Below are positions 1-47,694 of a stretch of 47,694 nucleotides of DNA, piece after piece; the stretch's first letter is position 1, and every line of letters starts with the position of its first letter. The notes below the pieces were generated by a model, which had not been told where the DNA came from, did not search any database, and saw only the letters and a list, made by a program, of their open reading frames with translations. Made by a program: the position numbers and the translations under genes. The stretch covers positions 1-47,694 of IMG/VR virus record IMGVR_UViG_3300031659_000020; one strand, given 5' to 3'. Origin of the DNA: a virus.

Positions 1-1254
1 CACAAATAAAACAAGAGAACCACCGGCAGAACCTCTACCTGCACCTGTTGCTCCACCTACTTTATATACAAAGTTGTTTAGCAGATCATCTAAAATAAGG
101 AAGTAGTCAATAAATCCTTTTGATTTTATAATATCCAATTCATATTTTAATCTGTCTGTATATTCCTTGTTATCTTTAGGTAGCAAACCGTTGCCTATTT
201 TCTCAACCCATTTGACTTTAAGCTTTTCCATAAATTCAGTTTCACTCTGCTGCTTATCTTCGTGATACTTTGGAAAGTTATCTGGATATTTAGGTAGTTC
301 TATATTTACTTTGTCGTTTATTTCAAACGTAGAGTCTATTGCCAGTTCAAGGAACTTCTTATCCATTCCACATTTTTCTGCTTCAGCATAAATCTCATCT
401 ATTTCTTTTATATATAGGGAGTGTACACTATAAAACCAATCTTCTACTGGATATGATTCTACTGTTTCACGCTGACGTATTACGTATAATAAGTATTGTA
501 TGTACCAATCGTCTTTATTTGCATAGTGATAATCTAAAGAAAACACTGGCTTGATCCCTGTCTTTTCGTATACTTTATGGTAAAAATTGTTACATTGCAT
601 TTGCATATCCAGATTATTTAATTGGATTTCCAAATAAAAATCGTCACCGAACTTATCTCTGTACTTCTTGATAAGCTTTAATGCTTCTACTTCGTTGCCA
701 GCTAATATGTATTGATTCCACTTTGACTGCAGACAGCCTGTTGTAATTATATTGTTTTCGTCTAAAGTATTATATACCTTCTCCATACTTGACAAAGGCT
801 TTCTGTAAAACGTATCAAAGCTAGCGTTTGAAACTTTCAATATGTTTTTGACACCTTCATAGTTTTTAGAATAAACTAATGTATGATTGTTTGCTGCTGC
901 TGATTTATCTAGATGTTCACCAGCATCACCTATTACATCAGTTGAGCCTTTTTTAAGATCTAGAAACTTCGCATGATCACTATGATATAAATCATTTGTG
1001 TACAGCTCACACCCTATAATTGGATTGAGATTGTTTTCTTTTGCTTGTGTATAAAACTTAGAAAAAGAAGACATATTACCATGTTCAGTTAATGATATCC
1101 CTGGTGCACCAACCTCTTTTGCACGAGTCATTATGTCTTCAATCTTTGTTACGCCGTCTCCTTGAGAATAAGTTGAGTGGCCGTGCAAAGGAACATAGTT
1201 TGTAAATTTATTTCCTGTTTTATACTTTAATTTTAAGTCACATTTTTGACACAT
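1..1254 (-). CDS. dnaE: DNA polymerase III alpha subunit-like (DnaE family), N-terminal 418 codons, truncated by window edge
   Basis: This frame stays open from an ATG at 1254 to base 1, so only the N-terminal part is visible. It starts with a PHP domain: residues 24-26 are HGH, followed by STYSQGDG, and later LTEHGNMSS matches the PHP metal-site motif of bacterial DnaE proteins. A DYHY motif follows further on. The last visible codons read GAGRGSAGGSLV, the start of the DnaE palm domain. The HxH and EH ligands lost in E. coli DnaE are present, so the PHP domain may be active. AAAGG lies about 8 nt before the ATG, with a bipartite early promoter upstream. The role inferred is replicative polymerase of family C. 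A family A polymerase domain is also encoded in the window. Confidence 0.88.
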   Translation of the reverse strand, partial: MCQKCDLKLKYKTGNKFTNYVPLHGHSTYSQGDGVTKIEDIMTRAKEVGAPGISLTEHGNMSSFSKFYTQAKENNLNPIIGCELYTNDLYHSDHAKFLDLKKGSTDVIGDAGEHLDKSAAANNHTLVYSKNYEGVKNILKVSNASFDTFYRKPLSSMEKVYNTLDENNIITTGCLQSKWNQYILAGNEVEALKLIKKYRDKFGDDFYLEIQLNNLDMQMQCNNFYHKVYEKTGIKPVFSLDYHYANKDDWYIQYLLYVIRQRETVESYPVEDWFYSVHSLYIKEIDEIYAEAEKCGMDKKFLELAIDSTFEINDKVNIELPKYPDNFPKYHEDKQQSETEFMEKLKVKWVEKIGNGLLPKDNKEYTDRLKYELDIIKSKGFIDYFLILDDLLNNFVYKVGGATGAGRGSAGGSLVLFV

Positions 1255-1275
1255 ATTTTACCTTTTTTATTTTAT

Positions 1276-1309
1276 ATTATAATATAACTATTTTTTGTGA
1301 GATATGAAA
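1276..1309 (-). promoter_or_regulatory. Candidate early/middle promoter for dnaE-like gene
   Basis: On the minus strand TTTCATATCTC is followed after exactly 8 nt by TAGTTATATTATA. This is the leftmost copy of a bipartite element seen eight times in the window. It lies in the gap between the TS-like gene and the polymerase ATG. Confidence 0.6.
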
Positions 1310-1338
1310 GGATTTAGCAGAGTAATTACAAAAAGTTA

Positions 1339-1851
1339 TTAACAGAATGTAATTGGTGTCGTACCTCTCATTACCGTTGTTTCAAATTCCTTCTGAAACC
1401 TATGTAGAGATGTGATGTGGACGTATATCTTTCCAAACTTATATTCTGGCCAGCAAGTTAGGAGTGCACACATAACCATCATGTATGTCTGGTTGTCATA
1501 ACAGAAGTTCTTATCAAAGTTTTGACTTCTTACAAAAACATGCATATCTATCTTGCCATCTCTACATATTGTCTGTATTGTTGATAAACATGCTGCTAGA
1601 GTTGGGTCATCTTGATATGACTTGTGGAGTACGCATTGTCTGGAAGTAATTATCTTAGATTCACATATACTAAGCATCTCTTCTATGATTTCGTTTCTTT
1701 CAACTTCGTCACCTATCAAAGCAGGTGGTATTTTTCTGCTCACAAAGTCTGTATCTACTTCAATTTCATAATTGAAATTATAAATTTCTTTATATGTGGA
1801 ACATTCTTGTTTGTTTAACAGGCTTTGTATTTTCTTTATTAGTTTTTTCAT
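1339..1851 (-). CDS. Miniature thymidylate synthase / dCMP hydroxymethylase-like protein
   Basis: The 170-residue product aligns without gaps to the thymidylate synthase core. Relative to E. coli TS, the SR of the phosphate site, the catalytic Cys146 (in LAAC), Gln151, Asp156-Gly157-Lys158, Arg166-Ser167 and His207 are all matched at correct spacing. The Asn177 position, which selects the pyrimidine base, is Asp, as in T4 dCMP hydroxymethylase. The His after the catalytic Cys is Leu. The protein is far shorter than a normal TS (about 264 residues) and lacks N-terminal and C-terminal segments. Family membership is well supported. Activity and substrate are inference. It overlaps the upstream RmlD-like gene by 62 nt, and no Shine-Dalgarno is visible, so the start is uncertain. 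Confidence 0.65.
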   Translation of the reverse strand: MKKLIKKIQSLLNKQECSTYKEIYNFNYEIEVDTDFVSRKIPPALIGDEVERNEIIEEMLSICESKIITSRQCVLHKSYQDDPTLAACLSTIQTICRDGKIDMHVFVRSQNFDKNFCYDNQTYMMVMCALLTCWPEYKFGKIYVHITSLHRFQKEFETTVMRGTTPITFC

Positions 1852-2854
1852 AGTGCTTTGCTATTGATAAATATGTTTTTGTTATACCTTCTCTTGAATT
1901 CATAGCGTCAGCTGATAAATTATAATGTCGGTACAGTTCGTAAAAGTTTTTAGATTTTCCATTGTGACGGGCTAGATAGTCACCATCAGCTTTTATATTT
2001 ATATGCTCTGTTAAATCCTTGCAGCCCGTTACTTCCTCTATGAGATATAAATAGTTTTTGAACGCCATTGGTCTATCTTTACTTATAATAAAATCTTTAC
2101 CCCAGCCATTATCCATAAGCAAAAGCTGTAAAAACATATCTGCAAAGTATTCGTATCTCATATAATCTTTTTCAATTGCAGGATCAAGTAATACATCAAG
2201 TTTGCCATTTTCGTTAAGTGGGGATAATGTATAAGGTATGCTGTTCATACTACAATACACCTTTTCTGTTATCTTTCTTATCATAGATGAGTTATCGAAT
2301 GGTGCGTCTCCGTAAATAAATACAGGCTTAATAACCATCATATTTTCAGAATCCATAGTCTGCTTTACTGCGAGTTCTCCTGAGTATTTGGATAGACCAT
2401 ATAGTGTTTTAGGATCTATGGCTGCTGACTCATCAAACTCTCCGTTGTTTTTCATATACTCATCAGGATCAAATACTGCAGTTGTTGAAAAGTAAATTAT
2501 CTTGCAGCCTACAGAATTTGCTATGTTGATAAGATTTTGAGTACTTATAATATTTGAGTTCACTGCTTCGTATGAAAAGTCATCACATTTGTCTGTGTTG
2601 ACGTACGCTGCTGTATGTATTATGATGTCATCTTTTGTAAGTCTTTCCATAACTTTATCCAAAACTTTTGTATCTGTTACGTCTACTTCTTTTGGTTTTA
2701 CTAATACACCATTCAGATAGCTAAAGTCGTTTGTGTACTTTGCCAGATCAGAGTTGTCCATAATCTCAAATCTTTCTTGAGTACTTTCGTCTAATGCTTT
2801 TATAATTGATGTGGCTAACATACCACTTTCACCTGTAATAAATAATTTTCTCAT
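1790..2854 (-). CDS. NAD(P)-dependent sugar epimerase/reductase, RmlD-like
   Basis: The 354-residue protein is an extended short-chain dehydrogenase. It opens with a Rossmann glycine motif (TGESGMLA, residues 7-14), then IIHTAAYVNTDKCD, which resembles the RmlD (dTDP-4-dehydrorhamnose reductase) signature, and the catalytic YxxxK as YGLSKYSGEL. The family reduces or epimerises nucleotide-linked sugars. In a phage it could modify host surface sugars or supply a sugar for DNA or virion decoration, but nothing in the sequence decides this. Its C-terminus overlaps the TS-like gene. It lies in the dense nucleotide-metabolism operon that begins at 5927. Confidence 0.75.
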   Translation of the reverse strand: MRKLFITGESGMLATSIIKALDESTQERFEIMDNSDLAKYTNDFSYLNGVLVKPKEVDVTDTKVLDKVMERLTKDDIIIHTAAYVNTDKCDDFSYEAVNSNIISTQNLINIANSVGCKIIYFSTTAVFDPDEYMKNNGEFDESAAIDPKTLYGLSKYSGELAVKQTMDSENMMVIKPVFIYGDAPFDNSSMIRKITEKVYCSMNSIPYTLSPLNENGKLDVLLDPAIEKDYMRYEYFADMFLQLLLMDNGWGKDFIISKDRPMAFKNYLYLIEEVTGCKDLTEHINIKADGDYLARHNGKSKNFYELYRHYNLSADAMNSREGITKTYLSIAKHYEKTNKENTKPVKQTRMFHI

Positions 2855-2862
2855 GATGTTCT

Positions 2863-3270
2863 TTATATTCTTAACGCGGATTCAGCTATCGTATCGTGTG
2901 TCGTATCGATAAGTCTTACTCCAATTCCTATTTCTTCTGCTTTCTTTAATACATCATGGAAAACAGATCTGTGATTTTTCCAATCTTTGATATCTAAATC
3001 CATTTCATTGTGCAAGATAAATCTTTCTTTTACCATTTCGTATGAACAGTCTGTAAAGTAAAATTCTTCACCTAAATTATATGCCAGCTTCCACTTTGCA
3101 AGAAACCAGGACTCATCTATATCTCTACTATATAATCTTGAATATACTATTTGAGATAAAAATGATCTTACATAGACCATAGCCGTCCCTTCTGAGTTGC
3201 GTACTACTTCTCTACGTATAGAGTCCTTCCCTGTTTTATCAGGGCCATCAATGTGTATTATTCTTGCCAT
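2863..3270 (-). CDS. P-loop nucleotide kinase-like protein (thymidylate kinase-like)
   Basis: The 135-residue protein begins with a strand and P-loop IDGPDKTGKDS (GxxxxGKDS, residues 8-18), the Walker A form seen in thymidylate and deoxynucleoside kinases. It is shorter than a typical dTMP kinase (about 200 residues). A lid or DRY/DRH-type motif is not obvious, although FTDCSYEMVKERF may occupy that place. Neighbours are dUTPase, a MazG-HAD protein and a TS-like protein, so phosphorylation of a dNMP, possibly a modified one, is a reasonable inference. It overlaps the preceding gene by 13 nt. Confidence 0.55.
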   Translation of the reverse strand: MARIIHIDGPDKTGKDSIRREVVRNSEGTAMVYVRSFLSQIVYSRLYSRDIDESWFLAKWKLAYNLGEEFYFTDCSYEMVKERFILHNEMDLDIKDWKNHRSVFHDVLKKAEEIGIGVRLIDTTHDTIAESALRI

Positions 3271-3620
3271 ATCTGCATCTGTGTTGTTATAAATTGTAAC
3301 TGCTTTACTTCTACTTTACCGAATACTAGTACTTTATTATATAAAAGCATATCGAAGTCTGTCTTTCTATGTAAATCAAACATATCTTCTGCTGTTGCCA
3401 TAACATCAAACGATCTGCATAGATCTTGTAGAGGTATACAGCAAACGAATTCGTTGCCCGTTTCTTTAACTAAAGAATAACCCCAATGATCTCCAATAAA
3501 AGACTTTGTCTGTATTGTGTCTTCGACGAGAGATTCCCAAAACTTTATCTCCTGCTTTGCTGCTGGGTTTTCATAGAAACATAATGTAAGTTTAATTTCC
3601 TGTACTACCAAATCCACCAT
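3258..3620 (-). CDS. Hypothetical protein in nucleotide operon
   Basis: I do not recognise this 120-residue protein. It is mixed alpha/beta with an acidic, aromatic-rich composition and no signal peptide or membrane segment. It overlaps the dUTPase gene by 29 nt at its start and the kinase-like gene by 13 nt at its end. It is therefore probably translated as part of the same polycistronic message and may act in the same dNTP pathway. Confidence 0.6.
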   Translation of the reverse strand: MVDLVVQEIKLTLCFYENPAAKQEIKFWESLVEDTIQTKSFIGDHWGYSLVKETGNEFVCCIPLQDLCRSFDVMATAEDMFDLHRKTDFDMLLYNKVLVFGKVEVKQLQFITTQMQIWQE

Positions 3621-4053
3621 CTCCTCTGTCTGTGTCGCTTAACTCGTCAACTTCTTCAAATTCAAAGCTGGGCACAGGCATAATAATAATCTGACCGACT
3701 CTTTCTCCTCGACTATATATTCCAGGGTAAGCTGTGCATACAGACTTTCTAAATCTTAATTTAATTGGGCCTCTATAACCAGAGTCTACAACACCTACGC
3801 TGTTTGCAAGTAGTAAATCTGTTTTAGAAACTGAGCTTCTAGGGAATAAATAACCTACGAAACCTTCTGGTATCTCCATAGATAAACCAGTATCGTATTC
3901 TATATATTTCTCAGACTTTGTAGAAAATCCTTCTTCGTCTTTGTTGTATTTTGTGCTTACTGATACAGATGTTAAATCCATACCTGCGTCTCCCTGCTTA
4001 GCATACGTTGGTATTACTGCGTCGGGATGTAGTTTTTTAATCTTTATTTTCAT
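3592..4053 (-). CDS. dut: Deoxyuridine triphosphate nucleotidohydrolase (dUTPase)
   Basis: All five motifs of the trimeric dUTPase family are present in order in 153 residues: AGMDL, PRSSVSK, GVVDSGYRGPI, RGERVGQII and the C-terminal RGDGGFGSTG. The length is normal. The enzyme hydrolyses dUTP to dUMP and pyrophosphate, keeping uracil out of DNA and feeding dUMP to thymidylate synthesis. It overlaps the MazG-HAD gene by 17 nt and the following unknown gene by 29 nt. It would act together with the reductase, MazG-HAD and TS-like proteins encoded nearby. Confidence 0.96.
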   Translation of the reverse strand: MKIKIKKLHPDAVIPTYAKQGDAGMDLTSVSVSTKYNKDEEGFSTKSEKYIEYDTGLSMEIPEGFVGYLFPRSSVSKTDLLLANSVGVVDSGYRGPIKLRFRKSVCTAYPGIYSRGERVGQIIIMPVPSFEFEEVDELSDTDRGDGGFGSTGN

Positions 4054-4984
4054 GTTTGTATATTACCTCTATTATGTTTCCGTTAATTGTTTCTATTCCT
4101 TCGTTAAGCTTTCTATCAAGCGTTTTTTGATCATACAAATCTAAGTTCTTTCTTAGATATACCTTGAACCCACTATCATGTAACTTGTTTGCATTCGTTA
4201 TATCATCGTCTACACAAAATGCTACCTGATTAGGATCAAAGTTATTTATAATATATTTTTCTTTTTCTTCGTCAAATACTATTGCATCATAACATATCCC
4301 GTTGTCTTTAAGCCACTTAAGAGTGTCTGAATATATTCTAAAGTATTTTTTATAAGGTCTTGCTGTAAGTAAAACAACATTATATTTTTCACATGTTCTG
4401 CTCATAAATTCTTTTACACCAATTAGTACATCAAGCTGTGATTTTATTCCACAAGTTCTGTATTCAGATTTTATCTTGTACTGCTCTTTTTTTCCTACCT
4501 TCTGTTTGAATTCGCTGAGAGATCTATAGCCTGCCCACTTTAAAAAACCACCTGGCCATTCCGCAAGCACACCGTCTATATCTATAAATGCTATCTGTTT
4601 TTCAGATGCCTTTATTTTCTCCATAACCTCTTCCTGGTTAAACTTTGCTTCAACTACATTTGATTTATCTATAAACTTTTCGTATAACTCATCTACGCCA
4701 AAGCCGTTAAGCTGTATGATTCCAAATAAGTATTTTAATACGTCAACGCATTCTTCTAATACATTGTCATTTATATCCTCTGTGTTTTTGGAGGTGTGCA
4801 TTTTCCAGTCTATCTCATCCAGTACTTCATACACCTCTTTAGACAGCGCTAGAACGTACTCCTTGTTCCACTTTATCTTGAGCTCCTTATCATTACGGAC
4901 TTCACTTACGGTTAGACCCTGTTTTTTAAAAAACTTTTCCGTGAATGCCTCCTGTATCTTAAATATTTCTGTTAGCTTATCCAT
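4037..4984 (-). CDS. MazG-like pyrophosphohydrolase fused to HAD-family (deoxy)nucleotidase
   Basis: The 315-residue protein has two parts. Residues 1-120 are helical and carry the MazG/all-alpha NTP pyrophosphatase signature (KEVYEVLDEIDW, then LEECVDVLKY, the ExxxE and ExxD metal ligands). From about residue 131 a HAD domain begins: FIDIDGVLAEW (DxDGV nucleophile motif), VVLLTARP, and CVDDDITNANKLHD near the end (acidic motif IV), resembling phage 5'-deoxynucleotidases. The combination would turn a dNTP into a dNMP and then a nucleoside. It shares the ATGGATAA overlap with the FAD gene, which implies coupled translation. The exact substrate is unknown. Confidence 0.82.
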   Translation of the reverse strand: MDKLTEIFKIQEAFTEKFFKKQGLTVSEVRNDKELKIKWNKEYVLALSKEVYEVLDEIDWKMHTSKNTEDINDNVLEECVDVLKYLFGIIQLNGFGVDELYEKFIDKSNVVEAKFNQEEVMEKIKASEKQIAFIDIDGVLAEWPGGFLKWAGYRSLSEFKQKVGKKEQYKIKSEYRTCGIKSQLDVLIGVKEFMSRTCEKYNVVLLTARPYKKYFRIYSDTLKWLKDNGICYDAIVFDEEKEKYIINNFDPNQVAFCVDDDITNANKLHDSGFKVYLRKNLDLYDQKTLDRKLNEGIETINGNIIEVIYKHENKD

Positions 4985-5927
4985 TATCTTTCCATTCTTT
5001 TACTTTGTCTAAAACTTCATTAGCTTTAACCTTGTGGCTCCACTCTGCAAATCTACCTAGCATTGTTATGCCGCTTATAGATTCAATATCTTCGCTGTTT
5101 GTTATCTGAATAGGTATATCTTCGAACTTCATATCTATTTTGTTTCCCTGTATAGAGTCTCCTTCGATTGGAGCTGTTGATTCATATACCATATAATCTC
5201 TAAAGTATGTACACCTTGTCCAGTCTGCTTCTATAGAATATATGTAATCATAAAAAGTAGAAGGGTGGCCATTTTTCATAGCATCGTCAACTGAAAAACC
5301 ATATTCGCATTTGTAAAAGCTTTTTCTAGATGTTGACAGATCAAACTTCCATTTCTCGCACTCGCTTTCAACTTGAGGACATACTTCTTTTAATATATTA
5401 AGATTTAGTGTGTTAACTATATTACCATAAGCAGATGATTTACCGTCAGTAAACTCGATTCTCATAATCTCTGTATCTATAGATTTTACAGAGGTTCTTA
5501 TAAGCTGGTCTCTACCTTCTATTATTTCAAGAAGTTTTTTAAACAACTCCTTGTAACTATCTTCTCCATAATCTCCGAATTCAACGTGAGTAATCTCCGT
5601 CTTGCCTTCTGAAAGATGGCTTCCTTCGCTGGACTTGCCTCTTGTTCTGAGACTATACTTTTTCCTGAATTCATCATCAGGAGTGTCATAGACACCATCT
5701 TTATCATGATATCCTATTACTGCATGTTCTATCTTTATTTCTAAATCTGGGAATATTTCTTTTGCAAACCATTTCATTTGAGATGTAGCCTGCAGTAATC
5801 TAGGGCCTGGTATAAATGGCATATTCAATTGACCTAAAGGGTTTTCATCTATTACTTTGTAGTCTTTATTATAATATGCTGCAATAAGTCCTGCAGGTCC
5901 TGCGCCTAATATGTAGTTCTGTTTCAT
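4977..5927 (-). CDS. FAD-dependent oxidoreductase-like protein
   Basis: The 316-residue product starts with a Rossmann dinucleotide motif (ILGAGPAGLIAAYY, GxGxxG at residues 8-13). It ends with GITMLGRFAEWSHKVKANEV, which resembles the C-terminal FAD-contacting segment of amine-oxidase and UDP-galactopyranose-mutase-like flavoproteins. The middle is unrecognised. FAD binding is well supported, the reaction is not. It is the first gene of the operon running down to the TS-like gene, with AAAAGG before the ATG and an early bipartite promoter just upstream. Possible roles include base or sugar modification. I cannot choose between them. Confidence 0.7.
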   Translation of the reverse strand: MKQNYILGAGPAGLIAAYYNKDYKVIDENPLGQLNMPFIPGPRLLQATSQMKWFAKEIFPDLEIKIEHAVIGYHDKDGVYDTPDDEFRKKYSLRTRGKSSEGSHLSEGKTEITHVEFGDYGEDSYKELFKKLLEIIEGRDQLIRTSVKSIDTEIMRIEFTDGKSSAYGNIVNTLNLNILKEVCPQVESECEKWKFDLSTSRKSFYKCEYGFSVDDAMKNGHPSTFYDYIYSIEADWTRCTYFRDYMVYESTAPIEGDSIQGNKIDMKFEDIPIQITNSEDIESISGITMLGRFAEWSHKVKANEVLDKVKEWKDNG

Positions 5928-5945
5928 GTTGTAACCTTTTATTTA

Positions 5946-5980
5946 TATCTAATATAACAATTTTTTCTGACATATGAAAA
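5946..5980 (-). promoter_or_regulatory. Candidate early/middle promoter of the nucleotide operon
   Basis: Minus-strand TTTTCATATGTC is followed after exactly 8 nt by TTGTTATATTAGATA, about 20 nt before the ATG of the FAD gene. It is one of the best copies of the bipartite element. Confidence 0.7.
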
Positions 5981-6007
5981 TTTATTTCTTGTTTTGTTCA
6001 GCTGATG

Positions 6008-7867
6008 CTAACTAATCTCACAGCTACCTCCTGCACAGGCAAGTTCACCTGAAAGGTTAGTATCATCTTCTAGCTCAACTATCTTAGATAAATCTACGCT
6101 GGTCAAAGTTTTCATTAGTTCTTCGTATCTTTCTTCTGTGATATCTTCAAATGGAGCCTGTGTATATGTCCCTCCGTTGTATGGTAATACAGAAAGTCCA
6201 TTATAGCTGTTTCTGTTTTCCCACATCCACTTTCCAGCAAGAGACCACTGGTCTTCTTTAAGTGATATAGTTGCAGAAACGTTATGAGTATTTGATCCAT
6301 TTCTGTGGCCTGGTGTAACCCACTCTGCTGCAACTTTCTTTACTCTTTCTAAAATCTGGAATGGAGATTCTGTTCTCAGTATAGATCCTTCAGGGGATTT
6401 TTGTGGTACTGATATAACAGCTGTATCATGTGGTCTGAAATATTCATCTTCAACTAACTCTGGATGGTTGTTTGCTAGATAGTTATATATTGACTCGTTC
6501 TTTCCAACTCTAATTCTTCGTATATAATAATCGTTGTGCCATGCGTGTATGCCAGAACTTGTACCTAGCACTAGTGATGTTGTACCTGCAGGTTTTACAG
6601 TAGTTGTTCTAGCTGATTTATTTATTCCTATTATCTTAGCCACTCTTGTGTTTTCCCTCTTAACAATACTTGCAGCTGATTTCATGTCATAGCCTAGCAC
6701 TACGCCCGAACCTATCCCTGTCATCGATACTCCAATCAAAGCATCTTTTTCAGTAGTATCTCTCCATATATCTCTTAAATAATGAAAGTTAGTATAACCC
6801 GCTTGAAGCGTTCCGACAAATGCTGCAGCTTTTACTCTTTCATTTAAATCTTCTTGAGATTCTATATTAGATACATTCACTTCACACAAATTACAAAACT
6901 GATTTGGTCTTAAAGCGATCTCACAGCATGGGTTAGTTCCCCAATCTTTATCATTGTTTAAATATATTCCAGGCTCTCCTGCGTTTGATAGCTCAACTCT
7001 CTTCCAAAGATCCATAAAGAATTCTTCAGTGATTTTGTGTCTCATTAAACAAGCGGAGTTGTTTGCTCGTCCACGCTGTGGATTCTTTTCCCACCAGTCA
7101 CCTGACTTGCAGCTAATCATCTGTTCATCATCTGCATTAAACAAAGCAATTAGTGCAGCTCTTCTAATACCACCTGCTAAGACTGCGTCTGCAATATGAC
7201 AAATAATATCATGAGCTTCAAGAGTTGTGAGTTTGTCTCCGGTTTCTTTAGATTCCAGTATGCCTGTAAGTTTCAATATACATTCTTTAAGTGGCTGTGG
7301 GCCTGGAGCTTTACCGCCTGATGTAACTAATGTCGCACCTTTAGGTCTTACGTCAGAATAATCGAATTCTATTCTACTGTTAGTACCATTCATATAAGAT
7401 TTCATAAGAACTTTAATCGCATCAGCCCAGCCTTCAATTGAATCGCCAATTAAAAATCTTCGCTTTCTTTTAGGGTAAGGTTTTTGAATGACAGGCAGCT
7501 TGGTAACATGATGTCTTTGTACAGAATACCCAACTCCCGTTCCACCTAGCAATAAAAACATAGTTTCGCTAAATGCGTCTACTGAGTCTATAGGTAGATA
7601 CGCACAGTTATAAATTCTGTTAGGAGATATTTCAATTGGCTTTCCGCCGAACTGCAAGCTACGCATCGAAGGGAGTATTTTTTTGTCATATACTAACTTA
7701 TATTTTTCGTCTATTTCGTCTTTCAACATAGGGAATTTCTTCTTGTGCATCTGCTTGTTTCTTGTAACTAACTCTTCCCAAGTTTCTCTTCTGTTCAACT
7801 CTGGTACATATTTTGCATACTTCATATGTACTGTAATTTCTGATAATATTTGATTTGATACTTCCAT
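6008..7867 (-). CDS. nrdJ: Ribonucleoside-triphosphate reductase, class II (adenosylcobalamin-dependent), monomeric type
   Basis: The 619-residue protein has the class II reductase layout. YNCAYLPID carries one active-site Cys, LLGGTGVGYSVQ follows at about residue 107, and NPCCEIALRPNQFCNLCEVN carries the thiyl-radical Cys, the catalytic Glu and the second redox Cys. The C-terminal CAGGSC is the swinging cysteine pair. It most resembles the single-chain B12-dependent enzyme of Lactobacillus leichmannii, and no small subunit is nearby. It supplies dNTPs and would depend on host or environmental cobalamin. AAAGGGGA lies 6 nt before the ATG. Upstream are a late-type box and a hairpin rather than the early element. 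Confidence 0.92.
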   Translation of the reverse strand: MEVSNQILSEITVHMKYAKYVPELNRRETWEELVTRNKQMHKKKFPMLKDEIDEKYKLVYDKKILPSMRSLQFGGKPIEISPNRIYNCAYLPIDSVDAFSETMFLLLGGTGVGYSVQRHHVTKLPVIQKPYPKRKRRFLIGDSIEGWADAIKVLMKSYMNGTNSRIEFDYSDVRPKGATLVTSGGKAPGPQPLKECILKLTGILESKETGDKLTTLEAHDIICHIADAVLAGGIRRAALIALFNADDEQMISCKSGDWWEKNPQRGRANNSACLMRHKITEEFFMDLWKRVELSNAGEPGIYLNNDKDWGTNPCCEIALRPNQFCNLCEVNVSNIESQEDLNERVKAAAFVGTLQAGYTNFHYLRDIWRDTTEKDALIGVSMTGIGSGVVLGYDMKSAASIVKRENTRVAKIIGINKSARTTTVKPAGTTSLVLGTSSGIHAWHNDYYIRRIRVGKNESIYNYLANNHPELVEDEYFRPHDTAVISVPQKSPEGSILRTESPFQILERVKKVAAEWVTPGHRNGSNTHNVSATISLKEDQWSLAGKWMWENRNSYNGLSVLPYNGGTYTQAPFEDITEERYEELMKTLTSVDLSKIVELEDDTNLSGELACAGGSCEIS

Positions 7868-7909
7868 TCTGTCCCCTTTATTGATTTCTTATCTGCTCTG
7901 ACTAAATAC

Positions 7910-7926
7910 GCCAACCTTGAGTTGGC
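7910..7926 (-). other. Hairpin in the leader of the reductase gene
   Basis: GCCAAC and GTTGGC form a 6-bp stem with loop TCAAG, between the promoter-like box and the start codon. No T-run follows, so it is more likely a leader structure than a terminator. Confidence 0.4.
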
Positions 7927-7933
7927 ATTCTAG

Positions 7934-7943
7934 TATAAATATA
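7934..7943 (-). promoter_or_regulatory. Late-type box upstream of nrdJ
   Basis: The minus strand reads TATATTTATA, 66 nt before the reductase ATG and directly after the helicase stop codon. It matches the box family found before structural genes and is unexpected before a nucleotide gene. Confidence 0.45.
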
Positions 7944-9299
7944 CTAGTCATCTAGTTCTTCGAACCTCTTTGCCATTTCTTTTCTTAAGTGCTCTTGATG
8001 GTTACCCATCTGCACTGTAAGTTCTTTCCCTACTACCGAACTTTCATCGTATATATTAAAACTACCGTTATTTGTATCTATCTGACTAGGGAATGTTATT
8101 CCATCAGGCCCAAATCTATTTTTTATAACGTGAATTCTTCCTGTACCACCTACTTTATCTTCAATCTTTCTACTTAAAGACATTACAAAATCTGCAGTCA
8201 TGATCTTTGAATACGACTCTGCAATTTTATCTGCCTGGATAACGTCTTCTTGCAATGCAGATCTGTTAGCTTGTGATGCTGTCCAGATAGGTATATCTAA
8301 TGTACCTGCTAAACCTCTTAGCTCTTCGTATATGTTACCTAGTTCGTGTCTAAGATCTCTGCCTGCCATTGAACTGTTTCCTTTTAGTAGATCTGCATAA
8401 TCCAAAATTATCATATCAGGTTCTCTACCTAGCATCCTATATCTTTCTACGTGAGACGCTATCGTTGATATTGCTGCAGTCTTTGTTGGATAATATTTTA
8501 TAATAAGATTACCTGGTATCTTTTCAACTGTTTCTTTTATAGCTTCTATGTTATATTTCAATTCTTGATTTGCGATACCTGTGATTACTGAATCATATCT
8601 AAGTCCAACATAAGCTTCGTTTAATTCTAGTGTATAGTGCAAGACATTTTTTCCTTGCTTTATCACGTTTGCTCCCAAGTTCACTAGCAAGAAAGATTTA
8701 CCAATTCCCGCAGGGGCAACTACAACTCCTAGTTCGCCTTTTCCTAAACCGCCATCCATGAGATTATCTACTACGTCCCAGCCTGTTGGCAATACGTGTC
8801 TTGCTGCTTCATTATATCTATCATCTACAGACTCTACGTATTCATGTCCTACATTTCTTTCTGTTCCTGCAGTCATTGCTGCATCTACTTTAGCTTTTAT
8901 TGCGTCATATTTACCTGACTGAAGTAATTCGACAGAATCAATTATCGCTTGCTTTAGTACTTTATTTTTACAAAAGTCTAAAGTCTCTCCCATTACAAAC
9001 TCTAAATCTTGAGAATCAATATATCGAAACGCTTCTTTTAGATTTTCAACTATGCTTTTCTTTAACACTTCATCTGAAAGCTTTGATATTTTTACTTTCA
9101 ATACCTCTGCTGTTGGTTGAGATTTATATTCTCTAAAGTACTCTTTGATGGTTGCAACTATGAATTGATTAGATTCATTTTCAAAATATGAATCCTCTAG
9201 TATGTCGTCTATTTGCTGCAGGAAGTCTTTGTTTTTAAGCAGACAAGTGATTATTTTTATTTGGAACGTATAACCAAATTCGTTTAATTTATCACTCAT
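7944..9299 (-). CDS. Replicative DNA helicase, DnaB/gp41-like
   Basis: The 451-residue protein has an N-terminal helical domain (about residues 1-140) and a RecA-type motor domain. Walker A is APAGIGKS (residues 195-202), Walker B is MIILDYADLL (ending near residue 305), and TASQANRSAL matches the downstream DnaB motif. It would unwind DNA 5'-3' at the fork. Its ATG overlaps the end of the exonuclease gene by 8 nt (ATGAGTGATAA), so the two are likely co-translated from the promoter at 10341. No separate primase is seen in the window. Confidence 0.92.
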   Translation of the reverse strand: MSDKLNEFGYTFQIKIITCLLKNKDFLQQIDDILEDSYFENESNQFIVATIKEYFREYKSQPTAEVLKVKISKLSDEVLKKSIVENLKEAFRYIDSQDLEFVMGETLDFCKNKVLKQAIIDSVELLQSGKYDAIKAKVDAAMTAGTERNVGHEYVESVDDRYNEAARHVLPTGWDVVDNLMDGGLGKGELGVVVAPAGIGKSFLLVNLGANVIKQGKNVLHYTLELNEAYVGLRYDSVITGIANQELKYNIEAIKETVEKIPGNLIIKYYPTKTAAISTIASHVERYRMLGREPDMIILDYADLLKGNSSMAGRDLRHELGNIYEELRGLAGTLDIPIWTASQANRSALQEDVIQADKIAESYSKIMTADFVMSLSRKIEDKVGGTGRIHVIKNRFGPDGITFPSQIDTNNGSFNIYDESSVVGKELTVQMGNHQEHLRKEMAKRFEELDD

Positions 9300-10338
9300 G
9301 AGATTTAGATGCCATTACTTCTAGGTTAGCAAAGCAAGCTTTCATCCAAAAGTCTGGATTTCTGATTGCTGTATGTGTTTTATCTTCTAGCATAAGTTTT
9401 TGAAATTTAGTTTTTACCAATCTGTTGATAGGTTTTTTCACAGCGTCTATTATGTGAGCCTTTGTACTACCAGGTATATCTACTTCGCTTAATTGCATTA
9501 ACTCATAGTTAAGCCTTATAATATCCTCACTGTCTTTTATATCTTTGATAACTTTTGATCCGTCATCCATCTTGTTTACATGTTCTATCATTTCATCTAA
9601 TGTAATTTTCTTATCTTCAAATAGGATAGGCAGTTTTTTCTGTAGGGTTTTAACACCAACACCTTTGATGCCTGGTATATTGTCAGATGGATCGCCTTTC
9701 ATAGTTCTATATAATAAAAAGTTGTGTGCTGGTATTTCAAAGTCCTCGTGTACTGTTTCTTTAAAATAGTATTTCTTTTTGGTGGGAGACCATATCTGTA
9801 CTCTATCATCTACAAGCTGTAGAAAGTCTTTATCAGTTGACATAATATAAAATTGACTTTCAGGGTATACCTGTTGAGATAAGTATGCCATAGAATCATC
9901 TGCTTCGATATTTTCTGGTGCTATCACTGTAAGTGGTAAGTGGTCAAGATATTGTGCCAATCTGCTAATCTGATTTTTCATGGACACACTTTCATCTTCC
10001 TGGTTATTAAAGGAGTTGAGACGAGTTAACCGCTTTCTAACTTTTCTGTTTGCTTTATACTCGGGAAAGAGTTTTCGCCTTTTACTAGAACCACCTTTGC
10101 CATCAAAACAAATGATTACTCGAGTTGGTTTGATGTTCTTGATTGCATAACCAATAGACTGCAGAAAACCCGTCATCCCTCCAATATGTATGCCGTCTTC
10201 ATTCATACTAGGGTTTACGGCAAAAGCCCTAATAAATGTATTTAATCCATCAATCAAAAGAATTCTGTCATTTGGTGATTGGCTTGCTGAATCTTCTTCG
10301 TTGAGATTTTTCAGGATTTCTATATAACTTTGTTTCAT
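9292..10338 (-). CDS. 5'-3' exonuclease / RNase H (FEN-like)
   Basis: The 348-residue protein carries the PIN/FEN exonuclease motifs: ILLIDGLNTFIRAF (first Asp), ICFDGKGGSSKRR, AAs IEADDSMAYL, STDKDFLQL, and the helix-hairpin-helix GDPSDNIPGIKGVG. It corresponds functionally to T4 RNase H or the Pol I 5' nuclease, removing RNA primers and flaps. The ATG lies only 2 nt after the TTAGATA of a bipartite promoter, so the transcript may be leaderless or nearly so. The helicase gene follows with overlap. Confidence 0.92.
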   Translation of the reverse strand: MKQSYIEILKNLNEEDSASQSPNDRILLIDGLNTFIRAFAVNPSMNEDGIHIGGMTGFLQSIGYAIKNIKPTRVIICFDGKGGSSKRRKLFPEYKANRKVRKRLTRLNSFNNQEDESVSMKNQISRLAQYLDHLPLTVIAPENIEADDSMAYLSQQVYPESQFYIMSTDKDFLQLVDDRVQIWSPTKKKYYFKETVHEDFEIPAHNFLLYRTMKGDPSDNIPGIKGVGVKTLQKKLPILFEDKKITLDEMIEHVNKMDDGSKVIKDIKDSEDIIRLNYELMQLSEVDIPGSTKAHIIDAVKKPINRLVKTKFQKLMLEDKTHTAIRNPDFWMKACFANLEVMASKSHE

Positions 10339-10340
10339 AT

Positions 10341-10374
10341 ATCTAATATAACAAAAAAATCCGATATATAAAAC
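10341..10374 (-). promoter_or_regulatory. Candidate early/middle promoter for exonuclease-helicase
   Basis: TTTTATATATC, exactly 8 nt, then TTGTTATATTAGATA on the minus strand. The ATG of the exonuclease follows within 2 nt of this element. Confidence 0.65.
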
Positions 10375-10385
10375 ATATACCGGAT
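10353..10385 (-). terminator. Intrinsic terminator-like hairpin overlapping a promoter
   Basis: ATCCGGTATAT and ATATATCGGAT form an 11-bp stem (one G-T pair) with loop GTTTT, followed directly by seven T. It would end transcription of the 114-residue gene, while its descending arm is the upstream box of the next promoter. Confidence 0.65.
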
Positions 10386-10420
10386 CTATTTAATTTTTTA
10401 TTTTTATAAATTCGTACGGA

Positions 10421-10765
10421 TTATTTCTGATTTGATATGTGGTACATTTCGTCACCCGGCTTCCAATAGCTTCTATTAGAATCTTTGCAAATTGCTATGC
10501 TGTACCCCTTACGGATTTCTGCTAGCGCAATTTCTACTTCCCCAGCTGTCTTTAAGTCTTTTACAGACAACGTAGTATATACTTTGTATCTACCTTTTTT
10601 ACCAGGAGTTTTGTCTCTACCGCTCAACGCTTTCTCTCTGTCCATCTCGCCTTGTTCAAGAGCTGATTCTGCAGATGACTTTGACGGAGCCTTCTTGTTG
10701 CTTACTGCTGGTGCCTGAGTATCTACTCTAGGCTGGCCTGTAACATGTACTGTTAATCTTTTCAT
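10421..10765 (-). CDS. Hypothetical basic protein
   Basis: I do not recognise this 114-residue protein. Its first half is a low-complexity, Lys/Ser/Ala-rich linker (residues 12-58), and its second half is a compact alpha/beta segment (GRYKVYTTLSVKDLKTAG onward) with a charged, probably nucleic-acid-compatible composition. No Shine-Dalgarno is visible before the ATG. It lies between the small DUF4494-like gene and the exonuclease, within the replication region, and a terminator-like hairpin follows it. Confidence 0.6.
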   Translation of the reverse strand: MKRLTVHVTGQPRVDTQAPAVSNKKAPSKSSAESALEQGEMDREKALSGRDKTPGKKGRYKVYTTLSVKDLKTAGEVEIALAEIRKGYSIAICKDSNRSYWKPGDEMYHISNQK

Positions 10766-10900
10766 AATATATCTTAATTTAATTTGGTTAAAATAAAAGG
10801 TTCTTGGTTGGTTAAATAAATCTTAATCATAGTGAGGATTTTTAACTCTTAACATTCTGCACCGCGTGAAGGTGACCTTTTTAGCAAAACAAGGTGTATA

Positions 10901-11098
10901 TTACAACACCTTAATTACATCAGACTTTTTAACTTCGACAACCTCGAATTCAACTGAGTCGTTTGCAAAATCCTTATTTACAATTGCTTCTGCATCTGTA
11001 ACTGATACAGCTGAAACTAAGTAAGCTTCTTTTTTCCACGTTACTTTGTTTCCTGTGTCCGTGGCAACTTTTACTCTTGCTAAATAATACATATCCAT
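10901..11098 (-). CDS. Small protein resembling DUF4494
   Basis: The 65-residue product reads YYLARVKVATDTGN, then KKEAYLVSAVSVTDAEAIV, then FEVVEVKKSDVIKVL. This beta-strand, helix, beta-strand layout recalls DUF4494, a family I remember mainly from Bacteroidetes and their phages. The assignment is from memory and moderate. Function is unknown. It follows the tRNA-like RNA by 35 nt and could be processed from the same transcript as the recombinase gene. A further 25 codons stay open in frame after its TAA stop. Confidence 0.6.
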   Translation of the reverse strand: MDMYYLARVKVATDTGNKVTWKKEAYLVSAVSVTDAEAIVNKDFANDSVEFEVVEVKKSDVIKVL

Positions 11099-11133
11099 AA
11101 CTTTTTCTTTTTTTTATTTTTAATATAATAATA

Positions 11134-11352
11134 ACTATGCGGTGGGATTCGAACCCACAGTTTTTCAAGCACTAATTGTGTTGGCTAAAAACTTAAAAAA
11201 GCCATATAGTTCCTGCGCTCTTTAGGAACTTGAGGACGATATTATCGCCTCGGTTTAACCTAGTTGATTACAAGTAATCGTTAAGGTTGCGTATCTCCAA
11301 GATGGTACTTCATGTTTTATATTCACGTCAACCATCATTCCGCCACGCATAG
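11134..11352 (-). ncRNA. tRNA-like RNA of 219 nt with a long structured insert (tmRNA-like or intron-interrupted tRNA)
   Basis: The ends form a tRNA. The 5' strand CTATGCG (11352-11346) pairs perfectly over 7 bp with CGCATAG (11141-11135). T8 and G9 are followed by a D-arm with 3-bp stem GCG/CGT and a GG-containing loop. A perfect T-arm is present (GTGGG, TTCGAAT, CCCAC, 11158-11142). The discriminator is T and no CCA is encoded. No anticodon arm with U33 follows the D-arm. In its place are about 165 nt containing an AACCT/AGGTT stem around GATTAC/GTAATC, a GAGG-CGAT/ATCG-CCTC stem, a 7-bp AGTTCCT/AGGAACT hairpin and a TGGCT/AGCCA hairpin. The RNA starts 6 nt after the recombinase stop. A compact tmRNA or a tRNA (Leu-like D-arm) with a very short intron are the main options. 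Confidence 0.7.
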
Positions 11353-11357
11353 CATTA

Positions 11358-12485
11358 TTATCCTATTGGCACATCGCCGTTTCCTATTTCGATATCATCG
11401 ATACCTAAATTTTCTGTTTGATATGCCATTATCAATGTTTCACAAATCTTCTTATAGATTCTGTCTTTCCTTTCGGGGTCTGAAAGAACCAGTCTTTCAA
11501 AGTCTTTTGACAGAAACTTTATCTCTTTACCAGATACCTCATCAGTATAAGTATACCACGATCCCCCTTGTTTTATGAGACTATAGTCTTTTAATACCTG
11601 AAGCCATCCACCAAAGTCATCTATTCCAGATTCGAAATAAATGTTGAACTCCGCTTCTCTTAACGGTGGTCCCATACGGTTCTTTACAACCTTAGCTTTA
11701 GTTTTAATACCTATAACTTGTTCTTTACCCTGAACCTTTGCTTTAATCTGGCCTGCAGCCTTAAGTCTTAATCTGCAACTAGCGTGGAATTGTATTGCTT
11801 TACCACCTGAAGTAGTATATTTGTCACCAAACATAACACCTAGCTTTTCCCTTAGCTGGTTTGTAAAGATCAAACATACTCTTTCTCTACCAATTAACTG
11901 TGTGATCTTTCTCATTCCTTTTGACAATACAATTGCTTTTGATGTAGCCCAACCTTCTTTGTCATAATCCTGAGCTTGTTCAATCTTTGTAGTTGCTGCA
12001 GCTACTGAATCTACTGCAATTGATACCAATCGGTTTTTGTCTGATTCTTTAACCTTTAAAATTATATTTTCAATAACTTCAAAGATATCTTCTACAGCCT
12101 CGAGTTGTATATAAAGCATTTTGCCTACGTCCATTCCTATAGCAGATAAAAAGTCTTCGTTCATAGCATTTTCAGTATCTATGTATACAGCAAGACCTCC
12201 CATTTTCTGGGTGTTTGCAAGGCAGTGGGCGGCAATTAGTGATTTACCAGAGGCTTCCATTCCAGTAATTTCGGTAATTCTACCTACAGGTAAACCACCA
12301 TTGGGCCTATTAGAAATAGCTAGGTCAAGTAGAGATGAACCTGTACTTATCCATTCAGTCAAGTCGGTGGGAGTGTCTTCCTCACCATCAAGAAAGTATG
12401 CAACTTTCATTCCTTTGAACTGTTTGTTTAATGAGTCAGCTAATACGCTGGCCAACTCATCTCTATTTTTCTTATCCTTTGCCAT
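11358..12485 (-). CDS. uvsX: RecA/UvsX-type recombinase
   Basis: The 375-residue protein has Walker A GMEASGKS (residues 75-82), Walker B-type VSIAVDSVAA, the switch segment IFTNQLREKLGVMFG, and TTSGGKAIQFHASCRLRL, all close to bacterial RecA. The C-terminal WYTY region also follows RecA. It is more RecA-like than T4 UvsX, but the role (strand exchange, recombination-dependent replication) and the position beside the single-strand binding protein match T4. Shine-Dalgarno AGAGG precedes the ATG. The 11-nt gap after the binding-protein gene suggests one transcript from the site near 13290. The tRNA-like RNA begins 6 nt past the stop. Confidence 0.93.
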   Translation of the reverse strand: MAKDKKNRDELASVLADSLNKQFKGMKVAYFLDGEEDTPTDLTEWISTGSSLLDLAISNRPNGGLPVGRITEITGMEASGKSLIAAHCLANTQKMGGLAVYIDTENAMNEDFLSAIGMDVGKMLYIQLEAVEDIFEVIENIILKVKESDKNRLVSIAVDSVAAATTKIEQAQDYDKEGWATSKAIVLSKGMRKITQLIGRERVCLIFTNQLREKLGVMFGDKYTTSGGKAIQFHASCRLRLKAAGQIKAKVQGKEQVIGIKTKAKVVKNRMGPPLREAEFNIYFESGIDDFGGWLQVLKDYSLIKQGGSWYTYTDEVSGKEIKFLSKDFERLVLSDPERKDRIYKKICETLIMAYQTENLGIDDIEIGNGDVPIG

Positions 12486-12496
12486 ATTATTTCCTC

Positions 12497-13249
12497 TTAT
12501 TCGTTAAATAAATCATCGAATGCAGTTTCAACATCTTTCGTTGATGATACACCTGTTGATGTTGCCGTTGATTGTACCGGTGCAGCCTGCTCACCTCCGT
12601 CAGGATTAAGCCATTCTTCAAGTACAGCTTTCAAATCATCATACGAATTCTTTCTAAAGATTTCGAAGATTTCTTTCTGTCCGCTAACAATCTTGTCAGC
12701 AATGTTTGCATCTTCTGTTGCAGCTGTCATGTTTGGTTTAACACGGATTGCTGTTTTAGGGTAGTTGCCAACTCCTTCAGCAGGAGTAAATTCTACAGAA
12801 ATATCTCTACCTGATTTTACATCTGTAATATCACCATAGTCTGGATCTGAAATAAATCCTAATAGTTCTGTATATACTTGCTTACCGAATCCCCAGTACT
12901 TAACGCCTTCTGATTCCTGTCCTCTTACGATAACTGGTACATAACATCTCATTTTTGGTGAAAGCTTTCTTGCCAATTTAAAGTCATCTGATTTCCCAGT
13001 AGCTCTTAGTTTTCCTGCAAATTCCTCTACCGGATCTGGCTCGCCATACGTGATTGGTGATAAGTAATTCTTTTTACCTAAGTCGTAATGAAAATACATT
13101 TCGATAAAAGGATTCTCCTTGTTGTGTTGGTAAGGTACAATTCTTACTTGGTTTTTACCTGGTTCAGGTTTCCACAAGTTATCTTGTCTTCCTGTTTGTG
13201 TTTGTAAGTTGTTTAACTTACGTCTGATTGCGTCTAAATCAATAGCCAT
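12497..13249 (-). CDS. Single-stranded DNA-binding protein, gp32-like
   Basis: The 250-residue protein has a basic N-terminus (DAIRRKLNNLQ) suited to cooperative binding. A central OB-like region rich in aromatics follows (IVPYQHNKENPFIEMYFHYD, KYWGFGKQVY). The C-terminal tail is flexible, with a Ser/Thr linker, and ends in FDDLFNE, the acidic tip typical of such proteins. The layout and operon position before the recombinase match T4 gene 32. The zinc ligands of T4 gp32 are not apparent. AGGAG lies 8 nt before the ATG. Confidence 0.85.
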   Translation of the reverse strand: MAIDLDAIRRKLNNLQTQTGRQDNLWKPEPGKNQVRIVPYQHNKENPFIEMYFHYDLGKKNYLSPITYGEPDPVEEFAGKLRATGKSDDFKLARKLSPKMRCYVPVIVRGQESEGVKYWGFGKQVYTELLGFISDPDYGDITDVKSGRDISVEFTPAEGVGNYPKTAIRVKPNMTAATEDANIADKIVSGQKEIFEIFRKNSYDDLKAVLEEWLNPDGGEQAAPVQSTATSTGVSSTKDVETAFDDLFNE

Positions 13250-13275
13250 TTTGTTCTCCTGTTTTAATTATTATT

Positions 13276-13309
13276 TAGTTAATATAACAAAAATAATTTA
13301 CATTATAAA
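13276..13309 (-). promoter_or_regulatory. Weak bipartite promoter upstream of the binding-protein/recombinase operon
   Basis: The downstream half TTGTTATATTAACTA is good. The upstream half ATAATGTA, at the same 8-nt spacing, is degenerate. Confidence 0.4.
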
Positions 13310-14319
13310 ACTTTTTGTAAGTTATTTTTGTATTTTTTTAAGTAGCCTTGTACTGCTAGCTCTTTATGTTTTGCTTCTACAACAACATCGATGTCAAGTC
13401 CATAGTCATGAATCTTGTCTACTATAAGATCTGAATGAGCTTGAACTCTTATCTTGCTTACGTCATGATGCAGCTTATGTATTGTGGGAAAGTCTGATAG
13501 TGTACTTTCAGTTATTTTATTTTTTGCCATTATGTCCTCTATAATTAGAGCATGCTCTCGTCTGCGGGATTCTGAATAGTGAGTGCAGGGCTTTACATCA
13601 CCCCATGTTGATGCTGCAAGTTTTAGTGCCTCCTCTTCTGTTTGACCTCCAGTACAGAATTGGTGATGGTGATAATCAAAAACAATAGGTATACCTACAC
13701 GTCTATACACACCTTCGTATAAATCTCTGACAGAATACATGCTAGCTTTATCGTCGTTTTCAACTGTTAATCTTGATTTTGCAGAGTCCGATAGTTTTTC
13801 AAAGTTATTGCAAAATCTAACAAGTGCAGTCTCCTTGTTTCCATAGGCTCCACCAACATGTATATTTATTTTTGCCATGCGTGATCTTGGCAAACCCATA
13901 AGATCCATTATCTGTCCGGACTTATTTAATTCGTTCCATGCGCCATCAACAACTTTTTGAGTAGGAGATGCAAGCACTGTAAACTGCCCGGGGTGGAATG
14001 AAAGACGCTGGCCGTAGCCTTGTGCGAGATCACCTGCTTTTTTTAATAGCGCTGATAGTTCTTTATAATCTGGTAAGTCTTTAAATTCGTATTCAGACAT
14101 CCAAGGGTATATTTCGCTAGACATACGAAATACTTTTATTCCATTGTCTTCGTTCCATTGAACAATCTTTATAAGATCTTTTGTATTTTCTATACACAGC
14201 TCTGATACATAGTCTAAACCTTTTGCATCAAATGTGCGTCTGATCATAGACCTTCCTGTGTATATACCTTGTTTTCTTAAGTGCATGTTTATACATGCGT
14301 ATCCTAGTTGTTTTGCCAT
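13303..14319 (-). CDS. uvsE: UV damage endonuclease (UvdE/UvsE)
   Basis: The 338-residue protein matches the UVDE TIM-barrel family across its length: LGYACINMHLRK at the N-terminus, RLSFHPGQFTVLASP, INIHVGGAYGNK, LTVENDDK, VFDYHHHQFCTGG, CTHYSESR, VQAHSD and DIDVVVEAKHKE. These supply the His, Glu and Asp metal ligands. The enzyme nicks DNA 5' of UV photoproducts and starts repair without a glycosylase. Its ATG is 2 nt after the TATATTATAGA element, so the message may be leaderless. The gene fits a phage of sunlit water. Confidence 0.95.
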   Translation of the reverse strand: MAKQLGYACINMHLRKQGIYTGRSMIRRTFDAKGLDYVSELCIENTKDLIKIVQWNEDNGIKVFRMSSEIYPWMSEYEFKDLPDYKELSALLKKAGDLAQGYGQRLSFHPGQFTVLASPTQKVVDGAWNELNKSGQIMDLMGLPRSRMAKINIHVGGAYGNKETALVRFCNNFEKLSDSAKSRLTVENDDKASMYSVRDLYEGVYRRVGIPIVFDYHHHQFCTGGQTEEEALKLAASTWGDVKPCTHYSESRRREHALIIEDIMAKNKITESTLSDFPTIHKLHHDVSKIRVQAHSDLIVDKIHDYGLDIDVVVEAKHKELAVQGYLKKYKNNLQKVL

Positions 14320-14320
14320 A

Positions 14321-14352
14321 TTCTATAATATAATAAATTTATTTGACATACT
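14321..14352 (-). promoter_or_regulatory. Candidate early/middle promoter for UV endonuclease
   Basis: Minus-strand AGTATGTC, exactly 8 nt, then TTATTATATTATAGA, ending 2 nt before the ATG. The upstream box reaches into the stop codon of the membrane-protein gene. Confidence 0.5.
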
Positions 14353-14701
14353 ATGCTGATTTCCAAAAAAGTTGCACACAAATTATGCCTGCTGATAGTA
14401 TTAATGATGTTAGAGTTTTTAGAGTTATACCTTCGCCCATGAAGTACCAAGTAAGTACAGCATAAGAACTTATGCCTAATGCAAAGCCCATAAATCTACC
14501 TGGCCATAAAAGACCGTCGAAATGACCTACCATAAGTTTAGTACCTACAATAAACATATAAGAAATTACGCTTCCTAGTCCTACTGACAATAAAATTGGG
14601 TGTTTGTCAAACCATTTCCAGATAAACTGGCCGTTTGTTTGGAACCAGATTAGAGACTGGCCGGTAAAGAATAGCAGTATTGCTAGTGTCAATTTGCTCA
14701 T
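14351..14701 (-). CDS. Small four-helix membrane protein (EmrE/DMT-like topology)
   Basis: The 116-residue protein shows four hydrophobic stretches, near residues 2-18, 34-55, 66-86 and 92-113, with LTWYFMGEGITLKT before the last helix. Size and the helix-glutamate-helix arrangement recall small DMT/SMR-type or DUF486-like proteins. The function in the phage is unknown, and transport is not demonstrated. No Shine-Dalgarno is seen. Its upstream region carries both the early element and a late-type box in one stretch. Confidence 0.65.
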   Translation of the reverse strand: MSKLTLAILLFFTGQSLIWFQTNGQFIWKWFDKHPILLSVGLGSVISYMFIVGTKLMVGHFDGLLWPGRFMGFALGISSYAVLTWYFMGEGITLKTLTSLILSAGIICVQLFWKSA

Positions 14702-14740
14702 TTGTTATTTGTCTTTGTTATTAAGTAATTTTTAATTATA

Positions 14741-14774
14741 TATAAATATAACAAAACTTTCCGATATATGGAAA
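14741..14774 (-). promoter_or_regulatory. Hybrid early/late promoter region
   Basis: TTTCCATATATC, 8 nt, then TTGTTATATTTATATA on the minus strand. The downstream half of the bipartite element is also a TATATTTATA late-type box. TTTCC and GGAAA around the upstream box can pair. Confidence 0.55.
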
Positions 14775-14808
14775 TTTTTAAGGGTTTTTTTCAAAAAGTT
14801 ATTAACAA

Positions 14809-15210
14809 CTATCGTTTTACTTTAATGTAAATCACTTCTTTTACTGTAGTATCTATTCTTTGTAAACCTTCATCACTTGTCACTAATATAGAATTTCTAT
14901 AGTTATCCCACTCTAACTGAAAATGGTTATCTAGTACTCCATTGTTACACAATTTAATACATTCATTCAATGCGTTAATAGTATACAAAGTATTTGTTTG
15001 TTTTTTCCTATGCAGTGATATTGTATCTGATATAATTTCTACTCGCTGTGATGAGTCTATATTATATGTACACATCAACTCTGATTTGTTTTGTTCGTTG
15101 TTTAATATAAACAGCTTGTTATATAGAATATCATATGTATCTATAATTTTATCTACAGTTTTTGTAAGGAACTTTGTCTTTGTAAATGTGCACAGTAATT
15201 GAGTTCTCAT
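14809..15210 (-). CDS. Conserved-looking phage protein of unknown function
   Basis: The 133-residue protein begins MRTQLLCTFTKTKFLTKTVD and has a clear pattern of strands and helices, including ISLHRKKQTNTLYTINALNE. I recall similar uncharacterised proteins in marine T4-like phages but cannot name a function. Its ATG overlaps the stop of the preceding gene as TAATG, so it is translationally coupled to the 680-residue protein and probably expressed late. The two products may work together. Confidence 0.7.
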   Translation of the reverse strand: MRTQLLCTFTKTKFLTKTVDKIIDTYDILYNKLFILNNEQNKSELMCTYNIDSSQRVEIISDTISLHRKKQTNTLYTINALNECIKLCNNGVLDNHFQLEWDNYRNSILVTSDEGLQRIDTTVKEVIYIKVKR

Positions 15211-17252
15211 TATATCTTTCCTAACACTGATGTTCCAGAGTCAAACCCTGTACCTGATACTGAAAATGCCAATGTATATGGTTTACCTGATCTTAAATCG
15301 ACTTTAGTATACTTTGTGCCTTTAGATGTAATTGAATGTAGTATCCAAACTTTGACTGATGTGTGGCCTTTTCCTTTCTGAGGTGATGATTCTACAACAA
15401 CACCTGGAACGTATTTTCCACCTTTTACAGCATCTTTCATATCCATAGCATTAAGTCTGTCTTCTTTATACTCTTTCCCGCTTTTAAGATATGACCAAGC
15501 TGTTCCTTTCATACCTTCTGTACCATATACTTTAAACATTGGTAAATCTGTTTTTCCAAAATACATTTCTTTTTCTAAATCTACAAATTCTTCTAGTATT
15601 TTTGATACTTCTTTTATAGTTCCTTTTGAATTTGACAGCATTGCATTTAAATGTTCATATGCCATGTAGTTTACCATTAACTTAACAGTCAATTCCACTC
15701 CGTGATTAAGTGATGATATTTTTGGTACTTGTGGCCCTGCAGAAATTTTAGTCATGTCTATTCCATCATCAGGTGGAGATGTTAATCCTTTCAATATTTT
15801 GAATTGTGCGGTTGCTTCAGCTGCTAAGCTGTTTATTTCTTTAGTGTCACCTTGTAATGCTAGCTTTCCAACCACAGCAGCATATTCACTATAACTATAT
15901 CTTGGCTTTTTGGCTTCATCAAGTCGTTTCACTGCGCTGTTGAATCTCTTCTTCATAAAGCTATCTAAGCTTGGTGATGGCTTGTCTGTCTTTGTTTTAA
16001 GTGCTGACATTATAGAACTACCAAATGATGAAATTTTGGTATTGATCTTGTTCATTGCTGCTGTGAATGTATCTTTGATCCACTTGAGGCCTTGATTAAA
16101 ATATTGTGCTAGACCTTCATTTAATAAAAATTCTTTATCGGCGTGCTCCTGAGATTCTTTTGTTAAACGAATTCTCCATGTGTCCATCGGGCTTGATAGA
16201 CCATACATGTCTGAAAATGCTTGCTGTATTCTACCTAGCTGTGCCCCGCCTTCTTTTGCCTTGTTACTTACTTGATAGAATTCTATGCCTGATTCTGTTT
16301 TGCACTTACCTTTCCCATCAAATGTAACTTTCTCAGTTTCAATTTGTGAAATTAAAGCTGCTGGTGAGCCGTTAAGAATTATAGTGTCGGCTGTGTTATC
16401 TTTAAACCCAGTGCTGTCTAAGTTGCTGTTTTTATATCCGGCTTTATAATACTTTTGTATGCTGCTATGTATGAAATTCCAGTTTTTATCGATGCCGTGT
16501 GATTGTGCAAATTTATATACGCCATTGGCAATTTCCAAAGCTTTTATTAAATCGGGTATGCCTTCTATCGCTAACAGTGCAGATTTCCCACCGTACTCAC
16601 TCCCTTTATTTAAAGCCGCTTTGAAAGCACTAATTGCAGAGTCAACGTCTGACTGTTCTGCTTTACCACTCATTATCTTGTTATAGTAAGGATTCGGATC
16701 AAAGTATAGGCCTGTACAAGCAGCTGATTCGAATGTAGCATCTCCCCATTTTATCTTGAATGGTGATTTTTTGCTTGATGCGTTTTTAAACAGCTTTGAC
16801 ATTTTGTTCATAGAGCCATAAATTTTATATACTGTACTTCCTGCTTTAATATATGCGGTTTTTATGTCTTTAGTACCACCTATATCTACTTCGGTTGCAT
16901 CCTTTGTTTCAGAAGCTATTGTATATGGGCCTTTTGGTGCGCCTTTCCAATAATCTAGTGTTGATACACTAGCTAATTGCTCTGTCCCTGGTGATTTCAA
17001 CCAAACAGAAGACTCAGTGATGAGCTTATCGCCAGCAAGTATCTTGCCTATTTCAACGCAAAGTTCTTGAAAGTCTTTTGTAGGTGTACTAGGGTTTGAA
17101 ATACTTTTAATATATTCTGCTATGAACTCTTCAGAATATTTGTGATCTCGAAGTGTTGCCTCGAGTAACTCAAGATGGTTTCTATTTTTTGGATCAGGCA
17201 TTCCATCGTTAACTCTGTAGGCCCAATCTGTGATTAAATAATTTATGTCCAT
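15210..17252 (-). CDS. Large late protein of unknown function (680 residues)
   Basis: I do not recognise a catalytic domain. The first 60 residues (DWAYRVNDGMPDPKNRNHL) form a small domain that I recall, without certainty, from other marine T4-like phages. The middle has KESQEHADKEFLLNEGLAQYF and a Ser/Lys-rich helical linker (about residues 395-440). The C-terminus is beta-rich and reads like a nuclease or structural fold. A clear late box (TGATATTTATA) sits 17 nt before the ATG, and AAAGG is present. Late expression suggests a virion or assembly role. It separates the DNA polymerase fragment from the repair genes. Confidence 0.75.
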   Translation of the reverse strand: MDINYLITDWAYRVNDGMPDPKNRNHLELLEATLRDHKYSEEFIAEYIKSISNPSTPTKDFQELCVEIGKILAGDKLITESSVWLKSPGTEQLASVSTLDYWKGAPKGPYTIASETKDATEVDIGGTKDIKTAYIKAGSTVYKIYGSMNKMSKLFKNASSKKSPFKIKWGDATFESAACTGLYFDPNPYYNKIMSGKAEQSDVDSAISAFKAALNKGSEYGGKSALLAIEGIPDLIKALEIANGVYKFAQSHGIDKNWNFIHSSIQKYYKAGYKNSNLDSTGFKDNTADTIILNGSPAALISQIETEKVTFDGKGKCKTESGIEFYQVSNKAKEGGAQLGRIQQAFSDMYGLSSPMDTWRIRLTKESQEHADKEFLLNEGLAQYFNQGLKWIKDTFTAAMNKINTKISSFGSSIMSALKTKTDKPSPSLDSFMKKRFNSAVKRLDEAKKPRYSYSEYAAVVGKLALQGDTKEINSLAAEATAQFKILKGLTSPPDDGIDMTKISAGPQVPKISSLNHGVELTVKLMVNYMAYEHLNAMLSNSKGTIKEVSKILEEFVDLEKEMYFGKTDLPMFKVYGTEGMKGTAWSYLKSGKEYKEDRLNAMDMKDAVKGGKYVPGVVVESSPQKGKGHTSVKVWILHSITSKGTKYTKVDLRSGKPYTLAFSVSGTGFDSGTSVLGKI

Positions 17253-17269
17253 AGTATTCCTTTTATCTA

Positions 17270-17280
17270 TATAAATATCA
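17270..17280 (-). promoter_or_regulatory. Late-type box for the 680-residue gene
   Basis: TGATATTTATA on the minus strand, 17 nt before the start codon. Confidence 0.65.
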
Positions 17281-17282
17281 AA

Positions 17283-18293
17283 TTAAAGGTCCAAAGACCT
17301 CATATTGTGATAATCTCTGCCTATCTTAAGCTTAGTAGGATAAACCATTAGTTTCTTTATCTCCTTAAGAAGTTCCTTCCCATCATCCGAACTAACGTCA
17401 AATACAAATGCATCGTATACATAGAGAACCATCTTACTAAATTTGTTTTCTAGCATAGCTAAAATGTTTTTTAGATTTTCAGAATTCTTTTCTGTTTCGA
17501 AAGCTTGTATAAAGTAGTTGAATAATTTTTGAGGATTCATATCCTTAAAGTTTCTTTTATAAAACCTACGCTTTAAAATTGGTGTTTCTATATAACCTTT
17601 ACTATTATAAATATCCCATAACTTAAAAATATATTCGTTAGTCTTTTTAAAATAATCGATGTGTAAAAACTCTTTTGGTATACCTCCATAAAGTATTTGG
17701 AAGCTTAATTTTTTAGAGTCATTGTATTGTTCATCTGTAAGATTATCGGTATCAAAGTAAAGTGCACCTAGATATCTATGAAAACTACCTTCTGGCTGTT
17801 TTACTCCAATCAATTCTGCTATAAGTCTCAAATGATACGCATCATAATCAAACTCTGCAAGTATTCCGCCTGGATATCTGCTTATATATTTTGATCTTGT
17901 GCCATCTTCTTTATTCAATGCTGCATAATTTGTGCCTTTGTTAGAATTCGAAGGCCTTCCTGTCGAAGTAAAAAGATTATATCTAGTGTATTCAGGGCCC
18001 GCTTCAGTCCAAAAGCCGCTTTGTTCAATTTTTCTAAAAGTACTAACAACATTATCATTATATGATTGAATCATGGTTTCAGGTACATCAGGAATCGCAT
18101 GCGAGATAGCGTCTAGATGATCGATTTCTTCTCTGATCTTGCTTTCAGGTATTATATCATATATGTTATATCTGTTGCTGTATAACCTTTTATAGAATGT
18201 ATTTATTGGAGGATCTAAAGTCGATTCGTCTATAGATTTGTTGTTGTGCAGGTAGTGTTTTATCTGCAGTTTATTTCGAAGTTCAGTTAACAT
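17283..18293 (-). CDS. Family A DNA polymerase, palm/fingers domain only
   Basis: The 336-residue protein contains the three Pol I catalytic motifs. Motif A is AEFDYDAYHLRLIAEL (Asp retained, SQIE replaced by DAYH). Motif B is KKLSFQILYG (Lys758 and Phe762 equivalents kept, Tyr in place of Arg754). Motif C is VYDAFVFDV (catalytic Asp kept, HDE changed to YDA). STGRPSNSNKGTNYAAL matches the region before motif A. The 3'-5' and 5'-3' exonuclease domains are absent. The ATG is only 2 nt after TTAGATA of an early promoter. Split polymerases have been reported in distant T4 relatives such as Rhodothermus phage RM378, as I recall. It may be a second polymerase beside the DnaE-type one. Confidence 0.83.
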   Translation of the reverse strand: MLTELRNKLQIKHYLHNNKSIDESTLDPPINTFYKRLYSNRYNIYDIIPESKIREEIDHLDAISHAIPDVPETMIQSYNDNVVSTFRKIEQSGFWTEAGPEYTRYNLFTSTGRPSNSNKGTNYAALNKEDGTRSKYISRYPGGILAEFDYDAYHLRLIAELIGVKQPEGSFHRYLGALYFDTDNLTDEQYNDSKKLSFQILYGGIPKEFLHIDYFKKTNEYIFKLWDIYNSKGYIETPILKRRFYKRNFKDMNPQKLFNYFIQAFETEKNSENLKNILAMLENKFSKMVLYVYDAFVFDVSSDDGKELLKEIKKLMVYPTKLKIGRDYHNMRSLDL

Positions 18294-18329
18294 GTATCTA
18301 ATATAACAAAATTATATGATATATGAAAA
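18294..18329 (-). promoter_or_regulatory. Candidate early/middle promoter for the family A polymerase
   Basis: TTTTCATATATC, exactly 8 nt, then TTGTTATATTAGATA. The polymerase ATG begins 2 nt later, so a leader is essentially missing. Confidence 0.7.
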
Positions 18330-19184
18330 TTATGGGAGTTTTATTTTTGGCTTGTAATATAAGTCGACACCACCATCTGTCAAGTATTTAGCACACCAGT
18401 ATTCTTCCCTTGCTTCAGCATCCCACTTTTTACAGAACCCTTCTTCGAAAAATCTGCAACCTCCGCAATCCTGTCTAGGAGGTATTATCTTGTTAAGCTG
18501 CTCTGTGTCAGAGTTGCCCAGTTGATATGACATAGGAAGAGGACCTGGTATGAAGTTATTACCTTCTTCTTCTCCATCCTTCTCTTCGTTTGCGGGATAC
18601 ATTCTACGGCTATCAGGGCCTACTTCTATTCCTTTAAGAAATGCTGGCCATTTCATATGATCAGTAGGTAAAACAAAGTTGCGGATTGTTCTTATAACTT
18701 GTACAGCTTTTAATATTTCTTCGTAGTTAAGCGTTATCCCAAGTGTGGAGAGCTTTAATTTTATTTCTACCCATGCAGCATTTTTATGATAAGGTGTACT
18801 ATTTTTCTTAAAGTATTTGTATTGTTCTTTATCTATCTCACAAACAGACCCTGTGTTTAATATCTCTGCAAAGTATCTAGTATACTCACCTTTTTCAATT
18901 TCTTTTTCTGTAAGTTTGTGAGCAAAAGGCACGGGTTCTATAAAGTCTCTACGGTACTCAGGCTTCAGCTCATCATATAATATCACAGCTTTCGACATAT
19001 CGTATGGGTAGAGTTTCATTTCCTTCTGAGTTTTCTTGTTCATCTCCTCACCACCAAATGGTGTACCTACATAAAATACTATAGGGCCAATATACTCTTT
19101 AAACTCACCTTCGCGGATTTTTATCATCCACTCCTCGCCGGCTGTGAAACCTTTTTTTATATATTTCTTTTTATATACTCTCAT
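18330..19184 (-). CDS. Late protein with C-terminal cysteine cluster
   Basis: A longer frame begins at 19220, but I place the start at the ATG at 19184 (MRVYKKKYIKKGF). It overlaps the previous stop as TAATG and has GAGG 6 nt upstream. The 284-residue protein is unrecognised over most of its length. Near the C-terminus it has DCGGCRFFEEGFCKKWD followed by YWCAKY, a CxxC-x7-C-x13-C pattern suited to zinc or an iron-sulphur cluster, of a kind I recall at the ends of some phage virion proteins. It sits directly after a baseplate-type gene, so a tail or baseplate role is likely. Confidence 0.7.
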   Translation of the reverse strand: MRVYKKKYIKKGFTAGEEWMIKIREGEFKEYIGPIVFYVGTPFGGEEMNKKTQKEMKLYPYDMSKAVILYDELKPEYRRDFIEPVPFAHKLTEKEIEKGEYTRYFAEILNTGSVCEIDKEQYKYFKKNSTPYHKNAAWVEIKLKLSTLGITLNYEEILKAVQVIRTIRNFVLPTDHMKWPAFLKGIEVGPDSRRMYPANEEKDGEEEGNNFIPGPLPMSYQLGNSDTEQLNKIIPPRQDCGGCRFFEEGFCKKWDAEAREEYWCAKYLTDGGVDLYYKPKIKLP

Positions 19185-21175
19185 TATATCCTCAACGCAG
19201 TTTCTAAACTCGTTGTCCAATCACCTTGACTTACTGAATGTTTGACTCCAGTTACTTGGAACTTGTGCGTTACAGTAATTACTGCAGATGTCTGATCGGT
19301 CACGAAGAGCTGTCCCCAATGTATACCTCCTATACCATCAAAAGTTCCATCAAACCCAATAGGTATTACAGAACCTCCTTGATCAGTGGGTGGCGCTTGA
19401 GCATTCCAGAAAGCTTTCATAGCACCTTTAACTTCGTCGACAGCCTCATCATCTCTGTTGTCAGCTAGTGTTGCCATTGCATCTTGTAGGACTGTCTTTA
19501 AATCAGCAGGATCTAGAGTTTTAGTCTTCTTAGTACCACCTCCCGATTCGTCGCATCCCTCGCCTGGATTATGTTTTGTACTTAACTCTTGCTCTCCCAT
19601 TAAAGTGTCTTTTATATTTACTGCATAGTCAAGATATGCACCTTGAGGCTCATCTGTATTTTTCGCACCTTTTTTCGTCCTTCTCTGTGTACCCATCATT
19701 ATAGAATGTCTTAATGCCTGTGGAATATCAGTGCTCATCCCCCAGCTACGACAAGACGTATTGCCATATATGTTTATCTTTGGTGCAGCGACGTCAGGTA
19801 CAAAGTTTTTATCTATTATTCTCATCGTTGATGGATCATTTGGATCATCTACTAGTTCTAGATTCCAAAACCCTCCACAGACATCGTTGACTTTTTTCGC
19901 AACCTTTAATACGTATTCATCTATTGTTTTAGAATCTTGAAACGTGTTCCAAAGAAAATATGTATTAAGAAGTATTTTACCTAAGTGTAGATAACCACCG
20001 CTGAAAACAGCTGCTGGTGCACCATTAGTTCCTTGTGCTTTCTTGATACCGAACGAAGAGCCATTATCACCGCCTGTTGCGTTGTTCCCTTTCCAATGCT
20101 CTCTGCCTGGGATAAGACAAACCCAAGGATCTGCTGAAGCGTATGGCAGCCCTGGAGGAACTTTCATTCTTGATTCTGAACTATCCAATCTCCACACGTG
20201 TTTTCCTGGGAATTTTGCCTGAGGTGTATCTCCGTATACATCTGTTAATGCTGACGCTGCGGAGTGACCATCACTTACAGGTGACATACCTGATACTATA
20301 GAAGACTCCCACCATGCCCAGGTTACATAGTAATTCATTGTTGGAGAACCAAAAAACCCTGTAACATCTTGCCACCAGGTGGTGTCTTCTTTCGCATCTT
20401 CGTCTAAGTTTACAGAGCCACCGCAATAACCGTTAGGTGACCAAGGTGTATTTTCTTGTATATTTCTTTCTGCTACATCTTTTAGTACTACTTTCATCCA
20501 ATTTCCAGAACCGTCACCTTTATCATCATCTTCTTTTCCAGCGCAGCCTGCATTACCTTTGTTTGCAACATCAATAGGGCCGCTAATGTACGCCTTGCCT
20601 GGAGAATCTAATGTCAATTCGCAGGAGTAAGATTTAGAGCCCGGGTCAAATGACCAATTGAAGTCTGATATTATTCCTAGCATTGCATCCATACCACCAT
20701 TATTTGCTGCTATCTTTGCAACTACATCCTTCTGACCTTCACTAAAGCTCTTTATTGAAGTCGTGGAAAGTCTAGTCACAGGACTGCCGTCACTTGTCAT
20801 ATTCCAGCCCCACTGTACTAGTGCTGTAATACCCGGTATGAAGAATGCTTGCTGAGCCTCTTTCAATTGGTCTGTTGAATATAGTGTAAATTTAACTTTA
20901 CCTTTTCTCATAGATCCATTAGTACCAGTCGAGTTGACATCAACTGAATTTAATGTGGGTGCTGCCACTAATCTACCAGATGCGGCTTTATCGTAAAAAT
21001 CTGCTTGTGTTCTTTTCTCGTATCCTGCTATTGTCATAGGTTTGCTAGAAAAAGATACTAACGACATCCAGGGTTTTTTAGAAACTTTCCAAGCACTGTT
21101 CGGGGAAACTGCCCCTCTAGCATTTATTTCAGTTACGGAAGCGGCAGGCATCGATACACCAGTTAAATAACTCAT
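19184..21175 (-). CDS. Baseplate/tail structural protein (663 residues)
   Basis: The protein is beta-rich with many Gly, Ser, Thr and Trp residues, as expected for a virion component. It includes KFTLYSTDQLKEAQQAFFIP and ITALVQWGWNMTSDG near the N-terminus, and repeated Cys residues in the middle. The end, VTHKFQVTGVKHSVSQGDW, resembles the terminal strands of tail-hub domains. No enzymatic motif was found. It overlaps the gp53-like wedge gene by 4 nt (ATGA) and precedes the Cys-cluster gene as TAATG. Position in the baseplate block supports a hub or wedge component, but a T4 counterpart cannot be named. Confidence 0.75.
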   Translation of the reverse strand: MSYLTGVSMPAASVTEINARGAVSPNSAWKVSKKPWMSLVSFSSKPMTIAGYEKRTQADFYDKAASGRLVAAPTLNSVDVNSTGTNGSMRKGKVKFTLYSTDQLKEAQQAFFIPGITALVQWGWNMTSDGSPVTRLSTTSIKSFSEGQKDVVAKIAANNGGMDAMLGIISDFNWSFDPGSKSYSCELTLDSPGKAYISGPIDVANKGNAGCAGKEDDDKGDGSGNWMKVVLKDVAERNIQENTPWSPNGYCGGSVNLDEDAKEDTTWWQDVTGFFGSPTMNYYVTWAWWESSIVSGMSPVSDGHSAASALTDVYGDTPQAKFPGKHVWRLDSSESRMKVPPGLPYASADPWVCLIPGREHWKGNNATGGDNGSSFGIKKAQGTNGAPAAVFSGGYLHLGKILLNTYFLWNTFQDSKTIDEYVLKVAKKVNDVCGGFWNLELVDDPNDPSTMRIIDKNFVPDVAAPKINIYGNTSCRSWGMSTDIPQALRHSIMMGTQRRTKKGAKNTDEPQGAYLDYAVNIKDTLMGEQELSTKHNPGEGCDESGGGTKKTKTLDPADLKTVLQDAMATLADNRDDEAVDEVKGAMKAFWNAQAPPTDQGGSVIPIGFDGTFDGIGGIHWGQLFVTDQTSAVITVTHKFQVTGVKHSVSQGDWTTSLETALRI

Positions 21176-21546
21176 ATATTGCGCTCTTCCAGCATTTTGT
21201 TGTAATCATCTATAATCTCAGGTATTCTATCAGGATGCGGTATTCTTATCCTCTGGCCTGGTTTTACGTACATAGACCCTTTGCCAATTCCTTCTTTCAT
21301 ACTCTTAGTTATACCATATTGAGATGCTCTGTCAAGCTTGTTTCCATTTGCTATCACCCACCAAAGAGTTACATCTTCATAATATTGGTACGCTAAATTA
21401 TCTAATCTGTCTTCCTGTATAATATCTATATAAAAATCTTCAACGCGTCTTTCTATCTTAGGATATATTATTGTCGAAAATACTTTTTTTATCTTGCCGT
21501 TAAACCTTTCGGTCATCTTTGTTTGATTTTGATTATATCGTTTCAT
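21172..21546 (-). CDS. Baseplate wedge protein, gp53-like with LysM-type fold
   Basis: The 124-residue protein contains EDRLDNLAYQYYEDVTLWWVIANGN followed by GSMYVKPGQRIRIPHP. This is the LysM-like arrangement (a strand, two helices, a terminal strand with PGQ) that T4 gp53 and many contractile-tail wedge proteins share. It is shorter than T4 gp53 (about 196 residues). It lies between two large tail proteins and overlaps the next gene by 4 nt. Likely role: joining baseplate wedges around the hub. A peptidoglycan-binding role is less likely in this context. Confidence 0.75.
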   Translation of the reverse strand: MKRYNQNQTKMTERFNGKIKKVFSTIIYPKIERRVEDFYIDIIQEDRLDNLAYQYYEDVTLWWVIANGNKLDRASQYGITKSMKEGIGKGSMYVKPGQRIRIPHPDRIPEIIDDYNKMLEERNI

Positions 21547-21549
21547 TTT

Positions 21550-24321
21550 TTATGCCCAAATTTCATCGTTAAAGAATTTACCTCCTGACTGCCAAATTGT
21601 TCCATCTGCGTTAACTAAGAACTTACCAGATAGTTTTATGTCGAATAACATTGGCAATTCGTGGCCTGATGTTTCTTTGCCGTCACCATGATTTATATCC
21701 CAACCTGCGTCCAAATTCACTGTGTAGTCAAATGAATCTACGATACAAGGTACTTCCTGCCAGAGCGAACCGACAGTAATATTCTGTATTCTACCTCCAC
21801 CTACACCACTGTACATCTTGGGAGATACGTAGCCCATAATATCATTCATAATTTTATAATTATTCTTTAATTCTCCAGATGTAAATGCTGGCATAGTAAG
21901 ACTCAAGCTCCATTCCCTGGATATTTTGTCGAACATATACGCATCAACAGGGTTACCTGCATAAGATATTGTTGAATATGTCGGCTTAAGGCCATCTGAT
22001 ATTTCTGTAATATATGCACGAAGTGCAATATCGCTATTAAATCTAATTTTTACATAGTCACTATCATAATTAGTATCGTCTTCTGATTCACCTGGCTTTG
22101 TAACACCGTAGTCTTTTATACCTATCCTTGATACTGAATTTCCATCGTAAGAATCTCCATCATCTTTCTTTCTAAAATCCCTAAATGCTTTTGGAGCTCT
22201 TCTGTAGTTACCTATGTCTACGTGACCGAATACATCAAATGTCTTATCGCCGCTACCTGGTGCTATTTCTCCGCTGTTTGGTAGTGACGTATGAAACAGT
22301 TCATCTCCTGTGTTTCGCTTAGCGGTTGGAGCTCCTTTGTTATCTGCATCTGTTCCGAACTTAGATTGATCAAAGCTTTCAAGATCAGGGTTTCCATACT
22401 TGTCATCTCCAGCATCGTTCCCAATCTTATCGTGTATTTCGTCGTAATTTCTTGTTGTATATTTTCCAGTGTTTACTCCTGCTGGATCTATATTACCTAA
22501 GCTTGATGGGAAACCTTTCCAACTGTCCGGTGTGTCTTGCACAGATGTCTGATAGCCATTGTCGCCTTTGAATGTGAGTATACCTAAAGAAAGATCTTCA
22601 TTTTCTTCACCTTTTTGAGCCTCAGATACTTTGCCATCGTCGTAGTGAGTTGTTGCTTTTTGTTTATAGTAAGGTTCCCCTGGAGTATATAGGAATAAGC
22701 TTTCTAATCTTCTACCAGATGTATGTTTGTACATTGTAGATTGGCCGATACCAAAGAAAGAATGGGGGCCCATCACACCTGAAAGTCTTTTTATGGGCTC
22801 GCCTTTACCTCTCATCTTAGCCATCATAGTTGTAAACTTAGTGTACAGCATTTCTAAGCCTTTTAACTTCTGAGGCATTAAACCTTTTTTAGGATTCTTA
22901 AACAATCCAACCTCCATATCTTCACCTAGTTTAACAAGTCTATTACTATCACCGGGGCTTGAAGGGTTTAGATTTTCTATTGATCCTACTATCTTTTCGT
23001 AAGTTATATCTCTAGTGTTTAACTGGCCCAAGAAATGTCTGTCGCCGTGTATACCTAAAGCGCTTAACGGAACTTGTAGGGCTAGAGCTAAGGGATTGTA
23101 TATTCTATCAGCATTTGGCAGACCTAGTTGCCAAAACTGTTTTTTAGGGTTTGTTGCCTGAAGTCCGAATTGCTTTAGGTTGAAAAATAAACCATCTGGA
23201 CTTATCATATACTTCGCTATTCTTACAGCATCAATTACAGGTGCTGTTAATGCGTTTATTCTTTCAAACAAGCCTGATGGATTATCCTTACCTCTCTGTA
23301 TACCTCGCTGTATAAACGGAGATTTAAGCCACAATGGAGATCTTGGGTTATTTCTTTCAGCTTCAGTGCGTATATCTACAAAATCGTTTTTACCTACTTT
23401 CTTATAAAACATATCAGCCTGATCGTTAGATATTCTCATACTTCTAATGTTATCAGTTACTCCTGCAGGTACAGAGTCATTTCCAGTCCAGGGATCATCA
23501 GTAGGTCTTACTCTTGCAAAATACTTATTATATTGTAATCTTGTAAATGTACTTGATGATCCACCTTGTGGAAGTGTTTCACTAAACATAAATTTAGAAG
23601 TACCATCGCGCTTATCAGGCTGTGGGTCAATCTGTAAAAAGCCTGATGTCATATTGTTCATATGATTGATTTTTGGAGAACCTTGTGCAGAAAATATAGG
23701 TGTTCTATCACTTGGGCCTAGACTTGCAAAGAGCTCTAAAAGAGCTGTCATCTTTTCCGGTGTCTTAGCCATAGGCATTAAAGGATTTTGAGTAGACTTT
23801 AACGGTGTTTCGGCCATAGGAGTCAAGGGGATTGCTGTTGATTTTCCTGGCGTAGCACCAAAAGGTCTTGGTGGTACTGTTGATTTTTCTGGTGTGCTAC
23901 CAAATGGTCTAGGTGATATTGTTGATTTTTCAGGTGTACCAACCAAGGGAGTAATAGGATTTTGAGTACTATAATCAACGCCATTCTGATCCATGTTAGG
24001 CTCTTGAGTAGAAAAATCTATAGACTTATCAAATGGCTTTGGTGACTGAGTAGAAAAGTCTACTTTGTTCTGGTCTGTATTTATTTTTTGAGTAGAAAAG
24101 TCTACTTTATTCTGCTTTGTATTTATTTTTTGAGTAGAAAAGTCTGTCTGCTTTTGATCTGTATTTATCTCTTGTGTCGGGGATTCATCTCGCTGACTAA
24201 ACTGCTGCTGTATGGGTTTGGGTGTAAATTTGCCCAATGGGTTTACACTAGTCCCTACAGGCTGCTTGTTTTTCTCGCTCTGTAAAAAGTATTGTTCTAG
24301 ATTTTTAAATTTGAATGCCAT
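21550..24321 (-). CDS. Tail/baseplate structural protein with N-terminal 14-residue repeats
   Basis: The 923-residue protein has three parts. Residues 1-45 are a short basic head. Residues 46-192 are a low-complexity repeat region. The rest is a folded body ending in a beta-rich domain (VKIRFNSDIALRAYITEISD, then YAGNPVDAYMFDKISREWSLSL) that recalls tail-tube/baseplate junction proteins of T4-like phages. GGAGG within the last codons of the tape measure gene serves as ribosome-binding site 4-9 nt before the ATG. It follows the tape measure gene and precedes gp53, where T4-like phages place hub and tube-cap genes. Confidence 0.75.
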   Translation of the reverse strand: MAFKFKNLEQYFLQSEKNKQPVGTSVNPLGKFTPKPIQQQFSQRDESPTQEINTDQKQTDFSTQKINTKQNKVDFSTQKINTDQNKVDFSTQSPKPFDKSIDFSTQEPNMDQNGVDYSTQNPITPLVGTPEKSTISPRPFGSTPEKSTVPPRPFGATPGKSTAIPLTPMAETPLKSTQNPLMPMAKTPEKMTALLELFASLGPSDRTPIFSAQGSPKINHMNNMTSGFLQIDPQPDKRDGTSKFMFSETLPQGGSSSTFTRLQYNKYFARVRPTDDPWTGNDSVPAGVTDNIRSMRISNDQADMFYKKVGKNDFVDIRTEAERNNPRSPLWLKSPFIQRGIQRGKDNPSGLFERINALTAPVIDAVRIAKYMISPDGLFFNLKQFGLQATNPKKQFWQLGLPNADRIYNPLALALQVPLSALGIHGDRHFLGQLNTRDITYEKIVGSIENLNPSSPGDSNRLVKLGEDMEVGLFKNPKKGLMPQKLKGLEMLYTKFTTMMAKMRGKGEPIKRLSGVMGPHSFFGIGQSTMYKHTSGRRLESLFLYTPGEPYYKQKATTHYDDGKVSEAQKGEENEDLSLGILTFKGDNGYQTSVQDTPDSWKGFPSSLGNIDPAGVNTGKYTTRNYDEIHDKIGNDAGDDKYGNPDLESFDQSKFGTDADNKGAPTAKRNTGDELFHTSLPNSGEIAPGSGDKTFDVFGHVDIGNYRRAPKAFRDFRKKDDGDSYDGNSVSRIGIKDYGVTKPGESEDDTNYDSDYVKIRFNSDIALRAYITEISDGLKPTYSTISYAGNPVDAYMFDKISREWSLSLTMPAFTSGELKNNYKIMNDIMGYVSPKMYSGVGGGRIQNITVGSLWQEVPCIVDSFDYTVNLDAGWDINHGDGKETSGHELPMLFDIKLSGKFLVNADGTIWQSGGKFFNDEIWA
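23746..24186 (-). repeat. Two families of 14-15-residue tandem repeats inside a tail protein
   Basis: Residues 60-120 hold five DFSTQ units at an exact 14-residue (42-bp) period, with variants DYSTQ. Residues 129-192 hold five TPEKST-type units spaced 14, 14, 15 and 15. An earlier degenerate unit (SPTQEINT) starts near residue 47. The repeats are in frame and hydrophilic. Confidence 0.85.
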
Positions 24322-24322
24322 A

Positions 24323-27300
24323 TTATCCTCCTATAGGTCCTGATGCTAGTTGAATTACTTTACCTACTTCTTTTCCATCCATAACCACCTTACCTCCTGC
24401 TCTTATAACAGATATAAGCTCATCAAGCTTATTGATAATTTCTTCGTTTCCTTTATCTTTCGTGTCCCCTTCTGAAGTTTTTGATTCACCTCCACCTCCT
24501 TCCATCCCAAATAAACCTAGTGACCCAAGCTTATCAAGTACTGGCATAAGAGGTACCAATAATAATAATGATGCAGCAAATAACGTTAACGCTCCTGCCA
24601 TAAGTGTAAATCCAAGCGCTCCAGGAATTAAAACTATCCCCGCAAGACCTAACGCTGCTGTTCCTGTTGCAAAACCTAGAACATCTAAACCTTCAGGTAT
24701 CAAGCCTAGAGATTGAGCGTATTGAGGTAGTACTGCAGAAATTGCAGCCAAACCTAATGTACCCATCAATATAGCACCAAACATCATTCCCATCCCGGCT
24801 ACTGCAGCTGCGATTAAACCTAAGCCAATTGAGAATGGTATTATTGCTGCTGGGTCAATACCTGTTAAACCGCCTAGCGCTTCTGCAGCAGGTGCGATTG
24901 CCATTCCTAAAGCTTGGGCTGACATTGCACCTAATAAAATAAATGGCAACATAAGCCCCATACCTGCAACAGCTGCTCCAATTAAACCTAAGCCAATTGA
25001 GAATGGTATTATTGCAGCTGGATCAACACCTGTTAAACCACTCAAAGCTTCTACAGCTGGGTTGATTGCCAAACCTAGAGCTTGTGCGGAAACTGCACCT
25101 AATAAAATAAATGGCAACATAAGCCCCATACCAGCAACTGATGCTGCAATTAAACCTAGCCCTACCCCGAATTGTATTATTGCATTACCATCAATACCTT
25201 CCAAGCCACTTAAAGCTTCTACAGCTGGGGTAATTGCAAACCCTAGAGCATGAGCTGATAATGTACCTAGTAATATGAACGGTAGCATAAGTCCCATACC
25301 TGCAACTGCTGCTCCCATTAAAGCAAGCCCTAATGCAAATCCTATAATTGCTGCAGGGTCAACTCCTCCTAATTGCTTCATAGCCATTGCAGCTGGAATT
25401 ATAGCAAGACCTAGAGCTAATAGCGCAATTGATCCCATGAGTATTGGACCTATCAAGAACCCCATACCTGCTGCTGCTAGACCAAGTATAATTAGTGATC
25501 CAGAGAATGCTATAATTGATAGTGGGTTAACACCTTCAAGTAAGCTGAATGCGAATGCTGCTGGTATCATTGCAACACCTAATAATCCTAGTACAAGTAG
25601 ACCTTTCAGTATACTTGAGAACCCTTTCCCGAGTGATTTAAGTCCTGATGCTAAAAATTTGAAGTTTGTAGCTAGCATTGCTAAAGGTACCATACCCATA
25701 AATAATAAGAATGGTATTGAAGGTAAAGCCATTAACAAAGCAGGGCCAGCAAGTGCCAATGCTAATATACCTTTGAACGTTCCTTTACCCATTGATCTTA
25801 AACCAGCAGCTAAATCTTGCATTTTCTTTTTTATGCCGCCTTTTTTACCACCAGCTCCAAGCTTGTCACTACTCTTCATTTGCTTCTTGCCCATATCTGC
25901 CATGTCACCAGCTTTATCTTTTCCATGACCTAATGCGCCTCCAAGTTTTGAACCTTTTAATTTATCTACAACTTTACCTCCCATACCTTTCAGTGCCGGT
26001 GCAAATCCACCTAGTGCTTTTACCCCTGAGCCTAGTAAGTTTGTAGTTGCTGCTATCGTTGTTGCGTTTTCTTTTAAGTAACCACCCATCCTAGCTGTAG
26101 TTTCCATTGCAGTTGCAGCCCAACCTGCTTGTTTTTCGCCTGATTCTGTAAGGCCTGCTGCTTTGTTTAATTGTTTTTCCAAATCAGCTGTTGTAGTATT
26201 CATTAACTCAGCTGTAGCTTTCTTCTGGAAGTAGTCCATTTTACCGAAGGCTTCCAGTCCACCTACTTGTTTAAGCATTTCTGAATAACTTTCATCTATC
26301 TTACCTTCGTACATAAGCTGCTGAGCTTTATCTACATTTACCTGGCGGCCAAGTAACACAGATAGTTCCATTGCACTTGCTCTTGCTGTATCTATGTCCA
26401 TTAACTTGTCGCCTAGTGCTGACATTTGTGAAAGGCTTGTCCCTAGCTTTCCAGCCTGAACTGCCATTGCGCCTAGCTCTTTTACAGATATATTACCAAA
26501 TTTAGATGTAAGCTCCATATTGTCAGCAACATCCTCCATTACTTTTCCTATAGGGAGGCCTGCACCACGAGCTAAATTTGAAACTACTTTCAATGTTTCT
26601 TTAGATGATTCTACTGACGAACCTTCTACAAGCTTCATATGACCAACTAACTTTCCTGCACTTACTTCTGATAACCCTGTCTGCCTTGCTATGTTTGAAA
26701 CTTGAACTATTGCGCTTGCTGAGATATCATTAAGATCTCCCATACCTTCTGCCAAACCAGCCATTGAATCTGCATTTTGTTTAGCAGATACTCCAAATGC
26801 TGCACCTAATATATTTGCGCCTGCCATTTCTCCAGCCATTGAGGCTGTCTGAGTCCTTGACATCTTCATACTATCACCTGCAGTTGCCATTGTATCTGCA
26901 AACTTGCTAGCCTGTCTACCCATTTCAACAATGAATAACCCTGTTGCTACTGAGGGATCTTGAATTATATCTATAAAGTCTTCAAACTTTTCTTTATACT
27001 CATCAAAATCTTTTGTTATTTCTTTCTGTCTATCTTTACGCTTCTGCATTTGCTCCAAGAGCTTATGTGAAGGGTCTAATTCTTTTTCTCTCTCAACTGC
27101 CTGGTCTCTTACAAACTTAGCTATATCTTCTTCTATGCTTGCTCTTTGGTCTGCGATTGCTGATGCTTGTAGATCTAGTTGGTATGATTTATTTTTTGTA
27201 AGTGCTATTCTTTTGAGTGCATCGCTAGTTGCTTCGACAGAAGCTACTCTAGCATTGTCTACTGTCAATAAAAGTTTAGACTTTTGGAGTTCATCATCGT

Positions 27301-27823
27301 AAATAAGAACTAATGCTTCCTTGTTTGAATTGAAGCCTTCTGCAACTGATACTCTAGCGTTGTCAGCAGCCACCAGTTGATTTGATTTCTGCAGCTCACC
27401 ATCAGCCATGACAGACATCTTGCCTTTATTTGTAGCTATAGATTCTATGTTTGAAAGCTTAGAGTTATCAATATCTAAAGCCGTTTTTGCTTTCTGTAAA
27501 ATTGAATTTGAAAGAACCGCGAGCTTGGCCTGGTTGTTTAGTGTTGTAGTAGAATTGGAGGCCTTTTCAGCTAATATGGCATTTATCTTAGTCTGTCTTT
27601 GAAAGTCCTTATTAGAATTTTCAAGTATTGTTTCACTGCTAGTCTGAGCTGCTGCTTGTAAAACTGAAATACTCGATTGAAGTGATTCTTGCTGAGCCAA
27701 TGCTTTGTTCTGTCTCTGAAGTGCCTGTTCGCGCTTCGCATCGTTTGCTGCAGCCCTTGCTGATGACTTTGCAATCTTATCGTAGTACTCTTGATTCTTT
27801 TTAGGTTGTTTATCGCCTGCCAT
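24323..27823 (-). CDS. Tail tape measure protein
   Basis: At 1166 residues this is the longest gene in the window. Residues 1-300 are alanine/lysine/glutamine-rich and strongly helical, likely coiled coil. Residues 300-600 are an alpha-helical body. From about residue 690 a very hydrophobic, glycine-rich region carries repeats of 56 residues. The C-terminus is polar, with a helix (NEEIINKLDELISVIRAGG). Length, helicity, hydrophobic segments and position between the hub chaperone region and baseplate genes identify it as the tape measure, functionally equivalent to T4 gp29 but about twice as long. It would set tail length and may enter the host membrane. Confidence 0.85.
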   Translation of the reverse strand: MAGDKQPKKNQEYYDKIAKSSARAAANDAKREQALQRQNKALAQQESLQSSISVLQAAAQTSSETILENSNKDFQRQTKINAILAEKASNSTTTLNNQAKLAVLSNSILQKAKTALDIDNSKLSNIESIATNKGKMSVMADGELQKSNQLVAADNARVSVAEGFNSNKEALVLIYDDELQKSKLLLTVDNARVASVEATSDALKRIALTKNKSYQLDLQASAIADQRASIEEDIAKFVRDQAVEREKELDPSHKLLEQMQKRKDRQKEITKDFDEYKEKFEDFIDIIQDPSVATGLFIVEMGRQASKFADTMATAGDSMKMSRTQTASMAGEMAGANILGAAFGVSAKQNADSMAGLAEGMGDLNDISASAIVQVSNIARQTGLSEVSAGKLVGHMKLVEGSSVESSKETLKVVSNLARGAGLPIGKVMEDVADNMELTSKFGNISVKELGAMAVQAGKLGTSLSQMSALGDKLMDIDTARASAMELSVLLGRQVNVDKAQQLMYEGKIDESYSEMLKQVGGLEAFGKMDYFQKKATAELMNTTTADLEKQLNKAAGLTESGEKQAGWAATAMETTARMGGYLKENATTIAATTNLLGSGVKALGGFAPALKGMGGKVVDKLKGSKLGGALGHGKDKAGDMADMGKKQMKSSDKLGAGGKKGGIKKKMQDLAAGLRSMGKGTFKGILALALAGPALLMALPSIPFLLFMGMVPLAMLATNFKFLASGLKSLGKGFSSILKGLLVLGLLGVAMIPAAFAFSLLEGVNPLSIIAFSGSLIILGLAAAGMGFLIGPILMGSIALLALGLAIIPAAMAMKQLGGVDPAAIIGFALGLALMGAAVAGMGLMLPFILLGTLSAHALGFAITPAVEALSGLEGIDGNAIIQFGVGLGLIAASVAGMGLMLPFILLGAVSAQALGLAINPAVEALSGLTGVDPAAIIPFSIGLGLIGAAVAGMGLMLPFILLGAMSAQALGMAIAPAAEALGGLTGIDPAAIIPFSIGLGLIAAAVAGMGMMFGAILMGTLGLAAISAVLPQYAQSLGLIPEGLDVLGFATGTAALGLAGIVLIPGALGFTLMAGALTLFAASLLLLVPLMPVLDKLGSLGLFGMEGGGGESKTSEGDTKDKGNEEIINKLDELISVIRAGGKVVMDGKEVGKVIQLASGPIGG
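24695..25534 (-). repeat. Five 168-bp tandem repeats in the tape measure gene
   Basis: Units begin at 25534, 25366, 25198, 25030 and 24862 on the minus strand, each coding 56 residues that start G(V/I)(N/D)-P/G and contain AGMGLMLPFILLG and a conserved AVEALSGL-type end. The middle three are most alike, and the outer ones are diverged. DNA similarity between the inner copies is high. Confidence 0.88.
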
Positions 27824-27829
27824 AATCTA

Positions 27830-28117
27830 TCAGTTGTATATATCTAAACGCTTTGCTAACTCATCGGCGTGTTTAATTCCATCCTTTGCAGCTTCTATCT
27901 TGTCCATTAAATCCTCTACTGCTTTCTTGCCTTTTGGGCCAGAAGCTGAAATTCTTTCTAGACTAGCTCTATATCTTTTATCGTTTGATTTTTTTAGTAT
28001 GCCTGATATATGGTTTAGTACACCATCTACCACGCCTTCTTTGGTAAGACTATTGTTTTCTGAAAGTTTTTTAGAAATTATCTTTCTAACGTATTCCCTT
28101 AACTTTTTCTGCTTCAT
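27830..28117 (-). CDS. Small helical protein with basic N-terminus
   Basis: The 95-residue protein starts MKQKKLREYVRKIISKKLSE and continues with helical, lysine-rich sequence. I do not know its function. The opening (LRxxVRxxIxxxL, then LSE) resembles the opening of the putative head protein at 39799-41076 and could be a targeting or assembly signal. A late box lies 33 nt upstream, and GGAG precedes the ATG. It sits directly before the tape measure gene, so it may be a tail assembly factor. Confidence 0.7.
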   Translation of the reverse strand: MKQKKLREYVRKIISKKLSENNSLTKEGVVDGVLNHISGILKKSNDKRYRASLERISASGPKGKKAVEDLMDKIEAAKDGIKHADELAKRLDIYN

Positions 28118-28150
28118 TTATACACTCCAGCTTGCGCTTAATTAGTTTTA

Positions 28151-28161
28151 TATAAATATCA
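28151..28161 (-). promoter_or_regulatory. Late-type box before the small helical gene and tape measure
   Basis: TGATATTTATA followed by TAAAACTAA, identical over 19 nt to the site before gp13 near 35090. Confidence 0.7.
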
Positions 28162-28164
28162 ACG

Positions 28165-28401
28165 TTATTTGGATTTCGAGAAGTTTGGACGCCTTATAGA
28201 TGTATTACTGCTCTTACCTTTTTGAGACTTGTCCATCTGCTCTCTCTCAATCTTGTGCTGATCATTTAGCTTTCTTAAATAAAATAGCCTTAGATATACC
28301 GGCATCTTATATACGTCATCATGACTAAATCCACCGTTTGAGAAATAAAGCAGTTGGAATATCTGCTCGTGTAGAATGGCCTTATAGTTAAGACCTAGGC
28401 C
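28165..28401 (-). CDS. Overlapping ATG-less frame, probable frameshift extension of the gp26-like protein
   Basis: After the run of seven T at 28408-28402, a frame shifted +1 (or -2) relative to the gp26-like gene stays open for 78 codons to a TAA at 28165. It codes for protein-like sequence including HDDVYKMPVYLRLFYLRKLN. There is no ATG, GTG or TTG near its beginning, a TAG lies just upstream in the same frame, and the first ATG is 28 codons in without a Shine-Dalgarno. Position immediately before the tape measure region matches the lambda G/GT and Mu-type tail chaperone frameshift genes. The frame is certain. The frameshift is inferred. Confidence 0.65.
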   Translation of the reverse strand, partial: GLGLNYKAILHEQIFQLLYFSNGGFSHDDVYKMPVYLRLFYLRKLNDQHKIEREQMDKSQKGKSSNTSIRRPNFSKSK

Positions 28402-29248
28402 AAAAAAACTCTACGGTCATGGGAATATTAACTGAATCTTCGTGACCACATTCATCGCATTCAAAGTATATTGACATGTCAACATCAGGTGTAACCTTTT
28501 CAAGATTGTTCCTGAATGCTAAAGAGTCTCTAGATATGAATTCGTTTTCAACAAAGTTGTTTATAGCCTTTACTGTCTCATCACCATCTACAGCTGTTAT
28601 CACTTGCTTAAGTCTACTTGTTAAATCATATGAAATTACAGATGAATGAGTTTTCTTTTTCATTCTCTTTACTTCAGCTTGAATTTTCTCTTCGTCTGAA
28701 TGAGAAAGTAACTTGAATGTAAGTGTTTTCTTGCTTAAAGGTAGTTCAAATTCAAATGTGTTTGAATCGGTTGTTATTTCAACGTCTTTGTTTTCCAAAC
28801 CTGCTAAGTCTACAGTTTCGCTTTGCTTAGACTGGCACTTAGGACAAGGTATCTCTACAGGATATTCAGCACCATAACCTAATACTCTTGCTGCTACCAT
28901 TACAGCGTTTTTATCACCTAATAATAAATCATCGTAGTTTACTCTTACGCCAGCACCATTACTAATAATTAGTGAACGCAATAGCATATCTATAACTACA
29001 CCTTTTTGTATTAAATTTTGAGATGTAAGAATATCCTCTTCCTTTGCAGTCATATACTTCATTTCTATCTTACCTGTTCTCAGAGGATGCCCTTCTGGAT
29101 ATAGCTTACCTTCGCTTGGTAGATCAATAACTTCAGTTGGGAATTTAGAATCTTCAGTTTTCTTTACTTCAGTTTCTTGTATTAGTTGCTGCTTAAGTGC
29201 ATCTGTTGTGATTTCCTTTCCAGGATAATCGTCTGTCATTTTTGCCAT
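28388..29248 (-). CDS. Baseplate hub / tail chaperone protein, gp26-like (T4_baseplate family)
   Basis: The 286-residue protein has the features of the T4 gp26 family: DLPSEGKLYPEGHPLRTGKIEMKYMTAKEEDIL near the N-terminus, followed by a helical region. Two zinc-ribbon-like pairs, CPKC (near residue 136) and CDECGH (near the C-terminus), may bind metal. AAGGAG lies 7 nt before the ATG. The reading frame ends FFWPRS over a seven-T run, where an alternative frame opens into another 78 codons. It sits between the tube gene and the tape measure, consistent with an assembly chaperone or hub component. Confidence 0.8.
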   Translation of the reverse strand: MAKMTDDYPGKEITTDALKQQLIQETEVKKTEDSKFPTEVIDLPSEGKLYPEGHPLRTGKIEMKYMTAKEEDILTSQNLIQKGVVIDMLLRSLIISNGAGVRVNYDDLLLGDKNAVMVAARVLGYGAEYPVEIPCPKCQSKQSETVDLAGLENKDVEITTDSNTFEFELPLSKKTLTFKLLSHSDEEKIQAEVKRMKKKTHSSVISYDLTSRLKQVITAVDGDETVKAINNFVENEFISRDSLAFRNNLEKVTPDVDMSIYFECDECGHEDSVNIPMTVEFFWPRS

Positions 29249-29286
29249 TGTATAACTCCTTTTGTATTTTTAATATAACTAGTATA

Positions 29287-29296
29287 TATAAATATA
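29287..29296 (-). promoter_or_regulatory. Late-type box for the gp26-like gene
   Basis: TATATTTATA on the minus strand, 38 nt before the ATG, with a second TTATATTA element closer to the gene. Confidence 0.55.
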
Positions 29297-29315
29297 TATT
29301 AACTTAAAAGTTTGC

Positions 29316-29342
29316 AAAAAAATAGCCTGAATTAACAGGCTA
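29316..29342 (-). terminator. Intrinsic terminator after the tube gene
   Basis: TAGCCTG and CAGGCTA form a perfect 7-bp stem with loop TTAATT, followed by seven T. It closes the sheath-tube transcript. Confidence 0.9.
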
Positions 29343-29369
29343 CTTAATTTTATATAATAAATGTAATTA

Positions 29370-29861
29370 TTAGTATTGTAGAATCCAGTAGTCACATCTT
29401 ATAGTTAAAGCTATGATAGCAGGTACACCGTCATTTTCCCAAGAGATTTCACCAAAGTCAGCATCTGTTAAGAAAGCACCTTTACCAGTCCATTCTTCTA
29501 CCTTATCACCTACAGGTCCAAGAACGTTGATTGTTACATCTTTCTTATAGAAGTCTGCATAACCATTTCTACCTGTTACTGATTCATGGTGGAGCCTTGC
29601 CCATTCCATAACAGCCTGAGCACCTGATGGTACAATAGGATCGTATAGTTCTACAGTTATAGCGTCCCAATTACTTCGTCCTTTGATGAATCTGGAATTG
29701 TTTATGTGCTTAATTTCAGTTTCACCATTTACTAGCTTTGGTCTTGCTGCTTTTCTTATTAAATATGAAGGTATTCCATCTACGTAAAATACGAATCTAT
29801 TTGTTACCTTTGGTTCAAAGGCCGTGAACATTAGTTCTGTTGGGTCTATTAAATTTGCCAT
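29370..29861 (-). CDS. 19: Tail tube protein, gp19-like
   Basis: The 163-residue protein has the length of T4 gp19 and its style: NRFVFYVDGIPSYLIRKAARP near the N-terminus, VELYDPIVPSGAQAVMEWAR in the middle, and a C-terminal IIALTIRCDYWILQY. It forms the hexameric rings of the inner tail tube. It directly follows the sheath gene, with its own late box (TGATATTTATA) 21 nt before the ATG and AGGAG upstream. A strong terminator follows, so high late expression is expected. Confidence 0.92.
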   Translation of the reverse strand: MANLIDPTELMFTAFEPKVTNRFVFYVDGIPSYLIRKAARPKLVNGETEIKHINNSRFIKGRSNWDAITVELYDPIVPSGAQAVMEWARLHHESVTGRNGYADFYKKDVTINVLGPVGDKVEEWTGKGAFLTDADFGEISWENDGVPAIIALTIRCDYWILQY

Positions 29862-29882
29862 CTTGTTTTATCTCCTATTTAG

Positions 29883-29893
29883 TATAAATATCA
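29883..29893 (-). promoter_or_regulatory. Late-type box for the tube gene
   Basis: TGATATTTATA on the minus strand, 21 nt before the ATG. It lies across the gap after the sheath stop codon. Confidence 0.7.
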
Positions 29894-32164
29894 CTAATCG
29901 TTAAATGTTGCGCCTGTTGGCATTATGTTAAAGTCAACAACAATGAATTCAGCTGCTTTAGCTGGTTGAATAAATATATCACCTTTCATGATGTTTCTAT
30001 CAATGATATCAGGTGTATTGTTTGTTTCATCCATTATAACCTTGAATGCATAAAGACCTTGTCTTTGTTGTACTGATTCCATGTAAGGATTAACTTGTGA
30101 TAAGAATCTGTTTCTAGTTGCTGTTGTGTTGTTTTCGAATATTAAGTATTTAGATACAGATGCAATAAATTTCTTAAGGTTAATTAACAACCTTCTTACA
30201 TTTACACGGTCAAGAGCAGAAGCTTTCTTTTGAAGAGTTTTCTGTCCCCATACAACCACACCTTCACCAGGGAATGAAGCTACCGGGTTAACGTTTGATT
30301 CATATAATGTATCTCTGTTAGCATGTGTTAATTTTCTTGCAGCCTGTACAACTGTTTCCTGTCCACCTCTATTTAAACCTGCAGGTGCGAACCATTCAGC
30401 AGATACCTTATCATTAAATGCATAGATACTTGGCATAATTACAGATTGTGGAACCCAGATATATTTACCTGTTGCAGGGTCCGCAATTTGTACCCATGGC
30501 CAATACATTGCTGCATAGCTTGAATCAAAGTTTTCTGCTTGTTGTGTTACTGAAGCTATATTGGTAGTTGTATAATCAACTGGATCAATGATTGTCATCA
30601 TATCGCCACGTTCTTCACATACAGAAACCATTTTGTTAGTTAAAGCAGGAGACATTTGGTATGTAATTCCTGGAGCTATAAGCAAGTTGATATCGAATTC
30701 ATCTTGATTTGCTAAAAGATTGAATGCACAGTTATATGCAATATATCCAGTATCTGATACAGATGCTATATCTAACCCTTGGAAGTTTCCAGCTGTTGAT
30801 GCAGAATAGTAATTAGCTATACCTGTTGCGCCTAATGGAGAATCTACAAAGAAGTTAGTACCATCAGCACCACCAGTAAAAGATCCTGAACCTATCATCG
30901 GTAAAGATGCTGTCAAGTTAGTATCTCTGATATCTCCGTTTTCAGTTAAATAATCGATTGTATTTTTTATAGAGTCTTCATCGATATAAACGAACTGTGA
31001 TCTGTTTTTGTAATTTCCTTTTGGCTGAATAAATGGATACGCTGTTGTTGAATCCTCGACCGACGGTCTTTGAGTTCCAATTACAGCACCTATATAATTA
31101 TTTTCATTTGGATCTAGTGAGCAGTTGTTCCATGTTTCAAGAATAACTTTTCTCTTTTTAGAATCATCAGCTCTACGAATCATCAAGGTAAATGAACCTT
31201 TCTTTTCGTTTACATTTGATACTTCCCATCTAACATTGTTTCTTGTACCGAACTTAGTACCAACACCTCCAACTGATTTAGATACAAAAACATCATTTGC
31301 TGATATCTGTAAATTAGTTAGTGATGAACCTGGTATACTATTCATAAGTCTACCGTCAGTGTGTGTTTTAATTTGAAATGATACATTATTAACATTGTAT
31401 GTAGAACCAGATGTCATAACACCGGATCTTGCAGCTAATGATGAAGATGCAGCTACTGCATTTGTTGAAGCAGATGCTGCCATCGCCCATGATCCTGAAT
31501 GGAAAAATATTTGATTTTCGCCAGTTGAAGAACCTGTAATTTCAATTTCTGATACTGCACCGCCTGTGCCTGAGCGAGAAACAAATGTATCTCCTGTTAT
31601 TCCTGCAGGTGTAGTGTTTGAAGTTGTGTTACCAGCAATAAAGTTTGCAGAAAAACTAACTAGTGATGAAGATGCAAAGTAGTATATTGCAGGTGTTACA
31701 GAAGTATTATTTTGTGGCATCGGTGCATCTACACCAACGAATTGATATGCAAGACCTGATGATGCTGTATACTGAACTATCCCTCCGTCATGAAGTGATT
31801 CTGATGTATGCATAGACATAGAAGCTCTGAACCCTGTGTTTGCAGTTCTCTGTAAATGTGTATGTGAGTTTGCGTTACCAGCGTCTGTTGGCATAACTCT
31901 TACAATAGTTGCAGGTCCACCGTGCTTTAAGTATTCTTTTGCAGTTATTGATGTTAAGTATTGGTAGTAATTACTACCTGACTTAAAAGCATCCCCATAA
32001 AGAGCTTGATACTCCGAATATGAAAATACTTGGGTTGGTATCAATGCCGGACCTTTTACTGTTGGTCCTACGATTGCAGCTCCTATTGCCGCAACACCTT
32101 GCTGTACAAATGATAAATCATTTTCTCTTGTAAATACACCAGGGCTAATTATTTTTTCAGCCAT
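29894..32164 (-). CDS. 18: Contractile tail sheath protein, gp18-like
   Basis: The 756-residue protein starts MAEKIISPGVFTRENDLSF, the usual sheath opening, and has GAAIVGPTVKGPALIPTQV next. Its C-terminal half carries the conserved sheath core, including YAMYWPWVQIADP, WVPQSVIMPSIYAF and the ending RLLINLKKFIASVSKYLIFENN. Residues about 120-400 form a variable Ser/Thr/Ala-rich insertion, likely the surface domains. The length is near T4 gp18 (659) plus insertion. AGGAG precedes the ATG, and the leader holds a hairpin and a late box. It shows the tail is contractile. Confidence 0.95.
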   Translation of the reverse strand: MAEKIISPGVFTRENDLSFVQQGVAAIGAAIVGPTVKGPALIPTQVFSYSEYQALYGDAFKSGSNYYQYLTSITAKEYLKHGGPATIVRVMPTDAGNANSHTHLQRTANTGFRASMSMHTSESLHDGGIVQYTASSGLAYQFVGVDAPMPQNNTSVTPAIYYFASSSLVSFSANFIAGNTTSNTTPAGITGDTFVSRSGTGGAVSEIEITGSSTGENQIFFHSGSWAMAASASTNAVAASSSLAARSGVMTSGSTYNVNNVSFQIKTHTDGRLMNSIPGSSLTNLQISANDVFVSKSVGGVGTKFGTRNNVRWEVSNVNEKKGSFTLMIRRADDSKKRKVILETWNNCSLDPNENNYIGAVIGTQRPSVEDSTTAYPFIQPKGNYKNRSQFVYIDEDSIKNTIDYLTENGDIRDTNLTASLPMIGSGSFTGGADGTNFFVDSPLGATGIANYYSASTAGNFQGLDIASVSDTGYIAYNCAFNLLANQDEFDINLLIAPGITYQMSPALTNKMVSVCEERGDMMTIIDPVDYTTTNIASVTQQAENFDSSYAAMYWPWVQIADPATGKYIWVPQSVIMPSIYAFNDKVSAEWFAPAGLNRGGQETVVQAARKLTHANRDTLYESNVNPVASFPGEGVVVWGQKTLQKKASALDRVNVRRLLINLKKFIASVSKYLIFENNTTATRNRFLSQVNPYMESVQQRQGLYAFKVIMDETNNTPDIIDRNIMKGDIFIQPAKAAEFIVVDFNIMPTGATFND

Positions 32165-32190
32165 TTATTTTTCTCCTATTATGTAAAAAT

Positions 32191-32205
32191 TAACCCTATG
32201 GGTTA
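32191..32205 (-). other. Hairpin in the sheath-gene leader
   Basis: TAACCC and GGGTTA form a 6-bp stem with loop ATA, followed by AATTTTT, between the late box and the start codon. It may be an mRNA 5' structure or weak attenuator. Confidence 0.5.
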
Positions 32206-32217
32206 TGTTATTTCTAA

Positions 32218-32227
32218 TATAAATATA
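32218..32227 (-). promoter_or_regulatory. Late-type box for the sheath gene
   Basis: TATATTTATA on the minus strand, 53 nt before the sheath ATG. Confidence 0.65.
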
Positions 32228-32247
32228 ATGTATGAAGTTCAAAGTAC

Positions 32248-32511
32248 CTATTGCTGAGGAATAAATACGCCTGTTTCCAGGTTTAATTCACCAGTACCGT
32301 ACTTTGTTGAGAGTTCTTTTACAAAAGATTTCTCATCACTTCTAGTCTTTTTATATTCTTCTTTTATCTGCTTTTCTGATTCGTCTAATACTAACTGGTC
32401 CATTGCTAGCTGACCATAACTTACTGTCAACGTATCATATTTGCTTTTGAAGTCTTCTACTTTCTTCATTTCTTCTTCTGTAAACTTTGTGCTTTTTTTA
32501 ATTTCAGCCAT
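32248..32511 (-). CDS. Small coiled-coil protein between neck and sheath genes
   Basis: The 87-residue protein is strongly helical and charged (KFTEEEMKKVEDFKSKYDTL, then EKQIKEEYKKTRSDEKSF), ending with a short beta segment KYGTGELNLETGVFIP. This prefoldin-like pattern recurs, as I recall, in uncharacterised proteins of marine T4-like phages. No function is known. AAGGAG precedes the ATG. Its place between the gp15-like and sheath genes suggests an assembly or scaffolding role in tail completion. Confidence 0.7.
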   Translation of the reverse strand: MAEIKKSTKFTEEEMKKVEDFKSKYDTLTVSYGQLAMDQLVLDESEKQIKEEYKKTRSDEKSFVKELSTKYGTGELNLETGVFIPQQ

Positions 32512-32534
32512 TTTTAATTCTCCTTATAACTTGT

Positions 32535-33341
32535 TTAGAAACCTTTATTTTTTTTAAACTCATCTTCACCAGGACTTAGGTTTCTTTTTACATCCTCTAA
32601 TGATGAAACTGTTTCGCTATTTATTGTTATACTTACTTTCCCATAGTCTTTAGGGTTGTAACTGCTCATTGCCTTCTGTATATTATCAGGTATTATGAAC
32701 CCATTCATTCCTATTGTAAACGTCGCTTTGGCTATTCTATCCTCTCCTTGAGCAGTTGCTGATTCTATATCAAAACTATCAATTTTAGAAAGAAACTTGA
32801 ATGTATTATCCTTGCCCCAATATTGACCTTCAGCATAATTTATATCTTCTACTATCTTATTTAGCTGTTCTAGATACTCTGCATATATAACGCAATCATA
32901 GCTTAGCTTTACATAATCAGGTATTACAACGTTGTGGAATTCAGTCTGTGGCTTTCTGCCTATTAGTATATCGAAGTTGTCATATCTATTTTTTGAAGAA
33001 TAATTCTTTTGAAAGCCGTAGTAAAGAGGGTTACTTGTATCTACCTTGCTCCCTAAATCCCTTCTCTTCTCTACACTTGTTCTTTTGTATATAATTGCTG
33101 GATACTGAATCTTGCCTTTTTTATCTCTGTATACCCCTGTCTTTTGTATCGACTTCCATCTTTCAGGTGAACCATATACTACAGGTACATTTATTCTTTC
33201 GCCATCTTCCATTACACTTGGCTGTATTATGTTGTCGAAGTAGTATTTTATTACAGTATCTACATCATATAGATTTACTGATAAGTCTTTTGCGTTGTCA
33301 TCACGTCTAATCTGATTAGATCTATCTACTTTTTTATCCAT
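32535..33341 (-). CDS. 15: Tail sheath stabiliser and completion protein, gp15-like
   Basis: A frame opens with GTG at 33350, but ATG at 33341 (MDKKVDRSN) is better placed after AGAGGTGG and overlaps the previous stop by 8 nt. The 268-residue product has nearly the length of T4 gp15 (272). It contains INVPVVYGSPERWKSIQ, typical of the family, then a beta-rich region and helical YAEYLEQLNKIVEDINY. Gene order gp13, gp14, gp15, sheath, tube is the same as in T4. It would cap the sheath and tube at the head-proximal end. Confidence 0.82.
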   Translation of the reverse strand: MDKKVDRSNQIRRDDNAKDLSVNLYDVDTVIKYYFDNIIQPSVMEDGERINVPVVYGSPERWKSIQKTGVYRDKKGKIQYPAIIYKRTSVEKRRDLGSKVDTSNPLYYGFQKNYSSKNRYDNFDILIGRKPQTEFHNVVIPDYVKLSYDCVIYAEYLEQLNKIVEDINYAEGQYWGKDNTFKFLSKIDSFDIESATAQGEDRIAKATFTIGMNGFIIPDNIQKAMSSYNPKDYGKVSITINSETVSSLEDVKRNLSPGEDEFKKNKGF

Positions 33342-33936
33342 AAAGTCCACCTCTCTGCTCGTCTATTTTTGTCCCTGCAATATATTCGTCATACCCTGCT
33401 CTTACATTTTCAAGTGTGTTTATTTTGCTTCTTCTCATCTCGTGTGTTTCTATGATCACAGACCAACTTGCCCCATGGGTACCTCCATTGCTGTCAGTAT
33501 CATGGTTCTTGCCAAACAAATACTGTCCTTGTGATATCGTATCGACTTCGCAGTACATATTGTCCCAAAATATAACGTCACCAATTTCTAAGTATACATT
33601 TGCATTCTGTGCATTTTCGTTTGGAAGTAAAGTGTTGTTTGTACTGCCTAGTTCTAGCGATGCTAGATCGTCTCTAAGGAATGAAAACTTGATCTGTCTA
33701 GAATAATCTACACCTATGTCTTCTGATGTATATGATTTTGCGTCTTTCTCTATAAGACCTGCAACTCTAACTCCCGCTTTAAACACCTTGCTAAGAGCTT
33801 CACCATAAAGATTTTCTTTACTATCGAATATAGAATGCTTGAATATATCACATCTAGTATCAATAATTTCGTTTATCAATTCTCTGTTTAAATGTCTGAA
33901 TAGACTTATGTCTCTGCTTCCTCCGAATAGTGCCAT
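33334..33936 (-). CDS. 14: Neck protein, gp14-like
   Basis: The 200-residue protein starts MALFGGSRDISLFRHLNREL and continues LINEIIDTRCDIFKHS, followed by a beta-rich segment with EIGDVIFWDNMYCEVD. Order and length (T4 gp14 is 256) support neck protein gp14, which closes the filled head for tail docking. It begins right after the gp13-like stop (AGGGTAATATG) and overlaps the gp15-like gene, so the three are translated together. Confidence 0.82.
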   Translation of the reverse strand: MALFGGSRDISLFRHLNRELINEIIDTRCDIFKHSIFDSKENLYGEALSKVFKAGVRVAGLIEKDAKSYTSEDIGVDYSRQIKFSFLRDDLASLELGSTNNTLLPNENAQNANVYLEIGDVIFWDNMYCEVDTISQGQYLFGKNHDTDSNGGTHGASWSVIIETHEMRRSKINTLENVRAGYDEYIAGTKIDEQRGGLYG

Positions 33937-33937
33937 A

Positions 33938-35065
33938 TTACCCTATGTATATATTAAGCGGCGCTTTGTTTAATTGGCCTTGTTGAAATTCAGTTATCTC
34001 CGTTTCCTTCTCCATTAAGTTTCTTCTTGATGCAGCCTCTAAATCTTCCCTCAAAGTAGCTATCAAAGCTTCACCTTCTGCAATACCTTCAGATCTTAAT
34101 GTGTCGCCATCTAATGTTGTTTCAGCACCTGGAATTGGTATGGACGAGTACTTGCTCCTTACAGAACCTAATATCTGTTTTGTAAGTGCTAATGTGTATT
34201 TTTTTATCCACTGTAACCCTGGATCGTTTATGCTTGCATACACCATATTATCGTAACCCATATTAGAATAGTCAGATACAGCTGATGTGGTCACAAGTGT
34301 GTCTCTGTCATCAGTAAGTACGTATTGTATATGGAACTTAAATGAAGAGTTTGGTGATGGGAATATTCTAAGCTTATTGTTTATAAGTTCAAATGTGTAA
34401 TGAGATTTCCTAACAGTATCATTGAATTCAGTCTGCTGTATCTTAAGTAAATCATCGTATATTGGTATTGCTAGATATTGCATACCTCCTTGTGTATTCC
34501 CCCATGCAAAGCTATTCAGTGCAGGGTTTTGACTTATATCTCGTCTGCCAACTGCCGGTGATTGGTGGTGGAAAACACGCTTTACTTCTATATCTGTAGT
34601 TGAAGGGACAACTGCACCAGCTGAAGATGACAATACTAAATTAAGATCGTATTCTTGTTGGCTTGCCGTGGTGATTATGTGGCCTGATTTCCAATCGACT
34701 GTACCTCCACTTCCTACTTCAGAACCGTACTGCTTTGATAATGCTATAAGTCGTCCTAAGTTTGGAGTTATTGATTGATGTGTAAAATTTGTTGATGTTG
34801 AGTTACCTTGGGCACTTAATAGATTTTCTCTTATATTGAATCTATTTACCTGAGCACTATATTCTGTTATGGCTTCTTCAAAACATGCAAACAATTGCAC
34901 ATCTTGCAGTTCTATATCTACGATTGGATATCCCAGTCTCTTGGCACACCAATTTGCAACTTTAGGTCCATCAGACTGAAACGTTGAGTCACTATCATAT
35001 AACCCGAAAGGTGTGTTATTATTTATGGATGTTGCTGATCCATCATATATTGCTATGTTTGCCAT
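33938..35065 (-). CDS. 13: Neck protein, gp13-like
   Basis: The 375-residue protein contains VANWCAKRLGYPIVDIELQDVQLFACFEEAITEYS, a helical signature of head-completion proteins of this family, and ends with a helical stretch and QLNKAPLNIYIG. T4 gp13 has 309 residues. The difference is largely the Ser/Thr-rich middle. A late box and TAAAACTAA lie 24 nt before the ATG. It is the first gene of the neck set, transcribed after PhoH. Confidence 0.8.
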   Translation of the reverse strand: MANIAIYDGSATSINNNTPFGLYDSDSTFQSDGPKVANWCAKRLGYPIVDIELQDVQLFACFEEAITEYSAQVNRFNIRENLLSAQGNSTSTNFTHQSITPNLGRLIALSKQYGSEVGSGGTVDWKSGHIITTASQQEYDLNLVLSSSAGAVVPSTTDIEVKRVFHHQSPAVGRRDISQNPALNSFAWGNTQGGMQYLAIPIYDDLLKIQQTEFNDTVRKSHYTFELINNKLRIFPSPNSSFKFHIQYVLTDDRDTLVTTSAVSDYSNMGYDNMVYASINDPGLQWIKKYTLALTKQILGSVRSKYSSIPIPGAETTLDGDTLRSEGIAEGEALIATLREDLEAASRRNLMEKETEITEFQQGQLNKAPLNIYIG

Positions 35066-35089
35066 ATTATATTCCCTATCTTAGTTTTA

Positions 35090-35100
35090 TATAAATATCA
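35090..35100 (-). promoter_or_regulatory. Late-type box for the neck operon
   Basis: TGATATTTATA followed by TAAAACTAA, 24 nt before the gp13-like ATG. Confidence 0.7.
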
Positions 35101-35116
35101 AGTACTAATCTCTTTG

Positions 35117-35779
35117 TTACATACCCATTAGCATTTCAAACACATCGTTTATTGCTACGTGACGATGGTTATCTTCTAATACTCTTTTGTATACATACTG
35201 AGAATCGTTTATCTTTGACAGATCAACTATTGCAGAATAGTTTTTGTCTTTCAAATCAATCTGCTGGTTATCACCACAGAATATCATTGTTGATCCTTTT
35301 CCTAATCTACCTAGCGCCATTCTAAATTGTGATCTAGTTAGATTTTGAAACTCATCTATAATTACTACACTGTTTTCAAATGTTCTACCTCTGAAATGTG
35401 CTAAAGAAACAAGCTCTATAGATTCTTCCTTCTCCATCTTATCTAGAATCTCAGGTTTGTTGTAGATCTTTCTCATATTAGATCTGATGGGTACCAACCA
35501 GGGCTCCATCTTTTCTTTTTCTGATCCTGGTAAAAACCCGTTGTCTTCAGTAGAGACAGTCGGTCTTGTAATTACTATCTTGTTTGTCATCCTTTTGAAA
35601 AACATATCTAGTGCTACCTGACATGCTAGCAGCGTCTTTCCACTACCTGCTTTACCTACTATGAAATTGTAAGGGTGATGCAACATTGCTTGCTTTGCTG
35701 CTTTCTGCTCTTCTGATAATGTTATTGAAAACTTTATGTTGCCTTTGGGAACAGATTTTTCTATGTTTTGCTTTGCCAT
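35117..35779 (-). CDS. PhoH-like ATPase
   Basis: The 220-residue protein is a one-domain P-loop ATPase: Walker A GKAGSGKTLL (near residue 38), ITRPTVSTEDNGFLPGS, Walker B VVIIDEFQNL, and IFCGDNQQIDL, all diagnostic of PhoH. PhoH genes are widespread in marine T4-like phages. Their function is not settled, with RNA-helicase-like or RNA-processing activity proposed. Here it lies between capsid and neck genes, with its own late box and GGAGG before the ATG, and after a strong terminator. Confidence 0.93.
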   Translation of the reverse strand: MAKQNIEKSVPKGNIKFSITLSEEQKAAKQAMLHHPYNFIVGKAGSGKTLLACQVALDMFFKRMTNKIVITRPTVSTEDNGFLPGSEKEKMEPWLVPIRSNMRKIYNKPEILDKMEKEESIELVSLAHFRGRTFENSVVIIDEFQNLTRSQFRMALGRLGKGSTMIFCGDNQQIDLKDKNYSAIVDLSKINDSQYVYKRVLEDNHRHVAINDVFEMLMGM

Positions 35780-35801
35780 AATTAACCTCCATTGTATTTA
35801 C

Positions 35802-35812
35802 TATAAATATCA
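35802..35812 (-). promoter_or_regulatory. Late-type box for phoH
   Basis: ATGATATTTATA on the minus strand, 22 nt before the ATG and directly after the capsid terminator. Confidence 0.7.
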
Positions 35813-35819
35813 TGACACG

Positions 35820-35847
35820 AAAAAAAAGCCCCTCCGAAGAGGGGCCT
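35820..35847 (-). terminator. Strong intrinsic terminator after the major capsid gene
   Basis: GGCCCCTC and GAGGGGCT pair over 8 bp around a C(TTCG)G tetraloop, followed by eight T. It is the strongest terminator in the window. Confidence 0.95.
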
Positions 35848-35884
35848 TAATAATAATATAAATTACTTTTAGTTTAACTTGTAA

Positions 35885-37513
35885 TTATGAAGCGAATGAA
35901 GCAGTTACACCACCAAATCTTGAAGTCCAAGTAGAATCGTTAACTATCAACTTAGCGTAGAAGTCGTTTCTTACAACTTTCTTAGCGTATCTAGTCATCA
36001 CACCTTTTCTTGGAGTAAAGTTTGTTGGATCGTAAACAAGTGGAGTCATAATCAATGGAATGTATGGAGCAAATACTGCACCAGTTTCTAAGAATTGAGT
36101 CCCTCTAAATCCTGTTAAGATAGTGTTACCTGTCCAATATGGATTTTTGTAAATTGTAAATCTGTTCGATAAAGAACCGATTGCAGTTACACCCATTGCA
36201 AAGCTTTCAGCAGTACCATCAGTATTAGCAGCATATCCAGCGATAGACTCTAAGTAAGTAGCGATCTGTGGAGAACATACAGCAAAGTTAGCTCCTCCTC
36301 TCATCGTTGATTGGTGGATAGTGTTTGATAAAACTTGCATTGAAATACCCATTTGAGCAAAAGCATCGCCGTAAGATTCACCAGCAGCAGGAGCAGCAGC
36401 TACAAATGTTTGTTCGAATGCAGCAGCGTTGTTAAGCATTGCTAAAATTTCCAAGTCAATTTCCATTGAAATGTATTCAGATAACATTGAAGTTAATTCA
36501 GCTTCAGCATCAATTGAATGATAAGCATTAAGATCTTGCGCAAATTCCGGTGACCATTTAACTTTTAACTTTCTAGTCTTAGCAACTAAAGCCTCTTGAG
36601 TTAATTGAACATCGATTTCTGGAATTTCTAAGTCATCAGACAAAGTACTTGATACAATTTCCGGTCCTACAGTATCTTCAAAGTCACCTCTTAATAATGC
36701 TTTTTCAGTGTTTTGGTAATAGTACAATTTATACTTGTTATCATCACCAGAAACAGCAATAGAAGAACCATCTTTTATAGAGTGGAACGTTGCAGCTGTT
36801 GTTGCAGGTACAAATGCTGAACAAGTAAATACTTCAGCAGTTGCAAGTGCTGCAGCATTGTCACCGCTGTCACCAGCAGTAAATCTAGCAGCACCAGCAG
36901 AAGCAGACATAACATAGAAAGCAGATGCTAATGACCAGTCAGCGTCAACACCTAATGTTGGGCCGTTGTCTAGTCCGTTAAGAATTACTGAAGCAGAAGA
37001 TTCAGCTTTAAGTAATAAAACACCTTTTTTAGATAATGAATATCCAGCAGAACGTCCACCCATATCTGTGTCAGAACTTCCGTATAATCCATCGTTTAAG
37101 TTTGGTGCAGTTTTTCCAGAACCACCGTACAAAGAATTACCATCTTCATGGCGTCCTTTAGCTGTTCCGTATTTAAAATCTAACCAGAAAACTAGACCTG
37201 ATGGTAAGTTCATTGGCTGTACACTGACGAATTCCTTTGCAGAAATTTCAGCGAAGATTCTTCTAACTAATGGTAAAGCTACCCCATTCCAGTTTTCTCT
37301 ATTAGTACCTGAATCGATACTGTTAGATTCTGAAATAAGTTGTTTAGCTTGGTTTTCTAAAAGAATTGCAGTGTTGTGCATTGTATACTCATCACTGATT
37401 CCTTCTAAAAGACCTGTCTTTTCCCACTTAGTTACAAGACCTTTTGTTTCGTTTCTCTGTGCATTAAATGATGCCTGAGAAGCTTGTAATAAATCATTAA
37501 TTTGATTTGACAT
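35885..37513 (-). CDS. 23: Major capsid protein, gp23-like
   Basis: The 542-residue protein aligns with T4 gp23. The N-terminus has LVTKWEKTGLLEGI and TAILLENQAKQLI, then EFVSVQPMNLPSGLVFWLDFKYG. The core has KVKWSPEFAQDLNAYHSIDAEAEL, and the end has FAPYIPLIMTPLVYDPTNFTPRKG. ISE-S at residues 60-63 is a likely prohead protease cleavage site, close to Glu65 in T4. AAGGAG precedes the ATG. It follows the scaffold gene with no promoter between, and a strong terminator follows it, giving a discrete scaffold-capsid transcript. Confidence 0.97.
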   Translation of the reverse strand: MSNQINDLLQASQASFNAQRNETKGLVTKWEKTGLLEGISDEYTMHNTAILLENQAKQLISESNSIDSGTNRENWNGVALPLVRRIFAEISAKEFVSVQPMNLPSGLVFWLDFKYGTAKGRHEDGNSLYGGSGKTAPNLNDGLYGSSDTDMGGRSAGYSLSKKGVLLLKAESSASVILNGLDNGPTLGVDADWSLASAFYVMSASAGAARFTAGDSGDNAAALATAEVFTCSAFVPATTAATFHSIKDGSSIAVSGDDNKYKLYYYQNTEKALLRGDFEDTVGPEIVSSTLSDDLEIPEIDVQLTQEALVAKTRKLKVKWSPEFAQDLNAYHSIDAEAELTSMLSEYISMEIDLEILAMLNNAAAFEQTFVAAAPAAGESYGDAFAQMGISMQVLSNTIHQSTMRGGANFAVCSPQIATYLESIAGYAANTDGTAESFAMGVTAIGSLSNRFTIYKNPYWTGNTILTGFRGTQFLETGAVFAPYIPLIMTPLVYDPTNFTPRKGVMTRYAKKVVRNDFYAKLIVNDSTWTSRFGGVTASFAS

Positions 37514-37539
37514 TTTTAAGTCTCCTTATTTTTTTAAAA

Positions 37540-38466
37540 TTATTTTAATCCTGCTAACCTTTGCATTCTTGTTGCAAAAGTATTTGATTCAACAATAACA
37601 TCTTTCGATGGTTTTGTAGAACCGATTGTTTTTGATGCGAAGCTTTCAGTAACGCGTTTCTTTGGAGTATATCCTGAAATTGATTCAGCTAAAGTAGAAT
37701 AAACTAACTTAACTTCTCTTACAGAATTTGCTCTATCGAACGTTTCGATAACTTTCATCTTTTGTGATTCTGATAAACTGTTAGATCTGAATAGTTTGTT
37801 AGAATAAAGTAATTTAGAATTTAATAAGTTTACTTCGTTAATTTTAGATTTTAAAAATCTAATAACTTTGTAAGCTTCTTCTAATTCTTCTTCATTTTCA
37901 ACAACTTCTTCTTCTTCTTCAAGTTCATCTTCTTCTCTTAATGCGGATATAATCTCATCGAGATCCATTTCCTCGTCTTCACCTTCTTCGTCCATAGTCT
38001 CAGCGTCATCACCTTCTTCAATTTCCATTTCCTCGTCAGCTTCAGCAACAGTTGGGTCTTCACCTTCTGCTTCTTCTTCTTCTAATTCTTTGATAATTGA
38101 TTCTAGTTCTAGATCGTCTTCGTCCATGTCGTCCATCTCATCGATTTCCTCAGCCTCATCGTATGATTCTTCAGCAGGCAAGTCTTCACCTGTTTCTTCT
38201 GTTTCATCATCCGCAGAGCCAGTGTCTGCCGAGTCAGCAGTAGTGTCAGCAATAGCAACTTCTTCGTCCTCCATAGAGGTATCAGTAGTTTCTAAATCGT
38301 CTTCTTCTTCTAATTCGTCATCCATTTCTTCGGCAATCTTATTTGATAGCATAGATTGTAATTTCGGGGTGAATGCTTCTTCGAGAGCTAATCTCGCATT
38401 TGCAATGGCAGTTGAACGAACTGCTTTTGCATCGGCAATTGCCTCTTTTAATAAGTCTTTTGACAT
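37540..38466 (-). CDS. 22: Prohead scaffold protein, gp22-like, with long acidic region
   Basis: ATG codons at 38472 and 38466 are both in frame. AAGGAG is 1-2 nt from the first and 7 nt from the second, so I choose MSKDLLKEAI. The protein (308 residues) has a helical head, a very acidic low-complexity stretch (roughly residues 45-200, mostly Glu and Asp), then a helical C-terminal part (KVIRFLKSKINEVNLLNSK). Size, acidity and place directly before the capsid gene match T4 gp22. It would form the removable core of the prohead and be degraded by the protease. A 120-nt leader with a hairpin and late box precedes it. Confidence 0.85.
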   Translation of the reverse strand: MSKDLLKEAIADAKAVRSTAIANARLALEEAFTPKLQSMLSNKIAEEMDDELEEEDDLETTDTSMEDEEVAIADTTADSADTGSADDETEETGEDLPAEESYDEAEEIDEMDDMDEDDLELESIIKELEEEEAEGEDPTVAEADEEMEIEEGDDAETMDEEGEDEEMDLDEIISALREEDELEEEEEVVENEEELEEAYKVIRFLKSKINEVNLLNSKLLYSNKLFRSNSLSESQKMKVIETFDRANSVREVKLVYSTLAESISGYTPKKRVTESFASKTIGSTKPSKDVIVESNTFATRMQRLAGLK

Positions 38467-38499
38467 TATCATTCTCCTTTAATTTGTTTGTTCTGGAAA

Positions 38500-38519
38500 T
38501 AAGGTTATTAGAAACCTTA
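38500..38519 (-). other. Hairpin in the scaffold-gene leader
   Basis: TAAGGTT and AACCTTA form a 7-bp stem with a 6-nt loop. It lies within the long leader between the late box and the ribosome-binding site. Confidence 0.5.
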
Positions 38520-38588
38520 ATAGGGTAGTTATAGTTTTGTGCATTGTATTATATAGAGATAATACTTTTTGTATACACCTAAATCCTA

Positions 38589-38598
38589 TATAAATATA
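38589..38598 (-). promoter_or_regulatory. Late-type box for the scaffold-capsid transcript
   Basis: TATATTTATA on the minus strand, about 120 nt before the scaffold ATG and just after the terminator of the bS21-like gene. Confidence 0.65.
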
Positions 38599-38618
38599 CA
38601 TGACAATCATTAAAGACT

Positions 38619-38643
38619 AAAAAAGAGCCTATAAAAAGCTCTT
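38619..38643 (-). terminator. Intrinsic terminator after the bS21-like gene
   Basis: AAGAGC and GCTCTT form a 6-bp stem with loop TTTTTATAG, followed by six T. It insulates the early bS21 transcript from the late scaffold promoter. Confidence 0.85.
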
Positions 38644-38672
38644 CTTTATTAAAAATATTTGTTTATTGTATG

Positions 38673-39026
38673 TTATCTAGCTTGGCCGTCAAAGATACCT
38701 ACCCAGACGTAACCTTTACCATATCGCTTACTCATCTTATCTCTGTACTGTTCAGTCCTAACTGCCTCTTCTTTCTGAATCCTTCTCTTTTCGCTAGGCT
38801 TAATGTACTCCCTCTTGTCTCTGTACTTTGTGATCTTCTCAGTATCTTTCAATTGTCTTTTTAGATACTTCAAAGCTCGCTCTAATGAATATGAACTTGA
38901 ATCTGGTATCTTGACTGCTTCAGGGTTTCCTTCTACGTAGAAGTCGTGTCTACCAAAATGCTTCTTTTTAAAGGGCTTTTTTTGATAGTCTTTCTTTTGA
39001 TAATCTTTCTTGTAATTTTTTTGCAT
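38673..39026 (-). CDS. rpsU: Ribosomal protein bS21-like
   Basis: Residues 46-93 of this 117-residue protein match the small-subunit protein bS21: SLERALKYLKRQLKD, then KREYIKPSEKRRIQKEEAV, including the KPSEKRR core. The first 30 residues are a very basic KKDYQKK extension, and a short tail follows the core. Cellular bS21 (about 65-70 residues) sits near the anti-Shine-Dalgarno end of 16S rRNA. The phage copy could replace or supplement it and change initiation. It is a one-gene unit: early promoter upstream, terminator downstream, no Shine-Dalgarno at its ATG. Phage bS21 genes are known from marine phages including the pelagiphage HTVC008M, as I recall. Confidence 0.82.
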   Translation of the reverse strand: MQKNYKKDYQKKDYQKKPFKKKHFGRHDFYVEGNPEAVKIPDSSSYSLERALKYLKRQLKDTEKITKYRDKREYIKPSEKRRIQKEEAVRTEQYRDKMSKRYGKGYVWVGIFDGQAR

Positions 39027-39053
39027 TGTTATGTTTTATGTTAAACTTGATTT

Positions 39054-39089
39054 ATATCTAATATAACAAAAAAAATCGACATATGAAAA
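39054..39089 (-). promoter_or_regulatory. Candidate early/middle promoter for the bS21-like gene
   Basis: TTTTCATATGTC, exactly 8 nt, then TTGTTATATTAGATA, about 30 nt before the ATG. It is an early-type promoter inside the late head region. Confidence 0.7.
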
Positions 39090-39098
39090 CATATGCCG
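39068..39098 (-). terminator. Terminator-like hairpin overlapping the bS21 promoter
   Basis: CGGCATATG and CATATGTCG pair over 9 bp around TTTT, followed by eight T. The descending arm is the promoter's upstream box. Confidence 0.65.
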
Positions 39099-39130
39099 GC
39101 CTTTTTAATATCTGTTATTTTGCTATCTTT

Positions 39131-39799
39131 TTATTTAAATGTTTTACGCATCCATAAAAGAATATAATGTGTTAATTCTTTTGCAGCAGGCTTGACATCT
39201 TCCTTGTCTGTCATAGGACCGCGTTTCCAATCTAACCATTGCATTTCAATTGCCGACAGGTGTTTATCTATAGCTTGATCATCCATAGATTCTATGTATT
39301 CTTCGTTTATCTTACCTTCGTACATTAAATCAAACATAGTATCTTGAAGTTTAGAATCTATAAATCTACCACCTGCTTTTTCAATAGCTCTTCTTGCTTT
39401 CAATGCGTTTTTCTTAAGAACAATGAAATATCCTTTTCGTGGGCCACCCATCTTTTTTGTATATTGTGATCCTTGAGATTTTGAACCTACCGGTCTTGCA
39501 TTACCTCTTGGATCTATCACTACAAATTCTCTAGATTCAGTTAATGTACTTTCGTTCATTACTATATACTTCGCAAGTCCGTTCGTATCTTTATCTTTTA
39601 TACTAAAGCCACTTAGCACTTCCCAATCAGCTACCATATCTATAAAGTCAGCCAGACCATTGACATCTTTCTTGTCAACAAGTTTGTAAAATTCTTGCTG
39701 GTCCTGTCTGTCGTTTGGCATCCATTTTTCTATTTTGTCATGCGCTAAACTAAAGTTTGGGCCTTCATTTAAAATATCTTTGAATTTAATATTTGCCAT
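39131..39799 (-). CDS. Putative internal head protein with N-terminal targeting peptide
   Basis: The 222-residue protein is unrecognised. It begins MANIKFKDILNE-G, where LNE-G at residues 10-13 fits the T4 prohead protease rule (Leu/Ile, any, Glu, then Ala/Gly/Ser). The arrangement resembles the capsid-targeting peptide of T4 internal proteins. Later it contains GGPRKGYFIVLKKNALKARR and an acidic helical end. It overlaps the previous stop as TAATG, so it is coupled to the 425-residue gene. Role inferred: prohead core or internal virion protein. Confidence 0.7.
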   Translation of the reverse strand: MANIKFKDILNEGPNFSLAHDKIEKWMPNDRQDQQEFYKLVDKKDVNGLADFIDMVADWEVLSGFSIKDKDTNGLAKYIVMNESTLTESREFVVIDPRGNARPVGSKSQGSQYTKKMGGPRKGYFIVLKKNALKARRAIEKAGGRFIDSKLQDTMFDLMYEGKINEEYIESMDDQAIDKHLSAIEMQWLDWKRGPMTDKEDVKPAAKELTHYILLWMRKTFK

Positions 39800-41076
39800 T
39801 ATGAATCCCCTAATTTTTTCACCATATTATATGGAACAACTTTTGCATCGACAACAGTGCCAAGCAAGCCTTTAAAGAACTTTGAATCGCCATCATTTTT
39901 AGCAATCTCATGTTTCAAATGGCTTATTAAAACGTTACAGTCTTTTTCAAACTTTTTCATAAAGCTTTTGTCCATTGGAGCTTCAGTCAATTCTGTTTCT
40001 TGTAGGTGTTTTTTTGCAGCGTATGCTTTCTGTACATCTTCCAATGTAGGTAAAGCTTTACCAGAAGTGCGATCCCATGCAGCTTCTTTTAAGATATTAT
40101 TAAATTTTCTCTTTGCACCTTCTCTTACGATATCTCTATATTCACCATCGTTAACGTGCTTCGCTTTTTTCAACATATCTCTATAATAATCTCTTACTTC
40201 TTTCATATAATTTGCAACATAATCACGTCTCCAATTATCAAGATCTCCATCTGGATCTATAGCTTTAGATCTAACCGCCGCTTTTTCTTTTTCTTCAGCA
40301 GCGAATTCCACCTTATACCTAACATATGAGTCAACCATTCTTGCGTATGCATCTGTTACTGATTTGTATGTATCCCACGATGTTTGATATTTGCCTTTTT
40401 TAAGCATCTGCGTGTTTTTAGCTATTGACTGCTGAACTACCTTTGCAGCATCGGCCATCAACTTATCCATACCTTCTGCACCTGTTGCTGCAACCTTGAG
40501 CGTTAAAGCTTTTTTGTATTTTGCATGATTCCTGTTAGCGTGATCTACAGCTGACATAAGAGCAGTGGCACCTTTTTGAGCTTCAGCTCTAGCCGCTTGT
40601 TTTTCTTTTGCTGATGGTATATCTGATAAAGCTATAGTTAGTACTCTGTCAGCTACTTCAGAATATCTTTTGTAATTGTCAACTGACTGCTGTTGGTTAC
40701 CTACCATATTTGGTGAAGAAGAATATCTCTGCTTCGGCCAGTACATAGATTTTTTACCTATAGTAATTCCTATGATACCTTTCGAAAGCTGGCCCCATTC
40801 TGATGTTTTTTGATATGGGTTTTCTTTCCTGCTGTCTAGGATAAATATATTCATATAATCGTTAGAAGAGTTAGGTGAACCTCCGCCAACAGCGGTATCA
40901 GGTACATCTGACCATGCAAAGCCTCTACCTTTTGCAGTCATAGCAAAGAACTTCTTGTCGTGGCTATCCATAATTTGATACAGTTTAGTTATTGCTTTAG
41001 ATGCAAACTTTTCTGTTATTAGAGATTTCATTATTTCTTCTCTAACAAGCTTCCTTAATTTAGTTTCTGATTTCAT
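39799..41076 (-). CDS. Putative internal head protein, helical (425 residues)
   Basis: The protein opens MKSETKLRKLVREEIMKSL followed by ITE-K (residues 20-23), a possible capsid-targeting peptide with protease site. A second match, LTE-A, lies near residue 365. A mixed domain (residues 25-130, including GIIGITIGKKSMYWPK) precedes long helical, alanine/lysine-rich sequence. I recognise no enzyme. It is placed two genes from the protease and between other core-like genes. The first codons follow the upstream stop with one base between. Confidence 0.7.
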   Translation of the reverse strand: MKSETKLRKLVREEIMKSLITEKFASKAITKLYQIMDSHDKKFFAMTAKGRGFAWSDVPDTAVGGGSPNSSNDYMNIFILDSRKENPYQKTSEWGQLSKGIIGITIGKKSMYWPKQRYSSSPNMVGNQQQSVDNYKRYSEVADRVLTIALSDIPSAKEKQAARAEAQKGATALMSAVDHANRNHAKYKKALTLKVAATGAEGMDKLMADAAKVVQQSIAKNTQMLKKGKYQTSWDTYKSVTDAYARMVDSYVRYKVEFAAEEKEKAAVRSKAIDPDGDLDNWRRDYVANYMKEVRDYYRDMLKKAKHVNDGEYRDIVREGAKRKFNNILKEAAWDRTSGKALPTLEDVQKAYAAKKHLQETELTEAPMDKSFMKKFEKDCNVLISHLKHEIAKNDGDSKFFKGLLGTVVDAKVVPYNMVKKLGDS

Positions 41077-41077
41077 A

Positions 41078-41917
41078 TTATCCTATCTTTTCTAATTTGT
41101 GAGTTTGTGTTGCCATCCAATCACTACCTTTTAAGCCAGCCATCTTAGATGCTTTCTTAATTGCTTCGACAGTTGATCTTGCTTTTACTGTATAAACTTT
41201 TTCTTTTCTCAGTTCAACACCTGATAGATTCATATCTGCAAATGACATTTTCCAAGTTGCAAATCCTTCGTTGACGGGTTTTTTGTTTCCCATGTTTATT
41301 GCAATTCCTGGAGATGATATTACGTTTCTCATGCCTTCGAAAGCTTCGTTAACGTCACCTTGAAATGATGTTTTATTTTTAGATTCGTTTTTACCTTTAT
41401 GCATCTTATCAATTTTATTGAAAAAATCTTTCTTTTCTTCGTCATCCAAGTCAGCAGGAGAATCTACACCTTCATCTTCCAAAGCATCTTTGAATTTAGC
41501 TTGATACTTATCTTGAGCTTCAGTTTCGTTTAACTCTTTTATCTCATAGTATTTACCAAGCTTGGCGCCCATATCTTCAAATACAGATTCTAATCTTTGT
41601 TGTAATGTAGATATTTCTTTGAATGTTCCTTCAAACATTTTTATAGATTCGCCTATAGATTTAGTGTCTCTTTTTACAGATACGGCATCGAACCAATCTG
41701 CAGTTTCTTCTATAGCCATCCTGCTAGCATTTTCAGCCATTACTTTGACAGTTTCTACAAGTTCGCTTATTTCGTTTGTCTTGTATATATTCTGACCTAG
41801 TTCGTTAAATCTAGAAACAGCTTCTAAAGTTTGTTTCTTCTCGTCCTCTGTCATTCTTTTGTTTTGGCCTGTAGATTCGTTTAATCTGTTCCACTTTCTG
41901 ATATCGAATTGATTCAT
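41078..41917 (-). CDS. Putative prohead core protein (279 residues)
   Basis: The protein begins MNQFDIRKWNRLNE-S, where LNE-S (residues 12-15) fits the protease rule, followed by a helical body (EISELVETVKVMAENASRM, KEISTLQQRLESVFEDMG) and an acidic middle. The C-terminus (VYTVKARSTVEAIKKASKMAG) looks like a small alpha/beta module. It directly follows the protease gene, whose 3' end contains a late box 87 nt before this ATG. SD is AGGAG within the protease stop region. Function inferred from context. Confidence 0.7.
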   Translation of the reverse strand: MNQFDIRKWNRLNESTGQNKRMTEDEKKQTLEAVSRFNELGQNIYKTNEISELVETVKVMAENASRMAIEETADWFDAVSVKRDTKSIGESIKMFEGTFKEISTLQQRLESVFEDMGAKLGKYYEIKELNETEAQDKYQAKFKDALEDEGVDSPADLDDEEKKDFFNKIDKMHKGKNESKNKTSFQGDVNEAFEGMRNVISSPGIAINMGNKKPVNEGFATWKMSFADMNLSGVELRKEKVYTVKARSTVEAIKKASKMAGLKGSDWMATQTHKLEKIG

Positions 41918-42550
41918 TTATTTACTCCTGTTTGGTAGTGTGCATTTGCAAGTTAGATCGCAAAGCATTTCGTTAATTATATTGTTTACCTTGTCGTATT
42001 TATTTATATAAATATCATTGACAGATTCCTTAAGCGGTGCCATGAAAGCTCCATGTGTCGATGGGTTAGAGACAAAATCCCAGCATACTAATTCAAAGTC
42101 AGATTGTACTTCGAGGGTTCCGTCCTCTGAAAGCTGCTTAACTGAACCTAAGCCTCTAGAACTGATCCCTAATTTCACACCAGCTTTAAGCAGTTCTTTT
42201 AGTATGTTACCAGAAGGTGTACCTAGTACCTCAACTGTGCCAACTAAATCATCACCTTTCCACCATATCTTTTTTATATTGTGAGAAACGTTTTGCAAAT
42301 TAACTACAGATGATTCTGGATGGTCTAATTCTCCAAGTGCTCTGTTTTCTGCAATTTGTATCTTTGAATATTTGTTAGCTTCACGCATTAAGATTTCCTT
42401 AGGATATACTCTTCCGTTTTGGTTTTTCGCACCGGCTCTTTGTAGCACGCCACTTACAATAACCTTTCCGTCGTTGCTTTCCTCAGACTCTTTTATCATT
42501 TGAGGTGTTATTTCAAACGATGTATAATCTATTAGTACTTCTTTTGACAT
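41918..42550 (-). CDS. 21: Prohead protease, gp21-like
   Basis: The 210-residue protein matches T4 gp21 (MEROPS S80): NGRVYPKEILMREANKY, the catalytic His in ALGELDHPESS, and the catalytic Ser in GISSRGLGS, then FELVCWDFVSNPSTHGAF. It cleaves scaffold, core and capsid proteins after Leu/Ile-X-Glu during head maturation and then itself. AAGGAG precedes the ATG, which overlaps the previous stop as TAATG. Confidence 0.95.
   Translation of the reverse strand: MSKEVLIDYTSFEITPQMIKESEESNDGKVIVSGVLQRAGAKNQNGRVYPKEILMREANKYSKIQIAENRALGELDHPESSVVNLQNVSHNIKKIWWKGDDLVGTVEVLGTPSGNILKELLKAGVKLGISSRGLGSVKQLSEDGTLEVQSDFELVCWDFVSNPSTHGAFMAPLKESVNDIYINKYDKVNNIINEMLCDLTCKCTLPNRSK
42005..42015 (-). promoter_or_regulatory. 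Internal late-type box in the 3' end of the protease gene
   Basis: ATGATATTTATA on the minus strand lies within protease codons for NDIYI, 87 nt before the next ATG. It could drive the core-protein genes separately. Confidence 0.5.
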
Positions 42551-43011
42551 TAGAATCTCCTTAATTTGTTAGATAATCGTTCCATTTTCTCAGAAATTTT
42601 AGAAAGATTACCTCTTGTTGATTTCCAGTATTTGTTTTCATCTATACCAGCTTCAGTCTTTAACTTTATATTCTGATTGATGATTCTTTCTATCTTGAAC
42701 AGCTTACTATTAACTTCTCTTATAGCTCTATTTACTTTCTGTTTAGATGTAGCTGTATCATCGCTCTTGTATTCGTTGTAATTTACTTCGTTCATAAGCG
42801 TAAGCTTTGCCATTTTCATAAACGTAGATTCCTTTACTTTTTTCATACCTGCAGCCCCTGTTGTCTTATCATCTGTTTTTTTACCAAAAGCAAATTTTGT
42901 ATCGTATTCGCCGCCTCCAGATGTTGTCGTATTCATTTCGTCTAAGTCTTCTTCTTCGATCTTCTTGAAGTCAGCTTCAAACATTTTATCTAACTTTTTA
43001 CTTAATGACAT
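42550..43011 (-). CDS. Putative prohead core protein (153 residues)
   Basis: The protein begins MSLSKKLDKMFE-A, a possible targeting peptide with a relaxed protease site, followed by an acidic, then Gly/Thr-rich segment (EYDTKFAFGKKTDDKTTGAAG) and a helical basic C-terminal half (KLFKIERIINQNIKLKTEA). Position between portal-proximal genes and the protease is where T4 has gp67 and gp68, both core proteins. I cannot show homology. It overlaps the previous gene by 14 nt. Confidence 0.68.
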   Translation of the reverse strand: MSLSKKLDKMFEADFKKIEEEDLDEMNTTTSGGGEYDTKFAFGKKTDDKTTGAAGMKKVKESTFMKMAKLTLMNEVNYNEYKSDDTATSKQKVNRAIREVNSKLFKIERIINQNIKLKTEAGIDENKYWKSTRGNLSKISEKMERLSNKLRRF

Positions 43012-43843
43012 TCTTAACCTCTCTAACTAAATCATAAGCACGCATTACTGAAAGCATATGCTTATCTTTAATTTTTCTTTCCTTCTTGATCAATCTTAGT
43101 TGAGTTGCAACCTCATTAAGCTTTATAGAAACAATCTTGTCTTTTACTTTTTCAGAAAGCTTCTTTACTTCAGAAGATGTTTTTGTAATTTCTGAATGTA
43201 AATATGTTTTAAGTTTTTCTGTGTTTGATATATTGTTTATATATTCTCTTAGCAAAGTCTTTTGGCCAGAACTTAAAGTTCCATACTTATCGTTGAATTT
43301 TTCTAACATTATCTTGTAAGAAAGTATTCTAATATCCTTGTCTTGCTTAGAATATATCTGATATGTCTCATCTATTCTAGATGCTTTGTTTTTCTTATTT
43401 GTAATGGATTCTATAAGACTATATCTAAACCTTACAGATTGAGAAGGGTTTACTTTGTTTTCAAACAGACAGAATATAGAAGCGTTTTCTGAATAGTTTT
43501 CTACTTTAGCTTTGAAGAACTCTTCTATGTTGTAGTGTTTTTTAACTTCTTTTATCAGATTATATTTGTGTTTTCTAAGCTCTACACCAGAAAGTTTCTT
43601 TCTTTCGTTGAGCACCGCGGTGATGAAAGACTCAGCTTTCTTTTCGGTGTTGAACTTTTCTTTTAAAAGAGTTTGGTATAAACCTAGCTCTTTTTTAAGA
43701 GTAGTATTTTTCTTAAAAAATTCTCTGATAATGGATATTGCAGGTGAATTTTCAACTCCATTGATAGTATCACTTGTTATCTGTCTGACCAATAGCTCAA
43801 ATAGTATTCCTGTGTTTTTGTATTTAGAATGTTTTGCTTTCAT
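42998..43843 (-). CDS. Conserved-type phage protein between portal and protease (281 residues)
   Basis: The protein begins MKAKHSKYKNTGILFELLVRQ, an opening that I recall from uncharacterised proteins in the same position in other marine T4-like phages. The whole chain is helical and lysine/glutamate-rich, with no catalytic motif visible. A late box (TATATTTATA) lies 33 nt upstream. The place in the cluster suggests a prohead core or vertex-assembly protein. Confidence 0.7.
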   Translation of the reverse strand: MKAKHSKYKNTGILFELLVRQITSDTINGVENSPAISIIREFFKKNTTLKKELGLYQTLLKEKFNTEKKAESFITAVLNERKKLSGVELRKHKYNLIKEVKKHYNIEEFFKAKVENYSENASIFCLFENKVNPSQSVRFRYSLIESITNKKNKASRIDETYQIYSKQDKDIRILSYKIMLEKFNDKYGTLSSGQKTLLREYINNISNTEKLKTYLHSEITKTSSEVKKLSEKVKDKIVSIKLNEVATQLRLIKKERKIKDKHMLSVMRAYDLVREVKNVIK

Positions 43844-43876
43844 TTTTTTCTTTCCCGCGTATATCTTTATATATCA

Positions 43877-43886
43877 TATAAATATA
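43877..43886 (-). promoter_or_regulatory. Late-type box before the 281-residue gene and protease cluster
   Basis: TATATTTATA on the minus strand, 33 nt before the ATG, after the portal stop. Confidence 0.6.
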
Positions 43887-43897
43887 CTAAAACTTAT

Positions 43898-45703
43898 TTA
43901 TATGTCGTCTTCCATTATGTTGCTTTCGTTTAAAAGATCAGATTTATATTTACTTTTTTCAGCAAACAAACCTCTTATCTTCCGTGATTCAAATCTTCTG
44001 TTTGATTTATTGTTCTTCAGTTTTGTATCACGCTTTCTTTCTTCTCTACCAATAGTATCTCTACCTCTTGCAGAGTCTTGAGATCCATACTTTGTACTTT
44101 CTTCTGGTCTACCCTGACCTGGCTCGTTGGGCTCATCGTTTCCGAACATAGAAAGATTGTCACCTCCATCATCTTCTGCGTCTACAGTTGCTAACGTGTG
44201 AGGAGTACCAAGTGCTTCACCAGATTCTTGAGGATCGTTACCTTCCATTTCTATCTGAGATTTTCTAAACTTCTGTTTTATATCTTCTATTACGTTATGC
44301 TTTTCTTCTTTAACTTCTTCTTCGTTCATGTTAAATACATTTTTGTATATCCAATCTTCAGATACCATCTGACCGTCTTTAATAGTTGATGCTAAGTCTA
44401 ACTTGCTTGACCATAACTCTAGCTTTTCTTGCTCTGCTATTGATGAAGGGTTTGTTAGTTTTAATTCAAACTCTACCATCTCTTCGTTTGAAAATCCTTG
44501 AGAGTATAAATGTACCATTGCAATTTTTGTAAGCTCTGATAAAAATATCCTCTGTATTCTTTCTATTGTTCTTGCAAACCTGACATCCTGAGCTGCAAGG
44601 GTTGCTTTTCCTTCTACACCTTCTTCATAGCCTAAGAAAGCCTTAGGTACTTTAAGTGCTGCAAACATTCTTGATTTTAAATAGTCCACATCATCTATGC
44701 TATTGTTTTCCATTCCTGATAAAGTATCTATCTCAGTACCAGATTGACCGCCTCTTACAGGAAGGTATACATCTTCAAGCATATTCGACATATTAAATTT
44801 AAGATTATATTGGCCAGTCTTCTCATCTATATAAGGAGTCTTTTTCATCTGGTTAACAACTCTCTGCATATATGCGTCTACCTCGTTTGGTGGGATGTTA
44901 CCTATATCTATTTTATATACTCGTTTTTCAGGTGCTCTCATGATTCTGTGAATTAACATTGCATCTTCCATAAGAGTTAATTGTTTCCAAGTCTTTCTAG
45001 CCGGTTCGATCATAGCTTTACCATAAGGTAGAAAGTTCATATCGTTAAGCATTCTAAAGTGAGCTATTTCGTAGTTTTCATAGTGCGACTGCATACCTTG
45101 TCTTGAAGCTCCTTGCTGACCGGCCATTGTAGGATCATGAGTAAACTTAACCATATCAGGATTATTTGGATCAGTACCTTCTTCTCTAAACATCTCGTAT
45201 GAAGACAGAGGAACTGCATTTGTTATCCCTACTTTTTCTGTTATATCTAACTTCAAATAGAAGTCACCATACTTACACATGTTTCTTACCCACGGCCAAG
45301 CGTTGAATTCTATATTAAGTACATCATAAAACAGATTGTTTAACACCTTCTGCACTTTTTCATTATCTGTATTTATTTCGAGTACATTACCGAATTCGTT
45401 TTTAAGAGTTGACTCATCTGAGTATATGTCTAGAGCAGATGAGATTATAGAATCTTCGTCCATAATCTCATAGTCAGAATACAGCTGGAGTCTAAGTGTA
45501 TGAAAATTAGCCTGTTGGTTGTAACCGTAACTGTCTGTTTGATATATTCTGTTGTATCTGTCTACTAATCTGTTTGTTGCTAGTTTTGGATTTGCTTGCA
45601 CTTTGCTTAAGTCTGCAACTTTTAATCCATTGTCAGTCCTTCTTATAATTGTTCCTGTTGAAAACAATGTCTGTAATCTTCCAAAAAATGTTTTTTCTGC
45701 CAT
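43898..45703 (-). CDS. 20: Portal vertex protein, gp20-like
   Basis: The 601-residue protein matches T4-type portals: DRYNRIYQTDSYGYNQQANF, the clip/stem core with DEDSIISSALDIYSDE, EIAHFRMLNDMNFLPYGKA, MEDAMLIHRIMRAPEKRVYKID, and AALKVPKAFLGYEEGVEGKAT. The last 120 residues are a charged, low-complexity tail ending SDLLNESNIMEDDI. It forms the dodecameric DNA channel at one vertex and docks the terminase, whose gene is directly upstream. AAGGAG precedes the ATG. Confidence 0.96.
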   Translation of the reverse strand: MAEKTFFGRLQTLFSTGTIIRRTDNGLKVADLSKVQANPKLATNRLVDRYNRIYQTDSYGYNQQANFHTLRLQLYSDYEIMDEDSIISSALDIYSDESTLKNEFGNVLEINTDNEKVQKVLNNLFYDVLNIEFNAWPWVRNMCKYGDFYLKLDITEKVGITNAVPLSSYEMFREEGTDPNNPDMVKFTHDPTMAGQQGASRQGMQSHYENYEIAHFRMLNDMNFLPYGKAMIEPARKTWKQLTLMEDAMLIHRIMRAPEKRVYKIDIGNIPPNEVDAYMQRVVNQMKKTPYIDEKTGQYNLKFNMSNMLEDVYLPVRGGQSGTEIDTLSGMENNSIDDVDYLKSRMFAALKVPKAFLGYEEGVEGKATLAAQDVRFARTIERIQRIFLSELTKIAMVHLYSQGFSNEEMVEFELKLTNPSSIAEQEKLELWSSKLDLASTIKDGQMVSEDWIYKNVFNMNEEEVKEEKHNVIEDIKQKFRKSQIEMEGNDPQESGEALGTPHTLATVDAEDDGGDNLSMFGNDEPNEPGQGRPEESTKYGSQDSARGRDTIGREERKRDTKLKNNKSNRRFESRKIRGLFAEKSKYKSDLLNESNIMEDDI

Positions 45704-45722
45704 GTTTTTCTCCTTTATAACC

Positions 45723-47300
45723 TTATAATAACCAAGTTAAATCTTCGTCATCATTTTTAATTTTCATATTCCAAGGGTTAGTTCCAGGAAAACTATTTCC
45801 TGTATACGCACCTCTTGTGTTGACTATGTTGTTTATTGCGTTCTTGTTCATATTCAATCCTTCAGTAGCCAATCTGACTGCATTATCTCTAACAAATAGC
45901 GCGATAGCAAGTGCCATTGTTAGATCATCATTATATCCTCGCTGAGCTTCAGCTCTATGGCCATTCCAGATGAAAACAAATAACTCATCTATCAGTCTTT
46001 TAGATTTTATAGTGCACGCCTTTTCTCTAAAATAAATATCTAACTTCGATATCAAAAGAGGCCTTGTACGGGTTGAAGTAGTAAATCCAGGGGTCATATT
46101 TTCACGGTTCTTTAAGTCATATCCTTTACTTAACTGAGTAGTGGCATCGTGGACACCTTCGTGTTTGTACGTGTAATAAAGATTTCTGTACCCTCTATCT
46201 ATAGCTGGCTGTAGTGCAGCCCAACCTATGTTTGCATTTTCTACAACCAACAAAGCTTCGTTGTATTCTGTAGCTATATTTACTAGTAGATTTCCGAACT
46301 CTTTCGTCCCTATCTGATTTCTATATTCTGCTACCTGTTCCATCTTTTCTATATCTATTACATGAAAAGTAGAGTAGTCACTACCGTCACCTCTGGCAAC
46401 ATCGGCAACAACCATATATGATCTATTATAATCTGCATAGTTCCATATCCACAGCTCGTCTTCTACACCTCTCTTTTCGATTGGCTCTACAACAAGATTG
46501 TCCATATACCAAGTAAGAAGTTCTGCAGAAACAACTGAATTACCAGAAGTAATAAAGTCACAGTCACATTCCTGTGCTGCCATTTTAGGTCCAAGTAATT
46601 CGTCTTGCAAATCTCTCCACTCTTGATCTCTATCAGGATGCTCTGTCCAGTGTAATTTTATAGGATTAAACTGACCTTCTCCTCTCTCAGCCTGAGTCCA
46701 TATCTTGTGGAATAAGTTTCCTGTACCATTTGGTGTTGAAAGTAAGATTGCAGAACCACCAGTTGCTAATGTTTGCTGTGCTGAAGTCCATATCTCTTCA
46801 ACCTTATCTATAAAGGCAGCCTCATCAATAACTAACAGGGAAAGTGCTTCAGATCTTGCAGCATCAGGAGCAGATGATACTGCTTTTATCTGTGATCCGT
46901 TTTTAAGTCTAAGTGAAAGTCTGTTATCTTCTTCAGATCCAACTCTTAGCCATGAAGGTAGCAAGTCGTGCATTACCCTAACCTTAGTAATAAGATTCTT
47001 TGCAGTGTCTTGTTTTATAGCAATAACTAATACATTAAAGTCTTCTCTGAAAACCATGTTCCATACAGAAAATCCAGCTGTCAAGGTTGATATACCCATC
47101 TGTCTGGATTTTAATATTACATTAAATCTGTGATCTTTGAAGTCTACTAAAGAATCTTCCTGGAATTTGAATAAATCGAACTTTATCTTACCTCGCTGAG
47201 GGTGCTGGATAAAGCAGTACTTCTTCATAAAGTACACAGGGTCTTGTGAGCACTTGATATACTCATCAACTAAAGCTTGTTTTATTGTTTTATTTGCCAT
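45723..47300 (-). CDS. 17: Terminase large subunit, gp17-like
   Basis: The 525-residue protein has the two-domain terminase layout. The ATPase has Walker A KSRQMGIST (residues 64-72), Walker B LLVIDEAAF (about 155-163) with the catalytic Glu, and the coupling motif ILLSTPNGTGN. The nuclease domain begins with MVVADVARGDGSDYST (first Asp) and includes LLVVENANIGWA and a C-terminal Asp in RGYNDDLTMALAIAL. It packages DNA through the portal and cuts concatemers. The late box ends only 8 nt before the ATG. Confidence 0.97.
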   Translation of the reverse strand: MANKTIKQALVDEYIKCSQDPVYFMKKYCFIQHPQRGKIKFDLFKFQEDSLVDFKDHRFNVILKSRQMGISTLTAGFSVWNMVFREDFNVLVIAIKQDTAKNLITKVRVMHDLLPSWLRVGSEEDNRLSLRLKNGSQIKAVSSAPDAARSEALSLLVIDEAAFIDKVEEIWTSAQQTLATGGSAILLSTPNGTGNLFHKIWTQAERGEGQFNPIKLHWTEHPDRDQEWRDLQDELLGPKMAAQECDCDFITSGNSVVSAELLTWYMDNLVVEPIEKRGVEDELWIWNYADYNRSYMVVADVARGDGSDYSTFHVIDIEKMEQVAEYRNQIGTKEFGNLLVNIATEYNEALLVVENANIGWAALQPAIDRGYRNLYYTYKHEGVHDATTQLSKGYDLKNRENMTPGFTTSTRTRPLLISKLDIYFREKACTIKSKRLIDELFVFIWNGHRAEAQRGYNDDLTMALAIALFVRDNAVRLATEGLNMNKNAINNIVNTRGAYTGNSFPGTNPWNMKIKNDDEDLTWLL

Positions 47301-47308
47301 AACCTATA

Positions 47309-47318
47309 TATAAATATA
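47309..47318 (-). promoter_or_regulatory. Late-type box for the terminase gene
   Basis: TATATTTATA on the minus strand, 8 nt before the terminase ATG. Confidence 0.6.
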
Positions 47319-47337
47319 TATGTATATAAAAGTTGCG

Positions 47338-47694
47338 TTATTTTTTGATACGTTTTTCTAGTGATCTACCACCAAAATATGCACCAATAGTTGTCATTAA
47401 AACTAACTGCAGTAAATCTGTCCACTTTTCTTCCACATTAAATGATACTGCACCTGCATCAATGAATATCATTAGTACCGTACATATTACTAAAAATATC
47501 AATACCATAGGTCTTACATTCTTACTTAACCAAGAGTCCGAGTTCATATCAGATTTCCAACGGTCTGTTATGTTAGCCTCCATATCTGTTTCATATTTTG
47601 CTATAAGCTCTTGTATCTTTTGCTCTGCTGCTAACTTCTCTTCTTTTGAAGTTGTTAAATTGTCCAAGACACCCCCAACACTTTTAACTAATGT
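47338..47694 (-). CDS. Holin-like membrane protein, 5' end cut by the window edge
   Basis: The frame is open to the last base of the window. A TTG at 47667 can be read as a start, but codons upstream (TLVKSVGGVLDNL) continue a pattern typical of this family, so the true start is probably outside. The visible part has a charged helix (SKEEKLAAEQKIQELI), then NVRPMVLIFLVICTVLMIF and a second membrane segment ending TTIGAYFGGRSLEKR. The xRP and GGRSxEK elements recall three-TM phage and gene-transfer-agent holins. It would time lysis. No endolysin is visible here. Confidence 0.68.
   Translation of the reverse strand, partial: TLVKSVGGVLDNLTTSKEEKLAAEQKIQELIAKYETDMEANITDRWKSDMNSDSWLSKNVRPMVLIFLVICTVLMIFIDAGAVSFNVEEKWTDLLQLVLMTTIGAYFGGRSLEKRIKK

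Follow-up and report, generated by a model that had tools for sequence, protein, structure and literature searches.

A uvsX-linked tRNA-like RNA family without an anticodon loop in marine T4-like phages

A clade of marine T4-like phages was shown to carry a structured RNA family, its members roughly 200 nt long, that retains the shell of a tRNA, has lost the anticodon loop and is strictly linked to the recombinase gene uvsX. The D-loop of the tRNA shell bears a hairpin, a second, capped hairpin takes the anticodon position, and one more hairpin and two interleaved pseudoknots complete the structure. Covariation among homologues gave good support for a new RNA family that is tRNA-like yet neither tRNA nor tmRNA. 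Neither Rfam nor the literature searched contains an RNA linked to uvsX that has a tRNA elbow and two new pseudoknots. The RNA cannot decode mRNA, and its existence suggests that phages put tRNA shells to non-decoding use. It may be excised from the 3' end of the uvsX mRNA and act as a tRNA mimic; this would be the best explanation, held with about even confidence, with a purely cis-acting 3' element close behind in likelihood.

Locus, homologues and inheritance

The window, which is the whole stretch of DNA analyzed (47,694 nt, an IMG/VR virus record), belongs to a T4-like myovirus according to its terminase, portal, major head and sheath proteins. The nearest named relatives by terminase were Microcystis phage Mel-JY01 (59%) and Flavobacterium phage immuto (54%), and a Bacteroidota host is plausible. 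The window contains 20 occurrences of the motif TATAAATA, where 7.5 would be expected; most of them lie in intergenic gaps and on the strand opposite to that of the genes. A reading made from the sequence alone had placed a tRNA-like RNA at 11134-11352, and the sequence is present there on the minus strand, starting 5 nt past the uvsX stop codon (Table 1).

Table 1. Coordinates of the RNA, its parts, its neighbors and the RNAs compared with it
Feature	Position	Strand	Remark
uvsX / RecA-like recombinase gene	11358..12485	-	Pfam RecA 3.7e-57; directly upstream of RNA
Outer helix P0, 5' strand UAAUAAUG	11353..11360	-	First bases are the uvsX stop codon
tRNA-like RNA, acceptor 5' end to nucleotide 73	11134..11352	-	Coordinates of the sequence-only reading
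Acceptor stem P1, 5' strand CUAUGCG	11346..11352	-	Covariation
D-stem, 5' strand GCG	11341..11343	-	Covariation GCG/CGC to GUG/CAC
D-loop insert hairpin (GAUGGU...ACCAUC)	11301..11336	-	36 nt; loop AUAUAAAA; CAAAA in short forms
D-arm, 3' half UUGGAGAUACGC	11289..11300	-	G18G19 and D-stem 3' strand CGC
P3 hairpin, anticodon-arm position	11257..11288	-	CUUG tetraloop here; UNCG-type in short homologues
P4 hairpin GAGGCGAU/AUCGUCCUC	11232..11251	-
P5 hairpin AGUUCCU/AGGAACU	11208..11230	-	Two-sided changes in all six inner pairs
Pseudoknot 1, 5' strand GAGCGC	11215..11220	-	Within P5 loop
P6 hairpin GGCU/AGCC	11183..11203	-	U-tract loop
Pseudoknot 2, 5' strand AGUUUUU	11187..11193	-	Within P6 loop
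Pseudoknot 1, 3' strand GUGCUU	11167..11172	-
Pseudoknot 2, 3' strand AAAAACU	11159..11165	-	Adjoins T-arm 5' side
T-arm GUGGG-UUCGAAU-CCCAC	11142..11158	-
Acceptor stem P1, 3' strand CGCAUAG	11135..11141	-	Two-sided changes in 6/7 pairs among homologues
Outer helix P0, 3' strand UAUUAUUA	11126..11133	-
DUF4494-like downstream gene	10901..11098	-	Pfam E 5.6e-6, just under cut-off; neighbor differs among homologues
Post-uvsX ncRNA-like element of other lineage	L057 2038-2260, L058 2623-2835, L059 1823-2030, L060 2531-2750, L061 1050-1265
T4 RNA C ('species 1 RNA', rnaC), 139 nt	NC_000866 70908-71046		L221; with L222-L224
AGTCAGG shell frame, near-constant	L109-L143, L233-L385		AGTCAGG-TGGCGGAAT..GGTAGACGC..ACAGG-TTCGAAT-CCTGT-CCTGACT-A

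A search with UvsX as bait yielded 80 loci, and a complete recognizable RNA was identified directly past the stop codon in 31 of them, representing 24 distinct sequences. Scanning IMG/VR for RNA patterns independently of uvsX added L086, L103 and L108; these scans recovered only uvsX-adjacent copies, except L109, a member of a separate class named after its AGTCAGG motif. Homologues of the window RNA were thus present in about 34 IMG/VR contigs, every one directly behind uvsX (three loci in the opposite orientation were the same contigs as L004, L006 and L007). All copies started approximately 5-13 nt after the uvsX stop codon, and the T-arm was located 177-247 nt from the uvsX end across the copies found. 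The gene 3' of the RNA differed among homologues (DUF4494-like, small secreted-like proteins or tRNA-Glu, the last directly after the RNA in L033-L035), while uvsX was constant.

On a tree of 60 UvsX proteins the RNA required three gains or losses, compared with a mean of 18 after shuffling. The main UvsX subclade retained the RNA in 18 of 18 rows, and some neighbors were without it (L031, L036, L041 and L049). The small number of gains and losses shows that the RNA was mostly vertically inherited, in strict linkage with uvsX. BLASTN against a collection of named phages found no homologue of the RNA; Mel-JY01 has a 68-nt gap after uvsX without the RNA core, and immuto gave no match to the covariance model. 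Matches from a scan of genome contigs were rejected as mostly chance spans across ordinary tRNA-Leu genes.

Another lineage (L057-L061) carries a different conserved ncRNA-like element at the same post-uvsX site, comprising a helix that closes it and a hairpin resembling a terminator. Two-sided changes were observed in 10 of its 30 predicted pairs (five sequences), and none of the four sequences scanned matched Rfam.

Structure and covariation of the RNA

The RNA strand folded at -61 kcal/mol (z = -3.3), which none of 200 shuffles equaled. Covariation was counted in an alignment of the 24 distinct sequences on a 39-pair structure including both pseudoknots, in which 95.9% of the alignment cells were paired. 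Two-sided changes were found in 24 pairs, compared with 15.2 in shuffled alignments, and the covariation score was 0.458, compared with 0.166 for shuffled alignments and 0.06-0.10 when the partners were slid. The observed covariation was attained by none of 500 shuffles; because it is present in 24 distinct homologues, chance is ruled out.

The elements of the tRNA shell described by the sequence-only reading were all found, namely an acceptor stem paired 7/7 (CTATGCG/CGCATAG), a 3-bp D-stem (GCG/CGC) and a 5-bp T-arm with a TTCGAAT loop. That reading had proposed to look for compensatory changes among relatives, and these are present: six of the seven acceptor pairs showed two-sided changes, and T-stems of several kinds were paired 5/5 in all 24 sequences. 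Six or seven acceptor pairs were formed in 19 of the 24 sequences, the weaker ones being L013, L025-L027 and L029. Among these, the acceptor of L025-L027 and L029 is reduced to 3 bp; a bulge separates it from an outer helix of 11 bp (AAUAAUAAUCA/UGAUUAUUAUU), of which the uvsX stop region is a part. The D-arm is of the class II (Leu-type) kind, and its 3-bp stem was present throughout (24/24) as GCG/CGC, GUG/CAC or AUG/CAU. In the D-loop hairpin the stem varied and the loop was constant in most members, as AUAUAAAA or CAAAA. A T4 late promoter was considered for the AUAUAAAA loop and rejected, because the short homologues lack this loop.

The absence of an anticodon loop, also noticed from the sequence alone, was confirmed. 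No anticodon stem with a 7-nt loop and U33 was found in the P3 position, and ARAGORN made no call either; a hairpin, usually capped by a tetraloop, is located there. The P3 loops were mostly the tetraloops UACG, UGCG, UAAG, UUCG, CUUG and CGUG, with other loops in L033-L035 and L108 and long loops in L013 and L024. In L008, L016, L020, L025 and L026, P3 is no more than a tetraloop hairpin of 14 nt, which is of the UNCG type in L008, L016, L020 and L026. All members retained the tRNA elbow (U8, G18G19 and the UUCGAAY T-loop) and, therefore, the elbow was kept while the decoding end is gone.

The end of the acceptor was less constrained across the 24 sequences. Nucleotide 73 was not conserved (U10 A7 G4 C3), nucleotide 1 was G in just two, the 1:72 pair was not conserved, and no encoded CCA pattern was found at the 3' end. 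A charged, CCA-ended tRNA-like end is therefore unlikely as a selected trait. The 3:70 pair was Watson-Crick in 20 of the 24 (A-U, G-C or U-A) and unpaired in the remaining four, and it was G-U in none.

The stems proposed for the insert (AACCT/AGGTT, GAGG-CGAT/ATCG-CCTC, AGTTCCT/AGGAACT and (T)GGCT/AGCC(A)) were all recovered within the minimum-free-energy fold. The pairing AGTTTTT/AAAAACT, which had been taken for an alternative, is instead a pseudoknot helix compatible with GGCT/AGCC. The sequence-only reading had overlooked the 36-nt D-loop hairpin, the second pseudoknot (GAGCGC/GTGCTT) and the outer helix to the uvsX stop codon. The 3' strands of both pseudoknots are located just 5' of the T-arm. 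Pseudoknot 1 was paired 6/6 in all 24 sequences though its sequence varied, with GAGYRC/GYRCUU in most members and GAUUAC/GUAAUC or GACUAU/AUAGUU in others. Pseudoknot 2 was AGUUUUU/AAAAACU in most members; the variants AGUACU/AGUACU, AGUGUUU/AAACACU and AGUGCU/AGCACU all paired, and one end pair was open in L033 and L035. The U-tract ahead of the U-rich pseudoknot 2 strand might engage in U-A-U triples. A shift of the alignment in L033-L035 and L108 is the sole reason why P6 counts as unpaired in these loci, where inspection by eye reveals stems of the GGGCU/AGCCC type and GGUU/AACC stems.

The outer helix P0 forms in most lineages between the 3' flank and the stretch that runs from the uvsX stop codon up to the acceptor. 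Since its 5' strand starts at the stop codon, the uvsX stop codon itself is base-paired. The mean P0 energy was -4.6 kcal/mol with a phage's own flanks, compared with -1.8 kcal/mol when flanks were swapped between phages. P0 was absent in L010, L012, L017, L018 and L033-L035.

Possible roles of the RNA

The suggestion of a new tRNA-mimic RNA on the recombinase mRNA was supported by the structure and by the strict uvsX linkage. In the model that we favor, the RNA would be co-transcribed with uvsX and would fold after the ribosome leaves the uvsX stop codon. A coaxial T-acceptor-P0 helix of 20-23 bp, together with the elbow, may be recognized by host nucleases that process tRNA or dsRNA, and RNase P and/or RNase III could release a stable small RNA. 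Its pseudoknotted core would act as a rigid tRNA mimic and, more speculatively, might occupy a tRNA-binding host or phage factor. The copies of L033-L035, directly before tRNA-Glu, and T4 RNA C, which ends in an acceptor and T-arm, also speak for this model. However, the variable nucleotide 73, the lack of CCA and the rarity of G at nucleotide 1 tell against both aminoacylation and processing as a typical RNase P substrate, and L025-L027 and L029 have other pairings in place of the 7-bp acceptor. The strict post-uvsX position is equally compatible with a cis-acting mRNA element that is never excised, a reading in which we place distinctly less than even confidence. As such an element, the P0-P1-T helix and the pseudoknots would form a 3' barrier that may block 3'-5' exonucleases, insulate uvsX from the variable downstream genes or sense termination at the uvsX stop codon. 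The short distance of all copies from that stop codon, the start of P0 at it in most lineages, the constancy of uvsX beside changing downstream genes, the unconserved acceptor end and the members without a 7-bp acceptor all point in this direction. The full tRNA elbow in all members exceeds what a 3' barrier needs, though, and neither the seven loci without P0 nor the copies of L033-L035 that precede a tRNA gene agree well with it.

The remaining explanations are far less probable. The acceptor, T-arm and pseudoknots around an absent anticodon arm resemble a compact phage tmRNA, as the sequence-only reading had proposed, whose task would be the rescue of stalled ribosomes, and the window copy does offer a readable frame, GCA ACC TTA ACG ATT ACT TGT AAT CAA CTA GGT TAA. 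This sole candidate tag frame is located in P3, which shortens among homologues (the five loci with the 14-nt hairpin), so that no tag is conserved and there is no room for one; a tmRNA of normal form is thereby refuted. A D-stem is present in 24/24, a G3-U70 pair in none, and ARAGORN called no tmRNA in the window or at about 70 loci, and nothing at all at the window RNA. Rfam 15 gave no family above the gathering threshold for the window RNA, and at E<=10 neither tmRNA (RF00023) nor group I intron (RF00028) matched it; the sole match was the T-arm to the tRNA model RF00005, with 15 bits against a cut-off of 29. We consequently regard a tmRNA as very improbable. A tRNA-Leu gene split by a small intron, of group I or another kind, was also suggested from the sequence alone, and its class II (Leu) D-arm and an insert where introns occur would agree with it. 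The insert, however, covaries as one conserved structure, pairing with the segment immediately before the T-arm, a hairpin occupies the anticodon position, no halves of an anticodon loop flank the insert, and a second insert is present in the D-loop, which leaves the intron even more improbable than the tmRNA. Least probable of all is a functionless, decaying tRNA relic: tRNA genes do get lost from phage genomes, but almost all helices show compensatory changes and the RNA is retained across the clade, both of which are incompatible with neutral decay.

Comparison with known tRNA-like RNAs

The window RNA shares with tmRNA (RF00023) a tRNA-like acceptor and T-arm, several pseudoknots and the absence of an anticodon arm, and differs from it by a D-stem, the lack of a tag frame and of G3-U70, and a different order of helices. 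Class II (Leu-type) tRNAs (RF00005) have the same kind of D-arm (TGGYGGAAU..GGNARACRC), U8, G18G19 and T-arm, and the 7-bp acceptor found in most members of the family. The window RNA differs from these tRNAs by its D-loop hairpin, the missing anticodon loop, about 125 nt of extra pseudoknotted core and the variable nucleotide 73. The tRNA-like structures of plant RNA viruses are aminoacylated, are located at the 3' ends of genomic RNAs and have an acceptor arm that contains the pseudoknot. Both they and the window RNA are viral 3' regions that imitate tRNA by pseudoknots; the window RNA, in contrast, belongs to a DNA phage, its acceptor is an ordinary helix and its pseudoknots are in the core. 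No description of a uvsX-linked tRNA-like RNA was found in the literature searched.

T4 RNA C has been described as a late expressed RNA of unknown function (PMC9697503; PMC12685909). Like the window RNA, it has a 5-bp T-arm with a UUCGAAU loop at its end, a D-loop insert and no anticodon arm. Among four relatives, a pair of the 7-position acceptor changed between A-U and G-C, a T-stem pair was G-C, U-A or A-U, and UUCGAAU was present in three. RNA C differs by two U-U mismatches in the acceptor, the lack of U8, a different core and a location in a tRNA cluster instead of behind uvsX. The window family's covariance model R1 matched T4 rnaC with E 0.24 and 0.87; this weak match was driven by the T-arm and so does not establish common descent of the two. 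The window family nevertheless offers a testable handle on the old question of RNA C function, and on which host factors a tRNA elbow alone engages.

AGTCAGG-TGGCGGAA tRNA-Leu shells around unrelated inserts of widely differing length were found in at least 120 stretches of phage contigs. The matches listed include 135 distinct RNAs of 69-278 nt with a shared acceptor, D-arm and T-arm and unrelated insides, although the longest may cover two adjacent shells; N73 was A in 118 of these 135. Most RNAs of the class, among the matches listed, are not recognizable tRNAs; three shorter ones passed the Rfam tRNA threshold, so a few may be unusual tRNAs. The shells often occur several per genome, and one contig had seven shell-pattern matches. 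Examples are L115/L233 in IMGVR_UViG_3300008110_000040, L118/L236 and L279, where 3 kb contain five shell matches. This class resembles the window RNA in its Leu-type D-arm, T-arm, acceptor and non-tRNA insert, with a D-loop insert in many, and differs in its near-constant shell (AGTCAGG/CCTGACT, A73), unrelated inserts and lack of uvsX linkage. The R1 model gave no convincing match to the window-type core in it, the one match with E 0.02, in G014, covering a T-arm-like stretch. The two groups have a common design principle and no shared core, and homology is not claimed. Considering the shells of T4 RNA C and of the AGTCAGG class, the uvsX-linked RNA may belong to a wider, so far unrecognized kind. 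We tentatively suggest, with somewhat less than even confidence, that tailed phages bear natural tRNA-scaffolded RNAs, in which an anticodon-less Leu-like shell protects and presents a structured payload, and that the uvsX-linked, AGTCAGG and RNA C types are lineages of them.
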